A stretch of 64,000 nucleotides of DNA from Acidobacteriota bacterium (GTDB lineage: Bacteria > Acidobacteriota > UBA890 > WLXD01): the NCBI GenBank assembly GCA_012103255.1, contig WLXD01000003.1, positions 205,984 to 269,983 on the forward strand, written 5' to 3'. Position numbers and translations under genes: made by a program. Below the pieces are notes generated by a model. It had not been told where the DNA came from, ran no database searches, and saw only the letters and a list, made by a program, of their open reading frames with translations. This document shows, in pieces, positions 1 to 64,000 of this stretch; within the stretch, counting starts at the first letter, position 1; each line of letters starts with the position of its first letter.

Positions 1-640
1 CTGGACGATGACCGTCAAGGAATACCTCGCTGCTCCCAAGCGCACTCGATTCGCCTACCGCGTGTATCGCAACCCGATCGTGATGTTCCTGATCGGTCCG
101 ATCTACATCTTCGCGATTTCGCACCGGTTCGGACAGGGCAGCGCGCGCGGCCGCGAGAACTGGAACGTGCGATACACCAACTTGGGTATCGCAGGCCTGA
201 TCGCCCTGATGGTGTGGCTCATCGGCTGGGTCGCCTTCCTGAAGATCTACCTGCCCATTTTCATCATCAGCGGGGCGGGCGGTGTTTGGTTGTTCTACGT
301 CCAACACCAGTTCGAAGAGGTGTACTGGGAGCGTCACGAACAGTGGCGATACTTCCCGGCGGCCATGCACGGCAGTTCGTTCTACCGTCTGCCCAGGGTG
401 CTGCAGTGGTTCACCGGCAACATCGGATATCACCACATCCACCATCTGAGCCCGCGCATTCCGAACTACATGCTGCAGCGCTGCCACGAGGCGAACCCGG
501 ACCTTTGCGACGGCGTTCCCGCGATCGATCTTCGCACCAGCCTCAAGTCGGCCGGCTATCGGCTGTGGGATGAAAAGAGCCGCAAGATGATCGGGTTCGG
601 TGCCCTACGCCACTATCGTCGCGCGGAGAACGCTGGCTAG
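1..640 (+). CDS. Fatty acid desaturase, C-terminal part (5' end outside window)
   Basis: The reading frame is open to the window edge, so the gene starts upstream; the first ATG (position 8) is probably internal. The visible ~212 residues hold two or three hydrophobic segments (about residues 25-40 and 58-95 from that ATG) and the C-terminal histidine box HHIHH inside GYHHIHHLSP, plus the QHQFEE segment typical of membrane desaturases of the FA_desaturase family. These enzymes use a di-iron centre held by three His boxes to put double bonds into membrane lipid acyl chains. The first two His boxes must lie upstream. The stop codon overlaps that of the convergent next gene in a shared CTAG. Confidence 0.85.
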   Translation, partial: WTMTVKEYLAAPKRTRFAYRVYRNPIVMFLIGPIYIFAISHRFGQGSARGRENWNVRYTNLGIAGLIALMVWLIGWVAFLKIYLPIFIISGAGGVWLFYVQHQFEEVYWERHEQWRYFPAAMHGSSFYRLPRVLQWFTGNIGYHHIHHLSPRIPNYMLQRCHEANPDLCDGVPAIDLRTSLKSAGYRLWDEKSRKMIGFGALRHYRRAENAG

Positions 641-1764
641 AGATCCGGCGCGGCGAACTCCGTGAGTTGAAGCCGGTCGCCGTCTACCCAGAATGCCGCT
701 CCGTAGATGACGAGCTCCCCGCGAGCATCCACGTGCACGCCTCCGGCGGCGTCCAGATTGCAGTAACCGTCTTCGCAAACCAAGTGGTGGTTCGCGATCT
801 TGGTAATTCTCGGCACGGCCAGCTCGCGCGCAGGATCGGCGCCAAGCACCACTTCGTACAGATCCGCGTAGTCCCGGCCCGGTAGGACCTCCATGCTGGG
901 CGCCGTGTTGTGCAGCCCGATTAGAAACAGCCTGCCGTCGGCCTGACGCACGAGGCTGATGTTCTGAAAGTCGGCGAAGTTCTCGTCCTGCCCTTCACGG
1001 GCCTCGACAGCATCCGCAGTCCAGGTCACCGGCTCGCCGAAGCCGTCACCCAGCGCGGCCGAGTGCGAACGGTAGAAGTCCAGGCGGCGTCCAAGCCCAT
1101 CCCGCGCACTGAGCACCGCGACCAGATAGTGCTGGTCGGCCAGAACGGTCATAGCTACGGCGTATGCCTTCCGGCCGGGGCGTTCAATGCTCACCGCCAG
1201 AGGCCGTGGCGTGAGTGGATCGGTGATGTCGAGGAAACTCACGCGGCCGCGAATCGGGTCGGCCCCGTAGAGCGGTACGGCAAGCACGTGTCCATGCACA
1301 GCCAATCCCCCGGCGTGCCACAGGATGCTGTCCAGATCCACTCGATTGAGTACGACGTCGGTGGCGGGCGGGCGCCGCGCGGCGCCGAGATTCGAGCCCA
1401 GAGGGCCACCGGTGTCGATCTCGCCCACGCCGGCGATGAATAGGCTCGATCGCTTCTGCCGCGCGTCGCTCCCCGACAGCACCAGCACGTTGCCAGATCC
1501 AGCCCGGACAACGCTCTGGAAGTGATTGCGAAACCCAAGACGGTTGTCGAGACGGGTCGTGTAGGCGGGGCTTGGGATCGCTTCGGCGGTCCAGACCGCC
1601 AGAGGCACGCCGGTGCGCGGCAACCGTGCGAACGCGGCCTCCACGTCAACGACCACCGCAGCAGATCGTTCACTCGATTGGGCCAACGTCTCAACGCTGT
1701 GCTGCATCAGGCAGGCCACGGCCGTAGCCGCCAGAAATCGAGACCCTGTTCGCGGGTAGAACAT
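637..1764 (-). CDS. Secreted protein of unknown function, possible beta-propeller
   Basis: About 375 residues. I chose the ATG at 1764 because it is followed by a basic then hydrophobic stretch and ends in ETLAQ, a plausible Sec signal peptide; an in-frame start at 1827 would add 21 residues with no signal character. The rest is rich in beta-type blocks such as VVLNRVDLDSILWHAGGLAV and GRVSFLDITDPLTPRPLAV, reminiscent of LVIVD-like propeller repeats. Two Cys near the C terminus (CEDGYC) could form a disulfide. I recognise no catalytic motif. It faces the desaturase tail to tail with overlapping stop codons. Confidence 0.6.
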   Translation of the reverse strand: MFYPRTGSRFLAATAVACLMQHSVETLAQSSERSAAVVVDVEAAFARLPRTGVPLAVWTAEAIPSPAYTTRLDNRLGFRNHFQSVVRAGSGNVLVLSGSDARQKRSSLFIAGVGEIDTGGPLGSNLGAARRPPATDVVLNRVDLDSILWHAGGLAVHGHVLAVPLYGADPIRGRVSFLDITDPLTPRPLAVSIERPGRKAYAVAMTVLADQHYLVAVLSARDGLGRRLDFYRSHSAALGDGFGEPVTWTADAVEAREGQDENFADFQNISLVRQADGRLFLIGLHNTAPSMEVLPGRDYADLYEVVLGADPARELAVPRITKIANHHLVCEDGYCNLDAAGGVHVDARGELVIYGAAFWVDGDRLQLTEFAAPDL

Positions 1765-1919
1765 CTGCCGAGTGAAACTCGCCACGGTGCTCGCTGCAAC
1801 CAGGCTTGGACCGTTCGGGAAACCCAACGGCCCCTAGCGGATGCTCCGCGATTTATGCGCGATAATGGCGAGGCCCCAGCGCATGCGGGCATCGTGCGAA
1901 ATTCAACACAGAGGACCTC

Positions 1920-2759
1920 ATGCACAGATCCACCGGTTCAGCACCAGGTTCTCCTGGGCTGATCGTTGTCCTGCTGGCGCTCATCGCGGCGGCAACATTC
2001 CCACTGGCAGCGAACGGCCAGACGAATGAGCCGAAAGACACCTACGGCCGGCACGACTCGTTCGGCCGGATCACGCCGTACGTATGGTTCTCGAACATCA
2101 ACGGCCGCGCCGGAATCGATGACACGATCATCCACGTCGGCGACGACCGGCTGAATACGAATTTCGCGATCCAGGCGGAGTACGGGAAAGGGCGCTGGCG
2201 GGTTGTCTTCGAAGCTTCACGCGGCAAGGTCGCCAACACCGCGATCAAGGGCGTCGATCCCACGAGCACCGGCGGGCATTGTTGTGGCCCCGATCAGGTC
2301 GCACGCGTCGACGGCCCCTACGAGCTGGCGATCACCAGCGCGGAACTCCTCGCGTCGATCCAGGTCGGCCCTTTCTGGACTCACCGCGGCATCGAGGTGC
2401 AGGGTGGCTTTCGTTACACGGACCACAATCTCAATCTGGCCCTGACGGATCCTGTCCTGGTGGGCACCTTCAGCGAAAGCTGGATCGAACCGGTGGTGGG
2501 CCTGCGCTACTACACCGCGGTGGGCAGCAAAGTCTGGTTCACGATGCGCACCAACATTGGTGGTTTCGGCATGGGGCCCGAGTTCACCTGGCTGCTCGAC
2601 GGCGAGGTCGGGTATCGAGTCGGCCGCGACCTCGACGTCTCGCTCCGATACAAGTATCTCGAAACGGACTACAAGAACTCCTCGATGGGGCTCGATCAGT
2701 ACGACTGGCAACTCGGACAGAGCCAGGGATGGCTCATGGGAGTTAGCTACAAATGGTAG
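1920..2759 (+). CDS. Putative outer-membrane beta-barrel protein
   Basis: 279 residues. An N-terminal signal peptide (hydrophobic about residues 14-32, ending ANGQ) is followed by alternating amphipathic strands rich in aromatic residues and Gly. The protein ends SYKW, and a terminal aromatic residue is the usual C-terminal signature of outer-membrane barrels. There is a CC pair near residue 121. First of three same-strand envelope genes; the next gene starts inside its last codons (7-base overlap), so they are probably co-transcribed and translationally coupled. No specific substrate can be inferred. Confidence 0.65.
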   Translation: MHRSTGSAPGSPGLIVVLLALIAAATFPLAANGQTNEPKDTYGRHDSFGRITPYVWFSNINGRAGIDDTIIHVGDDRLNTNFAIQAEYGKGRWRVVFEASRGKVANTAIKGVDPTSTGGHCCGPDQVARVDGPYELAITSAELLASIQVGPFWTHRGIEVQGGFRYTDHNLNLALTDPVLVGTFSESWIEPVVGLRYYTAVGSKVWFTMRTNIGGFGMGPEFTWLLDGEVGYRVGRDLDVSLRYKYLETDYKNSSMGLDQYDWQLGQSQGWLMGVSYKW

Positions 2760-3451
2760 TTACCACAGTTGGTCTCTGGGCTCGCCGTTTCGTCTTGGCC
2801 GCGGCCGTGCTCGTGGTGAGCAGCCCGGCGTTGGCGCAGGCACGCGTCGGCTTCACTGTAGGGCCGGCGCTCTCCAAGGTCTCCGGCGAAGGAATCAGTT
2901 CATCGGACGCTCAGTGGGGCATCATGCTCGGCCTCAACCTCGAATACGAGATAGCCCGCGACTGGCAGATCGATCTCGAGTTCGGGCTGTCGCAGAAGGG
3001 TGGCGACAAGGTCGTCACCCCTGACGGCGTTTTCGACTATCGCTTCGACTACATCGAGATTCCTCTCACAGTGAGTCGGTTGTTCTGGCTCAACGACGGT
3101 CCCTGGGCGGTCTCGCCCTTCGCGGGCCTGTCGATCGGCCTCAAATCCAAATGCGCGATCCGACCGGCTGGCGACCGTGACGTCGAGTTCGAGGAATGCA
3201 CGGTGAGCACACCCGGCGGCGACACCGTGAGTCAGATGTACGGGTTGCCCTTCGGTGTCGCCCTACGCCGGCGATATCCAGGGGGATCATCGTTCGCCGT
3301 CGAAGCCCGCTATACCGCAATGCTGAACTCGGGCACCGAAGCCGGGACCTTCATGGGCAAGTCCAACACTTTCGCCGTCATGGCCAGCTTCACCTTCCCG
3401 CTCGATACGGGATGGCGAGGCACGCCGTCCGAGCCCAACCCAAACCGCTGA
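2753..3451 (+). CDS. Outer-membrane beta-barrel protein (PorT/OmpA-barrel-like)
   Basis: 232 residues starting with ATG that overlaps the preceding stop. A signal peptide covers about residues 1-26 (ending ALAQA). The mature part has the RVGFTVGPALSKVSG opening, the YIEIPLTVSRLFW strand and the PFAGLSIGLKSKC segment that recur in the PorT-family / 'outer membrane protein beta-barrel' domain. The C terminus continues past the last aromatic strand with a polar tail. Function unknown; the tight spacing to its neighbours suggests a shared envelope role. Confidence 0.65.
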   Translation: MVVTTVGLWARRFVLAAAVLVVSSPALAQARVGFTVGPALSKVSGEGISSSDAQWGIMLGLNLEYEIARDWQIDLEFGLSQKGGDKVVTPDGVFDYRFDYIEIPLTVSRLFWLNDGPWAVSPFAGLSIGLKSKCAIRPAGDRDVEFEECTVSTPGGDTVSQMYGLPFGVALRRRYPGGSSFAVEARYTAMLNSGTEAGTFMGKSNTFAVMASFTFPLDTGWRGTPSEPNPNR

Positions 3452-3458
3452 GGACGCA

Positions 3459-4907
3459 GTGATGAACAGACGACTGATCGCTGCTCTGACGCTCACGACG
3501 CTCGCGCTGATGCCACTCGCGGCCTGGGCCGAGGATGAGGAAAAACTTGGCACGGCCGGGCGCTTCAAGCTTGATCTGCCCGACTACTCGCCGCCAGACA
3601 CGAACGTCTTGCAGGAGCCCGGCGACCCCGCGAACGGGATTCCGTTCTGCTGCGACGAACCCAAGTTCCTGGTTGCCGCCGGCGAGGTTTTGCTGCTCGA
3701 GGCCATTCCGTGGTTCTTCAACCGCCACGTCGCCGATGATGAAACGGCCGTGATCAGCCTGGACACCTGGGGCCGCAATATTCGCGAAGGGTTCGAGTGG
3801 GACAACAACGACTTCAAGACGAACATGTTCATGCACCCGTTTCACGGGAGCGTGTACTTCAATGCCGCACGCTCGAACGGCTACAACTACTGGGAGTCCG
3901 CGGCGTTCTCGTGGGCCGGCAGCTTCCTCTGGGAGATGTTCGGCGAAGCCAATCGCGGAGCCATCAACGACTGGGTGGCGACGAGTATGGGCGGCATGGT
4001 TATCGGCGAAGCGTTCCACAGAACCGCCACCTCGATTCGTGACAACCAGGACACGGGTCTGAGCCGCGGCCTGCGCGAGTTCTCGTCCTTCTTCCTCGAC
4101 CCGGTGGGCGGCTTCAACCGTCTGGTGCGGGGCGAAGCGAGCCGTGTAGGTCCGAATCCTGAAGGACGGCATCCCGCGCACGCGTATTCGGCGATGCGCT
4201 TCGGCATCCGATCGCTCAACGATCGCGACAACGACCAGTCGCTGTCGGGTGGCTTCTTCGAGATGGACATCGACTACGGCGACCCGTACGAGGAAAACGA
4301 GGAGCCATTCGACTCCTTCGAGATGCGGTTCTCGGTCAACGGCAGCGACACGCAGCGCCTTGGATTGCTGCAGATCGACGGACTGCTCTTCGGCAACAAG
4401 ACCACCGAATCGGATTCACATCGCAATCTCTTCACGGTCAACCAGCTGTTCGACTACGTGAACAACTCGTTGTTCGAGGTCGGCGGACAGTCGCTGGCGA
4501 TTACGTGGCACTGGGACCGCCAGCTTTCGGACTCATGGTGGCTGCGCGCTCAGGCTCAGCCAACCGTGTCGCCGCTCTGGGCCGTGCAATCGGACATCGC
4601 CGAGGAAGCCGAGGGGCGGAGCTATGACTTCGGCGCAGGTGCGGGGGGTCGAGCACGCGTCTATGTGACCAGGGACGGTCGAGACTGGCTCGAAGTGCGC
4701 TACCTCCTCAACTGGTCGCACACGCTCAGCGGCGCGGCAGGCAGTCACCTGGTGCAGTTTCTGAGCGCGCGAGTCCAGTTCCCGGTGTTCAAGCGAGTCG
4801 GACTCGGATTCGACTTCGTCTACGGGGCGCGCGACAGCAACTATCGCGATCATCCGAATGTGGAGCAAAACGGCTCGCAGGGACGCGTCTTCCTGACCTT
4901 GTTCTAA
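3459..4907 (+). CDS. DUF3943 domain envelope protein
   Basis: 482 residues, starting with ATG only 7 bases after the previous stop. The signal peptide (about residues 1-24, ending AWAE) is followed by a region with the DUF3943 hallmark around residues 122-149: NMFMHPFHGSVYFNAARSNG then YNYWES. The later half is beta-rich and ends in LF, consistent with a membrane-embedded barrel. DUF3943 proteins are found in Gram-negative envelopes and have no established biochemical role. Third gene of an apparent three-gene operon. Confidence 0.8.
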   Translation: MMNRRLIAALTLTTLALMPLAAWAEDEEKLGTAGRFKLDLPDYSPPDTNVLQEPGDPANGIPFCCDEPKFLVAAGEVLLLEAIPWFFNRHVADDETAVISLDTWGRNIREGFEWDNNDFKTNMFMHPFHGSVYFNAARSNGYNYWESAAFSWAGSFLWEMFGEANRGAINDWVATSMGGMVIGEAFHRTATSIRDNQDTGLSRGLREFSSFFLDPVGGFNRLVRGEASRVGPNPEGRHPAHAYSAMRFGIRSLNDRDNDQSLSGGFFEMDIDYGDPYEENEEPFDSFEMRFSVNGSDTQRLGLLQIDGLLFGNKTTESDSHRNLFTVNQLFDYVNNSLFEVGGQSLAITWHWDRQLSDSWWLRAQAQPTVSPLWAVQSDIAEEAEGRSYDFGAGAGGRARVYVTRDGRDWLEVRYLLNWSHTLSGAAGSHLVQFLSARVQFPVFKRVGLGFDFVYGARDSNYRDHPNVEQNGSQGRVFLTLF

Positions 4908-4934
4908 GTCCCGGCCTCGGCCACTGGCGGCGGC

Positions 4935-5591
4935 CTACGGGTCGCCGACCAGGTTGGCCAGGATCGGTTCGAGCGCACCCCACACCGTTTCGGCGACGAT
5001 GGCATGGCCCTCGACGTTGGGATGGATGCCGTCGGCCAGGTTCAGTTCCGGGACCCCACCGACGTCCGCCAATAGGAACGGAATCAGCGCGGCCCCGTGA
5101 GCTTCCGCAAGTCGCGGGAAGATGTCCCGGAAGGCGGTGGCGTATTCGACGCCCAGATTCGGCGGGACCTGCATGCCGGCGAGCACGATCTTCACGTCGG
5201 GATGAGCCCGACGAGCTCGCACGATCATTTCGGCGAGGTTCGCCTCGGTCAGCGTGAGGTCGGCCCCGCGGAGCCCGTCGTTCGCTCCGAGCTCGAGCAC
5301 CAGCACAGCCACGGGCTGCCGCAGCACCCAGTCGATGCGCTGCAACCCTCCTGAAGTTGTCTCGCCGGAAACGCCAGCGTTGACCACTCTGAAGTCCCAC
5401 CCATGCTCGTCGATTCTGCGTTGAACAAGCGCCGGGAAGGCAAAGGCAGGATCCAAACCGAAGCCCGCGGTCAGGCTGTCGCCCAAAAAGAGCACGGTCG
5501 GGGTCTGGGGCGCGTGACCGGTCGCGCTGGCCGGAAGGAGACAGACCAGCGCTAGCAGCCCAACTACCACCGATCGCTGAAGTCCGCGCAA
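4935..5591 (-). CDS. tesA: Arylesterase / lysophospholipase L1-like SGNH hydrolase (TesA)
   Basis: 218 residues with an N-terminal signal peptide (about 1-25), so periplasmic. The SGNH blocks are all visible: GDSLTAGFG (nucleophile Ser39), VSGETTSGG (oxyanion Gly), GANDG (Asn) and DGIHPN (Asp and His). This is the TesA/YadD-type multifunctional esterase that cleaves thioesters, aryl esters and lysophospholipids. It diverges from the ABC ATPase/permease pair, the same neighbourhood as E. coli tesA-ybbA-ybbP, which supports the assignment. Confidence 0.92.
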   Translation of the reverse strand: MRGLQRSVVVGLLALVCLLPASATGHAPQTPTVLFLGDSLTAGFGLDPAFAFPALVQRRIDEHGWDFRVVNAGVSGETTSGGLQRIDWVLRQPVAVLVLELGANDGLRGADLTLTEANLAEMIVRARRAHPDVKIVLAGMQVPPNLGVEYATAFRDIFPRLAEAHGAALIPFLLADVGGVPELNLADGIHPNVEGHAIVAETVWGALEPILANLVGDP

Positions 5592-5712
5592 GATTGCTCC
5601 CGGGTACGTTGTCCGACATGCCCCGGCCGACAGCTCGACGGCGCCGTGGGCGTCGCGCAGGACCAGATCTCACTATTATGGAGGCTCCGCCTCCCGCTCT
5701 ACTTCCCCGCCG

Positions 5713-6402
5713 GTGGCTCTGATGCGCGATCTCATCCTCGACGTGCGCCGACTGTCCAAGTCATACGCCACCGTGCACGGCGAACTCACCGTACTTCACC
5801 AGGTGAGTTTTGGCCTGGAGGCCGGCGAGACGATGGCCATTCTCGGCCCTTCCGGGAGCGGCAAGACGACGCTCCTCGGGCTGTGTGCCGGGCTCGATAG
5901 GCCGAGCGAAGGCTCCGTCTCCGTGAACGGTGTTGAACTCACCGAACAGGACGAGGACGGCCTGGCGCAGCTGCGAAACGATCAGATCGGCTTCATCTTC
6001 CAGAACTTCCAGCTGCTACCAACGCTCACGGCGCTCGAGAACGTGATGGTCCCACTCGAGTTGCGCGGAGAGCCGGCGGGCGAACGGGCCACGGAGCTGC
6101 TCGACCAGGTCGGTCTTGGCGACCGCGTCGATCACTACCCGGTGCAGTTGTCTGGCGGCGAGCAGCAACGGGTCGCAATCGCCCGCGCGTTCATCAATCG
6201 ACCACGCCTGCTCTTCGCTGACGAGCCCACCGGCAACCTCGACGGGGCCACCGCCGAGGTCATTCGCGAACTGCTCTTCGAAATCCATGGGAGAGCCGAA
6301 GCGAGCCTGGTGATGGTGACGCACGACGAGTCGCTGGCACGCCGAACCGGCAAGATCCTTCGACTCGCGAATGGACGCGTGGTTGCCGAGGAGCTCGTAT
6401 GA
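5713..6402 (+). CDS. ABC transporter ATP-binding protein (YbbA/LolD type)
   Basis: 229 residues from GTG (5713); an in-frame ATG at 5722 is an equally possible start. Walker A GPSGSGKT at about residues 45-52, Q-loop in FIFQNFQLLP, signature LSGGEQQRVAIARA and Walker B LLFADEPTGN are intact. The family (MacB/LolD/YbbA) energises FtsX-like permeases that work on envelope substrates rather than classical import. Its stop overlaps the ATG of the permease gene by 4 bases (ATGA), so the pair forms one transporter. Confidence 0.92.
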   Translation: MALMRDLILDVRRLSKSYATVHGELTVLHQVSFGLEAGETMAILGPSGSGKTTLLGLCAGLDRPSEGSVSVNGVELTEQDEDGLAQLRNDQIGFIFQNFQLLPTLTALENVMVPLELRGEPAGERATELLDQVGLGDRVDHYPVQLSGGEQQRVAIARAFINRPRLLFADEPTGNLDGATAEVIRELLFEIHGRAEASLVMVTHDESLARRTGKILRLANGRVVAEELV

Positions 6403-8948
6403 GCCAGAGGCTGCGCTGGGCTGCGAAACACGCATGGCGCGACGCGCGCGCGAGCCGGAAACGACTGCTCCTTTACGTGGGCGCGATCGTCGCGGGGGTC
6501 GCCGCGCTCGTGGCCATTCGCGCGTTCTCGGACAACCTGACCGACAGTGTCGATGCCGAGGCCAAGACTCTCCTCGGTGCCGACCTCGAACTGTATCGCC
6601 GTGAGCCCTTCGCGGACGCCGCCCTCGCTCTTGCCGACAGCTTCGGTGACGACCGGCTCGAAGAGATCGCGCTCGGCACGATGGCCTACTTCCCACGCAC
6701 GCAAGACTCTCGTCTCGTGAGGCTTCGTGGCGTGGAGTCGGACTACCCCTTCTACGGCGATCTCAGCACGTCTCCGGAAGGAGCCTCGATCAACTGGCAC
6801 TCACAGGGCGGTGCGCTCGTCGACGCCACCTTGATGCTGCAATTCGGTGTAGAGATCGGCGACCGCATTCGTGTGGGGACGGTCGAGTTGCCGGTGCTCG
6901 GCGGGCTCGATCGGATTCCGGGTGAAGTCCCCACCGCTTCGCTCGTTGGACCTCGAGTGCTGGTCCCGCTGGACACACTGCGCGAGGCCGGCCTGCTGGG
7001 TCCGGGATCGCAGGCCCGCTACGCGCTGCAGTTCCGGCTCGATTCGACACCCGAGGAGGTCGTCGAGCGGGTGGAACTCAGCCGCGATGACCTGCGCGCG
7101 GAGCGCATCGAAGTGGAGACCGTTCAGTACCGGCGCCGCTCGGTGGGTCGCGCTCTCGACAACCTCTACGAGTTCCTCTACCTCGCGGGCTTCGCCGCCC
7201 TGCTGCTCGGAGGCATCGGGGTTGCCAGCGCCATGAGTCTGCATGCCCGTGAGAAGGTGCCGGCCGTGGCTGCGCTGCGCTGCCTGGGCGCCGATCGGTG
7301 GCTGCCGGTGTGGTCGTTTCTCATCCAGGTGGCCGCGATGGCTCTCGTTGGTTCGTTACTGGGGGGCCGGCGTGGGCGTCGTCGCCCAGCGCGCTCTCCC
7401 CCCCCCGTGGTCGATGCGTTCCTACCACTTCCTGTGGACTTCGCGATCTCGTGGCGTGCAGTGGCCGAAGGGCTCGCGACCGGCACGTTGGTGGCCGTGC
7501 TGTTCGCGGCGATTCCCCTGCTGCCGTTGCGACGCGTCACGCCCCTCCAGGCTTTGCGCCTCTTCACGACTCCTCCGAGGCTGACGATTCGCGACCCCTG
7601 GGTGGTGGCGATCGCCGCTACGCTCGCCCTGGCACTGTGGTTCGCCGCGCGGTCGCTCACGGGTGATGCACAAACCGCCACGGCAATTCTCGGCGGAATC
7701 GCAACGGTTGTGACGCTACTCGCGGTCACTGCCCTCCCACTGCGCGCCCTGGCACGGCGCGCGGCAGGAACGTTACGTGGCTACCCCGTCCGCCAGGGGG
7801 TCGCCAATCTCTATCGGCCGCGCAATCAGACGGTCGTGGTGCTCGTCACCTTGGGCTTCGGTACGTTCGTCATCGGGAGCTTGCTCGTGCTGCAGGAGTC
7901 GCTGCTTGCCAGCATCGACCAGCTCACCGCTCGGAGCGCCGCCAACTTCGTTCTCTTCGACGTTCAGCCAGCGCAACGGAGCCGCGCTCAGGAGATCCTC
8001 CGCAATCACGAAGTCGACGTCCTGCAAGACGTCGCGATCGTCCCGATGCGCCTCGCAACGATCGGCGGAAAGGCAGTGGCCGACTTCTCCGACGAGGATG
8101 GAGTTCCGGGCTGGGCGCTGCGACGCGAGTACAGTTCTACCTATCGCGCCGAGCTGGACGACCGCGACGAGCTCGACACGGGCGGCTGGGTGGGGACTTT
8201 CGACCCGGACGCCGGTCCCGTGCCCGTATCCATCGAAGCGGACCTGGCGCGCACTTTGAAGCTGGGCCTCGGCGACGAACTCACCTTCGACGTCCAGGGG
8301 GTCAAAATACCGGTGCTCGTCGCCAGCACCAGGATCGTCGACTGGCAACAGGTACGGCCCAACTTCTTCTTTGTCTTCCCGACCGGCACCCTCGAGGCCG
8401 CACCGCAGCAAATCGCCATGGTGGCGAACGTGTCATCACCAGAGGCCTCGGCCACGGTGCAGCGAGCGCTGGTGCAGTCGTTGCGAAACATCTCGGTAAT
8501 CGACCTGGGCCTCGTGCTGCGAACCATCGACGAGGTCCTCGACCAGGTGCGTCTTGCGATCCGCTTCATGACGCTGTTCGTGCTGGCGGCGGGCGGCGCA
8601 GTACTCATCGCAGCCGTTCAAACCAGTAGACGTCAGCGCGAGAAGGAAAACGTTCTGCTCCGCACGCTCGGTGCTTCGCGCCGCCAGCTCCTGCGGATTC
8701 AGGGCACCGAATACGTTGCACTCGGCGCACTCGCCGCCATGACCGGGCTCGTACTCTCAGCAGCGGGCGGGCTGCCGCTCATGCACTACGTTTTCGAGGT
8801 GCCGCTCCGCCTGCCCTTCGTCGGCTTCACGCTGACAATGGTGGCCATCGTCGGCGCGACGGCGGTTCTCGGACTCTGGGGCAGTCGCGGCGTTACGTCG
8901 CGACCACCCCTCGAGAGTCTGCGCGGTGAGGTGGACTCGGGCGGCTAG
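6399..8948 (+). CDS. FtsX-family permease (YbbP-like) with a compensated frameshift
   Basis: 849 residues: N-terminal membrane helix (about 23-43), a periplasmic domain, a central set of helices, a second large periplasmic domain and C-terminal FtsX-type helices, matching the two-repeat YbbP architecture. It pairs with the ATPase upstream. Between a G6 run (7361-7366) and a C9 run (7398-7406) the encoded peptide becomes GRRGRRRPARSP, unlike the rest. One G fewer and one C more would restore a family-like GAGVGVVAQRALPPP. A compensating indel pair, natural or technical, is therefore likely; overall function is probably retained apart from this loop. Confidence 0.88.
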   Translation: MSQRLRWAAKHAWRDARASRKRLLLYVGAIVAGVAALVAIRAFSDNLTDSVDAEAKTLLGADLELYRREPFADAALALADSFGDDRLEEIALGTMAYFPRTQDSRLVRLRGVESDYPFYGDLSTSPEGASINWHSQGGALVDATLMLQFGVEIGDRIRVGTVELPVLGGLDRIPGEVPTASLVGPRVLVPLDTLREAGLLGPGSQARYALQFRLDSTPEEVVERVELSRDDLRAERIEVETVQYRRRSVGRALDNLYEFLYLAGFAALLLGGIGVASAMSLHAREKVPAVAALRCLGADRWLPVWSFLIQVAAMALVGSLLGGRRGRRRPARSPPPVVDAFLPLPVDFAISWRAVAEGLATGTLVAVLFAAIPLLPLRRVTPLQALRLFTTPPRLTIRDPWVVAIAATLALALWFAARSLTGDAQTATAILGGIATVVTLLAVTALPLRALARRAAGTLRGYPVRQGVANLYRPRNQTVVVLVTLGFGTFVIGSLLVLQESLLASIDQLTARSAANFVLFDVQPAQRSRAQEILRNHEVDVLQDVAIVPMRLATIGGKAVADFSDEDGVPGWALRREYSSTYRAELDDRDELDTGGWVGTFDPDAGPVPVSIEADLARTLKLGLGDELTFDVQGVKIPVLVASTRIVDWQQVRPNFFFVFPTGTLEAAPQQIAMVANVSSPEASATVQRALVQSLRNISVIDLGLVLRTIDEVLDQVRLAIRFMTLFVLAAGGAVLIAAVQTSRRQREKENVLLRTLGASRRQLLRIQGTEYVALGALAAMTGLVLSAAGGLPLMHYVFEVPLRLPFVGFTLTMVAIVGATAVLGLWGSRGVTSRPPLESLRGEVDSGG

Positions 8949-8952
8949 CCCG

Positions 8953-11520
8953 CTACCTGATCACCGAGTTGAATACCAACTTGAAGGTCCCGTGTGTCTG
9001 GGCGCGGTGCTGCGCGCGGATGCCGACAAGCACCACCTGCCCCTCGCCGACGTCCGCAGCGACCACGGCGGCCTTGTTGGCCAGATGCTCCTCGCCGATC
9101 AGCCATCCGCTCTGGAGGATGTCGCGGTCGACGTAGGTCACGACGCGGTGGTAGCGCTCGCTGTCACTTGCCGGGAGCAGCTCGAATGCCGGGCTGTCCC
9201 AGAACAGGCCATAGCCGCTCGCAGGCATTCCGGTTGCCAGCGGGTGGCTGGTGTCGTTCCGCACGCGGAGTGTCGAGCCCGGGCAGAAGAACTCGGTGGT
9301 CGGCAGTCCGGCCGTTACGTCGCGCACGCGCAACTCGAATTTCTCGATGGCGAATTCGCTCGAGCGACCGATCGCCACGAGCGTGCCGCCGGCTTCGACG
9401 AACGCTTTCAGCGCTTCCACGCCTTCATCACCCAGGCCACTCCGGTACTCCTCCGGAACCGGCCGCGGTGGCCCGAAGCCGCCGGACCCGCCCATCAACG
9501 TGCGCGTGCGGTCGTGCGGTAGCAGGATCACGTCGTAGTTGTCGATCAGGCCGCCTGCCTTGATCTCCGTGTCACGCACGGAGGTGTACGGGAAGTCGAA
9601 CTGCTCGAGCATCAGCCGGGTCCAACCCTCGTCCATGTTGCCGCCCTGGTAGCGGTGATAGACACCCAGACGGCCTCGCTCGACCTCGCGCTGGGCAGCA
9701 CGCGACTCCGCGCCCGCCGCGTGGAAGACCGCGCCCGTGCGGCTGGCGATGTCATTGAGCGTCGCCTCGTCGGGACCGGCAATCGTGAAGTCGCCTGCCG
9801 AGGCACCCATCGCGCCGTGCTCCACCCGCGCCACGCGCGCGCCGGCATCGAGGAGGAGGTTCACCGCGTGGTAGCTCGCGTTGTCCGAACCGGCAAGCCG
9901 CCATCGTCGCGCGTCCGCCACCATCCCGGTGGACACCGGTGCCTCGAGACGCGCGAACTGCCCCTCGACCGCTACCGGGAGTTCATCCACGCGCACGCCC
10001 ATGTTCTCGGCCATGGTGTGGGTCGACGTGTCGTACGGCCGCAGCGGCGAGCCGTCCCGCGCGCGCGTCCAGGTGTTGTCCGGATAGAGCGTCCGGCCCA
10101 GGAGGTTGCGAACGAGGCCCGTCTTCGGCTGGGCCGCCGGAACCACGAAGGTGCCGGCCTGATAGAGCATGCCGTTCACGTCGAAGTCCGACTCCGCTGC
10201 CCACACCTCGATGTCGGACTTGAGCAACGTGTTCACCAACTTGGCCGCCGTGGGGCCGTCGTGCTGCCGCCGAGGAATCACGTAGCTCCGTGTGGCCGCC
10301 TCGCGTCCACGGTCCGTCTGGCGCAGCGCTTTGTTCGCCATGTTGCGAAGCACGGTCTCGCGGTTGCGCGCCGCCAGATCCTGGATCGCGCGTGCGGAGA
10401 TCACCTGCTGGCGCACGATGTCGCTCACCCGCCACCAACCGCCCTTCCAGGGGTTGGGCATCGTCGACTGCGCCTCGTACTCGGGCAGGCCACGTGCGCC
10501 GCCGCGCAGTTGATCGGGGTGGATGTAGAGCGGCGTGGCCAGGGTCGCGCTTGCTGACTCCGTGAGCATCCCTGTGATGTTGTGGAACGGAGTGATCCAG
10601 TGCCACCCGAAGTGGCCCCAGCCGGGATATTGACCAGCGTTCAAGACGCCCGCGATCCCATGCTCTTCGAGCTTGTAGGCGATGTGCGCGCCGTACCAGG
10701 ACAGTTCACGCCACTGCAGCGGGTCCGCGCCCGGGCGAATCGGCTCGCTATAGGGCGGCACGTACATACGCGCACCGTAGGAACCCATCTGGTGGTGGTC
10801 GACGTACGCCTGCGGCTTGTAGTCGCGATACATGACGCTCGCGATGTACCCGGACTCGACCAGGTTCAGGTAGTCGCCGTCGCGGTTGTTGTCGTGCCCG
10901 GAATACAGGTGGTAGAGGTACGGCAGCCCCGAGCCCTCGTACTCCGTGCCGACGGTGTCGCGGTACCAGTCGACGATCATGTTGGTGCCGTCGGGATTGA
11001 TGTTGGGCAGCAGCAACATCACGGTCTCGTCGAGGATCCGTAACGTCTCGGAGTCGTCGCGCGACACCATGTCGTAGGCGATCGCCGGGCCAGACTGGGC
11101 CCCGGCCACCTCGGTGGAGTGGAGTCCGAGCGACTGCGCCACAACAGCTTTCCCCTCGGCCACAAGGGCGTCGACCTCGGCGTCGGAGAGACCGCGCGGA
11201 TCCGCGAGCGAACGGCTCACCTCTGCGATGCGATCCATGTTCGCCAGGTTCTCCGCCGACGAGATGAGCACCAGCAGGAACGGATTGCCTTCCGTGGAGG
11301 GACCGAGATTGATGACGCGCAGGCGATCGCTCTCACGCTCGAGCAGTTCAAAGTAGCCCACGATCTCGTCCCAACGCGCCAGCTCGCGATCTGCTCCAAG
11401 CTCGTGCCCGAAGAAGTCCACGGGGGCGGTGGGGGCCTGGGCGTGAGCCCCTGCGGCCAGCAGAGTAACGGCTGCCACCGCGAGACAACGGACGATGATC
11501 GCGTAGCTACGTGAAGTCAT
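8953..11520 (-). CDS. Secreted M14-family zinc carboxypeptidase
   Basis: 855 residues. I start at the ATG 11518-11520 because it opens a clear signal peptide (MTSRSYAIIVRCLAVAAVTL, ending AHAQ). A longer open frame to 11862 codes for Arg/Ser-rich junk and overlaps the opposite gene. The family elements GLHSTEVAG (His/Glu zinc ligands), LLLPNINPDG and YVDHHQMGSYG are present. Long versions of M14 peptidases like this are common secreted enzymes in Acidobacteria and Bacteroidetes. The C-terminal third resembles a glutamine-amidotransferase-like fold (DNYDVILLPHD and VEAGGTLVAIG), as often seen in this subfamily. Likely role: extracytoplasmic peptide degradation. Confidence 0.88.
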   Translation of the reverse strand: MTSRSYAIIVRCLAVAAVTLLAAGAHAQAPTAPVDFFGHELGADRELARWDEIVGYFELLERESDRLRVINLGPSTEGNPFLLVLISSAENLANMDRIAEVSRSLADPRGLSDAEVDALVAEGKAVVAQSLGLHSTEVAGAQSGPAIAYDMVSRDDSETLRILDETVMLLLPNINPDGTNMIVDWYRDTVGTEYEGSGLPYLYHLYSGHDNNRDGDYLNLVESGYIASVMYRDYKPQAYVDHHQMGSYGARMYVPPYSEPIRPGADPLQWRELSWYGAHIAYKLEEHGIAGVLNAGQYPGWGHFGWHWITPFHNITGMLTESASATLATPLYIHPDQLRGGARGLPEYEAQSTMPNPWKGGWWRVSDIVRQQVISARAIQDLAARNRETVLRNMANKALRQTDRGREAATRSYVIPRRQHDGPTAAKLVNTLLKSDIEVWAAESDFDVNGMLYQAGTFVVPAAQPKTGLVRNLLGRTLYPDNTWTRARDGSPLRPYDTSTHTMAENMGVRVDELPVAVEGQFARLEAPVSTGMVADARRWRLAGSDNASYHAVNLLLDAGARVARVEHGAMGASAGDFTIAGPDEATLNDIASRTGAVFHAAGAESRAAQREVERGRLGVYHRYQGGNMDEGWTRLMLEQFDFPYTSVRDTEIKAGGLIDNYDVILLPHDRTRTLMGGSGGFGPPRPVPEEYRSGLGDEGVEALKAFVEAGGTLVAIGRSSEFAIEKFELRVRDVTAGLPTTEFFCPGSTLRVRNDTSHPLATGMPASGYGLFWDSPAFELLPASDSERYHRVVTYVDRDILQSGWLIGEEHLANKAAVVAADVGEGQVVLVGIRAQHRAQTHGTFKLVFNSVIR

Positions 11521-11707
11521 GTTTCCCTCGATCGCGCCGCCAAAACCAGACCGCGCGCGTGTGAGACGGATAATCGGCGCCCGAATACTAGTCGCCGGTC
11601 GTCGTCTGAACCAGCCGCGCATGGCCGCCGTGGATGGCTTTCGAGACCGCTGGCTGATACCTATAGGGCTCCCCTCAGCGTCCGGTCGCCCCGTGAAGTC
11701 CACACAT

Positions 11708-13113
11708 ATGCTGCAGACCCTGAGGAATTTTCGGTTCGCCACGCTCCTTGTGAGCCTTCTAGTTGGCCCGGCTGCGCTCGCGCAGGACGCCGACGCGCTC
11801 ATGGCAGAGGCACGCGATGCCTTGACGCGAGGCGACGACGCCGGCGCCATTGGGATCACCACGCGCCTCCTCGACGAGTTCGGAGCGGACGACTCGCGTG
11901 CGCTACTTGCTCGCTCACTTGCGCACTACCGCAGTGGCGATCTGGCTCTCGCCGAGTCCGACCTCAGCGCTGCACTCGCAAGTCCGTCGCGCGCCTCCGA
12001 CACCGACACTGATTTCCGCTGGCCGAACGATTTCATGTCCTGGGTTGCGAGCGTGCGCGCGGTCTATGCGCCAGACACCGACCTGCCGGATATCGCGCTC
12101 GACGAACTCAACGTCGCCGCCCCTACCCGATCCGTAGCGGCGCACTTCGTGATGAACGTTGAGGTGGTTCGCATTCCCGTGATCGTCGAGGGTTGGGAAC
12201 GCAACTCCGGGTTCATGACAGGATTGGAATCGGACGATTTCAGCGTCGTTGATGGCGCGGGCGGCGCGCAACCGATTCGCGCCCTGATTCCCGAGTTCGC
12301 ACCCACGAGCATCGGCCTGATCCTCGACGCGGGTCCCGACACCGAAGAGATCGCACCCACGGTCATCGATGCGGTTTCGAAACTCCTCGAGGAACTCCGA
12401 CCCGAGGACGAAGTGTTCATTGCCCAGTACGGCGGCGAGACGCGGTTTCTGAGTGACTTCAGCACCGACCGGATCGCTCTGGCGGCAGCGCTCGCCGGCT
12501 ACACCGCCGGCCCGGGTCGCGCGATGCGATCGCGACCGGACTGATCCGCATGCGCTCCGCAGCGCACGAGAAGAAGGCGCTGATTGTTATCGCCAACGGC
12601 GACGACGAGGGCAGCCAGACCACCGATAAGGACATCCTGGTAGCTGCACGTCGCGAAGGCGTGGCGGTGCATGCCCTGGTGATGATTCCGAAAGCGCAAC
12701 GATGGCGACCGACCTTTGCGGACGCACCCGCCGAGGGAACTGTGCCGGAAATTGGTTCGGACGACGCCGACGACGATCCGGCTGACGCGGAACCGGGCTC
12801 AGCCGAGAGCGCCATCCCGCCCGCCGCTCCGCCGACTGGCGATGTGCCGTCGGGCAATGCCGGCCTGCTTCAGGAAATCGCCCACAACACTGGTGGACTC
12901 GTGGCCCTGCGCCCACCGCTCGAAGGTCAATACGGCGGCCTCGGTGGCTGGATCGAACTGGCCTGCCGCGACGTCAGTACCTACATCAACAACCAGTACC
13001 TGGTGCTCTTCCGCTCGACGGATCCGCCAGAGCGCGGGGTGTGGCGCCCCCTGCGGGTCAGGGTTGCGCCTCGTCATAGCCGGATCCGCGCGCGGAGCGG
13101 CTACGTCCGATGA
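11708..13113 (+). CDS. VWFA-related secreted protein, split by a frameshift near 12520
   Basis: The frame from ATG 11708 encodes a signal peptide (ending ALAQ), a short TPR-like helical segment and the first half of a von Willebrand A-like domain (SIGLILDAGPDTEE where the MIDAS motif is expected), then stops at 12544. The second half continues in another frame: DAIATGLIRMRSAAHEKKAL from 12523 to 13113, which matches the rest of such a domain. One missing base (or an equivalent change) around 12515-12523 explains this. The acidobacterial VWFA-related family (TIGR03436 type) is secreted with unknown ligands. Next gene overlaps by 4 bases. Confidence 0.75.
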
Positions 13114-13844
13114 GCGCCGAAGAGGTCCGCCACAGTCCCGAGGTCGAGGACGAACGTGCCTCCGGCGAAGCCCGTACCGCCAGCGCACTCTTCATCGAAA
13201 TGGGCTGGTCGGCGCGCCCTGACCGACGACAACTGAAGTGGGCCTGGGCGTGGACGATCGGCGTTCACTTCCTGCTCTTCGCCGTCGTCGTGCCGACCCG
13301 TGGAACCGCCGACTTCGCCTTCGACGAACAGCGAACCACCGTCATCAAGCGCTACAAGCCGCCGGAGATCGAGCGACCCAAGACCATTCGCAAGCGGCGC
13401 AAGGCGCAGGCGGTGCCGATTCCGGATCCGACACCGGACGCTTTCGAGCCATTGATTACCGACGAGGAACTGCTCGCGATGGCGCCCGTCGACGCGGTGG
13501 ATCTCGACTGGCAATACGGGCCACCAACGAGCATCGGCCCGCCATTCCAGGCCGTCGCCATCGAAACTGAGGGGCTCGTGCTACCCGCACTGCTCGAGCA
13601 GGTCGAACCCGACTACGACGCGGAGCGCGCCCGCCGAGGCGTACAGGGTGCGGCGGACGTTGAGATTGTGATCAACACCGAGGGCGCGGTGTCCGAGGCA
13701 CGCATCGTCAACAGTTCTACGGACGATACTCTGGATCAGGCGGCACTCGTGGCCGTGCGCAAGTGGCTCTTCGAGCCGGGCAGCCTGGACGGCGAGCTCG
13801 TGCCAGTCCGCGCGATCGTGACGATCAACTTCAGGGTCTACTAG
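13110..13844 (+). CDS. TonB-like energy-transducer protein
   Basis: 244 residues; ATG overlaps the previous stop (ATGA). A single transmembrane helix at about residues 44-61 follows a cytoplasmic head. Then comes a charged, Pro-containing linker (KRYKPPEIERPKTIRKRRK and PIPDPTPDAFEP), and a C-terminal TonB domain (residues ~150-244) with VEPDYDAERARRGVQG, VEIVINTEGAVSEARIV and RKWLFEPG. TonB family proteins couple the inner-membrane proton force to outer-membrane receptors; no ExbB/ExbD is in the window. Co-transcription with the VWFA-type protein is a recurring acidobacterial arrangement in my experience, but this is inference. Confidence 0.85.
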   Translation: MSAEEVRHSPEVEDERASGEARTASALFIEMGWSARPDRRQLKWAWAWTIGVHFLLFAVVVPTRGTADFAFDEQRTTVIKRYKPPEIERPKTIRKRRKAQAVPIPDPTPDAFEPLITDEELLAMAPVDAVDLDWQYGPPTSIGPPFQAVAIETEGLVLPALLEQVEPDYDAERARRGVQGAADVEIVINTEGAVSEARIVNSSTDDTLDQAALVAVRKWLFEPGSLDGELVPVRAIVTINFRVY

Positions 13845-15337
13845 GACCTACGCCGACCACCTCGTCCGCGACCGCGACCTCGGCCTCGTCCCCCGCCACC
13901 ACCACCGCCGCCTCGTCGCTTGCCGCCACCGCCCTTCGCGTAGGGGTCTTTGTCGTTACCGTCGGACGGCGGGTTCACCACAGGTGCCACGATGCCGTGG
14001 AGTGACTCCTGATAGAAGTCGTCCAGCATCAGGGCGAGCAAGTTGACCTCGTCGGTGTCCTCGCCGAGGCTCTTCGCCAGCGGCACGAAGCGGCGCATGC
14101 GTTCCTTGCGGATCGGACTACGCTCCCGCAACCGCGCCTCGAGCAGGGCCGTCACGCGCTCGCTGACGATCTGCTCTACCTGTTCCTTGGTCGGTGCGGG
14201 ATATTCCTGCATGTCGAGCTCGTAGAGCCTCGCGATATGCGTCAGTTGCATCTTCTCGAGCCCGGATACCAGCGTCACAGCCTCGCCCGTGGCGCCGGCA
14301 CGTCCGGTGCGGCCGGTGCGATGGATGTAGTCCTCCGGATCCTGCGGCGGCTCGTACTGGAATACGTGCGAAAGCTCGTTGATGTCGATACCCCGAGCCG
14401 CCACGTCGGTGGCGACCAGGAATCGCAATTTCTTTTGGCGAAGCCGAGTGAGCACCTTCTCACGCGCTGGCTGGCTCAGGTCGGAACTGAGCTCATCCGC
14501 GTCGTAGCCGAAGCGCCTCAACACCATCGACACGTAGCGCACGTTCGCCTTTGTGTTGCAGAAGATGATTCCCGAGTGCGGATTCTCGAGCTCGATGATC
14601 CGCATGAGGGCGCGATCCTTGTCCATCGACGGCACGTCGCAGAACGCGTGGACTGTCTCGGCAACGTAGACGTGATCCTTGCTGAGGCTCAGGAAGTCGG
14701 GCGTATCGAGGAACTCATGCGCCAGGCTGAGCACCACCTGCGGGAACGTCGCCGAGAGCATGTAGCCGTTGACGCCAGTATCGGGAACGAACTCGTCGAG
14801 ACGCTTCATGTCCGGGTAGAAGCCCATCGAGAGCATCCGATCTGCCTCGTCGAAGACGAGCATCTTCAAGCCATCGAGCTTCAGGTTCCCCTTGAGCAGA
14901 TGATCGAGGATACGTCCCGGAGTTCCTACAACCAGGGGGACGCCTCGCGCGAACGCATCGAGCTGGGGCCCGTAGGCAACACCTCCATATACGGCCGTCG
15001 CTTCTATGGCGCTGTCGCCGGCCAACATCTGCGCCTCGGTGACCACCTGCTGCGCCAACTCGCGCGTCGGCACGAGAATCAGCGCCTGGCACTGTTTGGC
15101 CTCAGTGTCGATCCGCTCGATCAATGGAAGTAGAAACGCGCCCGTCTTGCCGCTGCCCGTTTTGGACTGAACCATGAGGTCGCGACGAGCGAGCACGTAC
15201 GGCAGCGTCTTCGCCTGCACGGGCATCAGGTCCGACCAACCCACGCGCGTCGCCGCCTCGCGCATCACGTCGGAAAGTTCGCTGAATTGCAGCTCAGGTA
15301 GGGCGTTGTCTGGTTCTACGCGATCACTGTCGTTCAT
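13841..15337 (-). CDS. DEAD-box RNA helicase with glycine/arginine-rich tail
   Basis: 498 residues with the full DEAD-box set: Q motif (PVQAKTLP), motif I SKTGSGKTGAF (about 58-68), PTRELAQQ, TPGRILDH, DEADRM (about 165), SAT, and HRTGRTGRAG. The C-terminal ~35 residues are almost entirely Gly, Arg and Lys (RGRGRGRGRGGRRRS), an RNA-binding tail. Similar to RhlE/DeaD/CshA proteins, which remodel RNA during ribosome assembly and cold adaptation; I cannot choose among these. Its stop shares a CTAG with the convergent TonB-like gene. Confidence 0.93.
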   Translation of the reverse strand: MNDSDRVEPDNALPELQFSELSDVMREAATRVGWSDLMPVQAKTLPYVLARRDLMVQSKTGSGKTGAFLLPLIERIDTEAKQCQALILVPTRELAQQVVTEAQMLAGDSAIEATAVYGGVAYGPQLDAFARGVPLVVGTPGRILDHLLKGNLKLDGLKMLVFDEADRMLSMGFYPDMKRLDEFVPDTGVNGYMLSATFPQVVLSLAHEFLDTPDFLSLSKDHVYVAETVHAFCDVPSMDKDRALMRIIELENPHSGIIFCNTKANVRYVSMVLRRFGYDADELSSDLSQPAREKVLTRLRQKKLRFLVATDVAARGIDINELSHVFQYEPPQDPEDYIHRTGRTGRAGATGEAVTLVSGLEKMQLTHIARLYELDMQEYPAPTKEQVEQIVSERVTALLEARLRERSPIRKERMRRFVPLAKSLGEDTDEVNLLALMLDDFYQESLHGIVAPVVNPPSDGNDKDPYAKGGGGKRRGGGGGGGGRGRGRGRGRGGRRRS

Positions 15338-15957
15338 CGGTCCTCGGCGGCAGGCTGCCCTGCTGTCGGCAGCGCCTGCAGACGTTCCACCAGGTCCGCC
15401 GTCGGCGGACGGAGTCGGTAGTTCGTTTCAGTAAAGAAATATCGGACGACCCGGTCGCCATCGAGAATCGCGACAGTCGGGTGCGGAATCAGTCGGCCGC
15501 GGGAGTCCATCTCATTGAGAAGGCCCCAGCCGGAAATCGTCACGGCCTCGGGATCCAGGAGGATCGGGAAAGGCAACGCTTCCTGGTCCCGGAAGTCTCG
15601 CAGCTTGTCAGCGTCGTCGTTGGCGATCACCCACAGCTCGGCACCGGTTTCCTGGATGTTCTCGTAGAAGTCGCGCAGCTCACCGAGCTGCGTACGGCAC
15701 CAGGGTCACCAGGTCCCCCTGAAGAACAGGAGCAAGATCGGTCGGTCAACGGAGGCGAGGTCGTAGGTATCGCCATCAATCGAATCGAGCGAGAACGTGG
15801 TCGGAGGAACTTCGCCCACCACGATGTTGCTCTCGTGCGGCGCCCCTGGCGCGTTGCGATCCTGTTGTTGAGCTGAGGCTTCTGCCGGTACGGTCGCGAC
15901 GGCGAGGGCCAGCACGACACTAGCAATTTTGATCGGACGCGTGAGGGATCGGTGCAT
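15334..15957 (-). CDS. Secreted AhpC/TSA-type redoxin, probable selenoprotein (Sec84)
   Basis: Read with one in-frame TGA (15706-15708) as selenocysteine, this is a 207-residue protein: signal peptide (about 1-30, ending ASAQ), then LLLFFRGTW-U-PWCRTQLGELRDFY, then the redoxin core (ELWVIANDDADKL, FPILLDPEA, HPTVAILDGDRVV). The TGA falls exactly on the first Cys of the CPxC site of peroxiredoxin-like proteins, and Cys87 gives a UxxC pair. Homology continues unbroken on both sides in the same frame. A perfect hairpin with loop GGU lies just after the TGA. Expected role: periplasmic peroxide or thiol redox enzyme. The stop overlaps the helicase start by 4 bases. If Sec is not inserted, the product is a useless 83-residue fragment. 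Confidence 0.82.
15674..15692 (-). promoter_or_regulatory. Candidate bacterial SECIS hairpin in the redoxin gene
   Basis: On the RNA, 8-base arms CGCAGCUC and GAGCUGCG pair perfectly around a GGU loop, with the first arm starting 13 nt after the UGA. Bacterial SECIS elements recognised by SelB are hairpins immediately downstream of UGA with an apical loop containing GU some 20-25 nt away. Here GU is at positions 26-27 counting the U of UGA as 1. Folding and SelB binding are inferred. Confidence 0.65.
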
Positions 15958-16116
15958 CGATAGGGTGGTTCCGGCGAACAGACGCGCTCACGGTCATCGC
16001 CGGAACACGTGGAATCACGCGAAAGCCTACACGGAGACTCGCCCGACGGCGATTCCTGCGAGTAGGATCGAACTTCCAGTAACGGCCCGAATTCAGAACC
16101 TGACGAGGAACCCGGC

Positions 16117-16407
16117 ATGGCTACCTTCATCGTGCTGCTCGATTACACCGACAAAGGCGTGCGTGAGATCAAGGACTCGCCGCACCGCGCCGACAGCTTC
16201 AACGAGTTCGCCGAAAAGTCGGGAGCCCGTGTCGTCAGCCAGTACTGGACCATCGGTACGCACGATGGTGTGCTCGTGCTCGAAGCACCGTCAGACGAGA
16301 TCGCCGCGTCCATCCTCATGCACCTAGGCGCCAGCGGGAACGTTCGCACCACCACCCTCCGTGCATACGACTGGGCGGAAGCTCAGGAGCTCATCGCCGA
16401 AGCCTGA
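16117..16407 (+). CDS. GYD-domain protein
   Basis: 96 residues, ATG start, no signal peptide. MATFIVLLDYTDKGVREIKD opens a ferredoxin-like fold of the GYD family (pfam08734), and the family's GxhD segment appears here as GTHDGVLVLEAPSDE. GYD proteins are small stand-alone alpha/beta proteins of unknown function that probably oligomerise like dimeric alpha-beta barrels. It stands alone between convergent and divergent neighbours. Confidence 0.85.
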   Translation: MATFIVLLDYTDKGVREIKDSPHRADSFNEFAEKSGARVVSQYWTIGTHDGVLVLEAPSDEIAASILMHLGASGNVRTTTLRAYDWAEAQELIAEA

Positions 16408-16422
16408 TCGTTCCGAAGCCGG

Positions 16423-19071
16423 CTACTGCGACCTCAGCGACGACGCGGGATCGCAGCGGCCGGCGCGCCGCGCTGGCAGATAGCTCGCCGCGAAGGCGAC
16501 CGCCAGGAGCGTGATCGCCACCAGCACGAACGTCGCCGGATCGGTCGATGTGATCCCGAACATCAGACTCTCGACCACGCGGCCAAGGGCCAACGCGCCG
16601 ACCACACCGAGCGCGAGGCCCATGCTCGCCAGCAGCACCCCGCGCGAAACAACGGTGCCGACGACGTCGCGCACTCGTGCACCCAACGCCATCCGAATGC
16701 CGATCTCACGACGGCGTTGGCCTACCTGGAACATGAGGGTGCCGTAAACCCCGCCCGCCGCGAGCAGCAGCGCGACCGCGCTGAAGACGACCAGCACGCC
16801 GGAGTAGAAGCGCGGTGCAGCGACCGACCTCGCGACGAGCTGCTGCATCGCGACAATCTCGTCGACCGGAAGTTCCGAGTCCACGGTCCAGATCGCTTCG
16901 CGAATCTCGCTCGCCAGGCCCGCACGCGAACCGCGCACGAGGAACTCGGCGTGCTGGAAGTAGTGGCCGAACCCGCGATGCGGCACATAGATTTCGTTCT
17001 CGGGCTGCTGGGCAAGCCCCCAGTGTCGGATGTCCTCGACGACGCCCACGATGCGCAGGTTCAGGTCGCCTTCCACGTCGAGCACCTCCCCGACCACGTC
17101 ATCACGACCGAACATCGACCGGGCGGTACTCAGGGTGACGACGGCAACCGGATCTTCATCGCCGTCCGTCGGGAGAATGGATCGTCCTTGCCTGAGCCGG
17201 GCACCCAGCGTGGTGAAGTAGCCCTCGTCGACGGGATTGAAGATCGCAACGTGCGGTCCGGGGTCGTCTTCAGCCGCTACGAGTTCGTCGAACCAGCAAC
17301 AGCGCCCCGCACCGGTAATCGCGAACGGCACCGTGATCCCGGCTCCAACCGACTCCACACCTGGGATCGTCTCGAGAGCCGCGCGCGCCTGCTCAACAAA
17401 CATCGTGCGCTCATCAACCGCATACGTTCCGAACGTGAGACGGAAGGAAAGAAGCTGATCGGTTTCGAACCCCGGGTCCACCGCGTTCATGCGCACGAAG
17501 CTGCCGAAGAGCAATCCGGCGCCGACGGTCAGAACTACAGCCAGCGCCACCTCCACGACCACGAGACCGCTGCGCAGGTGCTGGCGACGGGCAGAGGCGG
17601 ATGTGGCATTGCCCCCGTCGCGAATCGACGTATTGAGATCAGATCGCGCGGCCCTCAGCGCAGGAGCAACACCGAACACCAGACCGGTCAACAGCGCCGT
17701 ACCGAACGCGACCGCCAGGATTCGGAGATCAATCGCGACAGCACCCGACCGCGGGATGTTGCCGGGCTGCGCCACGTTGAACCACTCGACAGCTCCCAGA
17801 GCAGCGGCAAGGCCCACCGCACCGCCCGCCAGCGAGAGCACGAGGGCCTCGGTGATCAACTGCTGAATGATCCGCCCCCGACTGGCGCCTAGAGCTGCAC
17901 GGACCGCAACTTCTTGATGCCGTTCGGTTGAGCGCGCCAGCAGCAAACTGGCCACGTTCGCGCATGCGATCAGAAGCATGAGTCCAACCGCGCCAAGCAG
18001 GAGGTATAGCGCATCGCCCACATCGCCCACCGTAGCTTGGAGCAAAGGTGTGACGCCGAAACCGTAGGACTCGATCGGGTCATCCCGACCCGCAGGATTA
18101 TCGGCACGAATCCGAGCGGTGACGGCATCGAGGCTCTCGGAAACCGCGATCAGATTCTGATCGGGGCGGAGGCGGCCAATGATGCTGAGGAAGTGGCTGC
18201 CCCAGTCATCCACATTGGATCCCGCTTCGACAGTAAAGGGTAGCCAGAACTCCGGGCGGGCGCCGACCAGGATCTCAGGCGGCTCGAAGCCGGCAGGCAG
18301 GACCCCAACGATCGTCCGCGGGGTCTGGTTGAGATGAATCTCTCGACCGACGACAGCGGCATCGGACCCAAACAAGCGTACCCAGGCGCCGTGCGAGATC
18401 ACGGCAACCTCGGCAGTGGGTTGATGGTCTTCCGCGACAAAGCCGCGACCGACCGCTGGCGCGACGCCCAGCGCCGGAAAGAACTCAGACCTCACGAAGG
18501 CGACGTGGACCTCGCTGGGTACTGTCGATCCGGTAAGCGCACCGGCGTCCGAGAAAGCGGCCGCAAAGTGTTCGAATATCTCACCCGTCTCCTCGTGCCA
18601 TCGACGAAACATCGGCACGGTGTGGCCCGGGTCGTCCACTGTCACAAGACGCTCGGGAGAGTCGAACGGCAGCTGTCGCAGCAGAACGTGGTCGACGACT
18701 GTGAAGATCGCCGTGCTCGCGCCGATGCCCACCGCAATGATCAAGATGGCGGTGAGCGCGAAGCCTGGACGGGCGCGGAGCCCGCGAACCGCAAGACGTA
18801 TGTCGGACAGGAAGTGATTCAAGACAGATGGCCCAGGGGGGAGGTTCGAAGTGAGGTGTAGATGTGTCGGCACTCGGAGTTCGCGACGCAGTTGCAGCAC
18901 GGACGGCGACAGCGCCTCGCGCCAGCACTCGATAGCAGCGCGCATCCTGCCGCGTCGGCCGACGTTGTCGTCATGGGCCGTCGCGATCTCGCGCGCAACG
19001 CTCTCGCCCACATCTCCGGGAAGCAGCCAACGGACAAGGGCCAGCGGCCACCGCGGCGTCATCCGCGCCAC
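16423..19071 (-). CDS. ADOP-type ABC permease (MacB/FtsX duplicated permease)
   Basis: 882 residues. A soluble N-terminal part (about 1-85) precedes the first repeat DIRLAVRGLRARPGFALTA and its helix, a MacB periplasmic core domain, three helices, then a second periplasmic domain and the C-terminal FtsX helices (RRREIGIRMALGARVRDVV). This is the acidobacterial duplicated orphan permease class, which usually lacks a neighbouring ATPase and sits next to a PadR regulator, as here. The start overlaps the PadR gene by 13 bases; an internal Met at 19062 is another possible start. The substrate is unknown. Confidence 0.92.
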   Translation of the reverse strand: MARMTPRWPLALVRWLLPGDVGESVAREIATAHDDNVGRRGRMRAAIECWREALSPSVLQLRRELRVPTHLHLTSNLPPGPSVLNHFLSDIRLAVRGLRARPGFALTAILIIAVGIGASTAIFTVVDHVLLRQLPFDSPERLVTVDDPGHTVPMFRRWHEETGEIFEHFAAAFSDAGALTGSTVPSEVHVAFVRSEFFPALGVAPAVGRGFVAEDHQPTAEVAVISHGAWVRLFGSDAAVVGREIHLNQTPRTIVGVLPAGFEPPEILVGARPEFWLPFTVEAGSNVDDWGSHFLSIIGRLRPDQNLIAVSESLDAVTARIRADNPAGRDDPIESYGFGVTPLLQATVGDVGDALYLLLGAVGLMLLIACANVASLLLARSTERHQEVAVRAALGASRGRIIQQLITEALVLSLAGGAVGLAAALGAVEWFNVAQPGNIPRSGAVAIDLRILAVAFGTALLTGLVFGVAPALRAARSDLNTSIRDGGNATSASARRQHLRSGLVVVEVALAVVLTVGAGLLFGSFVRMNAVDPGFETDQLLSFRLTFGTYAVDERTMFVEQARAALETIPGVESVGAGITVPFAITGAGRCCWFDELVAAEDDPGPHVAIFNPVDEGYFTTLGARLRQGRSILPTDGDEDPVAVVTLSTARSMFGRDDVVGEVLDVEGDLNLRIVGVVEDIRHWGLAQQPENEIYVPHRGFGHYFQHAEFLVRGSRAGLASEIREAIWTVDSELPVDEIVAMQQLVARSVAAPRFYSGVLVVFSAVALLLAAGGVYGTLMFQVGQRRREIGIRMALGARVRDVVGTVVSRGVLLASMGLALGVVGALALGRVVESLMFGITSTDPATFVLVAITLLAVAFAASYLPARRAGRCDPASSLRSQ

Positions 19072-19391
19072 TCCGCAGTGGCATCGAGTCCATCCCAGAG
19101 CTGCTCCAGCTGCGCGCGCGACTCCTTCAACGCCGCCACGCCCTCGGCGGTGATGCCAAACCGACGCTTCGCCTTGCCGCCCTGAAAGTTCTCGGGCTCG
19201 GTAAATGAACTCATCGCGAGTCCACGCTTCTCGAGCCGCACCAACGTCACGTAAACCGCGCTAATCGTCAGCCGCCGCCCGGTAACCGCCGCGAGCTCAT
19301 CACGAACATTCGCCCCCCACGCCTGTTCCCCCAGCCGCCAAACCGCCAACAACGCACGCTGCTCGACATCACTCAGTCGCTGCTCACCCAT
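19059..19391 (-). CDS. PadR-family transcriptional regulator
   Basis: 110 residues: winged-helix with DVEQRALLAVWRLGEQAWGAN, the recognition region TISAVYVTLVRLEKRGLA, and KRRFGITAEGVAALKES at the wing/third helix, followed by a short C-terminal helix of PadR-s1 type. It probably represses its own operon, which includes the overlapping ADOP permease. A 20-base perfect palindrome 44-63 bases upstream of the start is the obvious operator candidate. Confidence 0.92.
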   Translation of the reverse strand: MGEQRLSDVEQRALLAVWRLGEQAWGANVRDELAAVTGRRLTISAVYVTLVRLEKRGLAMSSFTEPENFQGGKAKRRFGITAEGVAALKESRAQLEQLWDGLDATAEWRG

Positions 19392-19434
19392 ATCGACCTG
19401 CCCTTCAGCCAGCGCCTGCTAATTAGTTGAGATG

Positions 19435-19454
19435 CAAACAATATATATTGTTTG
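19435..19454. promoter_or_regulatory. Perfect 20-bp palindrome, candidate PadR operator
   Basis: CAAACAATAT followed directly by its reverse complement ATATTGTTTG. It lies in an AT-rich island (19420-19475) in otherwise GC-rich DNA, just upstream of the padR gene, where the promoter is expected. PadR dimers bind dyads overlapping their own promoters. No other gene start is close. Confidence 0.6.
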
Positions 19455-19549
19455 TAACGCGAAATATATAGCAACGAATACCCGACCGATGGATACGCTC
19501 GCTGGGGTGCGCGGCGCAGGGCCGCTGCGTGGTCCGTCGTGAAAGGGGT

Positions 19550-19750
19550 TCAGCTAGGGCCCGGCTGCCCAGGGCCGAAGAAACTCACTGTGGTGTCTTC
19601 ACGGCCACTTACAATCTTGTCGGCTGCCGTGCCCGCGCCTTCCGCGGTGACATTTGCGGTGTTCGCGCAGGCCGCGCTTAAGCCCTCAGTGTGCCCATGG
19701 GCAATGATGGTGAGTGTCGGAGGGGACCACTCCGCGCGCTTCTCTCGCAT
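19550..19750 (-). CDS. Small protein of unknown function, possibly a peptide precursor
   Basis: 66 residues from ATG 19750, preceded by GGGAG nine bases upstream; a longer GTG start at 19786 is possible. The N-terminal part EWSPPTLTII resembles the YxxPxL-type leader motif of RiPP precursors with Trp in place of Tyr, followed by a Ser/Thr/Ala-rich stretch with one Cys and a Gly/Pro-rich end (FFGPGQPGPS). No modification enzyme or protease is adjacent. It may be a real small gene or chance; codon pattern is not decisive. Confidence 0.35.
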   Translation of the reverse strand: MREKRAEWSPPTLTIIAHGHTEGLSAACANTANVTAEGAGTAADKIVSGREDTTVSFFGPGQPGPS

Positions 19751-20027
19751 TTGTGCTGTCTCCCGCTCGGTTGTCACCTTGGTCACCTAAGGTTCCACTC
19801 AAGAATACTAGAGCCTGGGTGGGGCTCAGAGAAGACCTAACAGTCTCTCCGAGGGTCCCCCAACACTCTCCCCTAGACTTGGGTCGTTCGTAGCAGGAGC
19901 GAGCACAGCAGGAAGCGAACCGCGTGGGAAAGACACTCCTGCTCGGACGCTCAGCCTCGGTGGCGCCAGGGCGTTGCGGGCATGCCCTACCTCAGCGCAG
20001 TCCCGCCTCTTCGAGCAGCCGAGAGGC

Positions 20028-20294
20028 CTAGCCCGCCGCCTGCACCTTCGTCAGGGCATCCTGCCCCCGCTCGGTCAAACTCACGGTCTCGCCGAGCTTG
20101 TCGCCCGACTTGCCCATGTAGTCGCTGACCTCGATCAGCTCCCAACCCTTCAGATCGTCGTACCAGCCCATCAGGAAATCCTGATGGTGGTGATCGAAGG
20201 AGACGGTGCCGTTCTTGAGGGTGGCGGTGCTGGTCTCGCCGAGACCGAGGACTTTCAAAAGGGCCGCGTGGCCGCGATGCAGGCTGATGCTCAT
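20028..20294 (-). CDS. Small winged-helix-like protein of unknown function
   Basis: 88 residues, ATG start, no clear ribosome binding site. The sequence HRGHAALLKVLGLGE, GWELIEVSDYMGKSG and VSLTERGQDALTKVQ reads like a compact winged helix; LTERGQDAL is typical of the end of such a fold. It contains HHH at about residues 35-37. Monocistronic by its surroundings. I do not recognise the family. Confidence 0.5.
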   Translation of the reverse strand: MSISLHRGHAALLKVLGLGETSTATLKNGTVSFDHHHQDFLMGWYDDLKGWELIEVSDYMGKSGDKLGETVSLTERGQDALTKVQAAG

Positions 20295-20501
20295 GATGAT
20301 GTCGACAGAGGGGACTCGCGCGATGGACTCGGCGCAGGGAATTTTCAGGATGTCGGGGCGATAAGCCGCGCAATGTATTAGACGCGTGAAGCCCCGTTCA
20401 GGTTTCCCCGACCGATGAATTTGATCGTAGCCGTAGTGACGCCGAGGCGTCCAGAACGATTCTAGCCCGTTCGTCGACTTCGGATCGGCCGCCCCGCCAC
20501 G

Positions 20502-21434
20502 TTAGGCGGCCTCGCGCTGCGCTTGGATCTGCCCCACCAGCAAAGCCTCGGCGCAACGTCGCAGCCACCCCGCGACGCTTCCACCGGATACCACCATTGC
20601 CAGCCCGGCTCCCCATGCAAAAGCTGTTTCCCCATCGCCGCCGTCGGGACGCCAAGCCGCTAGCTCGGCATTCCAGGCCACGAAGTCCTCGCCATCCACC
20701 TGCGTGCGACGCACGTAGGCTTCCTTGTCGTCGAGTTTCACGTCGACTCCACCTACCGTGTGGACGTCCCCACCGACCGCTTCGAACGCCCCATCAGACA
20801 GCAGGCTGAAACGATCGGAGTTGGCTGCTGTTGCCAACGCGCGGCGAGTGTCCTGATCCGCGAAGATCTGTCTGGATGACCCCGCCGGCCGACCGCCTCC
20901 ATGGGCGTACTGGTCCATCAGGGCGCCAATCGTCGTACCGATCCGGTCGACTTTGTCCTGAATCGAGGCTTCGTCCCAATCGCGCCGCGCTGCGGTCAAC
21001 CGCGCGCGATCCTCGTCGTCCTCGCGATCGAATCCGGCGCCGACAGCATGAAGTGGGGTCCACGCAACGATTTCCTCATCCTGATACACCCAGCAGGAGT
21101 CGAGCAGGTCGTCGAGCGTTCGAGCCGGCACCTGCAGGTCGATCGCCGTACCGATCGGGTCACGTTCCGCTGCCAAGGGCGCGCTCTCCGCGGCGATCTT
21201 GACGGCCGACGCGAGGAGAAAGGTCCGCAGTGCTGCGTCCTCGCCAAGACCGGCTTCGACCTCGATGGCGCTGAACGAGTCGCCGCCGTCGAGTGCTCGA
21301 GCGACGGCGAGACGTCGCAGGACACGAAAGCAGTGCTGTTGAGACGTGCTGTCGAGCTTCGACCACCGCGGCAAGGTTCCTAGCCCGTCGCTCTCGACCG
21401 TCTTCCGAAAATCGTCGTACGTGTTGTTAGCCAT
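20502..21434 (-). CDS. Hypothetical cytoplasmic protein
   Basis: 310 residues from ATG 21434 (MANNTYDDFRK). An open frame reaches 21542, but the added stretch looks non-coding. The protein is acidic, helical in its first half (RVLRRLAVARALDGG, ALRTFLLASAVKIAAES) and more beta-like later, with no signal peptide, membrane helix or recognisable active site. It is divergent from the P5C dehydrogenase gene, with 273 bases between. Function unknown. Confidence 0.6.
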   Translation of the reverse strand: MANNTYDDFRKTVESDGLGTLPRWSKLDSTSQQHCFRVLRRLAVARALDGGDSFSAIEVEAGLGEDAALRTFLLASAVKIAAESAPLAAERDPIGTAIDLQVPARTLDDLLDSCWVYQDEEIVAWTPLHAVGAGFDREDDEDRARLTAARRDWDEASIQDKVDRIGTTIGALMDQYAHGGGRPAGSSRQIFADQDTRRALATAANSDRFSLLSDGAFEAVGGDVHTVGGVDVKLDDKEAYVRRTQVDGEDFVAWNAELAAWRPDGGDGETAFAWGAGLAMVVSGGSVAGWLRRCAEALLVGQIQAQREAA

Positions 21435-21707
21435 GGCGACAGGATTGGGTACGTGGCCACGTCTGTACAGTGCCTGGTATTGAACCGCTGGACACGAGTT
21501 GCGGCAGCTGTGCCACGGTGTTCTGTCGTGCGCGCGGCACACGATGCTGCAGCTTCGGGTAACCTAGCCACGCCCCGGTTTCCGGCGCATGCTGACGCGC
21601 CGCTGCGGACCTCGGCAACGATTTTCAATGGGACCGGCCGCGCCCGGCCCGCGTCGCATCGATCCTCAAGTTTGGCGCCAGAACTTCGCGCCCGAAAGGA
21701 GCCTCCA

Positions 21708-23336
21708 GTGAACGGAATCGCGCCCATCCCAACACCGGTCAACGAACCTTTCCGTCAGTACGCCCCGGGGTCGGCCGAGCGCGCCAGTTTGAAGGCGCGG
21801 CTCGACCAGATGATGAAGGAGACCGCAGACGTCCCGGCCGTGATCGGCGGACAGGAAGTGCGCACGGGCGACACGCTCGACATCATCTGCCCGCACGATC
21901 ATCAGCACGTGCTCGGCAAGAGCCACCAGGTAGGCGAAGCGGAAGTCGGCCAGGCTGTTGCCGCTGCTGGTGATGCCTGGCACGACTGGTCGCAGATGTC
22001 GTGGGAATCGCGCGCAGCGGTGTTCCTCAAAGCCGCCGACCTGCTGGCGGGACCGTGGCGCGACACCGTGAACGCAGCGACCATGCTCGGGCAGTCGAAG
22101 AACGCGTTCCAGTCGGAGATCGACGCCGCAGCAGAGATGTGTGACTTCTGGCGTTTCAATGCCGCATACATGCAGCAGATCTATGGCGACCAGCCGGGCT
22201 CCGCTCCCGGAATCTGGGACTACGTCGAGTACCGCGCCCTCGAAGGGTTCGTCTTCGCGGTGGCGCCGTTCAACTTCACGTCGATCGGCGGCAACCTCTC
22301 GTCGGCACCCGCGCTCATGGGCAACACGGTGCTCTGGAAGCCCGCCTCCACGGCAGTGCTCTCCAACTACTACCTCCTGCAGATCCTGATAGAAGCCGGC
22401 CTACCGGCGGGCGTCGTGAACTTCGTGCCGGGTCGCGGTGCGCAGGTGGGCAACCCGGTGTTCGCCAGCAAGTCGCTGGCCGGTCTGCACTTCACCGGAT
22501 CTACCGCCACGTTCCAGTTCATGTGGCAGGAGATGTCGCAGCGCCTCGAGCACTACGGCAGCTACCCGCGCATCGTCGGGGAAACCGGCGGCAAGGACTT
22601 CGTCTTCGCACACCCCTCCGCCGACCCGGCGGCGCTCACCACGGCGCTGATCCGCGGCTCGTTCGAGTACCAGGGCCAGAAATGCTCGGCGGCCTCGCGC
22701 GCCTACATCCCGAAGTCGCTCTGGGGAGAGATGAAGGAACGGCTGACTGCCGCCGTCGACGCTATCGACATGGGTTCGCCGCTCGACTTCCGCAACTTCA
22801 TGTGTGCAGTGATCGACAAGGCGTCGTTCGACAACATCAGCGACTACCTGGCAGACGCGCGCTCCGGCAGCGAGTACGAGATCATCACGGGGGGCAATGC
22901 CGATGACTCCGTGGGCTACTTCGTCGAACCGACGATTGTGCAGACTACCGATCCACGGTCGCGTCTCGCGTGCGAAGAGATCTTCGGCCCGGTGCTGACG
23001 ATCTACGTCTACGACGACGACAAGCTCGACGAGACCCTCGAGATCTGCGATACCGCGAGTCCCTACGCGCTCACCGGTGCGATCTTCGCGCAGGATCGTG
23101 GCGAGATCGTCCGGCTCAGCAACGCGCTGCGCCACGCGGCCGGCAACTTCTACATCAACGACAAGCCGACCGGCGCGGTGGTCGGTCAGCAGCCGTTCGG
23201 TGGTAGCAGGGCCTCGGGTACGAACGACAAGGCCGGATCGCCACAGAACCTGCTGCGGTGGACCTCGGTGAGGACCGTGAAGGAGACCTTCGTGGCGCCG
23301 ACCGACTTCCGCTACCCGCACATGGACGCCGAATAG
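21708..23336 (+). CDS. pruA: L-glutamate gamma-semialdehyde (1-pyrroline-5-carboxylate) dehydrogenase
   Basis: 542 residues from GTG 21708, preceded by GGAG six bases upstream; the longer open frame upstream looks non-coding. Aldehyde dehydrogenase fold of the long P5CDH type: PFNFTSIGGNLSSAPALMGN, GETGGKDFVFAHPSAD, catalytic Cys in YQGQKCSAASRAY, and the C-terminal PFGGSRASGTNDKAG. It oxidises glutamate semialdehyde to glutamate with NAD+ in proline catabolism. The proline dehydrogenase partner is not in this window and not fused. Confidence 0.93.
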   Translation: MNGIAPIPTPVNEPFRQYAPGSAERASLKARLDQMMKETADVPAVIGGQEVRTGDTLDIICPHDHQHVLGKSHQVGEAEVGQAVAAAGDAWHDWSQMSWESRAAVFLKAADLLAGPWRDTVNAATMLGQSKNAFQSEIDAAAEMCDFWRFNAAYMQQIYGDQPGSAPGIWDYVEYRALEGFVFAVAPFNFTSIGGNLSSAPALMGNTVLWKPASTAVLSNYYLLQILIEAGLPAGVVNFVPGRGAQVGNPVFASKSLAGLHFTGSTATFQFMWQEMSQRLEHYGSYPRIVGETGGKDFVFAHPSADPAALTTALIRGSFEYQGQKCSAASRAYIPKSLWGEMKERLTAAVDAIDMGSPLDFRNFMCAVIDKASFDNISDYLADARSGSEYEIITGGNADDSVGYFVEPTIVQTTDPRSRLACEEIFGPVLTIYVYDDDKLDETLEICDTASPYALTGAIFAQDRGEIVRLSNALRHAAGNFYINDKPTGAVVGQQPFGGSRASGTNDKAGSPQNLLRWTSVRTVKETFVAPTDFRYPHMDAE

Positions 23337-23435
23337 GCGCAGCACCCGTCTCACGCGAGGGTATCCAGGACTGCTTTGAATCCTCTATACTCTCCGATGC
23401 ACAGCCATGCACAGTAAGACGCATTCGGAGTCGCC

Positions 23436-24692
23436 GTGAAGACATCCAGGCTAGTATTACGGTTCGTTGCTGTCGCCCTCGTGGGCGCGCTCTGTCTGTC
23501 GCATGGCGCCACCATCCAGGCGGCCGGCAATCGGATGGAGAAACGTGCCAAACAGATCGGCAAGGATCTGAAGCGACGCCATCTGCCGACCGGCACCGTG
23601 TTCGATCCGGTCTTCGCCGGGCCGGGCTCCAAGACGATCGTCGGCTATCAGCACGCTGGCGACTCCGCCATCTGGACCGGGCACTGGATTGCTGCCGAAG
23701 CCTTCCGCTACGCGGTGACCGGCAAGAAGGACGCTCGCAACAACGTCCGCAAGGCGCTCAAGGCAATCCGCCTCCTTGTCGACGTGACCGGCGCCGACGT
23801 TCTTGCACGTGGCGCCGTTCCATCCGGCTCCCGCTGGGAAGACTCGATCCTGGTCAACGAGGCGCGGCACGGCACCTATCGCACGAGTGTGAAGGGGAAG
23901 CAGTACATCTGGGCCGGCAACACCTCGCGCGACCAATACTCGGGCGTGTTCTTCGGCATGGGCTTCGCCTGGGAGTTGATGCCGAACGACCCGGTGGTCC
24001 GCAACGTCATTCTCGAGATCACCGATCGCCTGCTCGGCAACCTGATCAACAACGCGTGGACCGTCGAGTTCCCGGACGGCACCCTCAGCACGTCATTCGC
24101 GGCGCGCCCCGATCAGATGCTGGCCTTCCTGCAGATCGGCCGCATGGTAAAGCCCGACAGGTTCGACAAGCCCTATCGCGACATGCGTGGTGCGCTCGGA
24201 CACCTCGTGAAGATCCCGATCGATCTCGAGGCGACCGACCCGCACGGGTCATACTTCAAGTTCAACCTCGACCACATCAATCTCGTGCATCTGCTCCGCC
24301 TCGAGGAAGAGAGCTCCCAGCGTGCAACCTACCGGGCGGCGTTCGACAAGTTGCGCGAAACGGTCGGGGCACACGACAACGCTCACTTCAACATGATCGA
24401 ACGTGTTCTCAACGGTGGGCACGGTCCGCGTGACCGCAGAACGCGAGACATGCTCAAGGATTGGCTCGAACGGCCGCGGCGGATTACCAGCGTAGATCTG
24501 TCAGGGTCGCGTGATTCGTGTGGCGACAACCGCGCCTGCAATCCGATCCCCGTGGTGAAACGGGTCCCGACCGACTTTCTCTGGCAACGCAGTCCGTTCG
24601 ATCTCAAGGGCGGCGGGAACGGCACCATCGAGGGTGCTGGACTCGACTACCTGCTCCCCTACTGGATGGCCAGGTACTACCGCGTGATCTAG
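23436..24692 (+). CDS. Secreted protein of unknown function, alpha/alpha-barrel-like
   Basis: 418 residues from GTG 23436 with GGAG eight bases upstream. A signal peptide covers about residues 1-30 (ending IQAAG). The body has regularly spaced Trp/Gly/Asp-rich motifs such as GHWIAAEAFRYAVTG, RWEDSILVNEARHGTYR and RDQYSGVFFGMGFAWEL, suggesting a six-hairpin (alpha/alpha) toroid like many polysaccharide-active proteins. No family catalytic motif is certain. One likely disulfide (CGDNRAC). Monocistronic. Confidence 0.6.
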   Translation: MKTSRLVLRFVAVALVGALCLSHGATIQAAGNRMEKRAKQIGKDLKRRHLPTGTVFDPVFAGPGSKTIVGYQHAGDSAIWTGHWIAAEAFRYAVTGKKDARNNVRKALKAIRLLVDVTGADVLARGAVPSGSRWEDSILVNEARHGTYRTSVKGKQYIWAGNTSRDQYSGVFFGMGFAWELMPNDPVVRNVILEITDRLLGNLINNAWTVEFPDGTLSTSFAARPDQMLAFLQIGRMVKPDRFDKPYRDMRGALGHLVKIPIDLEATDPHGSYFKFNLDHINLVHLLRLEEESSQRATYRAAFDKLRETVGAHDNAHFNMIERVLNGGHGPRDRRTRDMLKDWLERPRRITSVDLSGSRDSCGDNRACNPIPVVKRVPTDFLWQRSPFDLKGGGNGTIEGAGLDYLLPYWMARYYRVI

Positions 24693-24697
24693 CGGCG

Positions 24698-25258
24698 TCA
24701 GTCCGCCAGCGGGTTGCCGACGAGAAGCGGGTTTCCGAGCAGAAACTGCTCCACGTCGATGTCGGCACCAGACTGCGCGATGAGCCGCCGCTGAACGCGC
24801 GCCAGTTGCTCCGCGTCGAGGCGGTCGTCCTCCGGGAAGAACGCCTGCCCTACACGGTCCTCGACGAAGCGCAGAACCTGCTGCAACCCAGTGCCGGAGA
24901 ATCGTGTGTTGATCCGACCGTGGAGCATGTGCAGCGTCCAGTAGCTGGCGGCGAGCCGCATGAAGGCGGCGCCGGCTCCGGGGTAGTTCTTCTCGAGCGA
25001 GTCTCCGAACTGTGCCTGGAATCGCTCGACGGAGACGAAGGGGTACCCCTCGGCGGCGAGATGGAAGAAGCCCTGCAGCGCTGAGTCCGCGATCACTGCG
25101 AACCGCCGTTGGCTTGACTCGTCGGCCTCGGTCTCGGACGCGAACGCCATGAGCACATCGGCGTCACCGGGCTCGGCAGGCACCCCGGCACGGTCGAGTA
25201 GAAGGCCGATCGCCTCCATCCCCAGTTCCAGTTCGGCTGCGGTCCCGTTGACAGACAT
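24698..25258 (-). CDS. Hypothetical protein
   Basis: 186 residues, ATG start, no signal or membrane segment. It is mainly helical: ELELGMEAIGLLLDRAGV, ADSALQGFFHLAAEGYPF, and GAAFMRLAASYWTLHMLHG. Located 5 bases past the end of the convergent secreted protein and divergent from the radical SAM gene across 64 bases. I do not recognise it. Confidence 0.6.
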   Translation of the reverse strand: MSVNGTAAELELGMEAIGLLLDRAGVPAEPGDADVLMAFASETEADESSQRRFAVIADSALQGFFHLAAEGYPFVSVERFQAQFGDSLEKNYPGAGAAFMRLAASYWTLHMLHGRINTRFSGTGLQQVLRFVEDRVGQAFFPEDDRLDAEQLARVQRRLIAQSGADIDVEQFLLGNPLLVGNPLAD

Positions 25259-25322
25259 TTGACTGCTATAGTTCGGATCCTAGATCGATCTGATAATTAT
25301 CGCGCGAACCGAGGTCCAACGT

Positions 25323-26387
25323 GTGAGCCAGTCGCCGCCCGCCCCGCGAGGGCGCAGCACGGGCCTGAATCCGGCGAACCGCTTCGAGCCGCTCCATGTG
25401 GAACTCGCACCGGACCTGGACGAGGTCACGCCAACCACGTACTTCAGAGATTCGACTCGCCGGATCATCGCGCGCAACGACAGCCCCGACGTCCCGTTTA
25501 CCTACTCGATCAACCCATATCGCGGTTGCGAACACGGCTGCGCATACTGCTATGCGCGACCCGGACACGAGTACCTGGGCTTCTCCCCGGGCCTCGACTT
25601 CGAATCGAAGATCGTGGTGAAGGCCGACGCCCCGGCCCTCCTGCGCAAGGAGCTCAGCGCGCCATCTTGGACGCCATCCGTGCTGGCCATGAGCGGGGTG
25701 ACCGACGCCTATCAACCTGTCGAGTCGAAGCTCGAGCTCACCCGCGGCTGCCTGTCGGTTCTGGCTGAGCTACGCCATCCGGTGACAATCGTCACGAAGA
25801 ACGCGCTCGTGGTGCGCGATCTGGACCTTCTCGGCGAACTGGCTCGCCACGAGGCTGCGTCCGTCTTCCTATCGATCACGACGCTCGATGACGAACTGTG
25901 CCGCGCAATGGAACCACGCACCTCGCGCCCGTCCAGGCGCCTCGACGCGCTGAAACAACTGGCCGACGCCGGCATTCCGTGCGGCGTGATGGTGGCTCCC
26001 GTGATTCCCGGACTGAACGACCACGAGATCCCGGCCATTCTCGAAGCGGCCGCCGCGGCGGGCGCCCGCCAAGCCGGGAAGGTCATGTTGCGCCTGCCCG
26101 GCCCGGTTGCCGACCTGTTCGAACACTGGCTAGAGCGGTACTCACCGGAGCGCCGACGTCGAGTGATGCAGCATCTCCGATCGATGCGTGGCGACCAGCG
26201 CAACGACGCGCAGTTCGGTTCACGAATGCGTGGGCACGGAGCCTACGCCGAGCACGCCGAGTCGATGTTCGCCGCGGGATGCCGTCGGCATGGGTTGAAT
26301 CAACGCACGTTCAGCCTGCGGACGGACGCGTTCCGCCGACCAGGACAATGTGCCCTGCCTTTCGGCGAGGACTCGCATAGGCCGTGA
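25323..26387 (+). CDS. PA0069-family radical SAM protein
   Basis: 354 residues from GTG 25323. The iron-sulfur motif is CEHGCAYCYAR (CX3CX2C) in the context SINPYRGC..., diagnostic for the PA0069/Rv2578c subfamily related to spore photoproduct lyase. Other conserved blocks: TDAYQPVESKLELTR, TIVTKNALVVRD, ITTLDDELCRAMEPR, and a C-terminal DAQFGSRMRGHG. The reaction of this widespread family is not established; a DNA or nucleic-acid related role has been suggested on homology only. Monocistronic or followed 83 bases later by the cytochrome gene. Confidence 0.9.
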   Translation: MSQSPPAPRGRSTGLNPANRFEPLHVELAPDLDEVTPTTYFRDSTRRIIARNDSPDVPFTYSINPYRGCEHGCAYCYARPGHEYLGFSPGLDFESKIVVKADAPALLRKELSAPSWTPSVLAMSGVTDAYQPVESKLELTRGCLSVLAELRHPVTIVTKNALVVRDLDLLGELARHEAASVFLSITTLDDELCRAMEPRTSRPSRRLDALKQLADAGIPCGVMVAPVIPGLNDHEIPAILEAAAAAGARQAGKVMLRLPGPVADLFEHWLERYSPERRRRVMQHLRSMRGDQRNDAQFGSRMRGHGAYAEHAESMFAAGCRRHGLNQRTFSLRTDAFRRPGQCALPFGEDSHRP

Positions 26388-26470
26388 CGCGCGGCCCTCA
26401 TATGGGCAAAATGGCACTACCCCCCTGCTTCCTAGACTCCAAGCCGTTCCCAACTCAGGAGACAGGGTTG

Positions 26471-27516
26471 ATGTTGAGCACCGCCATCCGGCGCCAGGCC
26501 CGCTGCATTGCCGCGGTCGCGTGTTTCCTTTTCGGCTCACAGGCCGAAGCCCAAACAGCCGCCGAAGGCTTCGAGTTCTTTCAGAGCACCTTCGAGTGCG
26601 CTGCGTGCCATGGTGCCGCAGCGGAAGGCGGGATGGGCCCGGCGTTGGCTGGCACCCAGCTTTCGCTCGCCATCGAGCCGTCGGATGCCGGCCTTCGACG
26701 ACACCGAGATGTCGGAAGAGCAGCTCACAGCTATCCACGACTACCTCACGGATCTTGAAGCTCCGACGCTCGCAACCAAATCGACCTGGTGGAACACTGA
26801 CCTGCTCAATCTCCCAACGCCCGCGCTCCCGCGCAAGGGCGACATGGAAGTCCACTTCACGCACAGATTCTCCGACTCGGTGAGTGACGCCGGACGCCAA
26901 GGGTTTTATGGACTCGATAGCTTCGCGTTCCCAGGCTTCTGGTTCATCTACACGGCGCACGAGCGCGTAGCGCCATATGTCGGGCGAACCGCCAATCTGG
27001 CCACGTGGGAGTACGGACTCAAGATCGCGCTCCTGCGCGAGCATGATCTCGGCGTTCCGATCAGCGTCGCGGCAAACATCGGCGGGGCGTATCTCGACAC
27101 CGAGGGAATTCCCAATGCGGGTCGCTTCACGGCAGAGTTGCCCATCGGCGTGCGCGCGGGCGACCGGATCGCTCTTCAAGTGGTGCCGATGTACGCCACG
27201 AATCCGGATGAGTTCGGAGCACCCGGCAGTCCTGGATTCTCCACCGCGCTTGGTGTTGGTGGTTCGTTCAAGCTCAACACGAAGATCAGCCTCGACGGTG
27301 AGTACATCACCAATCTAGGAGGCTACGAACGACAACCGAGCATCGATCAGTGGCAGGCTGGCGTGACTTTCCACGTGCACAAGCACTGGTTCTCCCTGCT
27401 GCTAACCAACAGCACGCTATCTACTCCGGACTTCATGGTCGGAGGTTCGTTTCCCACCGGGATCAAGTCGAATATCCGTATCGGGTTCAACCTCGTTCGA
27501 GCCTTCCTCCTTTTGA
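26471..27516 (+). CDS. c-type cytochrome fused to DUF5777-type barrel, carrying two frameshifts
   Basis: ATG 26471 opens a signal peptide (ending AEAQ) and a haem site CAACH. The frame then leaves the homologous track: the cytochrome c C-terminal part (RRMPAFDDTEMSEEQLTAIH) is in the +1 frame, so one extra base lies near 26671-26680. The barrel domain (THRFSDSV, YGLDSFAFPGFWFIYTAHER, ...) follows and resembles DUF5777. At 27501-27513 removal of one C would give GFNLVRAFSF then TGA (27514-27516), a terminal Phe typical of outer-membrane barrels; as sequenced, the frame runs on into the next gene. Likely an envelope electron-transfer or surface protein. Confidence 0.65.
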
Positions 27517-27521
27517 GCGCG

Positions 27522-28943
27522 ATGAGTACAACCATGTCGAAATTCAAAAGCCGCCGACTCGTCCCTGCCCGTTCTCTGATCGCCACCATCGCCCTGTGCG
27601 CCCTGGGCACCGCGACTGCGCAGAGCGGGGTCGATGACTTCTCGAATAGTGACTTCGACGGCGGGTGGGTGGGCACCCTGACCGTCGGAAAGAGTCGAGT
27701 CCCGATTCAACTGAACATGAATATCGACGGTGGCGGCGGTGCGGCGTTCGTAATCGTTCAGGATCCGAACGATTCCGAAAGCGCGGGCGTGGCGACCTTC
27801 GATGCTGATCTCGTGAAGGTGTCCAACAAGAGCGTCACCCTGCGTATCGACGACACTGCCCCGGTGGGTCGGTTTGCGCGCGCCGGCTCACGTTTCGGCA
27901 CCGGAACTTTGAAGATCTCGTACAAAGCAGGGACCGATAGCCTGTCGGGCAAAGCGAGCGGAAGCCTGAAGGGGAAGCTCGTGGCGGTGCGCATGGATAC
28001 GACTCTGCCCATGCAGCGCCTCTGGCAGGGCTCGTTCAAGACCGGCGGCGAAACGCTCGCGGTCCGGATGGCGACAACCGAAGACGGCGACGGCACCGTG
28101 GGCGGGCATGCCAACCTCGATGGCGAGACGGCGACCGTGGTGGGCACTCGGCAAGGCACGAAGGTCGAGATGACTCTTACGCTCGGTGGGCAGACCATCG
28201 AGTTCAGCGGCAAGCTCAAGGCCAAGAACAGCGCGCTGCAGGGCACGTTCAAGTCCGAAGGTGAAACGAACAAGGTGAAGCTCGTGGCCGGCTCGGGGAA
28301 GGGCAAGCCAATGTCGTTCAAGAACGTCAATCGCCTGGCGGCCGAAGTACCTGCTGGCGAACAGACCACGCTTCAGCTGACGGGCAAGAACCTCGCCCCG
28401 GGCGCCCTGGCATTCAGCGATTCGGCAAGCGTAGCCGTCCGGGATGTCGAGTTCGTTAGCTCCAAGAGCATTCGAGTCACGGTGGAACCTGACGCCAACA
28501 CCGACGACGGCACCAGTGTCAGTCTCCGCATGCTCTCCGGCGACGGCCAGGTGAAAGACCGCGGTAACGCGTTCAGCGTGACCAACGGCGGCGGCGGCGG
28601 TGTGCCTGTGAGCTTCGCGGCGCAGATTCAGCCGATCTTCACCAATAGCTGCGCCAGTGCCGGGTGCCACAACTCGGGCAGTGCGCGTGCGGGCCTCGTT
28701 CTCGAGAGCGGCGCCTCGCTGGCGAACCTCGTCAACTCGCCCAGCAGCCAGCAACCCGGGCTACGGCGCGTGCTGCCAGGCGACCCGGACAGCAGCTACC
28801 TGATCCGCAAGATCGAGGGCGGCCCCGCCATCACAGGTGGCCGGATGCCACTCAACCGGACGGCACTGTCGGACACGGAGGTGGCACTGATCCGCCTCTG
28901 GATCACCGAGGGGGCCAACGGCGCACCCGAACCCCTCAGGTAG
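27522..28943 (+). CDS. Secreted multi-domain protein with C-terminal CX4CH haem-type motif
   Basis: 473 residues if started at ATG 27522 (a second ATG is at 27534). A signal peptide covers about residues 5-30 (ending TATAQ). Then come beta-rich repeated segments (GGWVGTLTVGKSRVPIQLNM; LWQGSFKTGGETLAVRM), an IPT/TIG-like domain (about 270-360) with LQLTGKNLAPGALAF, a Gly-rich hinge, and a terminal domain IQPIFTNSCASAGCHNSG. The latter CX4CH motif with LIRKIEGG and GGRMPLNR is the form found in many secreted cytochrome-like proteins of Myxococcota and Acidobacteriota. In the present reading it is fused in frame to the upstream barrel gene. Confidence 0.7.
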   Translation: MSTTMSKFKSRRLVPARSLIATIALCALGTATAQSGVDDFSNSDFDGGWVGTLTVGKSRVPIQLNMNIDGGGGAAFVIVQDPNDSESAGVATFDADLVKVSNKSVTLRIDDTAPVGRFARAGSRFGTGTLKISYKAGTDSLSGKASGSLKGKLVAVRMDTTLPMQRLWQGSFKTGGETLAVRMATTEDGDGTVGGHANLDGETATVVGTRQGTKVEMTLTLGGQTIEFSGKLKAKNSALQGTFKSEGETNKVKLVAGSGKGKPMSFKNVNRLAAEVPAGEQTTLQLTGKNLAPGALAFSDSASVAVRDVEFVSSKSIRVTVEPDANTDDGTSVSLRMLSGDGQVKDRGNAFSVTNGGGGGVPVSFAAQIQPIFTNSCASAGCHNSGSARAGLVLESGASLANLVNSPSSQQPGLRRVLPGDPDSSYLIRKIEGGPAITGGRMPLNRTALSDTEVALIRLWITEGANGAPEPLR

Positions 28944-28982
28944 ATCGCGACGACCTAGACCAGAGGAAGCGGGCGGCGTTCG

Positions 28983-29762
28983 CTATCGGGCACAGGTCTG
29001 GTGACGGCCACCATCGACGCTCAGCGTCTCCCCCGTGATCCAGCCGCTCCGCGGGCCGGCCAGGAAGCAAATCGCGTCTGCGATGTCGTCGGGCTGACCG
29101 ACTCGACCGAGCGGATGGGTGCTCTTGCTGTGTTCGAGAAATGCCGCGTAGGCCTGATCGTCCATTCCACCGCGGCGGTGGAGTTGACTCACGACGACGC
29201 CTGGGTTCACTGCGTTGACACGCACCCGGTCGGGGGCGAGTTCAAGAGCAGCGCAGCGCGTGAGCTGATCCACGGCCGCCTTGCTGACGCAGTAGGCCAC
29301 GATTCCCGGAAAAGCCCGCGTGCCGGTGACCGACGAAACATTGACGACGGAGCCTTCGCCTTTCTTGAGCTCGGGGACTGCGGCGCGGATGAGCCGAAAA
29401 GGCGCGTCCACGTTGATGCGCATCATCTCGGACCACTGATCGTCGGTGGTATCTGCCACGGTGCCGCTGCCGATCACTCCAGCCGCGTTCACGAGGACAT
29501 CGAGTCGCCCGAAACGTTGGATCGCGAACTGCACGAGATCGGTGGCAGCGCTCTCCGCGATGACGTCGGCGGCAATCGAGGCGACTTCTTCTCCAGCCTC
29601 GCGAGCTTCAGCTTCCGCCTCGGCCAGAGCCTCTTCGTCCCGGCCGGACAGGACGAGGCGCGCTCCAAGGTTTGCCAGTTGCAGCGCTGTCGCCCTGCCG
29701 ATTCCGCTGGTCGCGCCCGTGACGAGTGCGACCTTGTCGTTGAACTCGCTCGGATTACTCAC
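28983..29762 (-). CDS. Short-chain dehydrogenase/reductase
   Basis: 259 residues from GTG 29762, which overlaps the upstream gene's TAA stop (29755-29757) by 8 bases; longer in-frame starts would lie inside that gene. Classical SDR: TGATSGIGRA (NAD(P) binding), VNAAGVIG, active Ser in VVNVSSVTG, and YCVSK (Tyr/Lys). The C-terminal LAGPRSGWITGETLSVDGG is typical of FabG-like enzymes. The substrate cannot be told from sequence. Translationally coupled to the acid phosphatase. Confidence 0.88.
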   Translation of the reverse strand: MSNPSEFNDKVALVTGATSGIGRATALQLANLGARLVLSGRDEEALAEAEAEAREAGEEVASIAADVIAESAATDLVQFAIQRFGRLDVLVNAAGVIGSGTVADTTDDQWSEMMRINVDAPFRLIRAAVPELKKGEGSVVNVSSVTGTRAFPGIVAYCVSKAAVDQLTRCAALELAPDRVRVNAVNPGVVVSQLHRRGGMDDQAYAAFLEHSKSTHPLGRVGQPDDIADAICFLAGPRSGWITGETLSVDGGRHQTCAR

Positions 29763-30618
29763 GCGGCTCTTCCCTTGCGGTTTCAAGTGCGTCGAGCTTT
29801 CGAGCCCGCTTGTCGGCACGACTCAGACCAAAGTTGAAATCGATCAGCGCACCGTCCCAGGAGCCATACTGGGGATTCGGCAGCACGATCCAACGGCGTC
29901 CCCAGTAGTCTGCGTATTCGGCGACGAGTCCACTGCGCGTGGCGATATCGACGTCCACACCCGAGACGAAGTCGCCCAGGTTGTCACCCAGCTGCAGTAG
30001 AACTCGGTGCGTGCCGGCCACCTGGGCGCGCCGCGTGCCCTTGTCGCTGCCCCAGTCGGATTGCTCATCACGGGTCAGAATCGTGTCGATTCCGTCATCG
30101 AGTGGGAACCCGAGTGCCGCAAGATTCCGCCGGGTCGGCTCCTCCACCTCGTGACGTCTGTTGGTCACATAGAAAACCGTGATTCCTCGCGCGGCAGCGG
30201 CCTGGGTGAACTCGAGCGCTCCCGGCACTGCCTCAGCCTGTTCCTCGCGAACCCAGGCATGCCACGAGTCCGTGGCAAAGTCGCGGTCGTCGGCGACCTG
30301 CCGAGCCTGGTTTGGGGAGTTGTCGAGCACGGTCTCGTCCACATCCAGAACGACCGCCGGGGGGAGATCAAAAACATCCGTGCCGCCCTGCTCGGTAACC
30401 GCCGTCCACGTCGGGTCGGCGAGCGCCACATCGAGCATCATCTCGGCGAGCGCGTAGGCCTGGCGCGTGCTCGCCTCGTATTCAGCGGCAGTCTGAACCC
30501 AGAGAACCGCGTTCAGCCCCTCGGTGCCGTAACTGTTGCCCTCGGATTCCGGCACGGGAGTGGGGGCACAGGCTGTCACGAAGGCGCCGGACAGCACCAC
30601 GATTACAAGTATTCTCAT
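29755..30618 (-). CDS. Acid phosphatase lipoprotein, HAD superfamily (e(P4) family)
   Basis: 287 residues from ATG 30618, chosen because MRILVIVVLSGAFVTAC is a perfect lipoprotein signal (lipobox VTAC, Cys17). The HAD nucleophile motif VLDVDETVLDN (Asp92, Asp94) and VFYVTNRR (motif II Thr) mark the class C/e(P4) acid phosphatases, which release phosphate from nucleotides such as NMN at the outer membrane. The IDTILTRDEQSDWGSDKGTRR segment and QLGDNLGDF (metal-binding Asp) are also conserved. Divergent from trkA across 141 bases. Confidence 0.9.
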   Translation of the reverse strand: MRILVIVVLSGAFVTACAPTPVPESEGNSYGTEGLNAVLWVQTAAEYEASTRQAYALAEMMLDVALADPTWTAVTEQGGTDVFDLPPAVVLDVDETVLDNSPNQARQVADDRDFATDSWHAWVREEQAEAVPGALEFTQAAAARGITVFYVTNRRHEVEEPTRRNLAALGFPLDDGIDTILTRDEQSDWGSDKGTRRAQVAGTHRVLLQLGDNLGDFVSGVDVDIATRSGLVAEYADYWGRRWIVLPNPQYGSWDGALIDFNFGLSRADKRARKLDALETAREEPRE

Positions 30619-30759
30619 CTCGCCTCCAGAACCGAGCCGTCCCATCCAAGTCCAAAGTCTTCGCCCCGACAGGCAGCGACTAGGACGGGTCGGTGGCACA
30701 ATATTCGTTGCCAGATCGCAGTGTGGCGCTGGGCGCCGCGCCAAGAATAAAGGACGCGC

Positions 30760-32097
30760 ATGCGGATCGTGATCTCGGGCGATGGTGATATCGCACAGCA
30801 ACTCGTGCGGGCGCTCCATCGGCATCATGACGTCGTGGTGTTAGAAGAAGACGCCGACGTAGCCGAACGCTTCGATCAGCTTGATATCCATGTCATGCAT
30901 GGGCACGCCACCGATCCCGAAACCTTGCTTGAGGCGGGCATCGCGAGCGCCGATGCCTTTGTCGCATGTGGCTGCTCGGACGAGGCGAATATCATCGCCT
31001 CGATGACCGCGAAGCGACTGGGCAGCGCGCAGGTCACGTGCTTCGTCTCGCGCGAGTCGTACGTGCAGTCTTTTGCGGGGATCACCGAAGGCGACGGCAT
31101 GCTCGCCATCGATCGGATCGTCTGGCCGCAGTACATGCTCGCCGATGAGATCGCGCGCATCGTCCTCGTGCCACGAGCGGTGGACGTCGAGGTGTTTGCC
31201 GGGGGAAGCATCTGGTTGATGGAGTTCAAGGTCGAAGAGGACTCGGGTCTGGTCGGCGCCCTTCCCCAACTGGGGTTGCCGCGCGGTGTGCTGGCGGCGG
31301 CCGTGCGTCAGGGCGATGACTTCTTCGTCCCCACCGGCAAAACGGAGCTCGCCGCGGGCGATCGGGTCGCGTTCATGGGCGGCAGGCCCGAGCTGCGCGA
31401 ACTCGAAGAACGTTTCGTCAAACCTCGCGGCAAGGCTGCGCCCAAGGAACGTGAAGTTGTCATCGTGGGCGGTGGCACCGTGGGCCTCACGCTGGCGAAG
31501 CGACTCGAGCGTGAACCCGGCCTTCGACTGAAAATCATCGAATCCAACAAGCCACGCGCAGAGGAACTCGCCGCGCAACTGAAGAAGACCCTGGTACTCC
31601 GCGGCGACGGCACCGACCTGGAACTGCTCGAGTCGGAGCAGGTGGGCCGGGCTCACGTGCTCGTCTCGGTGACCAGCAACGACGAAAAGAACCTGCTGTG
31701 TTCGCTGCTGGCGAGCCAGATGGGGGTTCCGAAGATCATCACGCGGGTGAACCGTCGCGAGAATGTGGCGCTCTTCGAACGCGTCGGCATCGATGTGCCG
31801 CTCAACCCGATGATCACCGCGATCAACGTAGTGCTGAACTCGCTCCAGGACGGCGGCCACAGAACCCTGGCCAGCGTCGAAGGCGGAAAAGCGGCGGTCG
31901 TCGAGATCGGCGTGCCCGAAGACTTCAAGGCCACGCAGATCAAAGATCTCGAGCGAATCAAGGGCACGATCATCGTGGCCATCATGCGCGGGGAGAAGAC
32001 GATCGTTCCGCACGGCGACGACACCGTCCAACCCGACGACCGGCTGCTGGTCTTCGCCCTCGCGGGCGCCGACGAAGCGCTAGAAAAGCTCTTCTAG
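30760..32097 (+). CDS. trkA: Trk potassium uptake NAD-binding protein TrkA
   Basis: 445 residues. Two RCK_N Rossmann domains (VISGDGDIAQQLVRAL from residue 3; VIVGGGTVGLTLAKRL from ~residue 235), each followed by an RCK_C domain; this duplicated four-domain layout is the TrkA type. It gates the membrane subunit by binding NAD(H). One base separates its stop from trkH, so the two form an operon. The first glycine motif is GDGDIA rather than the usual GxGxVG, so NAD binding at that half may differ. Confidence 0.93.
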   Translation: MRIVISGDGDIAQQLVRALHRHHDVVVLEEDADVAERFDQLDIHVMHGHATDPETLLEAGIASADAFVACGCSDEANIIASMTAKRLGSAQVTCFVSRESYVQSFAGITEGDGMLAIDRIVWPQYMLADEIARIVLVPRAVDVEVFAGGSIWLMEFKVEEDSGLVGALPQLGLPRGVLAAAVRQGDDFFVPTGKTELAAGDRVAFMGGRPELRELEERFVKPRGKAAPKEREVVIVGGGTVGLTLAKRLEREPGLRLKIIESNKPRAEELAAQLKKTLVLRGDGTDLELLESEQVGRAHVLVSVTSNDEKNLLCSLLASQMGVPKIITRVNRRENVALFERVGIDVPLNPMITAINVVLNSLQDGGHRTLASVEGGKAAVVEIGVPEDFKATQIKDLERIKGTIIVAIMRGEKTIVPHGDDTVQPDDRLLVFALAGADEALEKLF

Positions 32098-32098
32098 G

Positions 32099-33607
32099 AT
32101 GCGTCTCCGTCTCGTCGCGCATGCGGTGGGCCTCCTGCTCCGGGCTTTCGGTGTCTCGCTGCTCGTGCCGATGCTGGTCGACCTCGGGTACGGCAACGTG
32201 GATGACTCTGTTGGGTTTCTGATCGCCGCGATCGCGGCGTTTGGGGCGGGCGAATACGCGCGCCGGAGTTGGACGCGCGAGGTCGAGATGCATCGCATCG
32301 AGGGCATCGCGGTGGTGGCCTCCTCGTGGCTGGTGGTGTCGTTTTTCGGCGCAATCCCCTATGTCTGGGTCGGCCTCAGTGCGATCGACGCGCTGTTCGA
32401 GTCCATGTCGGGGCTCACGACAACGGGCGCCACGATCTTCACGGACTTCTCCCTGTACAGCGAAGGGATTTATCTGTGGCGCAGCATGACGCAATGGTTC
32501 GGCGGCATGGGCGTGATCGCGCTATTCATCGCGGTCCTGCCGAAGCTCGCCATCGCCGGCCGTCAGATGTTCTTCGCGGAGGCACCTGGCCCCGAAGAAG
32601 ACCGCCTCACGCCGCGCGTGCGCCACACGGCGATCGCACTCTGGAGCCTTTATGTAGGGCTGACGGCAGTCCAGGTCGTGCTGCTTTACCTAGTGGGCAT
32701 GCCTTTGTTCGATGCCATCTGCAACTCGCTCACCACGCTCGCCGCCGGCGGATTCTCGCCGCACCCACAGAGCATCGGCGGCTACGAGAATGCGGCCGCC
32801 GAATGGATCTTCATCGCTTTCATCTTTCTGGCGGGGGCGAACTACTCGCTGCAGTACCGCGCGCTGCGCGGCCGTCCGATGGCCTTGTTCCGCGATCAGG
32901 AATTCCGCACCTACGCTGTGATCGTTGGTGTCGCGACGCTCTTGCTGACATACGTGCTGCTGCCGTTCGGTCGAGATCCGAGTGCCGAGTACATGGCCGC
33001 CGACACGAGCCTGCAAGTGCTCTACGACGCGCCGCCGATCACGATCTTGCGTCAGGCCGCATTCCAGGTCGTCACGATAATTACCACCGCGGGGTTCGCG
33101 ACCGACGACTTCAACTTGTGGAACGACCAGGCGCGGATACTGCTCCTTGTTCTGATGTTCGTCGGAGGATCCGCCGGATCAGCTGCGGGAGGGCCGAAGA
33201 TCGTGCGCGCGATACTGATCTTCAAGTACGCCGCAGTCGAATTGCTGCGCGTCCTGCATCCGCACGCGGTCACGGTCGTCCGCTACAACGGCAAGGTTGT
33301 GCCGAACCGGGTTCTCCGTGCCATCGTCGCCTTTCTGCTGTTGTACCTGCTCGTCTTCGCAGCAAGCGTGGTGGCTCTGTCGATGTTCGGAGCCGACTTG
33401 ATCACCTCGATCACCGCGTCGATCGCGACTCTGGGGAACATCGGGCCGGGCTATTCGATCGTCGGGCCGATGGGCAGCTATGCCACGCTCCCCGTCGCTT
33501 CGAAAATCGTCCTGTTCCTCAACATGTGGATCGGACGGCTCGAAGTAATCACCGTGCTCGTCTTCCTGCAGCCGGCGGTCTGGCGAGCGGCCCGGCTCAA
33601 CGACTAG
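32099..33607 (+). CDS. trkH: Trk potassium uptake membrane subunit TrkH
   Basis: 502 residues, about ten hydrophobic segments. The pore-type loops can be recognised: LFESMSGLTTTGATIFTDFS, FDAICNSLTTLAAGGFSPH, FQVVTIITTAGFATDDF and ITASIATLGNIGPGYS, each with the conserved Gly of the K+ filter. Motifs GGMGVIALFIAVLP and GGSAGSAAGGPKIVR confirm TrkH/KtrB. It imports potassium together with TrkA. Its stop shares CTAG with the convergent ddl gene. Confidence 0.94.
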   Translation: MRLRLVAHAVGLLLRAFGVSLLVPMLVDLGYGNVDDSVGFLIAAIAAFGAGEYARRSWTREVEMHRIEGIAVVASSWLVVSFFGAIPYVWVGLSAIDALFESMSGLTTTGATIFTDFSLYSEGIYLWRSMTQWFGGMGVIALFIAVLPKLAIAGRQMFFAEAPGPEEDRLTPRVRHTAIALWSLYVGLTAVQVVLLYLVGMPLFDAICNSLTTLAAGGFSPHPQSIGGYENAAAEWIFIAFIFLAGANYSLQYRALRGRPMALFRDQEFRTYAVIVGVATLLLTYVLLPFGRDPSAEYMAADTSLQVLYDAPPITILRQAAFQVVTIITTAGFATDDFNLWNDQARILLLVLMFVGGSAGSAAGGPKIVRAILIFKYAAVELLRVLHPHAVTVVRYNGKVVPNRVLRAIVAFLLLYLLVFAASVVALSMFGADLITSITASIATLGNIGPGYSIVGPMGSYATLPVASKIVLFLNMWIGRLEVITVLVFLQPAVWRAARLND

Positions 33608-34641
33608 CGGGTCAGCGCCGCCTGGACCAGACGATCGACCAGCTCGCCGAAACTGATGCCCGCGGCGGCCGCTCCCTGGGGCAGCAAACTAGTTTCGGTC
33701 ATGCCGGGGATCGTATTCAGCTCCAGCATTTGCGGCCCATCGGCCGTGATGATGAAGTCGCTGCGTGAGCAGCCCTCGCAGCCGAGTTCGAGGTGGGCGC
33801 GAACCGCGAGTTCCTGAACCTGCGCCGCCACCGCTGGATCGACGCGGGCCGGCGTGATCTCCTCGCAGGCTGCCGCTGTGTACTTGGCCCGAAAGTCGAA
33901 GAACGTGTCCGCCACGGGGACGATCTCGGTCAGGGGCAGCGCGAGCGTAGACTCCGGCCCACCTCCGAGTACGCCGCACGTGACCTCGACGCCGTCAAGA
34001 AAGCTCTCGATCATCACGGCACCGCTCGCCGCGGCCACCGCCGCCGCTTGCACCGCAGTCGCCGTGTCGTGTGCAACAGCGGTTGCGAAGGACGAGCCTC
34101 CCGCGACGGGTTTGACGACGCACGGCAGGCCAACTTCGGCGATAGACGCCTCCACATCGGACGGAGGCGCGTCGGAGCGGACAACGACGTCCGAGGGCAT
34201 CGGAATATTCACCGCGGTCAGGAGACGCTTGCTGACGTGTTTGTCCATGGCCATCGCCGACGCCATGACCCCGGATCCGGTGAAACGAAGCCCCGCGGTC
34301 TCGCATAGCCCCTGAATCGCGCCGTCCTCTCCGCCCGGGCCGTGCAGGGCGATGAACGCCACTTCCACGAGATCACCCGACAGCGTTTCAAATACGGGCA
34401 GGCTCTCTGATGTCGATGGAGGTGCACCGGCCGCCGCATTGGCGTCGCCCGACAGCGACGGCATCACTGGCCGGTAGTCGAAATGCCAGGCTCCGTCGCG
34501 CGCCAGATAGACCGGCATCGCCGCGTACCCAGCGTCGCGTAGTGCGTCGAGCACGTTGAGGCCCGTGCAAATAGAAACGTCGTGTTCGCTGCTGACGCCG
34601 CCCATCAGGACAGCGACGCGCGTTGGCTCCCCCACGCCCAT
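33604..34641 (-). CDS. ddl: D-alanine--D-alanine ligase
   Basis: 345 residues, ATG start. MGGVSSEHDVSICTGLNVLDAL is the family N terminus; ALHGPGGEDGAIQG, AMDKHVSKRLL, the ATP-grasp lysines in PCVVKPVAGGSSF, FDFRAKYT and the metal-binding LELNTIPGMTETSLLP are all present. It makes D-Ala-D-Ala for peptidoglycan. It stands alone here rather than in a mur cluster and is divergent from the SCP2 gene. Confidence 0.93.
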   Translation of the reverse strand: MGVGEPTRVAVLMGGVSSEHDVSICTGLNVLDALRDAGYAAMPVYLARDGAWHFDYRPVMPSLSGDANAAAGAPPSTSESLPVFETLSGDLVEVAFIALHGPGGEDGAIQGLCETAGLRFTGSGVMASAMAMDKHVSKRLLTAVNIPMPSDVVVRSDAPPSDVEASIAEVGLPCVVKPVAGGSSFATAVAHDTATAVQAAAVAAASGAVMIESFLDGVEVTCGVLGGGPESTLALPLTEIVPVADTFFDFRAKYTAAACEEITPARVDPAVAAQVQELAVRAHLELGCEGCSRSDFIITADGPQMLELNTIPGMTETSLLPQGAAAAGISFGELVDRLVQAALTR

Positions 34642-34704
34642 GATGGGCGAAGGTTACCATGGGGCCTGAATCGTCAGAATGTGTTCAGAACGCTTGGAGT
34701 TTCG

Positions 34705-35022
34705 ATGCTTCCAGTCGAGGTATTTGCTCAGATCCAGGGGAAGGTCGAAGCCAACCCCTCACTCGTCGAGGAAGTCGGCGCGATCTTTCAGTTCGACGTG
34801 GCGGGAGACGATGGCGGCACCTGGTCGGTCGACCTGAAGAACGCCCCGGGCGGAGTGGCACAGGCCCCAAACGAAGATGCCGACTGCGTCATCTCGGTTA
34901 GCCAAGATGACTTCGTCGGCATCATGACCGGCGCGGTAGACCCGCAGATGGCCTTCATGATGGGACGCATCAAGGTCGCCGGGAACTTCATGCTGGCGAC
35001 CAAACTGCGCGTGTTGATGTAG
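34705..35022 (+). CDS. SCP2 sterol-binding-domain protein
   Basis: 105 residues from ATG 34705 with GGAG seven bases upstream; the longer open frame overlaps the divergent ddl promoter and is not needed. FQFDVAGDDGGTWSVDLKNA, DADCVISVSQDDFVGIMTG and PQMAFMMGRIKVAGNFMLATKL are the core of the small SCP2 fold, a hydrophobic-ligand carrier. Stand-alone bacterial SCP2 proteins probably bind lipids or acyl-CoAs; the ligand is unknown. Confidence 0.9.
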   Translation: MLPVEVFAQIQGKVEANPSLVEEVGAIFQFDVAGDDGGTWSVDLKNAPGGVAQAPNEDADCVISVSQDDFVGIMTGAVDPQMAFMMGRIKVAGNFMLATKLRVLM

Positions 35023-35030
35023 GAGACGAT

Positions 35031-35420
35031 CTAGCCGAGTGCGGCCTCGTCATCCTCGCCCTCGTCGTCCATCAGCGCGGAAATCGCCCGCGGCTGAAAC
35101 GACGGAAAGTCAGTCGCAGTCTCGTCTTCGCTGGCAACGTCGCCCTCGTCGGAGACTTCCGGAACCTCAAAGGCTGCAGGAGCGCCAAGACCGCCGTCAA
35201 ACGGGTTGGGCGCCGGCGCCTCCGGCACTGGCGGAGCAACCACGGCTGCGGGCGCTACCGCCCCCTCGCTCTTGTCGCCGCGGAAGTTGTCGAGCTCCTC
35301 GACCGCTGCCCGCAGGAACGGCATCACCACTTCAGCCTCGCGCTTGGCGCGCACGGCCGCAGCGTGGCGCTGCTCCCAGACTTCGATTGCCTTGTCGAGT
35401 TCGTGTCGTCCTTCGCTCAT
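35031..35420 (-). CDS. Acidic Ala/Pro-rich protein of unknown function
   Basis: 129 residues from ATG 35420, where GGAGG sits seven bases upstream (an in-frame ATG at 35504 would put coding sequence through the predicted promoter). The N-terminal 45 residues form a charged helix (ELDKAIEVWEQRHAAAVRAK), probably coiled coil. The rest is a low-complexity Pro/Ala linker and an Asp/Glu-rich end (DDEGEDDEAALG). No homologue is recognised. The gene has its own AT-rich promoter with a dyad. Confidence 0.65.
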   Translation of the reverse strand: MSEGRHELDKAIEVWEQRHAAAVRAKREAEVVMPFLRAAVEELDNFRGDKSEGAVAPAAVVAPPVPEAPAPNPFDGGLGAPAAFEVPEVSDEGDVASEDETATDFPSFQPRAISALMDDEGEDDEAALG

Positions 35421-35723
35421 ATCGTCGCCTCCGGCGGCGATGGGCGCCGCGCGATCTAGTGAAACCTTTCTTTCACTAAACAAGATCTCAAAAGGCACTT
35501 TCAACCCTTATTGCACAGCCAAACACATCAAACGCACATAAACGACGTCCGCGCCCTCCGATCGGGCTCATCTCGGAAAGCACGCGCGGCCGGCATTGTG
35601 AACTCCCGCCGCCAGCTATCATCCGTTCACGGGGGACTCCGTGAAAGCTACTCAGTGACCTCTCACGACCCACCGCACGGCCCGACCATAGTGAGTCGAA
35701 GTATGGAAAGCCCACAGAGCACC
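35421..35723. other. Intergenic region with divergent control sequences
   Basis: 303 bases between two divergent genes. 35455-35540 is AT-rich and holds the promoter and dyad listed separately. 35541-35702 returns to normal composition; I see no RNA gene, terminator or ORF with coding character there. An in-frame ATG at 35703 could be an alternative start of the dehydrogenase. Confidence 0.5.
35457..35504 (-). promoter_or_regulatory. Promoter with overlapping 8-bp-arm dyad
   Basis: Read on the minus strand: TTGAAA (35499-35504), an 18-base spacer, then TTTAGT (35475-35480). An inverted repeat TAGTGAAA / TTTCACTA with a 6-base spacer spans 35457-35478 and covers the -10 element, the usual place for a repressor site. 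The downstream gene starts at 35420. No matching regulator is adjacent. Confidence 0.45.
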
Positions 35724-36671
35724 ATGAACGCGATCTGGCTGGAGGGTGGGACCGCGGAGCTGCGCACCAACACCCCGAGTCCGACAATCGAGCCTGGCTG
35801 GGCGCTCGTGAAGGTGCGCCTTGTCGGTATCTGCGGCACTGATCGCCAGCTCATGACGGGCTACGCCGGGTTCTGTGGAATACCGGGACATGAGTTTGTC
35901 GGCGAAGTCGTCGCCGGCTCTGAATCATGGCTCGGCAAGCGGGTGGTGGCCGATATCAATGTCGGGTGCGGCGCCTGCGCGGCGTGTGGAATCTCGGCGC
36001 ACCATTGCGAAGCGCGGCGCGTGCTCGGAATTCGCAGGCTCCACGGAGCTCTGGCCGAGTTCCTGACACTGCCAGAAACCAACCTAGTAGCAGTTCCCGA
36101 GGAGGTCGGCGACGCAGCCGCCGCTCTCGCCGAGCCGCTTGCAGCGGCTCTGCACGTGATTGATGACGCGCCCCCGGATGCGACCGGCGCAACCGTGTTC
36201 GGCGACGGCGCCCTCGGGCATCTGGTGGCGCGCGCACTCCAATCGCACGACTTCCAGGTGTCTATGGTGGGCCGCCATGCGGAGAAGCTCCGCTTCGCCG
36301 AAACACACGGCATCGCGACCACAACGAACGTTCACGAGATACAGCGGGAGCCGCTCGTGGTGGACTGCACCGGTACTCCAACCGGGCTGCGCACCGCACT
36401 CGATCACCTCTCCCCCGGAGGAACGCTGATCCTCAAGAGCACCCATGCACCGGGGGTGAAGTGTGACCTGTCAGGCCTCGTGGTCGATGAATGCCGCATC
36501 GTGGGATCTCGGTGCGGCGACCTCCAGACGGCGGTTGAAGCCCTGACAGCCGGTCGCGTGCGGGTGCACGATCTCACTGGAGAACCGCGGACGCTTCTCC
36601 AGGCTGTCGACGTTCTCAGCAACGCATCCAGACCGACAGAACTGAAGGCTCTGATCGACCCGCGATCCTAA
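35724..36671 (+). CDS. Zinc-dependent medium-chain alcohol dehydrogenase
   Basis: 315 residues from ATG 35724 (alternative ATG at 35703). GICGTDRQL and PGHEFVGEVV give the catalytic zinc ligands Cys and His/Glu; GCGACAACG...HHC gives the four-Cys structural zinc site. The nucleotide-binding part TVFGDGALGHLVARAL has an unusual GDGALG for the GxGxxG loop. The protein is shorter than typical MDR enzymes (about 340). Oxidises an unknown alcohol or polyol with NAD(P). Monocistronic. Confidence 0.82.
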   Translation: MNAIWLEGGTAELRTNTPSPTIEPGWALVKVRLVGICGTDRQLMTGYAGFCGIPGHEFVGEVVAGSESWLGKRVVADINVGCGACAACGISAHHCEARRVLGIRRLHGALAEFLTLPETNLVAVPEEVGDAAAALAEPLAAALHVIDDAPPDATGATVFGDGALGHLVARALQSHDFQVSMVGRHAEKLRFAETHGIATTTNVHEIQREPLVVDCTGTPTGLRTALDHLSPGGTLILKSTHAPGVKCDLSGLVVDECRIVGSRCGDLQTAVEALTAGRVRVHDLTGEPRTLLQAVDVLSNASRPTELKALIDPRS

Positions 36672-36765
36672 CCGAATCTTTAAGCGAAACAGACGGCGCG
36701 TCCACGGCATTCGGAGTAGTTTTGCGGCGAGTGTGATCAACGTCCAGGCGTAATCGTGAACCCCC

Positions 36766-37875
36766 ATGAGTAACCGCTCCGAGTCACTCCGCCGCGCGCT
36801 ACTGCTCGCCGCGCTGTTGCTCGCGTTTTTCGTGGGGCTCGACCTCATGGGAATCGCGTTCAAGCTCATGGGACGTGGGTTCGCTGAGACCTTACTCGCC
36901 ACGACGTCCAACCCCTTCGTCGGCCTGTTCATCGGTTTGCTGGCGACGAGCCTGATCCAGAGCAGCTCGACAACCACCTCGATCACCGTTGGGCTAGTCG
37001 CTGCCGGCGCACTCACGGTCGAGGGCGCGGTGCCCATCATCATGGGCGCCAATATCGGCACGACCGTAACGAACACCATCGTCTCGCTCGGACACATGGG
37101 CCGCAACGACGAGTTCGAACGCGCCTTCGCCGGTGCCACGCTGCACGACTTCTTCAACTGGATGGCGGTCCTGATCCTGTTCCCGCTTCAGATCGCCACG
37201 GGCTTCCTGAGTACCTGGGCGCGGGCGATGGAAGAAGTCCTCGAGGGGAGCGGTGGCATCAACCTCTTCAATCCGTTGAAAGCAGCGGTTCGCCCCATCG
37301 CCGAGGGCATCTCTGATTTCGCGGGCAGTTCCGGCACCCTGACCCTGGTCATCGGCATCGTGATGATCATCGTGGCCCTAAAAGTGCTGGTCGATGTGCT
37401 GCGTGCCGGCCTTGGTCAGGCTACGGATCAGCTCATCCAGCAGACGCTGTTCCGCAACAGCCTCACGGCGATCGGGGTGGGTGCGATGGTGACCGTGCTC
37501 GTACAGAGCAGCTCCGTGACCACATCCGTACTCGTGCCGCTCGTTGGTGCCGGGGTGGTTACGCTCGAACAGATGTTCCCGTTCACGCTGGGTGCCAACA
37601 TCGGCACGACGGTAACCGCGATTCTGGCGGCACTCGCCACGGGCGAGCCTGCCGCCATCACGGTTGCTCTCGCCCACCTGATGTTCAACCTGATCGCCAC
37701 ACTGCTGATCTACGGCATCCCGCAGCTTCGGGCCATCCCTCTCGCTCTGGCTCGCAGGCTCGGCGCACTTGCCGCCCGTCGACGTACACTCGCGCTCATC
37801 TATGTAGCCGTGCTGTTTTTCGGGATTCCGCTGCTTCTGTTGGCTCTCAGCGGCGGACTTCCCACCGGGTCCTGA
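36766..37875 (+). CDS. Na+/phosphate cotransporter family protein (NptA/PNaS-type)
   Basis: 369 residues with about nine hydrophobic segments and two inverted halves, each with the family signature: LIQSSSTTTSITVGLV then MGANIGTTVTNTI, and LVQSSSVTTSVLVPLV then LGANIGTTVTAIL. It lacks the C-terminal PhoU-like domain of YjbB. Moves phosphate (possibly another anion) with Na+. Likely ends at the terminator hairpin at 37909-37963. Confidence 0.92.
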   Translation: MSNRSESLRRALLLAALLLAFFVGLDLMGIAFKLMGRGFAETLLATTSNPFVGLFIGLLATSLIQSSSTTTSITVGLVAAGALTVEGAVPIIMGANIGTTVTNTIVSLGHMGRNDEFERAFAGATLHDFFNWMAVLILFPLQIATGFLSTWARAMEEVLEGSGGINLFNPLKAAVRPIAEGISDFAGSSGTLTLVIGIVMIIVALKVLVDVLRAGLGQATDQLIQQTLFRNSLTAIGVGAMVTVLVQSSSVTTSVLVPLVGAGVVTLEQMFPFTLGANIGTTVTAILAALATGEPAAITVALAHLMFNLIATLLIYGIPQLRAIPLALARRLGALAARRRTLALIYVAVLFFGIPLLLLALSGGLPTGS

Positions 37876-37908
37876 CCCCCGCGTCGCGTCGATTCGCCTG
37901 AATCGACT

Positions 37909-37970
37909 GCCAGACCGGGTCATGACCGTCCCGCGAGTCGCAAGCTCGACCTGACGGTCTGGCGTTTGTT
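37909..37970 (+). terminator. Probable rho-independent terminator
   Basis: Nine-base arms GCCAGACCG (37909-37917) and CGGTCTGGC (37955-37963) pair perfectly across a 37-base loop that can form a smaller inner stem (CGAG/CTCG), followed by a T-rich run GTTTGTTATT. It lies 34 bases after the Na/Pi symporter stop. Confidence 0.6.
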
Positions 37971-38015
37971 ATTCAATAATGACTTTTAATAACTATCTAA
38001 CTCTCTTTTAATGTT

Positions 38016-38065
38016 TTGACGTCCTACGGCAACTTGATATAACTCATCTACTGGATGACGTCATC
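38016..38065 (+). promoter_or_regulatory. Promoter of the pilin operon with 12-bp palindrome
   Basis: TTGACG (38016-38021), 16-base spacer, TATAAC (38038-38043): a good sigma-70-type match in an AT-rich stretch. A perfect palindrome GATGACGTCATC at 38054-38065 begins ten bases after the -10, so it would cover the transcription start region and is a plausible repressor site. The first gene starts at 38110. Confidence 0.55.
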
Positions 38066-38072
38066 AAAAGAC

Positions 38073-38097
38073 CTTCCACCTCCCATGTACCTGGAAG
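38073..38097 (+). promoter_or_regulatory. Possible RBS-sequestering hairpin before the PilX-like gene
   Basis: CTTCCA (38073-38078) can pair with TGGAAG (38092-38097). The second arm overlaps GGAAGAGG (38093-38100), the only purine-rich ribosome binding site before the ATG at 38110. Short and unproven. Confidence 0.3.
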
Positions 38098-38109
38098 AGG
38101 TTCCGCCCT

Positions 38110-39630
38110 ATGCGGTCTCAACACTTGATCGAATCGGAACGCGGCTTCGGCCTGCTGTTCGCGATCTTCGCGCTCGGCATCGTGGGAGTACTGGGATTCA
38201 CGATGATGACCAACGGAATGGTCGACCTGACCATCTCCGACAACTTCCGATCGAAGTCGACCGCGTTCTACGCGGCGGACGGTGGAATCGAACAGACGCT
38301 GATCGACCTCAAGGTCGACGACGCCTGGGTAACGGAGCTGGTCGACCCGACGAGCTGGACCGTGCAGAACCCAAGCAGCGCGACGATCACCATCAACGGA
38401 CATTCGCTCACGTTGCAGCTCGATGGTGACGGGGCGGTGGTGCCTGCGTTCTACCAGCTGGGAAGTGAGATCAGCATCGGACAGGGCTCGTATCTGCGCG
38501 AGGTCTACCTTCCGCCAAGCTTCGTGGAGTTCGATGGCGACTGCGACCCCGTTGAAGAGGAAGCCGAGGAGACGAGTGGTTCTGCCTCCGGCTCAGCTTC
38601 GGGCTCGGCTTCCGGGTCCGGGAGCGCAAGCGGCAGCACCTCCAGTCTGATCGACACGGTCGATGGATTTTTCCGCGCCCGGTTCGGCATCGCCGGCGCG
38701 GGCTTCGCTGCACCGATGCAGTCCAGCTCATCCGGTGGCGGCACGAGCGGCAGCGCCAGTGGTAGTGCTAGCGGTAGCGGCAGCGGCACCGCCTCGGACA
38801 CCGGATCTGTCGATCCGTGCGATCTCGTTGAGCCCTCAGCAAGCGGGGGCACTAGCGGGAGCGCCAGCGGCAGCGCGTCAGGTAGTGCTTCCGGCGCCGC
38901 CTCGGGCGGCTCAGTTTCGGGCGGCTCAACCTCAGCCCTCGAGAATCAAGACTTCAGCGCTGCCGTCCTCCGAGCTCGCTACGGATTGCTCCCCTTGAAC
39001 TTCGGCACCCTCGCACCCTCGATTCGACGTGTCGGCCGCGTCGTCCAGAGCAGTTCGAGCGGCGGCTCGACCTCCGGCATGGGTTCCGCGTCCGGTTCGG
39101 CGTCCGGTTCTGGGTCTGGGACTGCGTCGGCGACCGGCACCGGTAGCTGTGGCACAGACCTCATTGCCTTGCCATCCAGCTCCAGCGGGAGCGGAAGCGG
39201 TTCGGGGAGCGGCTCTGGTAGCGGATCCGGAAGTTCCGGGAGCACCAGCAGCCTATGGGGCCCCGACTCTTCTGGTTTCTTCGGAACGCTTCTCGGCAAC
39301 ATGGCCGGCGCGATCGGCACGACCCGTTGGGGCGTGGCCGGTTCGTGGATGGCCCCGCAGTCCTCTTCAAGCGGAGGCACCGGTTCCGGTTCGGGTAGCG
39401 GTAGCGGCTCGGGTTCCGGCGAATCGGGCGGCGCCATGATCACCGAGACGAGCGAGTGCGTTGAGGACCCGCCTGGAGTGGCCGACATTCATGTGGCGAT
39501 CCGCTCCACGGGCACCGGGAACCAGGTCGAGCAGGGCTCGCAGGTGATCCTCGCTGACCTCCTCTTCACCGTCGATGACAACGGTGACGTGGTCGAGATC
39601 AAGGTGCGCAACTGGCGCCAGGATCGATAG
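38110..39630 (+). CDS. PilX-like minor pilin with tandem Ser/Gly-rich repeat units
   Basis: 506 residues. The N terminus is a type IV pilus assembly PilX-like segment: ERGFGLLFAIFALGIVGVLG, prepilin-like cleavage after Gly12 with a hydrophobic helix, and AFYAADGGIEQTL around 52-64. Residues ~145-440 are extraordinary: three units, each a Cys-containing segment (C145, C237, C347), a Ser/Gly/Ala linker, a 35-45 residue hydrophobic Gly-rich block opening STS(S/A)L and closing QSSSSGG, and another linker. A last Cys (C450) precedes a normal pilin-like tail ending VEIKVRNWRQDR. The protein probably sits at a pilus tip or pseudopilus. First gene of a pilX-pilV-pilW-type operon. Confidence 0.75.
   Translation: MRSQHLIESERGFGLLFAIFALGIVGVLGFTMMTNGMVDLTISDNFRSKSTAFYAADGGIEQTLIDLKVDDAWVTELVDPTSWTVQNPSSATITINGHSLTLQLDGDGAVVPAFYQLGSEISIGQGSYLREVYLPPSFVEFDGDCDPVEEEAEETSGSASGSASGSASGSGSASGSTSSLIDTVDGFFRARFGIAGAGFAAPMQSSSSGGGTSGSASGSASGSGSGTASDTGSVDPCDLVEPSASGGTSGSASGSASGSASGAASGGSVSGGSTSALENQDFSAAVLRARYGLLPLNFGTLAPSIRRVGRVVQSSSSGGSTSGMGSASGSASGSGSGTASATGTGSCGTDLIALPSSSSGSGSGSGSGSGSGSGSSGSTSSLWGPDSSGFFGTLLGNMAGAIGTTRWGVAGSWMAPQSSSSGGTGSGSGSGSGSGSGESGGAMITETSECVEDPPGVADIHVAIRSTGTGNQVEQGSQVILADLLFTVDDNGDVVEIKVRNWRQDR
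38635..38739 (+). repeat. PilX repeat block 1
   Basis: Codes for residues 176-210: STSSL, a hydrophobic Gly-rich core with FFRARFGIAGAGF, then QSSSSGG. First of three degenerate copies inside the PilX-like gene; flanked by Ser/Gly/Ala linkers on both sides. Confidence 0.65.
38926..39066 (+). repeat. PilX repeat block 2
   Basis: Codes for residues 273-319: STSAL, core with LRARYGLLPLNFGTL and RRVGRVV, then QSSSSGG. The RAR(F/Y)G element is shared with block 1, and RVGR...V recalls RWGVAG of block 3. Confidence 0.65.
39241..39378 (+). repeat. PilX repeat block 3
   Basis: Codes for residues 378-423: STSSL, core with SSGFFGTLLGNMAGAIG and RWGVAGSWMAP, then QSSSSGG. Shares FF, the Gly-rich hydrophobic core and the terminal MAPQSSSSGG with block 1. 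Confidence 0.65.
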
Positions 39631-39642
39631 CTAGGAGGAGAT

Positions 39643-40044
39643 GTGGCTGCCGAGTAGGGATTCACATTCGTCGAAGCGCTCGTAACGCTCTTCATTCTGA
39701 CGCTCGTGTCGCTTTCGATGGCGCAGATGATCGGAATGGGAATGCTGACCGACGCCAACTCCGAGGAACTCACCTCGGCGACAACTCTCTCCGCCAACAA
39801 ACTCGAAGAGCTGCGCAACAGCGACTACGACTCCCTCACCGCGGGCGGCGACGTCAACAGCAACGCTGAGGGATTCTTCGATACACCCGACGTCGATGGC
39901 GACGGAAACGTCGACTACACCCGTCGTTGGGCAGTGACGGATCAGTCGGGCGGGAAGTCGATCCAGGTGAGAGTCATTGCCAATGTCGAAACGATGGGGC
40001 CGATGCGAGAGGCCACAATGGCAACCGTGGTGGCGGAACGATGA
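39643..40044 (+). CDS. PilV-like prepilin with interrupted leader
   Basis: The body is a type IV prepilin: GFTFVEALVTLFILTLVSLS, then a short globular part ending TMATVVAER, about 129 residues from the Gly. The leader is broken. In frame, GTG 39643 gives V-A-A-E, then a TAG (39655-39657), then GFTFVEAL. Alternatively, one extra G in 39657-39659 would join ATG 39641 as M-W-L-P-S-R-G-F-T-F, a perfect prepilin leader with Arg before Gly. An AGGAGGAG ribosome binding site (39633-39640) lies immediately upstream. Its stop overlaps the next ATG. Either an inactive gene or a one-base error. Confidence 0.7.
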
Positions 40045-40718
40045 GACTTCCGCGCCCAGCATCTGAATCCGGTTTCTCGCTGGTGGAACTGATGATCGCG
40101 ACATTGATCATCAGTGTCGCCGTTGCCGGTATGTACTCGATGTTCGACTCCACGCAGACGTTTTACGAGAACTACTCGGACAGCTCCGACATGCGGCAGC
40201 AGGCTCGGGTGGGGATCGACCTGATCTCGACTGAACTACGCTCAGCCGGCTTCGACATCGGTGATCTCGATGAAGCCCTCACGGTGGCCGGCGACACCAG
40301 CCTGCAGTTCGTGGCAGACCTGGATGACGGCGACGACGGTGGCGCGTGCGACGCGTCCTACGAAGACGCCACCGACGGCGGTGCGGAACGTGTGACCTAT
40401 ACCCTGGACACCAACAGCGCCACTATCCTGCGCACCATCGATTGCTACAACGGCAGTGCCTGGACGAACGGCGTCCAGAGCTCCACGATCGCGCAGACGC
40501 TCGACACGGCGGTGCCCGTTTTCAAGTTCTATGACGCCGACGGCAACCAGTTGCCGGGTGTATCCGGCGGAACCCTCTCGGAGAGCAACCGCGCCGATGT
40601 TGCCTCCGTCGAGATCGTGTTCGACCTCGTTGACACTTCCGAAACGCAGCTCGTTGGCGAAGCCAACACAAGCCTCCACCTCTCCACCCGTGTGCGCCTG
40701 CACAACGTCGTCCAATAG
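40041..40718 (+). CDS. PilW-like prepilin
   Basis: 225 residues; ATG overlaps the previous stop (ATGA). Leader MRLPRPASES then GFSLVELMIATLIISVAVAG, the class III prepilin signal with Glu5. The head domain has PilW-type features: RQQARVGIDLISTELRSAGFDIG, two Cys (CDASYED, IDCYNG) that could form a disulfide, and a C-terminal SVEIVFDLVDTSE strand. A minor pilin that primes or decorates the type IV pilus. Confidence 0.8.
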   Translation: MRLPRPASESGFSLVELMIATLIISVAVAGMYSMFDSTQTFYENYSDSSDMRQQARVGIDLISTELRSAGFDIGDLDEALTVAGDTSLQFVADLDDGDDGGACDASYEDATDGGAERVTYTLDTNSATILRTIDCYNGSAWTNGVQSSTIAQTLDTAVPVFKFYDADGNQLPGVSGGTLSESNRADVASVEIVFDLVDTSETQLVGEANTSLHLSTRVRLHNVVQ

Positions 40719-40723
40719 TCGCC

Positions 40724-41611
40724 ATGCGTAACCAGAACGACCTTCAGATCGACAGCACGACACTCGTGCGCAACATGTTGTTGGTTCTGGTGAGCGCCGA
40801 ACTGCTTCTGTTCACGCTCAACTACCACCTGAACCTGATGAACCTGATGGGTGACTCGGCGATCCAGCGGCTGTTCAACACCGCCCGTGAAGACAGTCTG
40901 CCGGGTTGGTTCAACATCATTCAGACGGCGATGATCGCGGCGACCTTGTGGCTGATCTACGCCGTGAAGCGGCAACGCGGCACCAAGTGGCAAGGTCGCG
41001 GTTGGTTCGCGATCGCTCTCTTCTTCAGTTATCTAGCGTTCGACGACGGCGCGCACATCCATGAGCGCGTCGGCACCTGGTTTGGCAACGCAGGCGACAG
41101 CATGGTGATCGGCGCCTGGCTGCTCGACTTCTTCCCGAGCTACCGGTGGCAGATCGTCTTCATGCCCATCTTTGCCACCATGGGCGTGTTCACATTCGTC
41201 TTCATGCTCAAGGAACTGCGCGACTGGAAGCCCAAGCTCACAGTCTTTGTCGCAATGAGCTTTCTGGCGCTCGCGGTGACCGCCGACTTCTTTGAGGGGC
41301 TTTCGCAAACGCACGCGCTGAACCCCTACACGTGGCTCGCGCAGAACTGGCACATCGACTACTGGACGAATCGCACGCTAGGGATGTCGCTCTACGACAC
41401 GTTGATTCACTTCTCTCGATCGATCGAGGAGTGCCTCGAGATGTTCGCCATGACGTTGCTCTGGACGGTGTTTCTCTCGCACCTTTTCCAGAGCCTGGAC
41501 GGCTTGCGCATGAAGGTCGTCAGCCCGGCGGCGAACGGCGCCGAGGCCGATCAACCGGCCCGTCTCGTACGCCCGGCGACGGCGTTCGACACGCCGAGCC
41601 GCGCAGCCTGA
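40724..41611 (+). CDS. Polytopic membrane protein with DDGxxIHE motif, unknown function
   Basis: 295 residues, five bases after pilW, so part of the pilin operon by position. About six or seven hydrophobic segments. Conserved-looking acidic/His positions lie in or near membrane segments: FDDGAHIHERVG (about 105-116), TADFFEGLSQTH (about 186-197) and SIEECLEMF (about 228-236), an arrangement that could bind metal. Cytoplasmic tail Ala/Pro-rich. I recognise no named family; an enzyme acting on lipids or a sensor are guesses only. Confidence 0.65.
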   Translation: MRNQNDLQIDSTTLVRNMLLVLVSAELLLFTLNYHLNLMNLMGDSAIQRLFNTAREDSLPGWFNIIQTAMIAATLWLIYAVKRQRGTKWQGRGWFAIALFFSYLAFDDGAHIHERVGTWFGNAGDSMVIGAWLLDFFPSYRWQIVFMPIFATMGVFTFVFMLKELRDWKPKLTVFVAMSFLALAVTADFFEGLSQTHALNPYTWLAQNWHIDYWTNRTLGMSLYDTLIHFSRSIEECLEMFAMTLLWTVFLSHLFQSLDGLRMKVVSPAANGAEADQPARLVRPATAFDTPSRAA

Positions 41612-41629
41612 CCCCAGTCCGCTAGGCGA

Positions 41630-43265
<1,636 letters not shown>

Positions 43266-43355
43266 CGCTGCCTCCGAATCGTTAGCGCCAAGAGAATAGT
43301 GTCGCATACGGTCGGTCTCGGGCGTTTGCAGTTCATAGGTCCGACATGGCGAGAA

Positions 43356-43886
43356 CTACTGCCGACCGGTCTCCGCGGCCGGAACTCGCACGGATGTGTT
43401 CCCTTCGGCATCACGCAGCTGAAGTGTCGCTTCATCTTCGACCAAACCCAGCAATGCACGCTGTCCGGCCGCGTCGTCGTAGATCTCCAACGTCGTCCCG
43501 GCGTCACCAGCCGCAAAAAGCCCGACGACGTCGCCGTGTTCGTTGAGAAGTCCGAGCATCGGTCCGTAGATCTCGCTTACCGCCAACACACCGCGAATTC
43601 GACCCTCGTCATCAGTGACGACGAGTCGGCGCACAGCGATTTCATCGGCGCTCGGCGTCGGAACCAGAATGGGTGCAGGCTGAGATGGTCTCAGGGGCGA
43701 CGCAGGAGGAATTCGCGCCAGCTCGCGTTCCAACGTTTCGATCCGTCGTTCCAACCGATCCGTCTCGTAGTTGAACTGAAACTTGAGACTGTCGAATTCC
43801 TGTCGCAGTCGGAGTGCGTCCTGATCCGGCGACTGAGCCATCAGGATCACCACCCCGGACAATGCGAGCGCGAATAGGTTCTTCAT
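43356..43886 (-). CDS. Small anchored or secreted coiled-coil protein
   Basis: 176 residues. Signal/anchor at about 1-18 (MKNLFALALSGVVILMAQ), a coiled-coil stretch 20-60 (LRLRQEFDSLKFQFNYETDR), a Pro-rich linker, then short beta repeats of the type VVTDDEGRIRGVLAV, MLGLLNEHGDVVGLFA, TTLEIYDDAAGQRALLGLV, which look like turns of a beta-solenoid. No enzyme motif; function unknown. Upstream of the kinase on the same strand, 90 bases away. Confidence 0.65.
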   Translation of the reverse strand: MKNLFALALSGVVILMAQSPDQDALRLRQEFDSLKFQFNYETDRLERRIETLERELARIPPASPLRPSQPAPILVPTPSADEIAVRRLVVTDDEGRIRGVLAVSEIYGPMLGLLNEHGDVVGLFAAGDAGTTLEIYDDAAGQRALLGLVEDEATLQLRDAEGNTSVRVPAAETGRQ

Positions 43887-43939
43887 AGTGTGCTCCTGGG
43901 GAACCGCGACGCGAGCGCCTTCATTGTGTCGTCAGCCAG

Positions 43940-44941
43940 TTAGCCGCCAAGCTCGTCGAAGACGATGCCAAGGTTGTCTGGGCCGCGGGTGCCGCCCAGG
44001 CCACGGTGGACGTCCGGAGTGAGCGCGGTGACTTCCGCGCGCGACATCCCCGCAGCAATGGCGTTCTCGACGGCCGTCCTCAACGCTTCGAAGTAGCCCC
44101 ACTGGGCCTGCACGCCGGCCTGATCGGTCACGGCCCCGTGACCCGGCACCACGACGGTGGCGGAGTCGCACGCCGCGGCGATCTCGGACAACGCATGCTG
44201 CCAGCCCACGGTAGTTGCGCCGGCGTCGACGTCGACGAACGGATGGAATCCATTGAAGATCAAGTCGCCAGCGTGAATCACGTTGGCCTCCGGCAGCCGA
44301 ACCCAGGCATCGTTGTCGGTGTGGCCGCGCCCGGCATGGTGCATTTGGACAACATCGTTGCCGACGTCGAGCTCGTCGTCCGTGGTGAAGGTCACGTTCG
44401 CAGCGAAGCTCTGCACATCGAGACGCTGGATACGCCGCGCGAAGTTGGCCAGGTCCACTCGCACCATGTCCGCCGCGCCGGACGGCAAGTCGGCCGACCA
44501 CCGATCCAATTCGGGTGGTTGCCCATCAGTAAAGGCAGCCTTGAGTTCTCTCCCGGCGACGATCCGGCGACCCACACCGCGGCGCTGCGCGTGCACGGGG
44601 ACATCGTCGACGAAGGTCGGTATACCACCCGCATGATCCGCGTGGTGATGAGTCACAACCACCGCCGCAACCTCACCGGCCAACGCGGTTACTTCGCGCT
44701 TCAGCGAGGCACCCATGCCGTTGTGCTTCGTGTCCACCAATACCGCGCCGAAGGACGTCGGCCACAGCAATATGTTGCCGCCCGCCCCGAAGCCCGCGTA
44801 GCCGTCGCCGAGCTGTTCCCAGCGGAAGACACGCGCAGTGTCTTGGGGCCAAGGGCCTCCAAAGGCCTTGCGCGAGGCCGCTCCTACGGCGCCCATGAAG
44901 ATCGCGCGCAGCGCCGTACGGCGATCGAAGCTATCAGCCAT
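43940..44941 (-). CDS. Metallo-beta-lactamase-fold hydrolase with Tat-like signal
   Basis: 333 residues. An RRTALRAIF N terminus with Ala-rich stretch suggests Tat export. Zinc site: HHHADH (98-103), later His/Gly in AGRGHTDND, AGDLIFNG and VVPGHG. The layout resembles cyclase/quinoprotein-relay type MBL proteins of the SoxH/PqqB-distant kind; substrate unknown. The start overlaps the DUF72 stop by 8 bases; last gene of the long minus-strand operon. Confidence 0.85.
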   Translation of the reverse strand: MADSFDRRTALRAIFMGAVGAASRKAFGGPWPQDTARVFRWEQLGDGYAGFGAGGNILLWPTSFGAVLVDTKHNGMGASLKREVTALAGEVAAVVVTHHHADHAGGIPTFVDDVPVHAQRRGVGRRIVAGRELKAAFTDGQPPELDRWSADLPSGAADMVRVDLANFARRIQRLDVQSFAANVTFTTDDELDVGNDVVQMHHAGRGHTDNDAWVRLPEANVIHAGDLIFNGFHPFVDVDAGATTVGWQHALSEIAAACDSATVVVPGHGAVTDQAGVQAQWGYFEALRTAVENAIAAGMSRAEVTALTPDVHRGLGGTRGPDNLGIVFDELGG

Positions 44942-45635
44942 TCACCGCCTCGATCATCTCGCGCGCCAGCCGCGGACTCACTCCGGCATCTTCGTGTTTG
45001 AAGAATACGAAGCAGTCGCCCCACTTCTGCTCGGCGATCCAGGAGGCCCACTCCGCGACGTCCGCCGATTCGTAGTCGTCGCGACGCAGTCGGAGGTAAC
45101 CCCACGAGGCAGTGACCTCGCGCGGCACTTCCACCTTGCCTCCATCGGCCACCACCAGGGCCGCATCGCGAGCAGCCAGCGCTTCGAAGGTCTCGTCGAC
45201 AAACCAACTGGCATGTCGGAATTCGAGCGCCACGCGATGCTCATCGGGCACGCTTGCGAGGAACGTACGCAGTCCATCGAGATCGATCGACGCGTAGGGT
45301 GGCAGCTGGAACAGGTGACATCCGAGTCGGTCGCCCAGATTCGAGGTCACGTCGAGCATGTACGTAAGCGCGTCTTCAGGCGGCTCCAACTTCTTGCGAT
45401 GGGTGAGTCGGCGCGAGGCCTTGAGCACCATCCGGAAAGCGGGTGGCGTCACCTCAAGCCACTTGTCGATGAGCTTCGCCGTCGGCATCCGATAGAAAGT
45501 ATTGTTGATCTCCACGGCCGGAAGCTGCCCCGCGTAGTACTCCAACATCCGGGCATCCGACAGATCCTCCGGATAGAAGGGCCCCTTCCACGGCTTATAG
45601 GAATAGCCGCTCGTCCCGGCCAAAATCGTGCTCAT
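44934..45635 (-). CDS. DUF72 family protein
   Basis: 233 residues. TILAGTSGYSYKPWKGPFYP, YYAGQLPAVEINNTFYRMP, LFQLPPYA and ALEFRHASWF are the defining blocks of the DUF72 (YecE) TIM-barrel family, whose biochemical role is unknown despite wide distribution. ATG start; 3 bases after the previous gene's stop. Confidence 0.92.
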   Translation of the reverse strand: MSTILAGTSGYSYKPWKGPFYPEDLSDARMLEYYAGQLPAVEINNTFYRMPTAKLIDKWLEVTPPAFRMVLKASRRLTHRKKLEPPEDALTYMLDVTSNLGDRLGCHLFQLPPYASIDLDGLRTFLASVPDEHRVALEFRHASWFVDETFEALAARDAALVVADGGKVEVPREVTASWGYLRLRRDDYESADVAEWASWIAEQKWGDCFVFFKHEDAGVSPRLAREMIEAVNG

Positions 45636-45638
45636 CTG

Positions 45639-46274
45639 TTAGTCCCCTCCCCGATCGCGCGCCTGTACGGCGCCCCGGTACAACATCACCGTCGCGGCCA
45701 TCTGGATCACATGGTAAAGGTCGTTGTGGTTGAAATGCTCGTGCAACGCCAGGCCGCTGGCCTGCACGCCGGCGCCCACGAGCGTTGTGTGCAAACCGAG
45801 CAAGATGGCGCCCGCGCCCGCGACGCCACCACGCCAAGCGATGAACTGGAAGCCGATCACGATCGCCACGGCAGGCAGATAGTCGGCGATGACCCAGATG
45901 AATTCGTCGTGGGACCACATCCAGATCGCGTAGATGGCGAACTGGACCGTAGCGACGCCGAGAAGCAGCTGACGCCGGCTCGCGCTCAGGCAGGAGTAGG
46001 CCGTAGCGGCGAGAAGCAACGCCGCCGTGGCGCCGATCGCCCATACGGTGATCTTCCACAACGCCGTATGAGTCTGCGTGCTCATCATCCCGGCGAAGCC
46101 ATGCGACGTGCCACCCACGAACGCGCCTACCGCCATGCACAGGAAACTCATTCCCCACAGGCGCACCGTGACCTGGCTCGAGTGGGCGCCCACGCGCAAC
46201 AGACGGACACCGAGGACCCCGGCAAGAGCCCCGAGCAGGTAGTCGGTAAGGGTCGTCATCGGCTCCAGAATCAC
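45639..46274 (-). CDS. Seven-helix membrane protein, unknown function
   Basis: 211 residues from GTG 46274, which overlaps the upstream TGA (GTGA); ATG 46259 with GGAG four bases upstream is a good alternative. About seven hydrophobic segments, with His/Trp residues in the loops (SHGFAGMM, MWSHDEFIW, LHEHFNHNDLYHVIQMA). The His-rich last loop and DLYHVIQM recall the DUF6962-like small membrane proteins. No function inferred. Confidence 0.65.
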   Translation of the reverse strand: MILEPMTTLTDYLLGALAGVLGVRLLRVGAHSSQVTVRLWGMSFLCMAVGAFVGGTSHGFAGMMSTQTHTALWKITVWAIGATAALLLAATAYSCLSASRRQLLLGVATVQFAIYAIWMWSHDEFIWVIADYLPAVAIVIGFQFIAWRGGVAGAGAILLGLHTTLVGAGVQASGLALHEHFNHNDLYHVIQMAATVMLYRGAVQARDRGGD

Positions 46275-48343
46275 CGCGCCGGCTCCATCACAACTTGCAT
46301 CGCGTCTCCGGGCTGGAGCCGCTCTACCACTCGCTGGCCTTCGAGGACCTCGCCGAAGATCGGATAGGCGCCGCGCAGATGGGGCTGCGGCGCGTGCGTC
46401 ACGTAGAAATGTTCCGTGCCAGTGTCGCGCCCGGACAACGCCATGGCGATGACTCCGCGGGAATGCTCGATTGGTGCGTCCTCGTTTCGGAGCCGCGGCG
46501 TGCCCGCCTCGTCTGCCGGGCCCCCTTGGCTCACAAAACCCGCGATAACCCGATAGAAGGACGCGGTCTCAAAGCGGTTTTCTTGCGCCAGCCGGGCGAA
46601 CTGTAGCGATGTCAGCGGTGCCCAATCAGGGCGCAGTGCGACGACGAACTCGCCGCGTTCGGTAACAAAACGCACCCGGGGACTGGACTCCTCCAGCGCG
46701 ATGACATCGGCGGCTATCGCCCGATAGTCCTCCGGAATGCGGTCCGTCCACTGAGGTGCAAGCAAGGCGGAAAGCTCCGGCAAAGTGACCTCGTCGCGCC
46801 AGCGCGCGAGCGCCCAGACGCGGATGGCCCGGTCGCCGTCCTCGAAGATGAGCTCGGCTCGTCGGCGCGCCAGTGGCTCGTCGATCGCTACGAACGCTCG
46901 CAGCGCTGCGTGGCGACGAGATCCTTGGATCGGGGCGTCGTAGTACGCGCGCCAGAGGCGATCACTGAGATCCGCCGCGGCTTCGATATCAAGCGTAGCC
47001 GGCGCCGCCGCATGGGCAGCCCCGATCAGCCCAAGTACCCCCGGATCGTCGAGCGGCATGGCGGCGACGAGCCGATACACCGAGGCACCGTCGACTGGGA
47101 TCAGGAGACGCAACATGGTGATGCGCGGAGCACCATCGACCGCGTCCAGCCACGATTCGACCCAGGCCGGCTCCTCCGCGGCAACAACCAACGCCGCGAG
47201 CGCGTCGATCTCCGTTCCGGTTCGCTCTCCAACTAGCGCGGCGGTGTCGAATTCATCTCCGCCAGTCAGTCGTTCGACGGCCAAGACTGCAACGTCAGGC
47301 GCCATCCGGGCCAGAGCACCCATCGCCTGGACTCGCACCGCGAGTTCCGACTCGTCGAGCGCCTCCAGGAGTCGATCGGTAGCCACGGATCGTCCGGTGG
47401 CCGCCGACAGCGCGCTGAGCGCGCAACGCCGCACATGAAGCGCTCGATCGAAGGAACGGCGGAGAACCGCCTCGAACGTTTCGTCGGAGACTGTTTCCTC
47501 CGCGGCCCAACCGGCGCTCACCCATTCCAGAGCCGCGCAGACAATGCGCCGGTCGCGGTCCCCGAGCAATGCCTCCAGATGGTCCTCCGCCGCGCGTAGT
47601 GGCGCCTCGCGCAGACCACGGACCGCCGCAAGTCGGACCTCAGCGTTCGTATCCAGAAGCAGTTTTTCCAGCGTCGGCAGACCGTTCGGGTCGTCGAGTC
47701 TCCGCAACGTGTTGGCGGCGGCGAGGCGAACCTCGGCGAGCGGATACGCTGCGAACCCTGCCGTAGTTGCCGCATCCGCGCCATCCAGGCGCCACCAGAC
47801 ATTCAAGAGCGCTGCCATCACGGGGGCGGGCAGACGTCCTTCCTGGAGATGCCCGCGTACCTGTGACGCACTGGCCCCGATCATGCCCACTGCCCAGGCC
47901 GCCTCGGCGGCCACCGGCGCGGAATCTTCCAGAAGCGGAAGCAGCAGTTCAACCGCACGCACCTTCGCGGCGGCGGCCGCTGCCAGCATGTCGTAGTCGA
48001 GCCGGCTGAGGGCGAACGCTGCATATGCCCGCACTCGCGCGCTGGGGTCAGCCAACACGCTGCCGATCTGAGCGACTCGGGTCGGGTCTCCGACTCGTGC
48101 GAACCCGAGAAGCGCGCGGGCCCGAATGCTCTCGTCCGCGTCGGACAGGAATGCCTCGAGTTGAGGCGTCACGACCCGGCGATCTTCGGCCTCGATCAGC
48201 GCCGCCAGGGTCCCAGCGTCCACCACAACCGGCACTTCCAACCGCTCAAGCGCGCCCTCTTGCGCAGTGAGCGCGCCTGACACCGACGCTACCGCCAGCC
48301 CGGCCACCGCAGCGATCAACCGTTTGCGCATGTTTCCGTCCAT
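46271..48343 (-). CDS. HEAT-repeat protein with C-terminal cyclophilin domain
   Basis: 690 residues if started at ATG 48343 (GGAG upstream); 48331 is also possible. Signal peptide MRKRLIAAVAGLAVASVSG is followed by some 500 residues of Ala/Leu-rich HEAT-like helical repeats (IRARALLGFARVGDP; VRLAAVRGLREAPLRAA). A peptidyl-prolyl isomerase domain occupies about 550-690: GEFVVALRPDWAPLTSLQF, FYRVIAGFVSQGG, GVIAMALSGRDTGTEHFYV. Probably a periplasmic scaffold/foldase. Starts within the end of pabC (28-base overlap). Confidence 0.85.
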   Translation of the reverse strand: MDGNMRKRLIAAVAGLAVASVSGALTAQEGALERLEVPVVVDAGTLAALIEAEDRRVVTPQLEAFLSDADESIRARALLGFARVGDPTRVAQIGSVLADPSARVRAYAAFALSRLDYDMLAAAAAAKVRAVELLLPLLEDSAPVAAEAAWAVGMIGASASQVRGHLQEGRLPAPVMAALLNVWWRLDGADAATTAGFAAYPLAEVRLAAANTLRRLDDPNGLPTLEKLLLDTNAEVRLAAVRGLREAPLRAAEDHLEALLGDRDRRIVCAALEWVSAGWAAEETVSDETFEAVLRRSFDRALHVRRCALSALSAATGRSVATDRLLEALDESELAVRVQAMGALARMAPDVAVLAVERLTGGDEFDTAALVGERTGTEIDALAALVVAAEEPAWVESWLDAVDGAPRITMLRLLIPVDGASVYRLVAAMPLDDPGVLGLIGAAHAAAPATLDIEAAADLSDRLWRAYYDAPIQGSRRHAALRAFVAIDEPLARRRAELIFEDGDRAIRVWALARWRDEVTLPELSALLAPQWTDRIPEDYRAIAADVIALEESSPRVRFVTERGEFVVALRPDWAPLTSLQFARLAQENRFETASFYRVIAGFVSQGGPADEAGTPRLRNEDAPIEHSRGVIAMALSGRDTGTEHFYVTHAPQPHLRGAYPIFGEVLEGQRVVERLQPGDAMQVVMEPAR

Positions 48344-49092
48344 CGGCTCCGTAGTTCCTTCGCCCACTGTCCAACAATCATGGGACGGCCGTCCACCTCA
48401 GCGACCGGGACCACACCGATCAAACTGTTCGCGAGCATCAACTCGCCACCGTGCAGCGCCCGTGAGTCCACCACTCCCTCTGCGACCGCACCACTCTCGA
48501 CCAACCGACGCCGAACCGTACCGGGCAAACAACCCTCATCCAAAGCCGGCGTCACCGGTCTGCCGTCGACTACCGCTATCACGTTCGAGCGGAGCCCCTC
48601 CGCGACTCGGTTGGCGTCGTTGAGCAACAAGCATTCAAAAGCATCACTCGAGTTGAGATCGGCTGCGCGGCGTCGCCATTCCAATGTCTTGCGCGCCCGA
48701 GAAGGATCGCGGCGTTCCACGGTGGGTGCCGACAGAACGGTCACGCTCACACCATCTCGAAGATCAGCGGGCCCGGGGACTACGTAGTCGGTCACTGTGA
48801 TTGCGGTTCCCGGGTAGGGCGATTCGCTGACCACAATACGGAGTCGTGCCACGCCTGAGCACTCAGCCGTCAGTTGCCGAACCGCCGACTTAATCGCCGC
48901 TCGGTCGACCGTGACGCTGACGGACATCGCGAGACGTTCCAGATGAATCGCAAGCTCGTGCGCAATGCCGTCTCGAACCAGCAGCGTCTCGAAGCAGCCG
49001 TTCGCCAACTCGAGTCGACGTTCAATCGTCGCGCGCGCGCGAACATCGTCTGGTTGGAATTCTCCATCCAGCCAGACGCGGCTAATCACCAC
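48316..49092 (-). CDS. pabC: Aminodeoxychorismate lyase (class IV aminotransferase)
   Basis: 258 residues. Class IV PLP fold: LANGCFETLLVRDG, catalytic Lys in RARKTLEWRRR, VAEGLRSNVIAV and LPGTVRRRLVE, as in PabC, which cleaves 4-amino-4-deoxychorismate to 4-aminobenzoate and pyruvate. It overlaps pabB by 11 bases and follows pabA, so the cluster encodes the whole pABA branch of folate synthesis. A branched-chain or D-amino acid aminotransferase is the family alternative, but context decides. Confidence 0.88.
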   Translation of the reverse strand: MVISRVWLDGEFQPDDVRARATIERRLELANGCFETLLVRDGIAHELAIHLERLAMSVSVTVDRAAIKSAVRQLTAECSGVARLRIVVSESPYPGTAITVTDYVVPGPADLRDGVSVTVLSAPTVERRDPSRARKTLEWRRRAADLNSSDAFECLLLNDANRVAEGLRSNVIAVVDGRPVTPALDEGCLPGTVRRRLVESGAVAEGVVDSRALHGGELMLANSLIGVVPVAEVDGRPMIVGQWAKELRSRWTETCANG

Positions 49093-50512
49093 TCACCGCC
49101 CGAACAAAGGGCAACGCTTTCGCCTTCGTCTCGTCGAGTTCGTCAGAGGGAACGGAGTCCGCAACGATTCCGCAGCCGGCGTGGTAGGTGGCGATACCGC
49201 CCGCTACCGTGGCGGTCCGGATCGCCACCGACAGTTCAAGATCCCCAGACGGGTCAATCCAGCCGATCGAACCCATGGCTACTCCGCGTCGTCGCGGCTC
49301 CTCCGCATAGGCGGCACGGATCGCCTCGATCTTCGGAGCCCCGGTAATGGAGCCCGGGGGAAACGAAGCACGCAGCAGACCACCAGTCGCCGTTCCATCC
49401 TCGAGCTCGCCGCGTACCGACGAGTAGGTGTGATGGACGGTGGGGAGCGCGAGGTGCGCGCGGTGCTCCGTGACCTGGACGCTGCCAGGCCGGCAAACGC
49501 GGCCGAGATCGTTGCGAGCGAGGTCCACGATCATCGCCAGTTCGGCACCGTCCTTTTCACTCGCGAGAAGGTCCGCAACGTGGGCGGCATCAGTGGCCGC
49601 ATCGCCGTGCCTCGGACGCGTGCCCTTAATCGGTTGGGTCACCACCTCAGAGCCACGCACCCGCAGGAACACCTCGGGGCTCACGGAGAGAATGGTCCAG
49701 TCCGGTGATTGCAGAAATGCACCATGCGATCCGGGACTCGCCGCGCGCATCCGATCGTAGAGTTGGCGTGGCGGGCCGACCCAGGGCACCTCGAGGCGTC
49801 GACAGATATTGGCCTCGAAGAAGTCCCCGGCGTGGATACGCAGCACCGTGCGCGCCACGGCAGCCTCATAGCCGGGCTCGTCCGGTTGACTCCGCACCTC
49901 GGGCTTTGCCTGCTGCTCCACGGCATCTTCGTCGCGCGATTCCGCGGTCACCACTTGCCTCATAAGGGTGGCGGCAACTTCGGCGAGCTTGTCGTCGGCA
50001 CCTCGGACGCACCACGCAACCGACCCATCGGCCCGCTTGGTTCCTTCGGCCCAGACATCGACGAGGGCAAACCAGTAGCCGGGCAGATCCTGATCGGCAG
50101 CCGGCACGTCGACAAAGTCCTCGATCGATGCACCAAGGTCGTAGCCCAAGTAGCCGAAGAGCCGCGTCGTTGGCATCCGCGTCGCCAGCACCTCGAGCGC
50201 GGCATCGAGCGCGTCGAACGGCGGCAACACGAGATCGACGTGCCCATCACCGAGCGAAAATGAGAGCGTACCGTCCGTCCAGCTCACCTCTCCGACGGTC
50301 GACAGCGCGATCAGTTGTTTGCTCTCGTGTCCACCGTCCAGCCAGGCCGTCGTCCCCGAGGTGCCCAGAGCTGCGATGTCGCCGGGCCTCACGCCGCCGG
50401 GCAATTCGAGTGGAAGTTCAGCGACCGCTCGGGCGTGGCCGGCACCGCAAAGGGCAAGTAGCGCATCAACCGCATGCTGGTAGGTGGTCGACTCAACTGT
50501 GTCAGTCCACAT
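49082..50512 (-). CDS. pabB: Aminodeoxychorismate synthase component I
   Basis: 476 residues, ATG start 2 bases after pabA. Chorismate-binding domain with QPIKGTRPRHG (Lys in PIKGT marks PabB rather than TrpE, which has Ala), ELAMIVDLARNDLGRVC, VHHTYSSVRGEL, FPPGSITGAPKIEAI and YHAGCGIVADSVP. It adds ammonia from PabA to chorismate. The N-terminal 100 residues are the divergent regulatory part. Confidence 0.92.
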   Translation of the reverse strand: MWTDTVESTTYQHAVDALLALCGAGHARAVAELPLELPGGVRPGDIAALGTSGTTAWLDGGHESKQLIALSTVGEVSWTDGTLSFSLGDGHVDLVLPPFDALDAALEVLATRMPTTRLFGYLGYDLGASIEDFVDVPAADQDLPGYWFALVDVWAEGTKRADGSVAWCVRGADDKLAEVAATLMRQVVTAESRDEDAVEQQAKPEVRSQPDEPGYEAAVARTVLRIHAGDFFEANICRRLEVPWVGPPRQLYDRMRAASPGSHGAFLQSPDWTILSVSPEVFLRVRGSEVVTQPIKGTRPRHGDAATDAAHVADLLASEKDGAELAMIVDLARNDLGRVCRPGSVQVTEHRAHLALPTVHHTYSSVRGELEDGTATGGLLRASFPPGSITGAPKIEAIRAAYAEEPRRRGVAMGSIGWIDPSGDLELSVAIRTATVAGGIATYHAGCGIVADSVPSDELDETKAKALPFVRAVSGD

Positions 50513-50514
50513 GG

Positions 50515-51084
50515 CTATCCCACCGCCATGAAGTTCGACAGGAGTCGCTCGCCGTCCGGGGTAAGAAACGACTCCGGATGAAAGAGAACGCCGTGCACCG
50601 GTCGGTCACGCGACTCGACACCCATGATGACACCGTCCGCCGTACTCGCCGTCACAGCCAGTTCGGGCGGGATCGTCGAAGGAACGACCACCAGCGAGTG
50701 ATAGAGACCCGCCGCAAAGGGTGTCGGCACGCCTTGATAGAGGGCCCCACCGTTGTGGTGGAGCTCACGTTGCTTCCCGTGGATCGGGCTTCCGGACTCC
50801 TCGACCCTTGCGCCGGCGACCATCGCGATCACCTGCATGCCGAGGCAGACCCCCAGAATGGGCACGCGCGAGCCCAGCGCACGTACCACGTCCGCACTCA
50901 CTCCAGCCTGGTCCGGACCGAATGGCCCCGGCGAGATCACGACTCGGTCGAACGCCCCATCAACGACCTCGCTAACGGTCGCGGCGTCGTTTCGAACAAC
51001 CATGCATTCCGCACCGCCGGCAGCGAGCGGCTGCACGAGATTCCAGGTGAACGAATCATAGTTGTCGATCACCAGTACCTTCAC
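50515..51084 (-). CDS. pabA: Aminodeoxychorismate synthase glutamine amidotransferase
   Basis: 189 residues from GTG 51084, chosen because MKVLVIDNYDSFTWNLVQPL is the universal PabA/TrpG start; upstream in-frame sequence belongs to the transporter. Class I amidotransferase: nucleophile Cys80 in GVCLGMQVIA, and HGVLFHPESFLTPDG with the His and Glu of the triad. Supplies NH3 to PabB (possibly also TrpE). One base after the transporter stop. Confidence 0.94.
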   Translation of the reverse strand: MKVLVIDNYDSFTWNLVQPLAAGGAECMVVRNDAATVSEVVDGAFDRVVISPGPFGPDQAGVSADVVRALGSRVPILGVCLGMQVIAMVAGARVEESGSPIHGKQRELHHNGGALYQGVPTPFAAGLYHSLVVVPSTIPPELAVTASTADGVIMGVESRDRPVHGVLFHPESFLTPDGERLLSNFMAVG

Positions 51085-51085
51085 G

Positions 51086-52393
51086 CTAGCCGAGCCATCC
51101 GGACAGCAGCGCCACAAGCACCGCGCCCGGCACCAGATAGCGAATCGCAAAGACCCAGTAGTCGATCCACACCGGCAACTGGCCTTCGTGTTCCAACTGT
51201 GCTCGGGCCACTCGCCGCCCAAGGCCCCAAGCAAGAGCAGACATCGCCGCGACACTGCCGACCGGCTGCATGGTCGAACCCCACACCAGGTCGCTCCACA
51301 CGATGTAATCCAACGACCGCATGGCAGGGAAACCCACAATCACCAGCACGCCGGACACGCACCATGCGGTGCGTTGACGCGTCCAGCCGTAGGCGTCGGT
51401 CAAAGACCCGACGAGCACCTCTACCGCAGCAACTCCTGACAGAAACGCGATGCAGGTGAGTCCCAGGAAGAAGAGTGTCCCGAAATAAACGCCCCCAGGC
51501 ATCTGATCGAAGGCAAGCGGAAGAACTTCAAACAGAAGTGGTGGGCCTGATGCCGGCGACAGACCATATGCGAATGCCACAGGCATGACGACCATGACGG
51601 CGAGCAAGCTCGCGGCCACGTCGCCGGCTGCCGTCGTGAGCGCGCGGCGGCGGAGCGGCGCGTTCGCCGGCAGATATGACCCGTAGATGACCAGGAACGT
51701 ACCCCCCAAACCCAGCGAGAAGAACGCTTGACCGACGGCGGCCATCACCGCGCGAGGCGTCATGCTCGCGAAATCCACTGCGAACAGATAGCGCACGCCA
51801 TCAATCGCGCCCGGAAGCGTCAGCGCCCAGATCGCCAGAAAGAGCGTGAGCGCACTGAAGATCGGTAGGAAGAGCCGACTGATGCGTTCAATGCCCTCCC
51901 GCACACCCCGAGACACGACCGCCGCGGCAGCGCCCGCGATAAGTGCGGAGCACACCATTTGCAATGGCCATCGCGCATGCAACTCGCCAAAGGTCTCCGA
52001 GGTGAGATCAGCGACTCCCACGAGCTCGCCCAACGAAACAACGAAGAACGCGAAGAGCCAGCCCAGGACGACGAGGTAGTAGGTCATCGCCATGCCGACG
52101 CCGAAGAACAACAACGCGCCGATCTGCTTCCCGGCGGGCAGACCGGCTTCGGCCATCGCCTGCACCGGGCCGCGACGCGTTGCCCTCCCTAGAGCGAGCT
52201 CCGCGAGCATCGCCGGAATGCCGAACGCGAGTACAACCCCGAGATAGATCAGCAGGAAGGCTCCCCCGCCGAAGTAACCCATCATGTAGGGGAAGCGCCA
52301 GAAATTGCCGAGGCCGATCGACACGCCCAGTAGCGCGAAGACCATGCCCCAGCGCCCCGAGAATGTCTCTCGTGTGGTCTCTGAATCTGCCAA
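51086..52393 (-). CDS. Neurotransmitter:sodium symporter family transporter
   Basis: 435 residues, about eleven hydrophobic segments. The NSS signature at the N terminus is clear: GRWGMVFALLGVSIGLGNFWRFPYMMGYFGGGAFLLIY, split here as SIGLGNFWRFPYM and GGGAFLLIYLG, with the Na+ site residues. LAELALGRATRRG is the following loop. Bacterial NSS members move amino acids with Na+; the substrate is unknown. It leads the pab operon; such coupling is unusual and may only reflect transcription. Confidence 0.93.
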   Translation of the reverse strand: MADSETTRETFSGRWGMVFALLGVSIGLGNFWRFPYMMGYFGGGAFLLIYLGVVLAFGIPAMLAELALGRATRRGPVQAMAEAGLPAGKQIGALLFFGVGMAMTYYLVVLGWLFAFFVVSLGELVGVADLTSETFGELHARWPLQMVCSALIAGAAAAVVSRGVREGIERISRLFLPIFSALTLFLAIWALTLPGAIDGVRYLFAVDFASMTPRAVMAAVGQAFFSLGLGGTFLVIYGSYLPANAPLRRRALTTAAGDVAASLLAVMVVMPVAFAYGLSPASGPPLLFEVLPLAFDQMPGGVYFGTLFFLGLTCIAFLSGVAAVEVLVGSLTDAYGWTRQRTAWCVSGVLVIVGFPAMRSLDYIVWSDLVWGSTMQPVGSVAAMSALAWGLGRRVARAQLEHEGQLPVWIDYWVFAIRYLVPGAVLVALLSGWLG

Positions 52394-52543
52394 GTCGCGC
52401 TCCGTGCGGGCCAGATGTTCGCCGTCACGGGGATGCGCGTGACGACCCCCGGATTATTCCACGGCGGGTCAAGAGCGGACATCATGATGCGCTTTCATGA
52501 CTTATAATGTGTTTTATAGACTTAATAGGATTATGAATATTCT

Positions 52544-52571
52544 TTGATGTCCAATCGTTTCGTTTTATAGT
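52544..52571 (+). promoter_or_regulatory. Probable promoter of the GGDEF/HD-GYP gene
   Basis: TTGATG (52544-52549), 16-base spacer, TATAGT (52566-52571), in an AT-rich divergent region (52484-52580). A second perfect TATAAT (52503-52508) lies nearby on the same strand without an equally good -35. The gene starts at 52635. Confidence 0.45.
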
Positions 52572-52634
52572 CAGTGTCGATCCAGTCTCTCCGGGAAGCC
52601 AATTGATGGGTTCCCGCTGCCCAAGCAAGACCCG

Positions 52635-54941
52635 ATGCTCAAGACATCCGCCAACGGCCTTCAGCCACACGCACGCGTTGTGATGACACGATGGACCGTG
52701 CTGATCGGAGCCGCGTATCTGGTGCTGTATGGGCACGACGGGTCGCTGCCGCTATGGCAGCAGGGCACGGTTCTGGGTGCGCTACTGCTCAGTCTGGGCC
52801 TCCATGCCCTAGCGATCAGGTCTGCGAACGGCGACAAGCTCCGCTGGCTCCTTACCCTGGTGGATATCGCGCTGGCGACAAGCGCCGTCGCCGTGACCGG
52901 CCAGGTTGCCGACGACTTCTTCCTGTTCTTCTTCCTCACCCTGATGATTGCTGGCATCAGCGGCCAGTTCGGTCTGACCGTGCTTGCCACCGCAGGTGTG
53001 TGTGCCGCTTATGGCGGCCTGATGTTTGCGCAACACGGCGCAGAGATCGTGCGCCAGACCGAGTACCTGATCCGACTCCCGTTCCTGTTCGGCGTAGGGC
53101 TGTTCTTCGGCACGGTTTCCGATGAAGCTCAGGCTGCAGAGTCACGGGTTCAGCATCTATCCGATGTCACCCGCAAGATGGTCCACCGCTACCACCAGGT
53201 CGCCAGTGAACGCGACCGCTCGCAATCGCTTCTGGAGATCGGCCAGCTCGCGCTTTCCGGACGCGACGCGCCGGGGGTTCTCAAGGACATCGTCCTCCAG
53301 ATTCAGAGCACCGTTCGGGTCGATCGCTGCTCGATGTTGATCTTCAACGAGAGCGAACGACACGCATATCTGGCGGCGTGCACCGACCCCACCGACGATC
53401 GGGTCAGCTTGCTGCTCCCGCTCCGTCACTATCCGGAACTGCAGGACGTACTCGAAATCGGCCAGACCATCGAACTTCACCCCGCTCGTCCGTCGGAGCT
53501 CTGGGACCGGGTCAAGAAGCACCTACCCAAACCGCACCAGTACCAGTCGTGGTTGATCGTGCCGATCGCGCGCCGTGGCAAAGTCGCAGGGGCTATCTGC
53601 CTGCGCGACTCGCGCCCCGACTTTGATTTCCACGAAGACGAGAAGCTGTTCTGCGAAGCTGCTGCTCTCATGACTGCAACCTTCCTCCAGGGACGCGACC
53701 TGGTGGAGGAGATGCGACGACGGAGCCGGCTCGATGGACTCACAGGCCTGCTCAACTTCATGGCATTCCGCGAGGAACTGGAGAGCTCCCTCGAGGCGCA
53801 GGCCGAAACGCCGGCGCGCGACCTGTCTCTGATCATGGTCGACGTCGACAATCTCAAGATCGTCAACGATCGGCATGGACACCTGGCGGGCAACCAGGCC
53901 ATCGAACGCGTCGGAAGAGAACTGGCCAAGGCAGTACCGATGGCGATCGCCGCCTGCCGCTACGGTGGCGACGAGTTCTTCGCGCTCGTCCCGATGGACA
54001 AGAAACGCGCTGAAGAGCGGGCGGAGCGGTTGCTCATCGCCCTCGAGGAGCGCAGCGCCAAATTGCCCTTCGACATCAGCGTATCGATCGGCGTCGCAGG
54101 CTACGGCGAGAACGGCACCGTGGACGATGAACTACTAGCTGCCGCCGATCGCGCGATGTACATCGCCAAGAGCGAAGGCGGAAACCGTGTCCAGATCGCC
54201 GACGAAGATGAGGAACGTGGCCGTGTCTATGAGGCAGTCATCGCGGTCAACGCACGCCGCCTGATACCCGGCGAACATCAGGCACTTCGCGACGTTCTCG
54301 AAGAGCTCCTGCGGCTTCAGGAACAAGAGCTGGATAGCGCGGCGGCGCAGCAGTCTCTACGAGCCCTCATGGAAGCCGTCGAGTCGAAGGACCGCTACAC
54401 GCGCGAGTACTCCAACGAGGTCTCCGATCTCACACGCAACGTCGGCCTCGCCGTCGGTCTGGGTGAACGCGAGATCCTCGCCGTTGAAATCGCCGCGCTC
54501 GTGCACGACATCGGCAAGATCGGCATTCCCGATGACATCCTGCAGAAGCCCGGTCCGCTGACGACGCGGGAGCGCATGCAGATCGAACAGCATCCCGAGA
54601 TCGGTGCGCAGATTCTGCGACCTCTTCCCGCCATGCAGGAAGTCGTACCGCTTGTCCTCCATCACCACGAACGGTGGGACGGCGCGGGTTACCCGCACGG
54701 CCTCGCCGGCGAAGACATCCCGATTGGGGCACAGATCATCTCGCTCTGCGACGTCTGGAACGCTCTCACGTCGGATCGCTCCTATCGGAAGGCATTCCCG
54801 GCACAGGAAGCTCGCCGTATCGTCATGGAAGGTCGCGGCACCGAGTGGAAGCCCGAATTGGTGGACGTGTTCTTCGAGGTCCTCGAAGCAACGGAAGCGG
54901 AGCACGCAGCCGAAGCCGGTGAGCCTCGGCGCACCGCCTAG
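52635..54941 (+). CDS. Cyclic-di-GMP signalling protein: membrane, GAF, GGDEF and HD-GYP domains
   Basis: 768 residues. Five or so helices at 20-165, a GAF-like sensor (about 190-350; LLEIGQLALSGRD, SWLIVPIARRGKVAGAICL), GGDEF domain with intact GGDEF at 444-448 and LDGLTGLLN, then HD-GYP (about 575-750) with HDIGKIGIPDD (His624, Asp625) and HHERWDGAGYPHGL. It could both make and degrade c-di-GMP; no RxxD inhibitory site precedes GGDEF. Its stop shares a CTAG with the convergent selenoprotein gene. Confidence 0.92.
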   Translation: MLKTSANGLQPHARVVMTRWTVLIGAAYLVLYGHDGSLPLWQQGTVLGALLLSLGLHALAIRSANGDKLRWLLTLVDIALATSAVAVTGQVADDFFLFFFLTLMIAGISGQFGLTVLATAGVCAAYGGLMFAQHGAEIVRQTEYLIRLPFLFGVGLFFGTVSDEAQAAESRVQHLSDVTRKMVHRYHQVASERDRSQSLLEIGQLALSGRDAPGVLKDIVLQIQSTVRVDRCSMLIFNESERHAYLAACTDPTDDRVSLLLPLRHYPELQDVLEIGQTIELHPARPSELWDRVKKHLPKPHQYQSWLIVPIARRGKVAGAICLRDSRPDFDFHEDEKLFCEAAALMTATFLQGRDLVEEMRRRSRLDGLTGLLNFMAFREELESSLEAQAETPARDLSLIMVDVDNLKIVNDRHGHLAGNQAIERVGRELAKAVPMAIAACRYGGDEFFALVPMDKKRAEERAERLLIALEERSAKLPFDISVSIGVAGYGENGTVDDELLAAADRAMYIAKSEGGNRVQIADEDEERGRVYEAVIAVNARRLIPGEHQALRDVLEELLRLQEQELDSAAAQQSLRALMEAVESKDRYTREYSNEVSDLTRNVGLAVGLGEREILAVEIAALVHDIGKIGIPDDILQKPGPLTTRERMQIEQHPEIGAQILRPLPAMQEVVPLVLHHHERWDGAGYPHGLAGEDIPIGAQIISLCDVWNALTSDRSYRKAFPAQEARRIVMEGRGTEWKPELVDVFFEVLEATEAEHAAEAGEPRRTA

Positions 54942-55969
54942 TTCGACTGCAGTCCGAGTGCGGCCTTCAGTCGGTCGCGCATATCCACTTCATCGCCCGG
55001 GCGATATCCGTAGTGGCGCCAGACGATGCGACCATTCGCGTCGATCAGATAGTTGGTCGGCGTCGCGATGACGCCGAACTGCCGAGACACTGTCTGGTCG
55101 ACATCGAAGCCGGCCGGGATCGTGAATCCATAGCCTTCGTAGAACTGCTCCGTGCGAGCGACATCGTTCGAGATTTCGACCGCCACGATCTCGAGGCCCT
55201 CGGGCGCAAGCTCCTCGTAGATGGTCTGCAAGTGAGGAAACTCCTCACGACAGGCCAGTCATGTGGGCGACCAGAAGTTCACCAATGTCAGGCCGGCATC
55301 CGGAGCAACCCCAACGTCTTCAGTGAGAAGGCCCGGGAGGCGGAACGTCGGCGCGCCTGGCGCGACGTCGGCGATTCCGTTGTACCACCAGCCGTCGAAC
55401 GGATCGTCGCCGGACGCATGGGTTGCATAGGCCCACTGGAGCGCAAGCATCACGCCATCGCTTTGGTCCGCGATGCTCGTTCGCAACAACCAATCGATTC
55501 CGGAGTCCACGGCACCAGAACTGAGTCGAGTGCGCGCCAACTGCAGCGGGAGCTCCGTCGATAGCGGCATCCCTGTGATGTCGGTCCGAGTGAGCACGAG
55601 CGCGCGCTCATAGGCTTCCGACGCCTCGCCCAGCCGCTGCTCGGCTGCGAGCGCTTCAGCCTGCATCTCGTGCACGACGGCTATCCGCCCGGCCTCAGGA
55701 AACGCCTCCAGAAACTCGTCGATCAGACCTAGCCGCTCCTGACCACCCGCCTCGCCTATGCGGTCGAACCAGTCGTACGCGACCTCGCTGGTGAGCGGTC
55801 CCGGATCCTCTTCACCGATCCGCGTGAAGGCCCGCTCGTCGGCCCCGTCGCTGGTAGCAGCCGCAGCGCGCTCGCTTTCGGGCTTCAGCAGGTCCGCATT
55901 GCGACACGCAGCGAGCGCTAGCACCATCACCACACAGGCGGCTGTGCGCAGAGAAACCGGGCGATTCAT
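54938..55969 (-). CDS. TlpA-like thioredoxin-fold lipoprotein, probable selenoprotein (Sec237)
   Basis: 343 residues when the in-frame TGA at 55259-55261 is read as selenocysteine. Start at ATG 55969: MNRPVSLRTAACVV leads to lipobox LAAC (Cys22). A helical, TPR-like part (about 60-200) precedes a thioredoxin domain: LTLVNFWSPT-U-LACREEFPHL, VAVEISNDVART, cis-Pro segment GVIATPTNYLID, and IVWRHYGYRPG. In TlpA-type proteins this site is WxxxCxxC, so the TGA is exactly at the first Cys, giving UxxC with Cys240. The frame is homologous on both sides. A hairpin with GUU loop follows the TGA. Probably a periplasmic thiol reductase, downstream of fur. Confidence 0.82.
55232..55248 (-). promoter_or_regulatory. 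Candidate SECIS hairpin in the TlpA-like gene
   Basis: On the RNA, GUGAGGA and UCCUCAC pair perfectly around a GUU loop; the first arm starts ten bases after the UGA, and G21-U22 of the loop (U of UGA = 1) are placed as in known bacterial SECIS loops. Same design as the hairpin in the other redoxin gene. Confidence 0.65.
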
Positions 55970-55994
55970 CGCAGTCAATGCTCGATAGAAGAGG

Positions 55995-56471
55995 TCAGGA
56001 CTGGACGCAGTCAGCGCAGCGCCCAAACACCTGAACAGTGTATCGCGCGGGCTCGAAGCCCTGCTCTCGCGTGTTGCGCTCGACGAGTGACGCCAACTCC
56101 GGATCGAACCATTCGATGACGCTTCCGCATCCGATACACACCATGTGCTCGTGCTGACGACGCCCCAGGATGTGCTCGAAGAAGTTGTGGTCGGTCCCCA
56201 GTCGGACCTTGCGCGCCAGCCCAGCGGCGACGAGAAGATCGAGCGTGCGGTACACCGTGGCGCGCGAGACCGTTGCTCCGGACCCTTTCAAGCGATGCAA
56301 CAACTCCTCTGCCTCGAGGTGAGCGGTGCTCTCGAACAGCACCATCGCGATGGCCCGACGCTCGCCGGTGAACTTCAGACCTTCTTGGCTCAGATACTCG
56401 CGAAACGAGCGCAGCGCCCCGTCGACGCTATTGCCCGCACTCGACGAACTCGCTGGAGCCGAGCGGCTCAC
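55995..56471 (-). CDS. Fur-family metal-dependent regulator
   Basis: 158 residues from GTG 56471, two bases past the upstream stop; a longer frame overlaps that gene. FTGERRAIAMVLFESTAHLEAEELL, ATVSRATVYRTLDLLVAAGL (recognition helix), HEHMVCIGCGSVIEW (metal/dimer region) and a C-terminal CADC zinc pair identify Fur/PerR. Iron, zinc or peroxide sensing cannot be told apart. Its neighbour is a thiol redox lipoprotein, which suits a PerR-like or Fur-like role, by inference. Confidence 0.92.
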   Translation of the reverse strand: MSRSAPASSSSAGNSVDGALRSFREYLSQEGLKFTGERRAIAMVLFESTAHLEAEELLHRLKGSGATVSRATVYRTLDLLVAAGLARKVRLGTDHNFFEHILGRRQHEHMVCIGCGSVIEWFDPELASLVERNTREQGFEPARYTVQVFGRCADCVQS

Positions 56472-56473
56472 GA

Positions 56474-57376
56474 TCAGATCCGGCCGTCGCGGATGAGTTC
56501 CGCGTAGATGTGGAACGCCACGAGACCGCGATACGCTCCCCATTGCTCGGCCCACTGCACAGCCTCGAATGGCTCCACCGGACCGGGCCGACCATAGTTC
56601 GCCCCGATCCACTCGCAGATCAGCGGATCCGCCGATGGGAAGCTCTCGAGCCGGCCATAGCCAAGCAACGCCGTCAACTGAGCACCGAGCAGACCAACCC
56701 CGTCCTGGGCGGCAAGCTGTTCGATGATTGCGTCGGTGGCTGAGCGGGCCAGACCGATCAGGTCGAGTTCGCTGTGCATGCAGCGTGTGGCGAGACGATG
56801 CAACTGGTTCGCCTGCCGCGTTTCCAGCCCGCCTTCGACCATCGCGGGCACTTCGCTCTTGGTGACCACACGAGGCGTGGGGAACGCATAGAAGGTGTCG
56901 CCGGCGTAGGCAACTCTGTAGCTGATGGCCTCGGCAAGTCGCGACACGCTGGTGCGGAAGAAATGCGTTCCGGGGCTGGAGGCGAGCGCCAGAGTGAGCG
57001 CCTCAAATGGATGCATGCGCTGAGCGGGCTTCAGACCGTAGAAATCCGAAGAGAGTCCGTAGAGAGCCTGGTCCTGGCGACACATCTTGTAGAACGGACC
57101 CGCGTCGTAGCTCATCCCGAGCATCCGCTGGAGCAACTGCACCACGCTCGGCTCGTCACGCTCGGTGCCGTTCATCAGGGTCACGATCAGTTCAGGGCGC
57201 TTCTCTGCGCCCAGACTGCTCACGAGTACCAGGCGCATCCGGCCATTGACGTCGAGCAAGCGCGTGAGCCGTTTCCCGTCGAAAACGTCAACGAACTCGT
57301 CCTGGCCTGGCGAGAGGAACGCGGCCGTCGCCTCGAAACCGAAGGGAGCGGGAGGCGTCAGCCGGAACTCATGCAT
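56474..57376 (-). CDS. AlkA-like DNA glycosylase (HhH-GPD), divergent
   Basis: 300 residues. The fit is to the AlkA class: PFEALTLALASSPGTHFF, YAFPTPRVVTKSE, GLLGAQLTALLGYGR where the HhH hairpin is expected, and FPSADPLICEWI with the Asp expected to be catalytic, then WGAYRGLVAFHIYAEL. The hairpin reads GVGLLG rather than GIGPWT, so DNA binding may differ. Excises alkylated bases in the canonical family. Coupled to fur by a 2-base gap. Confidence 0.6.
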   Translation of the reverse strand: MHEFRLTPPAPFGFEATAAFLSPGQDEFVDVFDGKRLTRLLDVNGRMRLVLVSSLGAEKRPELIVTLMNGTERDEPSVVQLLQRMLGMSYDAGPFYKMCRQDQALYGLSSDFYGLKPAQRMHPFEALTLALASSPGTHFFRTSVSRLAEAISYRVAYAGDTFYAFPTPRVVTKSEVPAMVEGGLETRQANQLHRLATRCMHSELDLIGLARSATDAIIEQLAAQDGVGLLGAQLTALLGYGRLESFPSADPLICEWIGANYGRPGPVEPFEAVQWAEQWGAYRGLVAFHIYAELIRDGRI

Positions 57377-57509
57377 GGTCGCTCAGCCTTCTGTTCTACT
57401 GTCCCGACGAAGCGGGTTCGGCGACGACTCCGTCGCCAGTGGAAGAACCGCGCGGCGCGGCTCGCTAAGCTATCACCGCCAGAAACCACGGGCAAACGGA
57501 GATTACTAC

Positions 57510-58493
57510 GTGAATCCGGTCGACGAAGGCGCCGCGCAAGCTCGGCCCGCAGCCCAGGAAATAGAACCGATCCTGGTGTGGCACCCGAAGGCGGAGCAAT
57601 ACCGCAGCGCACTGACCCAGCGCCTGCCAGGCGTGCCCATCGAAGTTCGCACGGGAGCGCCGCGCGCCCCTTCGCCGAGCGAAGCGGGCGTATTGCTCGG
57701 CTGGGCGCTGCCGCCCGATGCATTCGCTCAGCTGCCGCGGCTGCGTTGGATGCAGGCGACCGGAGCTGGGGTCGACGACCTGCTGGCGCGGGCGGACCTG
57801 CCGGCAGGCGTCACCGTTACTCGGTCGCTCGGCCGCTTCGGTGCACAGACCGCCGAATACGTGGTGGGGTATCTCCTACACCAACTGCTTCACGTAGAGG
57901 ACTATCGCCGCAACCAGGATCGCGGCACATGGAAGCAACTCCCGAGACCTCTCCTCGCCGACCGCACCATCGGCATTGTTGGGCTCGGGTCGGTGGGTCT
58001 GGCCATCGCCGAGCGCCTCGCCGCATTCGGCACGACCGTCTATGGCGTGACTCGGCGCGGTCGCCCGCTTCCACATGTTCGCAACGTCTACACGCGCGAC
58101 GATTGGAGGTCGATGCTTCCCGAGTGCGACGCGCTCGTTCTTGCGGCGCCCCTCACCGACGCAACGCGCCGGATGATCGACGATGAAGCTCTCCGCGCGT
58201 TGCCGGACAACGCCGTGCTGGTGAATGTCGGACGCGGCGCTCTGGTGGAGCCCGAAGCAATGCTCGATGCGCTCCGCGACGGCCATCTATCGGCCGCCGT
58301 TCTTGATGTATTCGAGACGGAGCCCTTGCCGCCCGATAGTCCCCTGTGGACCGAGCCGGGCGCATGGGTGACCCCGCACGTCGCCGCGCCCAGCGAGGTC
58401 GACGGAATCGCCGACGAGTTCGCGGCCAACTACCAGCGCTTGCTCAACGGAGAGTCATTGCACAACGTGGTGGATCGAGCGCAGGGCTACTAG
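57510..58493 (+). CDS. D-2-hydroxyacid dehydrogenase
   Basis: 327 residues from GTG 57510 with GGAG nine bases upstream; earlier in-frame sequence overlaps the divergent gene. Rossmann motif TIGIVGLGSVGLAIAERL, DALVLAAPLTDATRRMI, LVNVGRGALVEPEAM, DVFETEPLP and TPHVAAP (catalytic His) match the GhrA/phosphoglycerate-dehydrogenase-like family. Reduces 2-keto acids such as glyoxylate or hydroxypyruvate; exact substrate unknown. Confidence 0.9.
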   Translation: MNPVDEGAAQARPAAQEIEPILVWHPKAEQYRSALTQRLPGVPIEVRTGAPRAPSPSEAGVLLGWALPPDAFAQLPRLRWMQATGAGVDDLLARADLPAGVTVTRSLGRFGAQTAEYVVGYLLHQLLHVEDYRRNQDRGTWKQLPRPLLADRTIGIVGLGSVGLAIAERLAAFGTTVYGVTRRGRPLPHVRNVYTRDDWRSMLPECDALVLAAPLTDATRRMIDDEALRALPDNAVLVNVGRGALVEPEAMLDALRDGHLSAAVLDVFETEPLPPDSPLWTEPGAWVTPHVAAPSEVDGIADEFAANYQRLLNGESLHNVVDRAQGY

Positions 58494-58512
58494 AGGCGAG
58501 AGATCGCGGCGA

Positions 58513-59694
58513 TCAGGCCGTCCGAAGACCCGTTTGAATCTCGCGGATCGCGCTCACGGCTTCGTCGACTTCCCCGTCGAGAGTGTAAGAATGCGGCGCC
58601 AGGCGAATACCTGCCCCCGGGCGATAGTCGATCATCACGCGGCGCTCAAGTAGCGCACGCGAGGTCGCTTCCGCATCAGGCATATCGACCGTCACATGAC
58701 CCGCCCGGGTGCTGGCGTCAGTCGGCGAATTCACCGTCCAGCCTTCAGCAAGGCACATCTCGATCAGCCGCTGCGTCTGCCGCACTGACTTGGATCGAAC
58801 TTCTTCGAGATCAAGGGCGGCCACGATCTCCGCACCCGCGACGGCGGCGCTGAGCGAGGGAACATTGGTAGTACCCGTGGCGAACCGCGAAGCTCCTGCC
58901 GCATACGAGTCATCGCGTGGATCGAAAGCGAACGGCTCGTTGCGACCGAACCAACCGGTGATCGCGGGGCGACAGGTCTCCTGCATGACGGGGCTTGCGT
59001 AGAGGCAGGCCACGCCGGGACCACCGCAGAGCCACTTCAGCGTGCCCCCAACAGCGAAGTCAACTCCGAGCGCCTCAACGTCGAGCGGCATGATGCCGGC
59101 GGATTGATAGACGTCCAGCACCACCAGCGCGCCAACCTCGTGGGCTCGAGCGACGATCGCCTCGACGTCCTGCACGTAGCTGCTTCGGAAGATGACGTGC
59201 GAGATGGGTACCAGCAGCGTCGTCTCGTCGATCGCCTCCAGCATGCGATCGAGGGGAACCGTGAAACCGTCGGGGGACTCCACGAGGTTGAGCCGTGCTC
59301 CGCGTCGCTCTTGTGCCTGATAGAGATGGACCACAGAAGGAAAGTTGAGCTCCGAGCAGACGATCCCGTTGCGCGGGCCGGCGAAGTCGAAGCAAGAGGC
59401 CACGGTCGCCGACGCCAGCGTGACGTTCTGGTGCAACGAGATCGAATCTTCGGGCGCGCCGAGAATCCGGCCGATCGCCGTGGACACCCGACCCGGCAGG
59501 TTCCACCACGGATCCTCCCATGCCCGCACGCCGTGCTCCTCCCACGAGTCAGCGTAGGAAGCCAAGGCCTCTCGAGCTCCGTGCGGCATCGCCCCAAGCG
59601 AGTTGGAGATCAGATACGTCGACGTCTCCAGAATCGGGAACTGATCCCGGAGATCGAGCAGCGAGTCTTCGCCGCGTTGAGCTTCTTGGTTCAT
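58513..59694 (-). CDS. Kynureninase-like PLP enzyme
   Basis: 393 residues from ATG 59694 (another ATG at 59703). Class V aminotransferase fold of kynureninase type: TYLISNSLGAMPHGA, WEEHGVRAWEDPWWNLPGR, VVLDVYQSAGIMPLD, PLP Lys in VGGTLKWLCGGPG and AITGWFGRNEPFAF. Kynureninase splits kynurenine to anthranilate and alanine. No other kyn gene is nearby, so related cysteine desulfurase-like roles are not excluded. Confidence 0.8.
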   Translation of the reverse strand: MNQEAQRGEDSLLDLRDQFPILETSTYLISNSLGAMPHGAREALASYADSWEEHGVRAWEDPWWNLPGRVSTAIGRILGAPEDSISLHQNVTLASATVASCFDFAGPRNGIVCSELNFPSVVHLYQAQERRGARLNLVESPDGFTVPLDRMLEAIDETTLLVPISHVIFRSSYVQDVEAIVARAHEVGALVVLDVYQSAGIMPLDVEALGVDFAVGGTLKWLCGGPGVACLYASPVMQETCRPAITGWFGRNEPFAFDPRDDSYAAGASRFATGTTNVPSLSAAVAGAEIVAALDLEEVRSKSVRQTQRLIEMCLAEGWTVNSPTDASTRAGHVTVDMPDAEATSRALLERRVMIDYRPGAGIRLAPHSYTLDGEVDEAVSAIREIQTGLRTA

Positions 59695-59800
59695 CGGCAC
59701 CATTCTCTCGTCGGACGCTGGCTGGAGGCAGCGGCTAAACTACTGCGCTTGGCGGAGAGCCGCCAACCGGCACCGCGACGACTCAACCCCATACCGCGCC

Positions 59801-60643
59801 ATGACGAAACAAGTTCTTCGCGTTGGACAATCCGCCGACCCGGACGACGCGTTCATGGCCTGGGGCCTCGAGGCTGCACTGGCGGAGAAGGGACTCGACG
59901 TCGAACTCGTGTTCGACGACATCGAGACTCTGAACGAGGGCGCGCTACGAGGGGATCTCGATCTGACGGCGATCTCGGTGGGCGCCTACCCGCAACTCGC
60001 GCCTAACTACCGAGTCTTGCGTTGCGGTGCGAGCTTCGGGGACGGCTACGGTCCGGTAGTAGTGGCAACCAAGCCCGCCGCTGTCGACGGCGTCGCTGCG
60101 CTGAAGGGTCTCCGCGTAGCAACCCCCGGCGAGCACACGACCGCTCGAATGCTTCTCCGGATCTTCGCCGGCGACACCTTCGAAGAAGTGTCGCTGCCCT
60201 TCGATCAGATAATGGACGCGGTGCGCGACGGCGACGTCGACGCGGGACTCATCATTCATGAAGGCCAGCTCATCTTCGAAGAGCTCGGATTTCACGCGTG
60301 GTTCGAGCCGGCCGCTGAATGGGCCCGGCGCGAGCAGCTACCGCTCCCACTGGGCGCGGTAGCGATCCGGCGTAGCCTGCCCGAGTCCGTGCAGCAGGAC
60401 GCAGCAGATGCATTCCTCAGGGGCGTACACGCCGGGTTCCTGAACATGGAAACCGCGCTCGACTTCGCCGCGAGCTACGCACGCGGGTTGGAACGTGACG
60501 TACTCGAGGAGTACGTGCGTCGCTACGTCAATGCCGCGACGCTCGATATGGGAGCACCCGGATTGCGGGCCATCGAACGGCTGTTCGAATTGGCCGTCGC
60601 AGCGGGCGTGCTCACCTCGCAGCCGGAGCTGGACGCGCTCTAG
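59801..60643 (+). CDS. MqnA/MqnD-family protein (menaquinone futalosine pathway)
   Basis: 280 residues, ATG, no signal peptide. SPDADDAFM-like opening QSADPDDAFMAWGLEAAL, DDIETLNEGALRGDLDLTAIS, RCGASFGDGYGPVVVA, ARMLLRIFAGDTFEEV, PFDQIMDAVRDGDVDAGLIIHEGQL and LPLPLGAVAIRRSLP match the MqnD (1,4-dihydroxy-6-naphthoate synthase) branch, a periplasmic-binding-protein-like fold used as a cytoplasmic enzyme. Only this step is in the window. Confidence 0.82.
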   Translation: MTKQVLRVGQSADPDDAFMAWGLEAALAEKGLDVELVFDDIETLNEGALRGDLDLTAISVGAYPQLAPNYRVLRCGASFGDGYGPVVVATKPAAVDGVAALKGLRVATPGEHTTARMLLRIFAGDTFEEVSLPFDQIMDAVRDGDVDAGLIIHEGQLIFEELGFHAWFEPAAEWARREQLPLPLGAVAIRRSLPESVQQDAADAFLRGVHAGFLNMETALDFAASYARGLERDVLEEYVRRYVNAATLDMGAPGLRAIERLFELAVAAGVLTSQPELDAL

Positions 60644-60776
60644 AGAGCCTTCAACGGGTGCCGGGCTCCTCTTCTAGAGATTGCGCGCGAGGTCTTTTTG
60701 CGTTTCCGAGTCGGCTATGGCCCTTGTTAACATCGAAAAGTCACTAGAACACACCGCTGACGAACACAGGCCTCTC

Positions 60777-62615
60777 GTGAATCTTGCAGGTCGCTTGAAA
60801 ATCCTCGCGCCGAGCTTGCTCGCTCTCGTTGTGGCCGCAGGGGCCACGGCGCAGCAGCCGCGTGCTGTTGCGGAGGCACCACTTCGTGTGGAACTCGAAG
60901 TCTCCGAACAGGCTGGCGCGACGCGCTGGAACGCAGCTGCACAACTCGGTGTACCGCTGCCGCGTCATGCACCGGCAAGTCCAGCCGCCTACCGAGTCGT
61001 AGACGACTCCGGCACCGAGATTCCATCCGACCGCTGGGTACTTGCCCGCTGGGGCGGCCCCGTGGAGCGTACCGACCTTCCCATTCGATGGATGGGCGTT
61101 CGCTTCCGCACGGATCTCCAGGCCGGTGGCACCCGTCGACTCAGCCTGGAATCCACACCCGCGGTCACCGCTGCGGATCGCGAACTCGCGCTCCAAACGG
61201 CCGACGGTGTGCTGGTAGACACCGGCGCGATTGCGTTCCGTATCCCATCAGCGGGAACCTCATTGCTCGACACTCTGAGTATCGACCTCGACGGCGCTCC
61301 AGGAACGGAGGCCGAACTCCTGGGCCCCGATCACGGCGGCGGTCTCGTCGCACCTTCTTCAGCCGGCACGCCTGGAAGATGGGAAACCGCGGCAGTCCGC
61401 GTCATCGAGAACGGCCAGTTCGCGACCAAGATCCGCGTCGACCTGATACCCCGTGATGGTACTCGAGGACCCGCTACGATCTGGATCCGGGCGACTCGCG
61501 ACTCGTCCGTCCTTCACCTTTCGCTGGACGCCACGAACACCGCTGCGGAAGCCGTGTCACTCGCACTCCCAGTGCAGACGCTCGGCGACCCGCTCGAACT
61601 CGGCGTGCGGCGAGACTATTCGTCGGCCGCCCTGGAAGGGCCGCTGCCCGCGGATGGCACGCTCGTTGTGCGACCCGACGCGGACGGTTGGATTGGCACC
61701 CTCGGCACCGTGCAGGCACCGGGACTCATCGCCTGGGCCCAGATGAGCAGTCTCACCTGGAGCGCGACTGTGGCGAGTCGGGGCGATGCAGCGATCAACG
61801 AATTCCGTGTGACGGGCAACGGCGTTCTGTGGACCGAGATCGGCACCGGAACCACCTCCGAAATCGTGTTCGAGCTCCGTCGACGGCTGGCCCCCGAGGG
61901 CATTGCGGCCGAGCTCGCAGCTCCGATCAGCGCTTTGGTCCTTCCTGAAACACTCTGGCGAGCCGAGGTGTTCGGGCCGGCACCTGTTGCAGCGGCGCTT
62001 GCCTCGGCCGCAGCCGCAGGCACTCTCGCAGACGGGGCGCTCAGCGCAGTGCTTCGCTACGCAGGGTCGGGCGACGCCTCGGCCGTAGCTAGTGCTTCGC
62101 GACACTTGCGCGCCCACGACCCGCGCACGGGAAGCTTGATACAGGGCCTGCTCTTCGCGGATACCGAACTGCTGGGAGCTGTCGCCTCTGATGCCGCGGC
62201 GATCGACGTGACACGCAGTGTCGAAACCCAGGCCGAAGCGGCCTTGGATGCCTGGCAACTCACCGGCCAACGCGGGCATCTCGAACACGCGCGTGCCCTG
62301 CTTCGCACCGCCATCGGCGCCGCTTGGTCTGCCAACATCTGCGACGAAGCGAAGACTCGAAGCGCGGAGATCGCCCGACTCATCCGTACCACCGGCACGT
62401 ACGTCTGGATTCGGAGAAATCTGAACGAGATCGATCAGGCCGCCGAGAACGCGATCTTCGGGATGCTCGGCCGTTTGCAGGACTGCGTCCCGACGGGTCC
62501 TGAATGGACGCCAGCGTGGGCTTTCGGCGGAGCTCTGTTCGAAGACTCTCCGGAAGGTGAACGTTGGCTCGCACTGGGCGCCGGCGCGCCTACCGGACCG
62601 CGTCTCGGACAATAG
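60777..62615 (+). CDS. Secreted protein with RIFT-barrel-like N terminus (PcRGLX/YetA-like)
   Basis: 612 residues from GTG 60777, chosen because the signal peptide starts there (APSLLALVVAAGATAQQ); ATG 60717 adds 20 polar residues. The first domain LGVPLPRHAP, DDSGTEIPSDRWVLARWGG and LPIRWMGVRFRTDLQAGG resembles the RIFT barrel of exo-rhamnogalacturonan lyase-like proteins. The C-terminal ~230 residues are helical and Ala-rich with two or three Cys. Catalysis is unproven; likely envelope-associated. Confidence 0.6.
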   Translation: MNLAGRLKILAPSLLALVVAAGATAQQPRAVAEAPLRVELEVSEQAGATRWNAAAQLGVPLPRHAPASPAAYRVVDDSGTEIPSDRWVLARWGGPVERTDLPIRWMGVRFRTDLQAGGTRRLSLESTPAVTAADRELALQTADGVLVDTGAIAFRIPSAGTSLLDTLSIDLDGAPGTEAELLGPDHGGGLVAPSSAGTPGRWETAAVRVIENGQFATKIRVDLIPRDGTRGPATIWIRATRDSSVLHLSLDATNTAAEAVSLALPVQTLGDPLELGVRRDYSSAALEGPLPADGTLVVRPDADGWIGTLGTVQAPGLIAWAQMSSLTWSATVASRGDAAINEFRVTGNGVLWTEIGTGTTSEIVFELRRRLAPEGIAAELAAPISALVLPETLWRAEVFGPAPVAAALASAAAAGTLADGALSAVLRYAGSGDASAVASASRHLRAHDPRTGSLIQGLLFADTELLGAVASDAAAIDVTRSVETQAEAALDAWQLTGQRGHLEHARALLRTAIGAAWSANICDEAKTRSAEIARLIRTTGTYVWIRRNLNEIDQAAENAIFGMLGRLQDCVPTGPEWTPAWAFGGALFEDSPEGERWLALGAGAPTGPRLGQ

Positions 62616-62703
62616 CGACCTCGCCGCGCCACTTGCCCTGAAGCAGGCCCGCGCGGAAAAATAGCGCATCGCCACCCGCTCTTTTGCTCCTCGGAGGTCC
62701 GTG

Positions 62704-63516
62704 ATGCGTCGAACCCTGGCTGTGCTGTTGGCCGGAACCCTTCTTGGCGGCACGGCGAGTGCGCAGCAGGCGCCCTCCGCCGAGGACGCAGCCGCCCGGC
62801 TCGCCGACTCCCCTCGCCACGGCGAATGGGTGGTCGTGGACACGCCCGGCGGCCCGGTGAGCAGCTGGGTCGTCTATCCCGAGCGTGCAGACGGTGCGCC
62901 CGTGATCGTGGTGATCCACGAGATCTTCGGTTTGACCGACTGGATTCGAAGCGTCGCCGACGGGTTTGCTGCTGAGGGCTTCATCGCCATCGCTCCCGAT
63001 CTGCTCTCTGGCAAGGGGCCGGACGGTGGTGGTACGGACAGCCTCGAGTCACCTCGTACGGCGATACGTGACCTGGACCCTGCGGAAGTCAAGGTGCGGC
63101 TTGATGGCGTGGCGCACTACGGGATGAGCTTGCCGGCAGCGACCGACCGATTTGGCGTGGTGGGATTCTGCTGGGGAGGCTCGACCAGCTTCCGCTACGC
63201 GACACTCCAACCGGGGGCGGGGGCCGCGGTCGTGTACTACGGCGGATCTCCGCCCAGTGAGGATCTCGCCAACCTGCAGGTGCCGGTTCTCGGGCTCTAC
63301 GGCGGCAACGACAATCGCGTGAACGCGACCATCGCGCCTGCTCAGGAAGCTCTGTCGGACACGGATGCGCGATACGAAGTCGAGATCTACGACGGTGCAG
63401 GACACGGCTTCCTGCGAGCACAGAACCACGACGAACTCGGCCAACAGAACACCGCCGCAGCCACGGCGGGATGGCCGCGCACGATCGCGTTCTTCCGCGA
63501 ACTCCTCGAACGCTAG
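62704..63516 (+). CDS. Secreted dienelactone hydrolase family protein
   Basis: 270 residues from ATG 62704 with GGAGGT five bases upstream; a GTG at 62701 is adjacent. Signal peptide to about residue 20 (ending ASAQ). The alpha/beta-hydrolase triad fits DLH: Cys nucleophile in VVGFCWGGSTSF, Asp in YGGNDNRVN and His in GAGHGFLRAQ. Opening IVVIHEIFGLTDWIRSVADG is a family hallmark. Hydrolyses an ester or lactone; substrate unknown. Confidence 0.9.
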   Translation: MRRTLAVLLAGTLLGGTASAQQAPSAEDAAARLADSPRHGEWVVVDTPGGPVSSWVVYPERADGAPVIVVIHEIFGLTDWIRSVADGFAAEGFIAIAPDLLSGKGPDGGGTDSLESPRTAIRDLDPAEVKVRLDGVAHYGMSLPAATDRFGVVGFCWGGSTSFRYATLQPGAGAAVVYYGGSPPSEDLANLQVPVLGLYGGNDNRVNATIAPAQEALSDTDARYEVEIYDGAGHGFLRAQNHDELGQQNTAAATAGWPRTIAFFRELLER

Positions 63517-63519
63517 CGG

Positions 63520-64000
63520 CTATCGATCGCGTACCGCGCGCCGGACAACGACGTCAACCATCGGCACACGACTGAGATTGGTGCCGGGGACAGGCTGGGC
63601 GGGCACGAGAGAAATCCGGTCGACCACTTCCATACCCTCGACCACGACGCCGAAGACAGCGTAGCCGGCGCTTGGCGGCCGGTGATCGAGAAGCGGTGCG
63701 TCGACGAAGCTGATGAAGAACTGCGAGGTGCCGCTATCGGGATCGTTAGCTCTGGCGAGGGCCACGGCTCCGCGCACATTCGACAGCCCGTTGGCAGCCT
63801 CACTCGGCACCGGCTCCCGCGGTGTGCGCGGTTCCAATTCAGCATCGAAGCCGCCGCCCTGGATCACAGGCGGACCAGGGTTCTCGGGCTCGACGCGGTG
63901 AAAAATCGTCCCGTCGTAGAAACCGTCGTCCACGTAGCGGAGGAAGTTGGCCACCGTCAGCGGCGCTTGCGCCGGATACATGGCGATCACGATATCGCCG
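63520..64000 (-). CDS. Cyclophilin-type peptidyl-prolyl isomerase (5' end outside window)
   Basis: The frame is open to the window end (GDIVIAMYPAQAPLTV before the first GTG at 63990), so the start is missing. FLRYVDDGFYDGTIFHRVEP, VIQGGGFD, RGAVALARANDPDSGTSQFFISF and GYAVFGVVVEGMEVVDRIS are the cyclophilin core; the Arg of FHRV and the SQFF strand are kept. Assists proline isomerisation, probably in the periplasm. Second cyclophilin domain in the window besides the HEAT fusion. Confidence 0.92.
   Translation of the reverse strand, partial: GDIVIAMYPAQAPLTVANFLRYVDDGFYDGTIFHRVEPENPGPPVIQGGGFDAELEPRTPREPVPSEAANGLSNVRGAVALARANDPDSGTSQFFISFVDAPLLDHRPPSAGYAVFGVVVEGMEVVDRISLVPAQPVPGTNLSRVPMVDVVVRRAVRDR

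Follow-up and report, generated by a model that had tools for sequence, protein, structure and literature searches.

The DNA analyzed here, hereafter called the window, is a 64,000-nt stretch from an Acidobacteriota bacterium (assembly GCA_012103255.1, contig WLXD01000003.1, positions 205,984–269,983). It carries on its minus strand a redoxin reading frame whose sole interruption is a single internal TGA codon (Table 1). When this codon is translated as U, the frame yields the protein MHRSLT...FRGTW-U84-PWCRTQLGEL...AAEDR and is closed by a second TGA. The read-through protein matches the AhpC-TSA domain (PF00578) over residues 54–173 with an E value of 1e-22, wherein both halves flanking the TGA are covered, and it also matches the Redoxin domain (PF08534, E 1.1e-17). 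The fact that the PF00578 match spans both halves indicates that they form one domain encoded by a continuous frame.

A first-pass annotation of the locus had proposed that the two halves make up one intact AhpC/TSA-type protein and that the TGA occupies the first cysteine position of the active-site motif (FRGTW-TGA-PWC). The domain match that runs through the TGA bears out the first proposal, and the second can be read directly from the translation, in which the motif takes the UxxC form U84-P-W-C87. As that annotation also anticipated, the mechanically called open reading frame (ORF) is broken in two at the TGA, and a routine gene caller would therefore divide the gene.

Table 1. Positions in the window of the redoxin gene, its predicted elements and the overlapping helicase gene
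Feature	Positions	Strand	Description
Predicted selenoprotein gene, Prx-like/AhpC-TSA redoxin	15334–15957	−	207 residues with U at residue 84; terminal TGA at 15336–15334
In-frame TGA, predicted Sec codon	15706–15708	−	First position of the U-P-W-C active site; TGA at this codon in 36 distinct genes
Candidate bacterial SECIS-type apical hairpin	15674–15692	−	Stem CGCAGCTC/GAGCTGCG, loop GGU at 15684–15682
Probable signal peptide	15871–15957	−	Residues 1–29; hydrophobic stretch and ASA|Q cleavage motif, identified by eye
DEAD-box RNA helicase gene	13841–15337	−	ATG at 15337–15335 overlaps the redoxin stop TGA at 15336–15334

The start of the helicase gene and the end of the redoxin gene share an ATGA overlap (15334–15337), which is also present in a relative from the same genus (L081, at about 3368–3371), whose helicase shares 81% identity. 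In none of the other relatives checked did the helicase turn up next to the redoxin, the flanks available there being short. On the opposite side, a gene for a GYD-domain protein (16117–16407, plus strand) adjoins the redoxin gene in divergent orientation, and such a gene also lies next to the redoxin in the genus and family relatives. A promoter and terminator scan returned terminator-like matches and no promoter.

A candidate SECIS hairpin behind the TGA codon

The RNA immediately behind the TGA can fold into the hairpin CGCAGCTC-GGT-GAGCTGCG, which begins 13 nt after the TGA and is exactly the perfect 8-bp stem with a GGU loop that the first-pass annotation had described. Its computed energy ranges from -14.8 to -17.7 kcal/mol, varying with the stretch that is folded. 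The published model for bacterial SECIS elements (bSECIS) specifies a loop of 3 to 9 nt with a G in the first two loop positions, a stem of 4 to 16 bp, a distance of 16 to 37 nt from the UGA, and an energy of at most -7.5 kcal/mol (PMC13188914). The redoxin hairpin agrees with this model in every respect, with its 3-nt loop beginning GG, 8 bp, 21 nt between UGA and loop, and an energy no higher than -14.8 kcal/mol.

Compared with plain shuffles of the sequence, the hairpin gives a z score of -1.16, which is not significant. We therefore relied on synonymous recoding and on covariation instead. Synonymous recoding is the proper control because the QLGEL peptide encoded here is itself prone to such a stem. 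Indeed, the codons CAG-CTC-GGT-GAG-CTG readily pair, and 2 to 6% of synonymous recodings match or beat the hairpin of this single gene. In one gene, then, the hairpin is only modestly unusual, and it is the comparison across relatives that provides strong sequence evidence for it.

This evidence includes the pair formed by bases 21 and 31. Base 21 is at the third position of the Gln codon and base 31 at the first position of the Leu codon, such that both are synonymously free, and the two nonetheless covary (Fisher p 2e-7, kinship ignored). Among the 32 genes encoding Gln and Leu at these sites, the pair is G-C in 21, A-U in 10, and G-U in one, whereas A-C never occurs, giving Watson–Crick pairing in 31 of 32. 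The underlying change is a synonymous compensatory switch in the stem from CAG...CTG to CAA...TTG. Base 21 changed at least five times on the protein tree, and on well-supported branches its partner moved in the same way, rarely not at all, and never in the opposite direction; the independent double changes on such branches number three, too small a number for a sign test to reach significance. Two-sided changes are also seen at pairs 22-30 and 24-28.

The hairpin might instead be a side effect of encoding the conserved QLGEL peptide, with selenocysteine still being inserted by means of another signal. The ease with which these codons pair and the share of recodings that reach the observed value speak for this possibility, as does one gene with cysteine at the active site (L077) that has a weaker but similar stem. 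It is nevertheless very unlikely, because the 21-31 pair is kept by synonymous double changes, because three pairs show two-sided changes, and because genes that do not encode QLGEL (L027, L038, and L041) fold other stems located 16 to 25 nt from the UGA. Relative to synonymous recodings, the mean folding z score is -1.5 for the genes with TGA and -0.3 for those with cysteine, whose hairpins are on average shorter and weaker.

Conservation of the TGA codon and selenocysteine genes of the host

In all, 36 distinct genes carry TGA at this codon of the redoxin; they come from Acidobacteriota, Candidatus Poribacteria, and one Archangium bin (Myxococcota). This count combines the closest relatives, a wider sample of the phylum, and named genomes, which were scanned with a four-row alignment without a U column. 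The redoxins sharing the TGA include those from the same genus (68% identical) and the same family as well as several from the same order, whereas TGC or TGT is present in seven more distant genes. The first-pass annotation had regarded TGC or TGT in relatives as evidence against a selenoprotein; in the nearest relatives, the codon is TGA. A point on the other side is that, on the redoxin tree, the distribution of selenocysteine and cysteine forms is patchy, with four changes.

One could argue that the gene is a pseudogene in which a nonsense mutation or a sequencing error turned an active-site TGC or TGT into TGA, given that the TGA splits the called ORF and that cysteine forms exist among distant relatives. 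However, a private nonsense mutation is ruled out, since 36 distinct genes spread over several phyla share TGA at this one codon, and the frame is otherwise undamaged. Moreover, measured against the 68%-identical genus relative, dN drops from 0.37 in the part before the TGA to 0.20 in the part behind it, where only this before/after contrast in dN is meaningful because dS (about 1.7 and 2.0, respectively) is near saturation. Behind the TGA, the differences from this relative number 19, 20, and 73 at codon positions 1, 2, and 3. A dead 3′ half would not give such a substitution pattern, and constraint at the protein level, as judged from these substitutions, continues past the TGA. Together with the covariation in the hairpin, these observations make a pseudogene highly improbable, and we rejected this reading, in line with the earlier judgment that a random nonsense mutation is hard to reconcile with the data.

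If the UGA is decoded as selenocysteine, the genome should be equipped for its insertion. The four genes that the first-pass annotation had named for inspection are all present: selA (534 bits), selB (346 bits), and selD (330 bits) score above their curated cut-offs, and selC, the gene for a tRNA-Sec with the anticodon UCA, scores above its gathering score (65.9 bits) and is called by ARAGORN as well. The selD gene carries an in-frame TGA of its own at the catalytic position (TSGG-U-AAKVGPG; L048:1531, G000:C2), and its product is thus a SelD of the selenocysteine type. In addition, a second redoxin with an in-frame TGA at its active site (FFRGGW-U-PYCC; L097:874, G000:C4 near 325573) lies on the same contig at a distance of about 104 kb, and its orthologue within the genus also has the TGA (L098:663).

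Across the phylum, selA occurs in 22 of the 24 genomes that have a TGA redoxin of this kind (counted by hand), compared with 191 of the 297 genomes in the phylum sample; the difference from the rest of the sample gives a Fisher p of 0.003, kinship being ignored. The two TGA-redoxin genomes for which no selA was detected (those of L021 and L062; G007 and G225) are drafts that are 75% and 77% complete. Among genomes with a cysteine redoxin, three of seven have selA.

Decoding of the UGA as another amino acid, either through genome-wide reassignment or through simple readthrough with Trp or Cys inserted, has nothing direct in its favor and is extremely improbable: TGA closes 6 of 27 long, non-overlapping ORFs in the window and hence serves as an ordinary stop, which led us to reject reassignment, and the genome has tRNA-Sec and SelB while the TGA falls exactly at the catalytic cysteine position.

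Predicted function and relation to known selenoproteins

The conserved TGA, the selenocysteine genes in the genome, and the hairpin with its compensatory synonymous changes uphold the proposal of a probable selenoprotein. Judging from sequence comparison, the gene very probably encodes a Prx-like thiol/selenol oxidoreductase, likely exported, with a Sec-x-x-Cys active site in which UGA84 is decoded as selenocysteine. The AlphaFold model of the protein (pLDDT 86) has a thioredoxin fold, and its nearest structures are of the PrxQ/AhpE type, with the ResA type scoring slightly lower. The N terminus is modeled with low confidence and, when read by eye, probably represents a signal peptide; this apparent signal suggests that the redoxin works outside the cytoplasm.

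During translation, SelB with Sec-tRNA(Sec) would bind the hairpin that directly follows the UGA, and selenocysteine would be inserted at residue 84 instead of termination taking place. From the chemistry of the thioredoxin family, selenocysteine is expected to be the attacking residue of the UxxC pair. Its selenol would act as the nucleophile outside the cytoplasm, Cys87 would resolve the selenenylsulfide, and the redoxin would thereby reduce disulfides or hydroperoxides.

Selenoproteins of this general type are known. The Sargasso Sea work (PMC1088965) described Prx-like proteins with UxxC, and the Global Ocean Sampling data yielded 225 sequences of the family Prx-like 1 (PF00578, UxxC; PMC2398784). 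Acidobacterial selenoproteins were already counted in 2006 (PMC1794560), and the Prx-like UxxC family appears in a review from 2026 (PMC13188914). The acidobacterial redoxin resembles these proteins in its AhpC/TSA fold, in having UxxC where true selenocysteine-containing peroxiredoxins have TxxU, and in the position of its candidate SECIS element within the coding region right after the UGA. When compared by description, it differs in its origin from an Acidobacteriota lineage, in the sequence WUPWCRTQLGEL that bears the hairpin and in the ATGA overlap with the helicase gene.

Other families fit less well. The redoxin shares UxxC and a PF08534 match with the selenoproteins called "Redoxin family protein" (PMC13188914), but the Prx-like label is more fitting because PF00578 outscores PF08534. 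Its best NCBIfam match, the SelL-related redox proteins (NF040769), has a redoxin fold in common with it, but membership was rejected because the score of 39.8 bits lies well below the cut-off of 120. Selenocysteine-containing peroxiredoxins likewise have the same fold, and PrxQ/AhpE proteins are among the nearest solved structures. However, in the alignment with the PrxQ structure 2cx3, it is Cys87 that occupies the peroxidatic position, whereas U84 lies three residues before it, and the PxxxTxxU motif of those peroxiredoxins was not found in the redoxin, whose motif is UxxC. Its assignment to the known Prx-like UxxC selenoproteins is thus well supported by sequence features, making it a further representative of a gene type described before.

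The ATGA overlap with the helicase gene is the only unusual feature of the redoxin gene. Because of this overlap, translation of the helicase could be coupled to successful selenocysteine insertion, such that selenium supply would tune a DEAD-box RNA helicase, but we consider such coupling improbable.

The redoxin gene is a clear-cut example of an enzyme that routine gene calling would truncate right at the catalytic residue. The selenocysteine trait appears to be well represented among the Acidobacteriota, many families of which have TGA redoxins of this type. The switches from CAG...CTG to CAA...TTG give an example of an RNA hairpin under selection within coding sequence, and they could be useful for training SECIS predictors.
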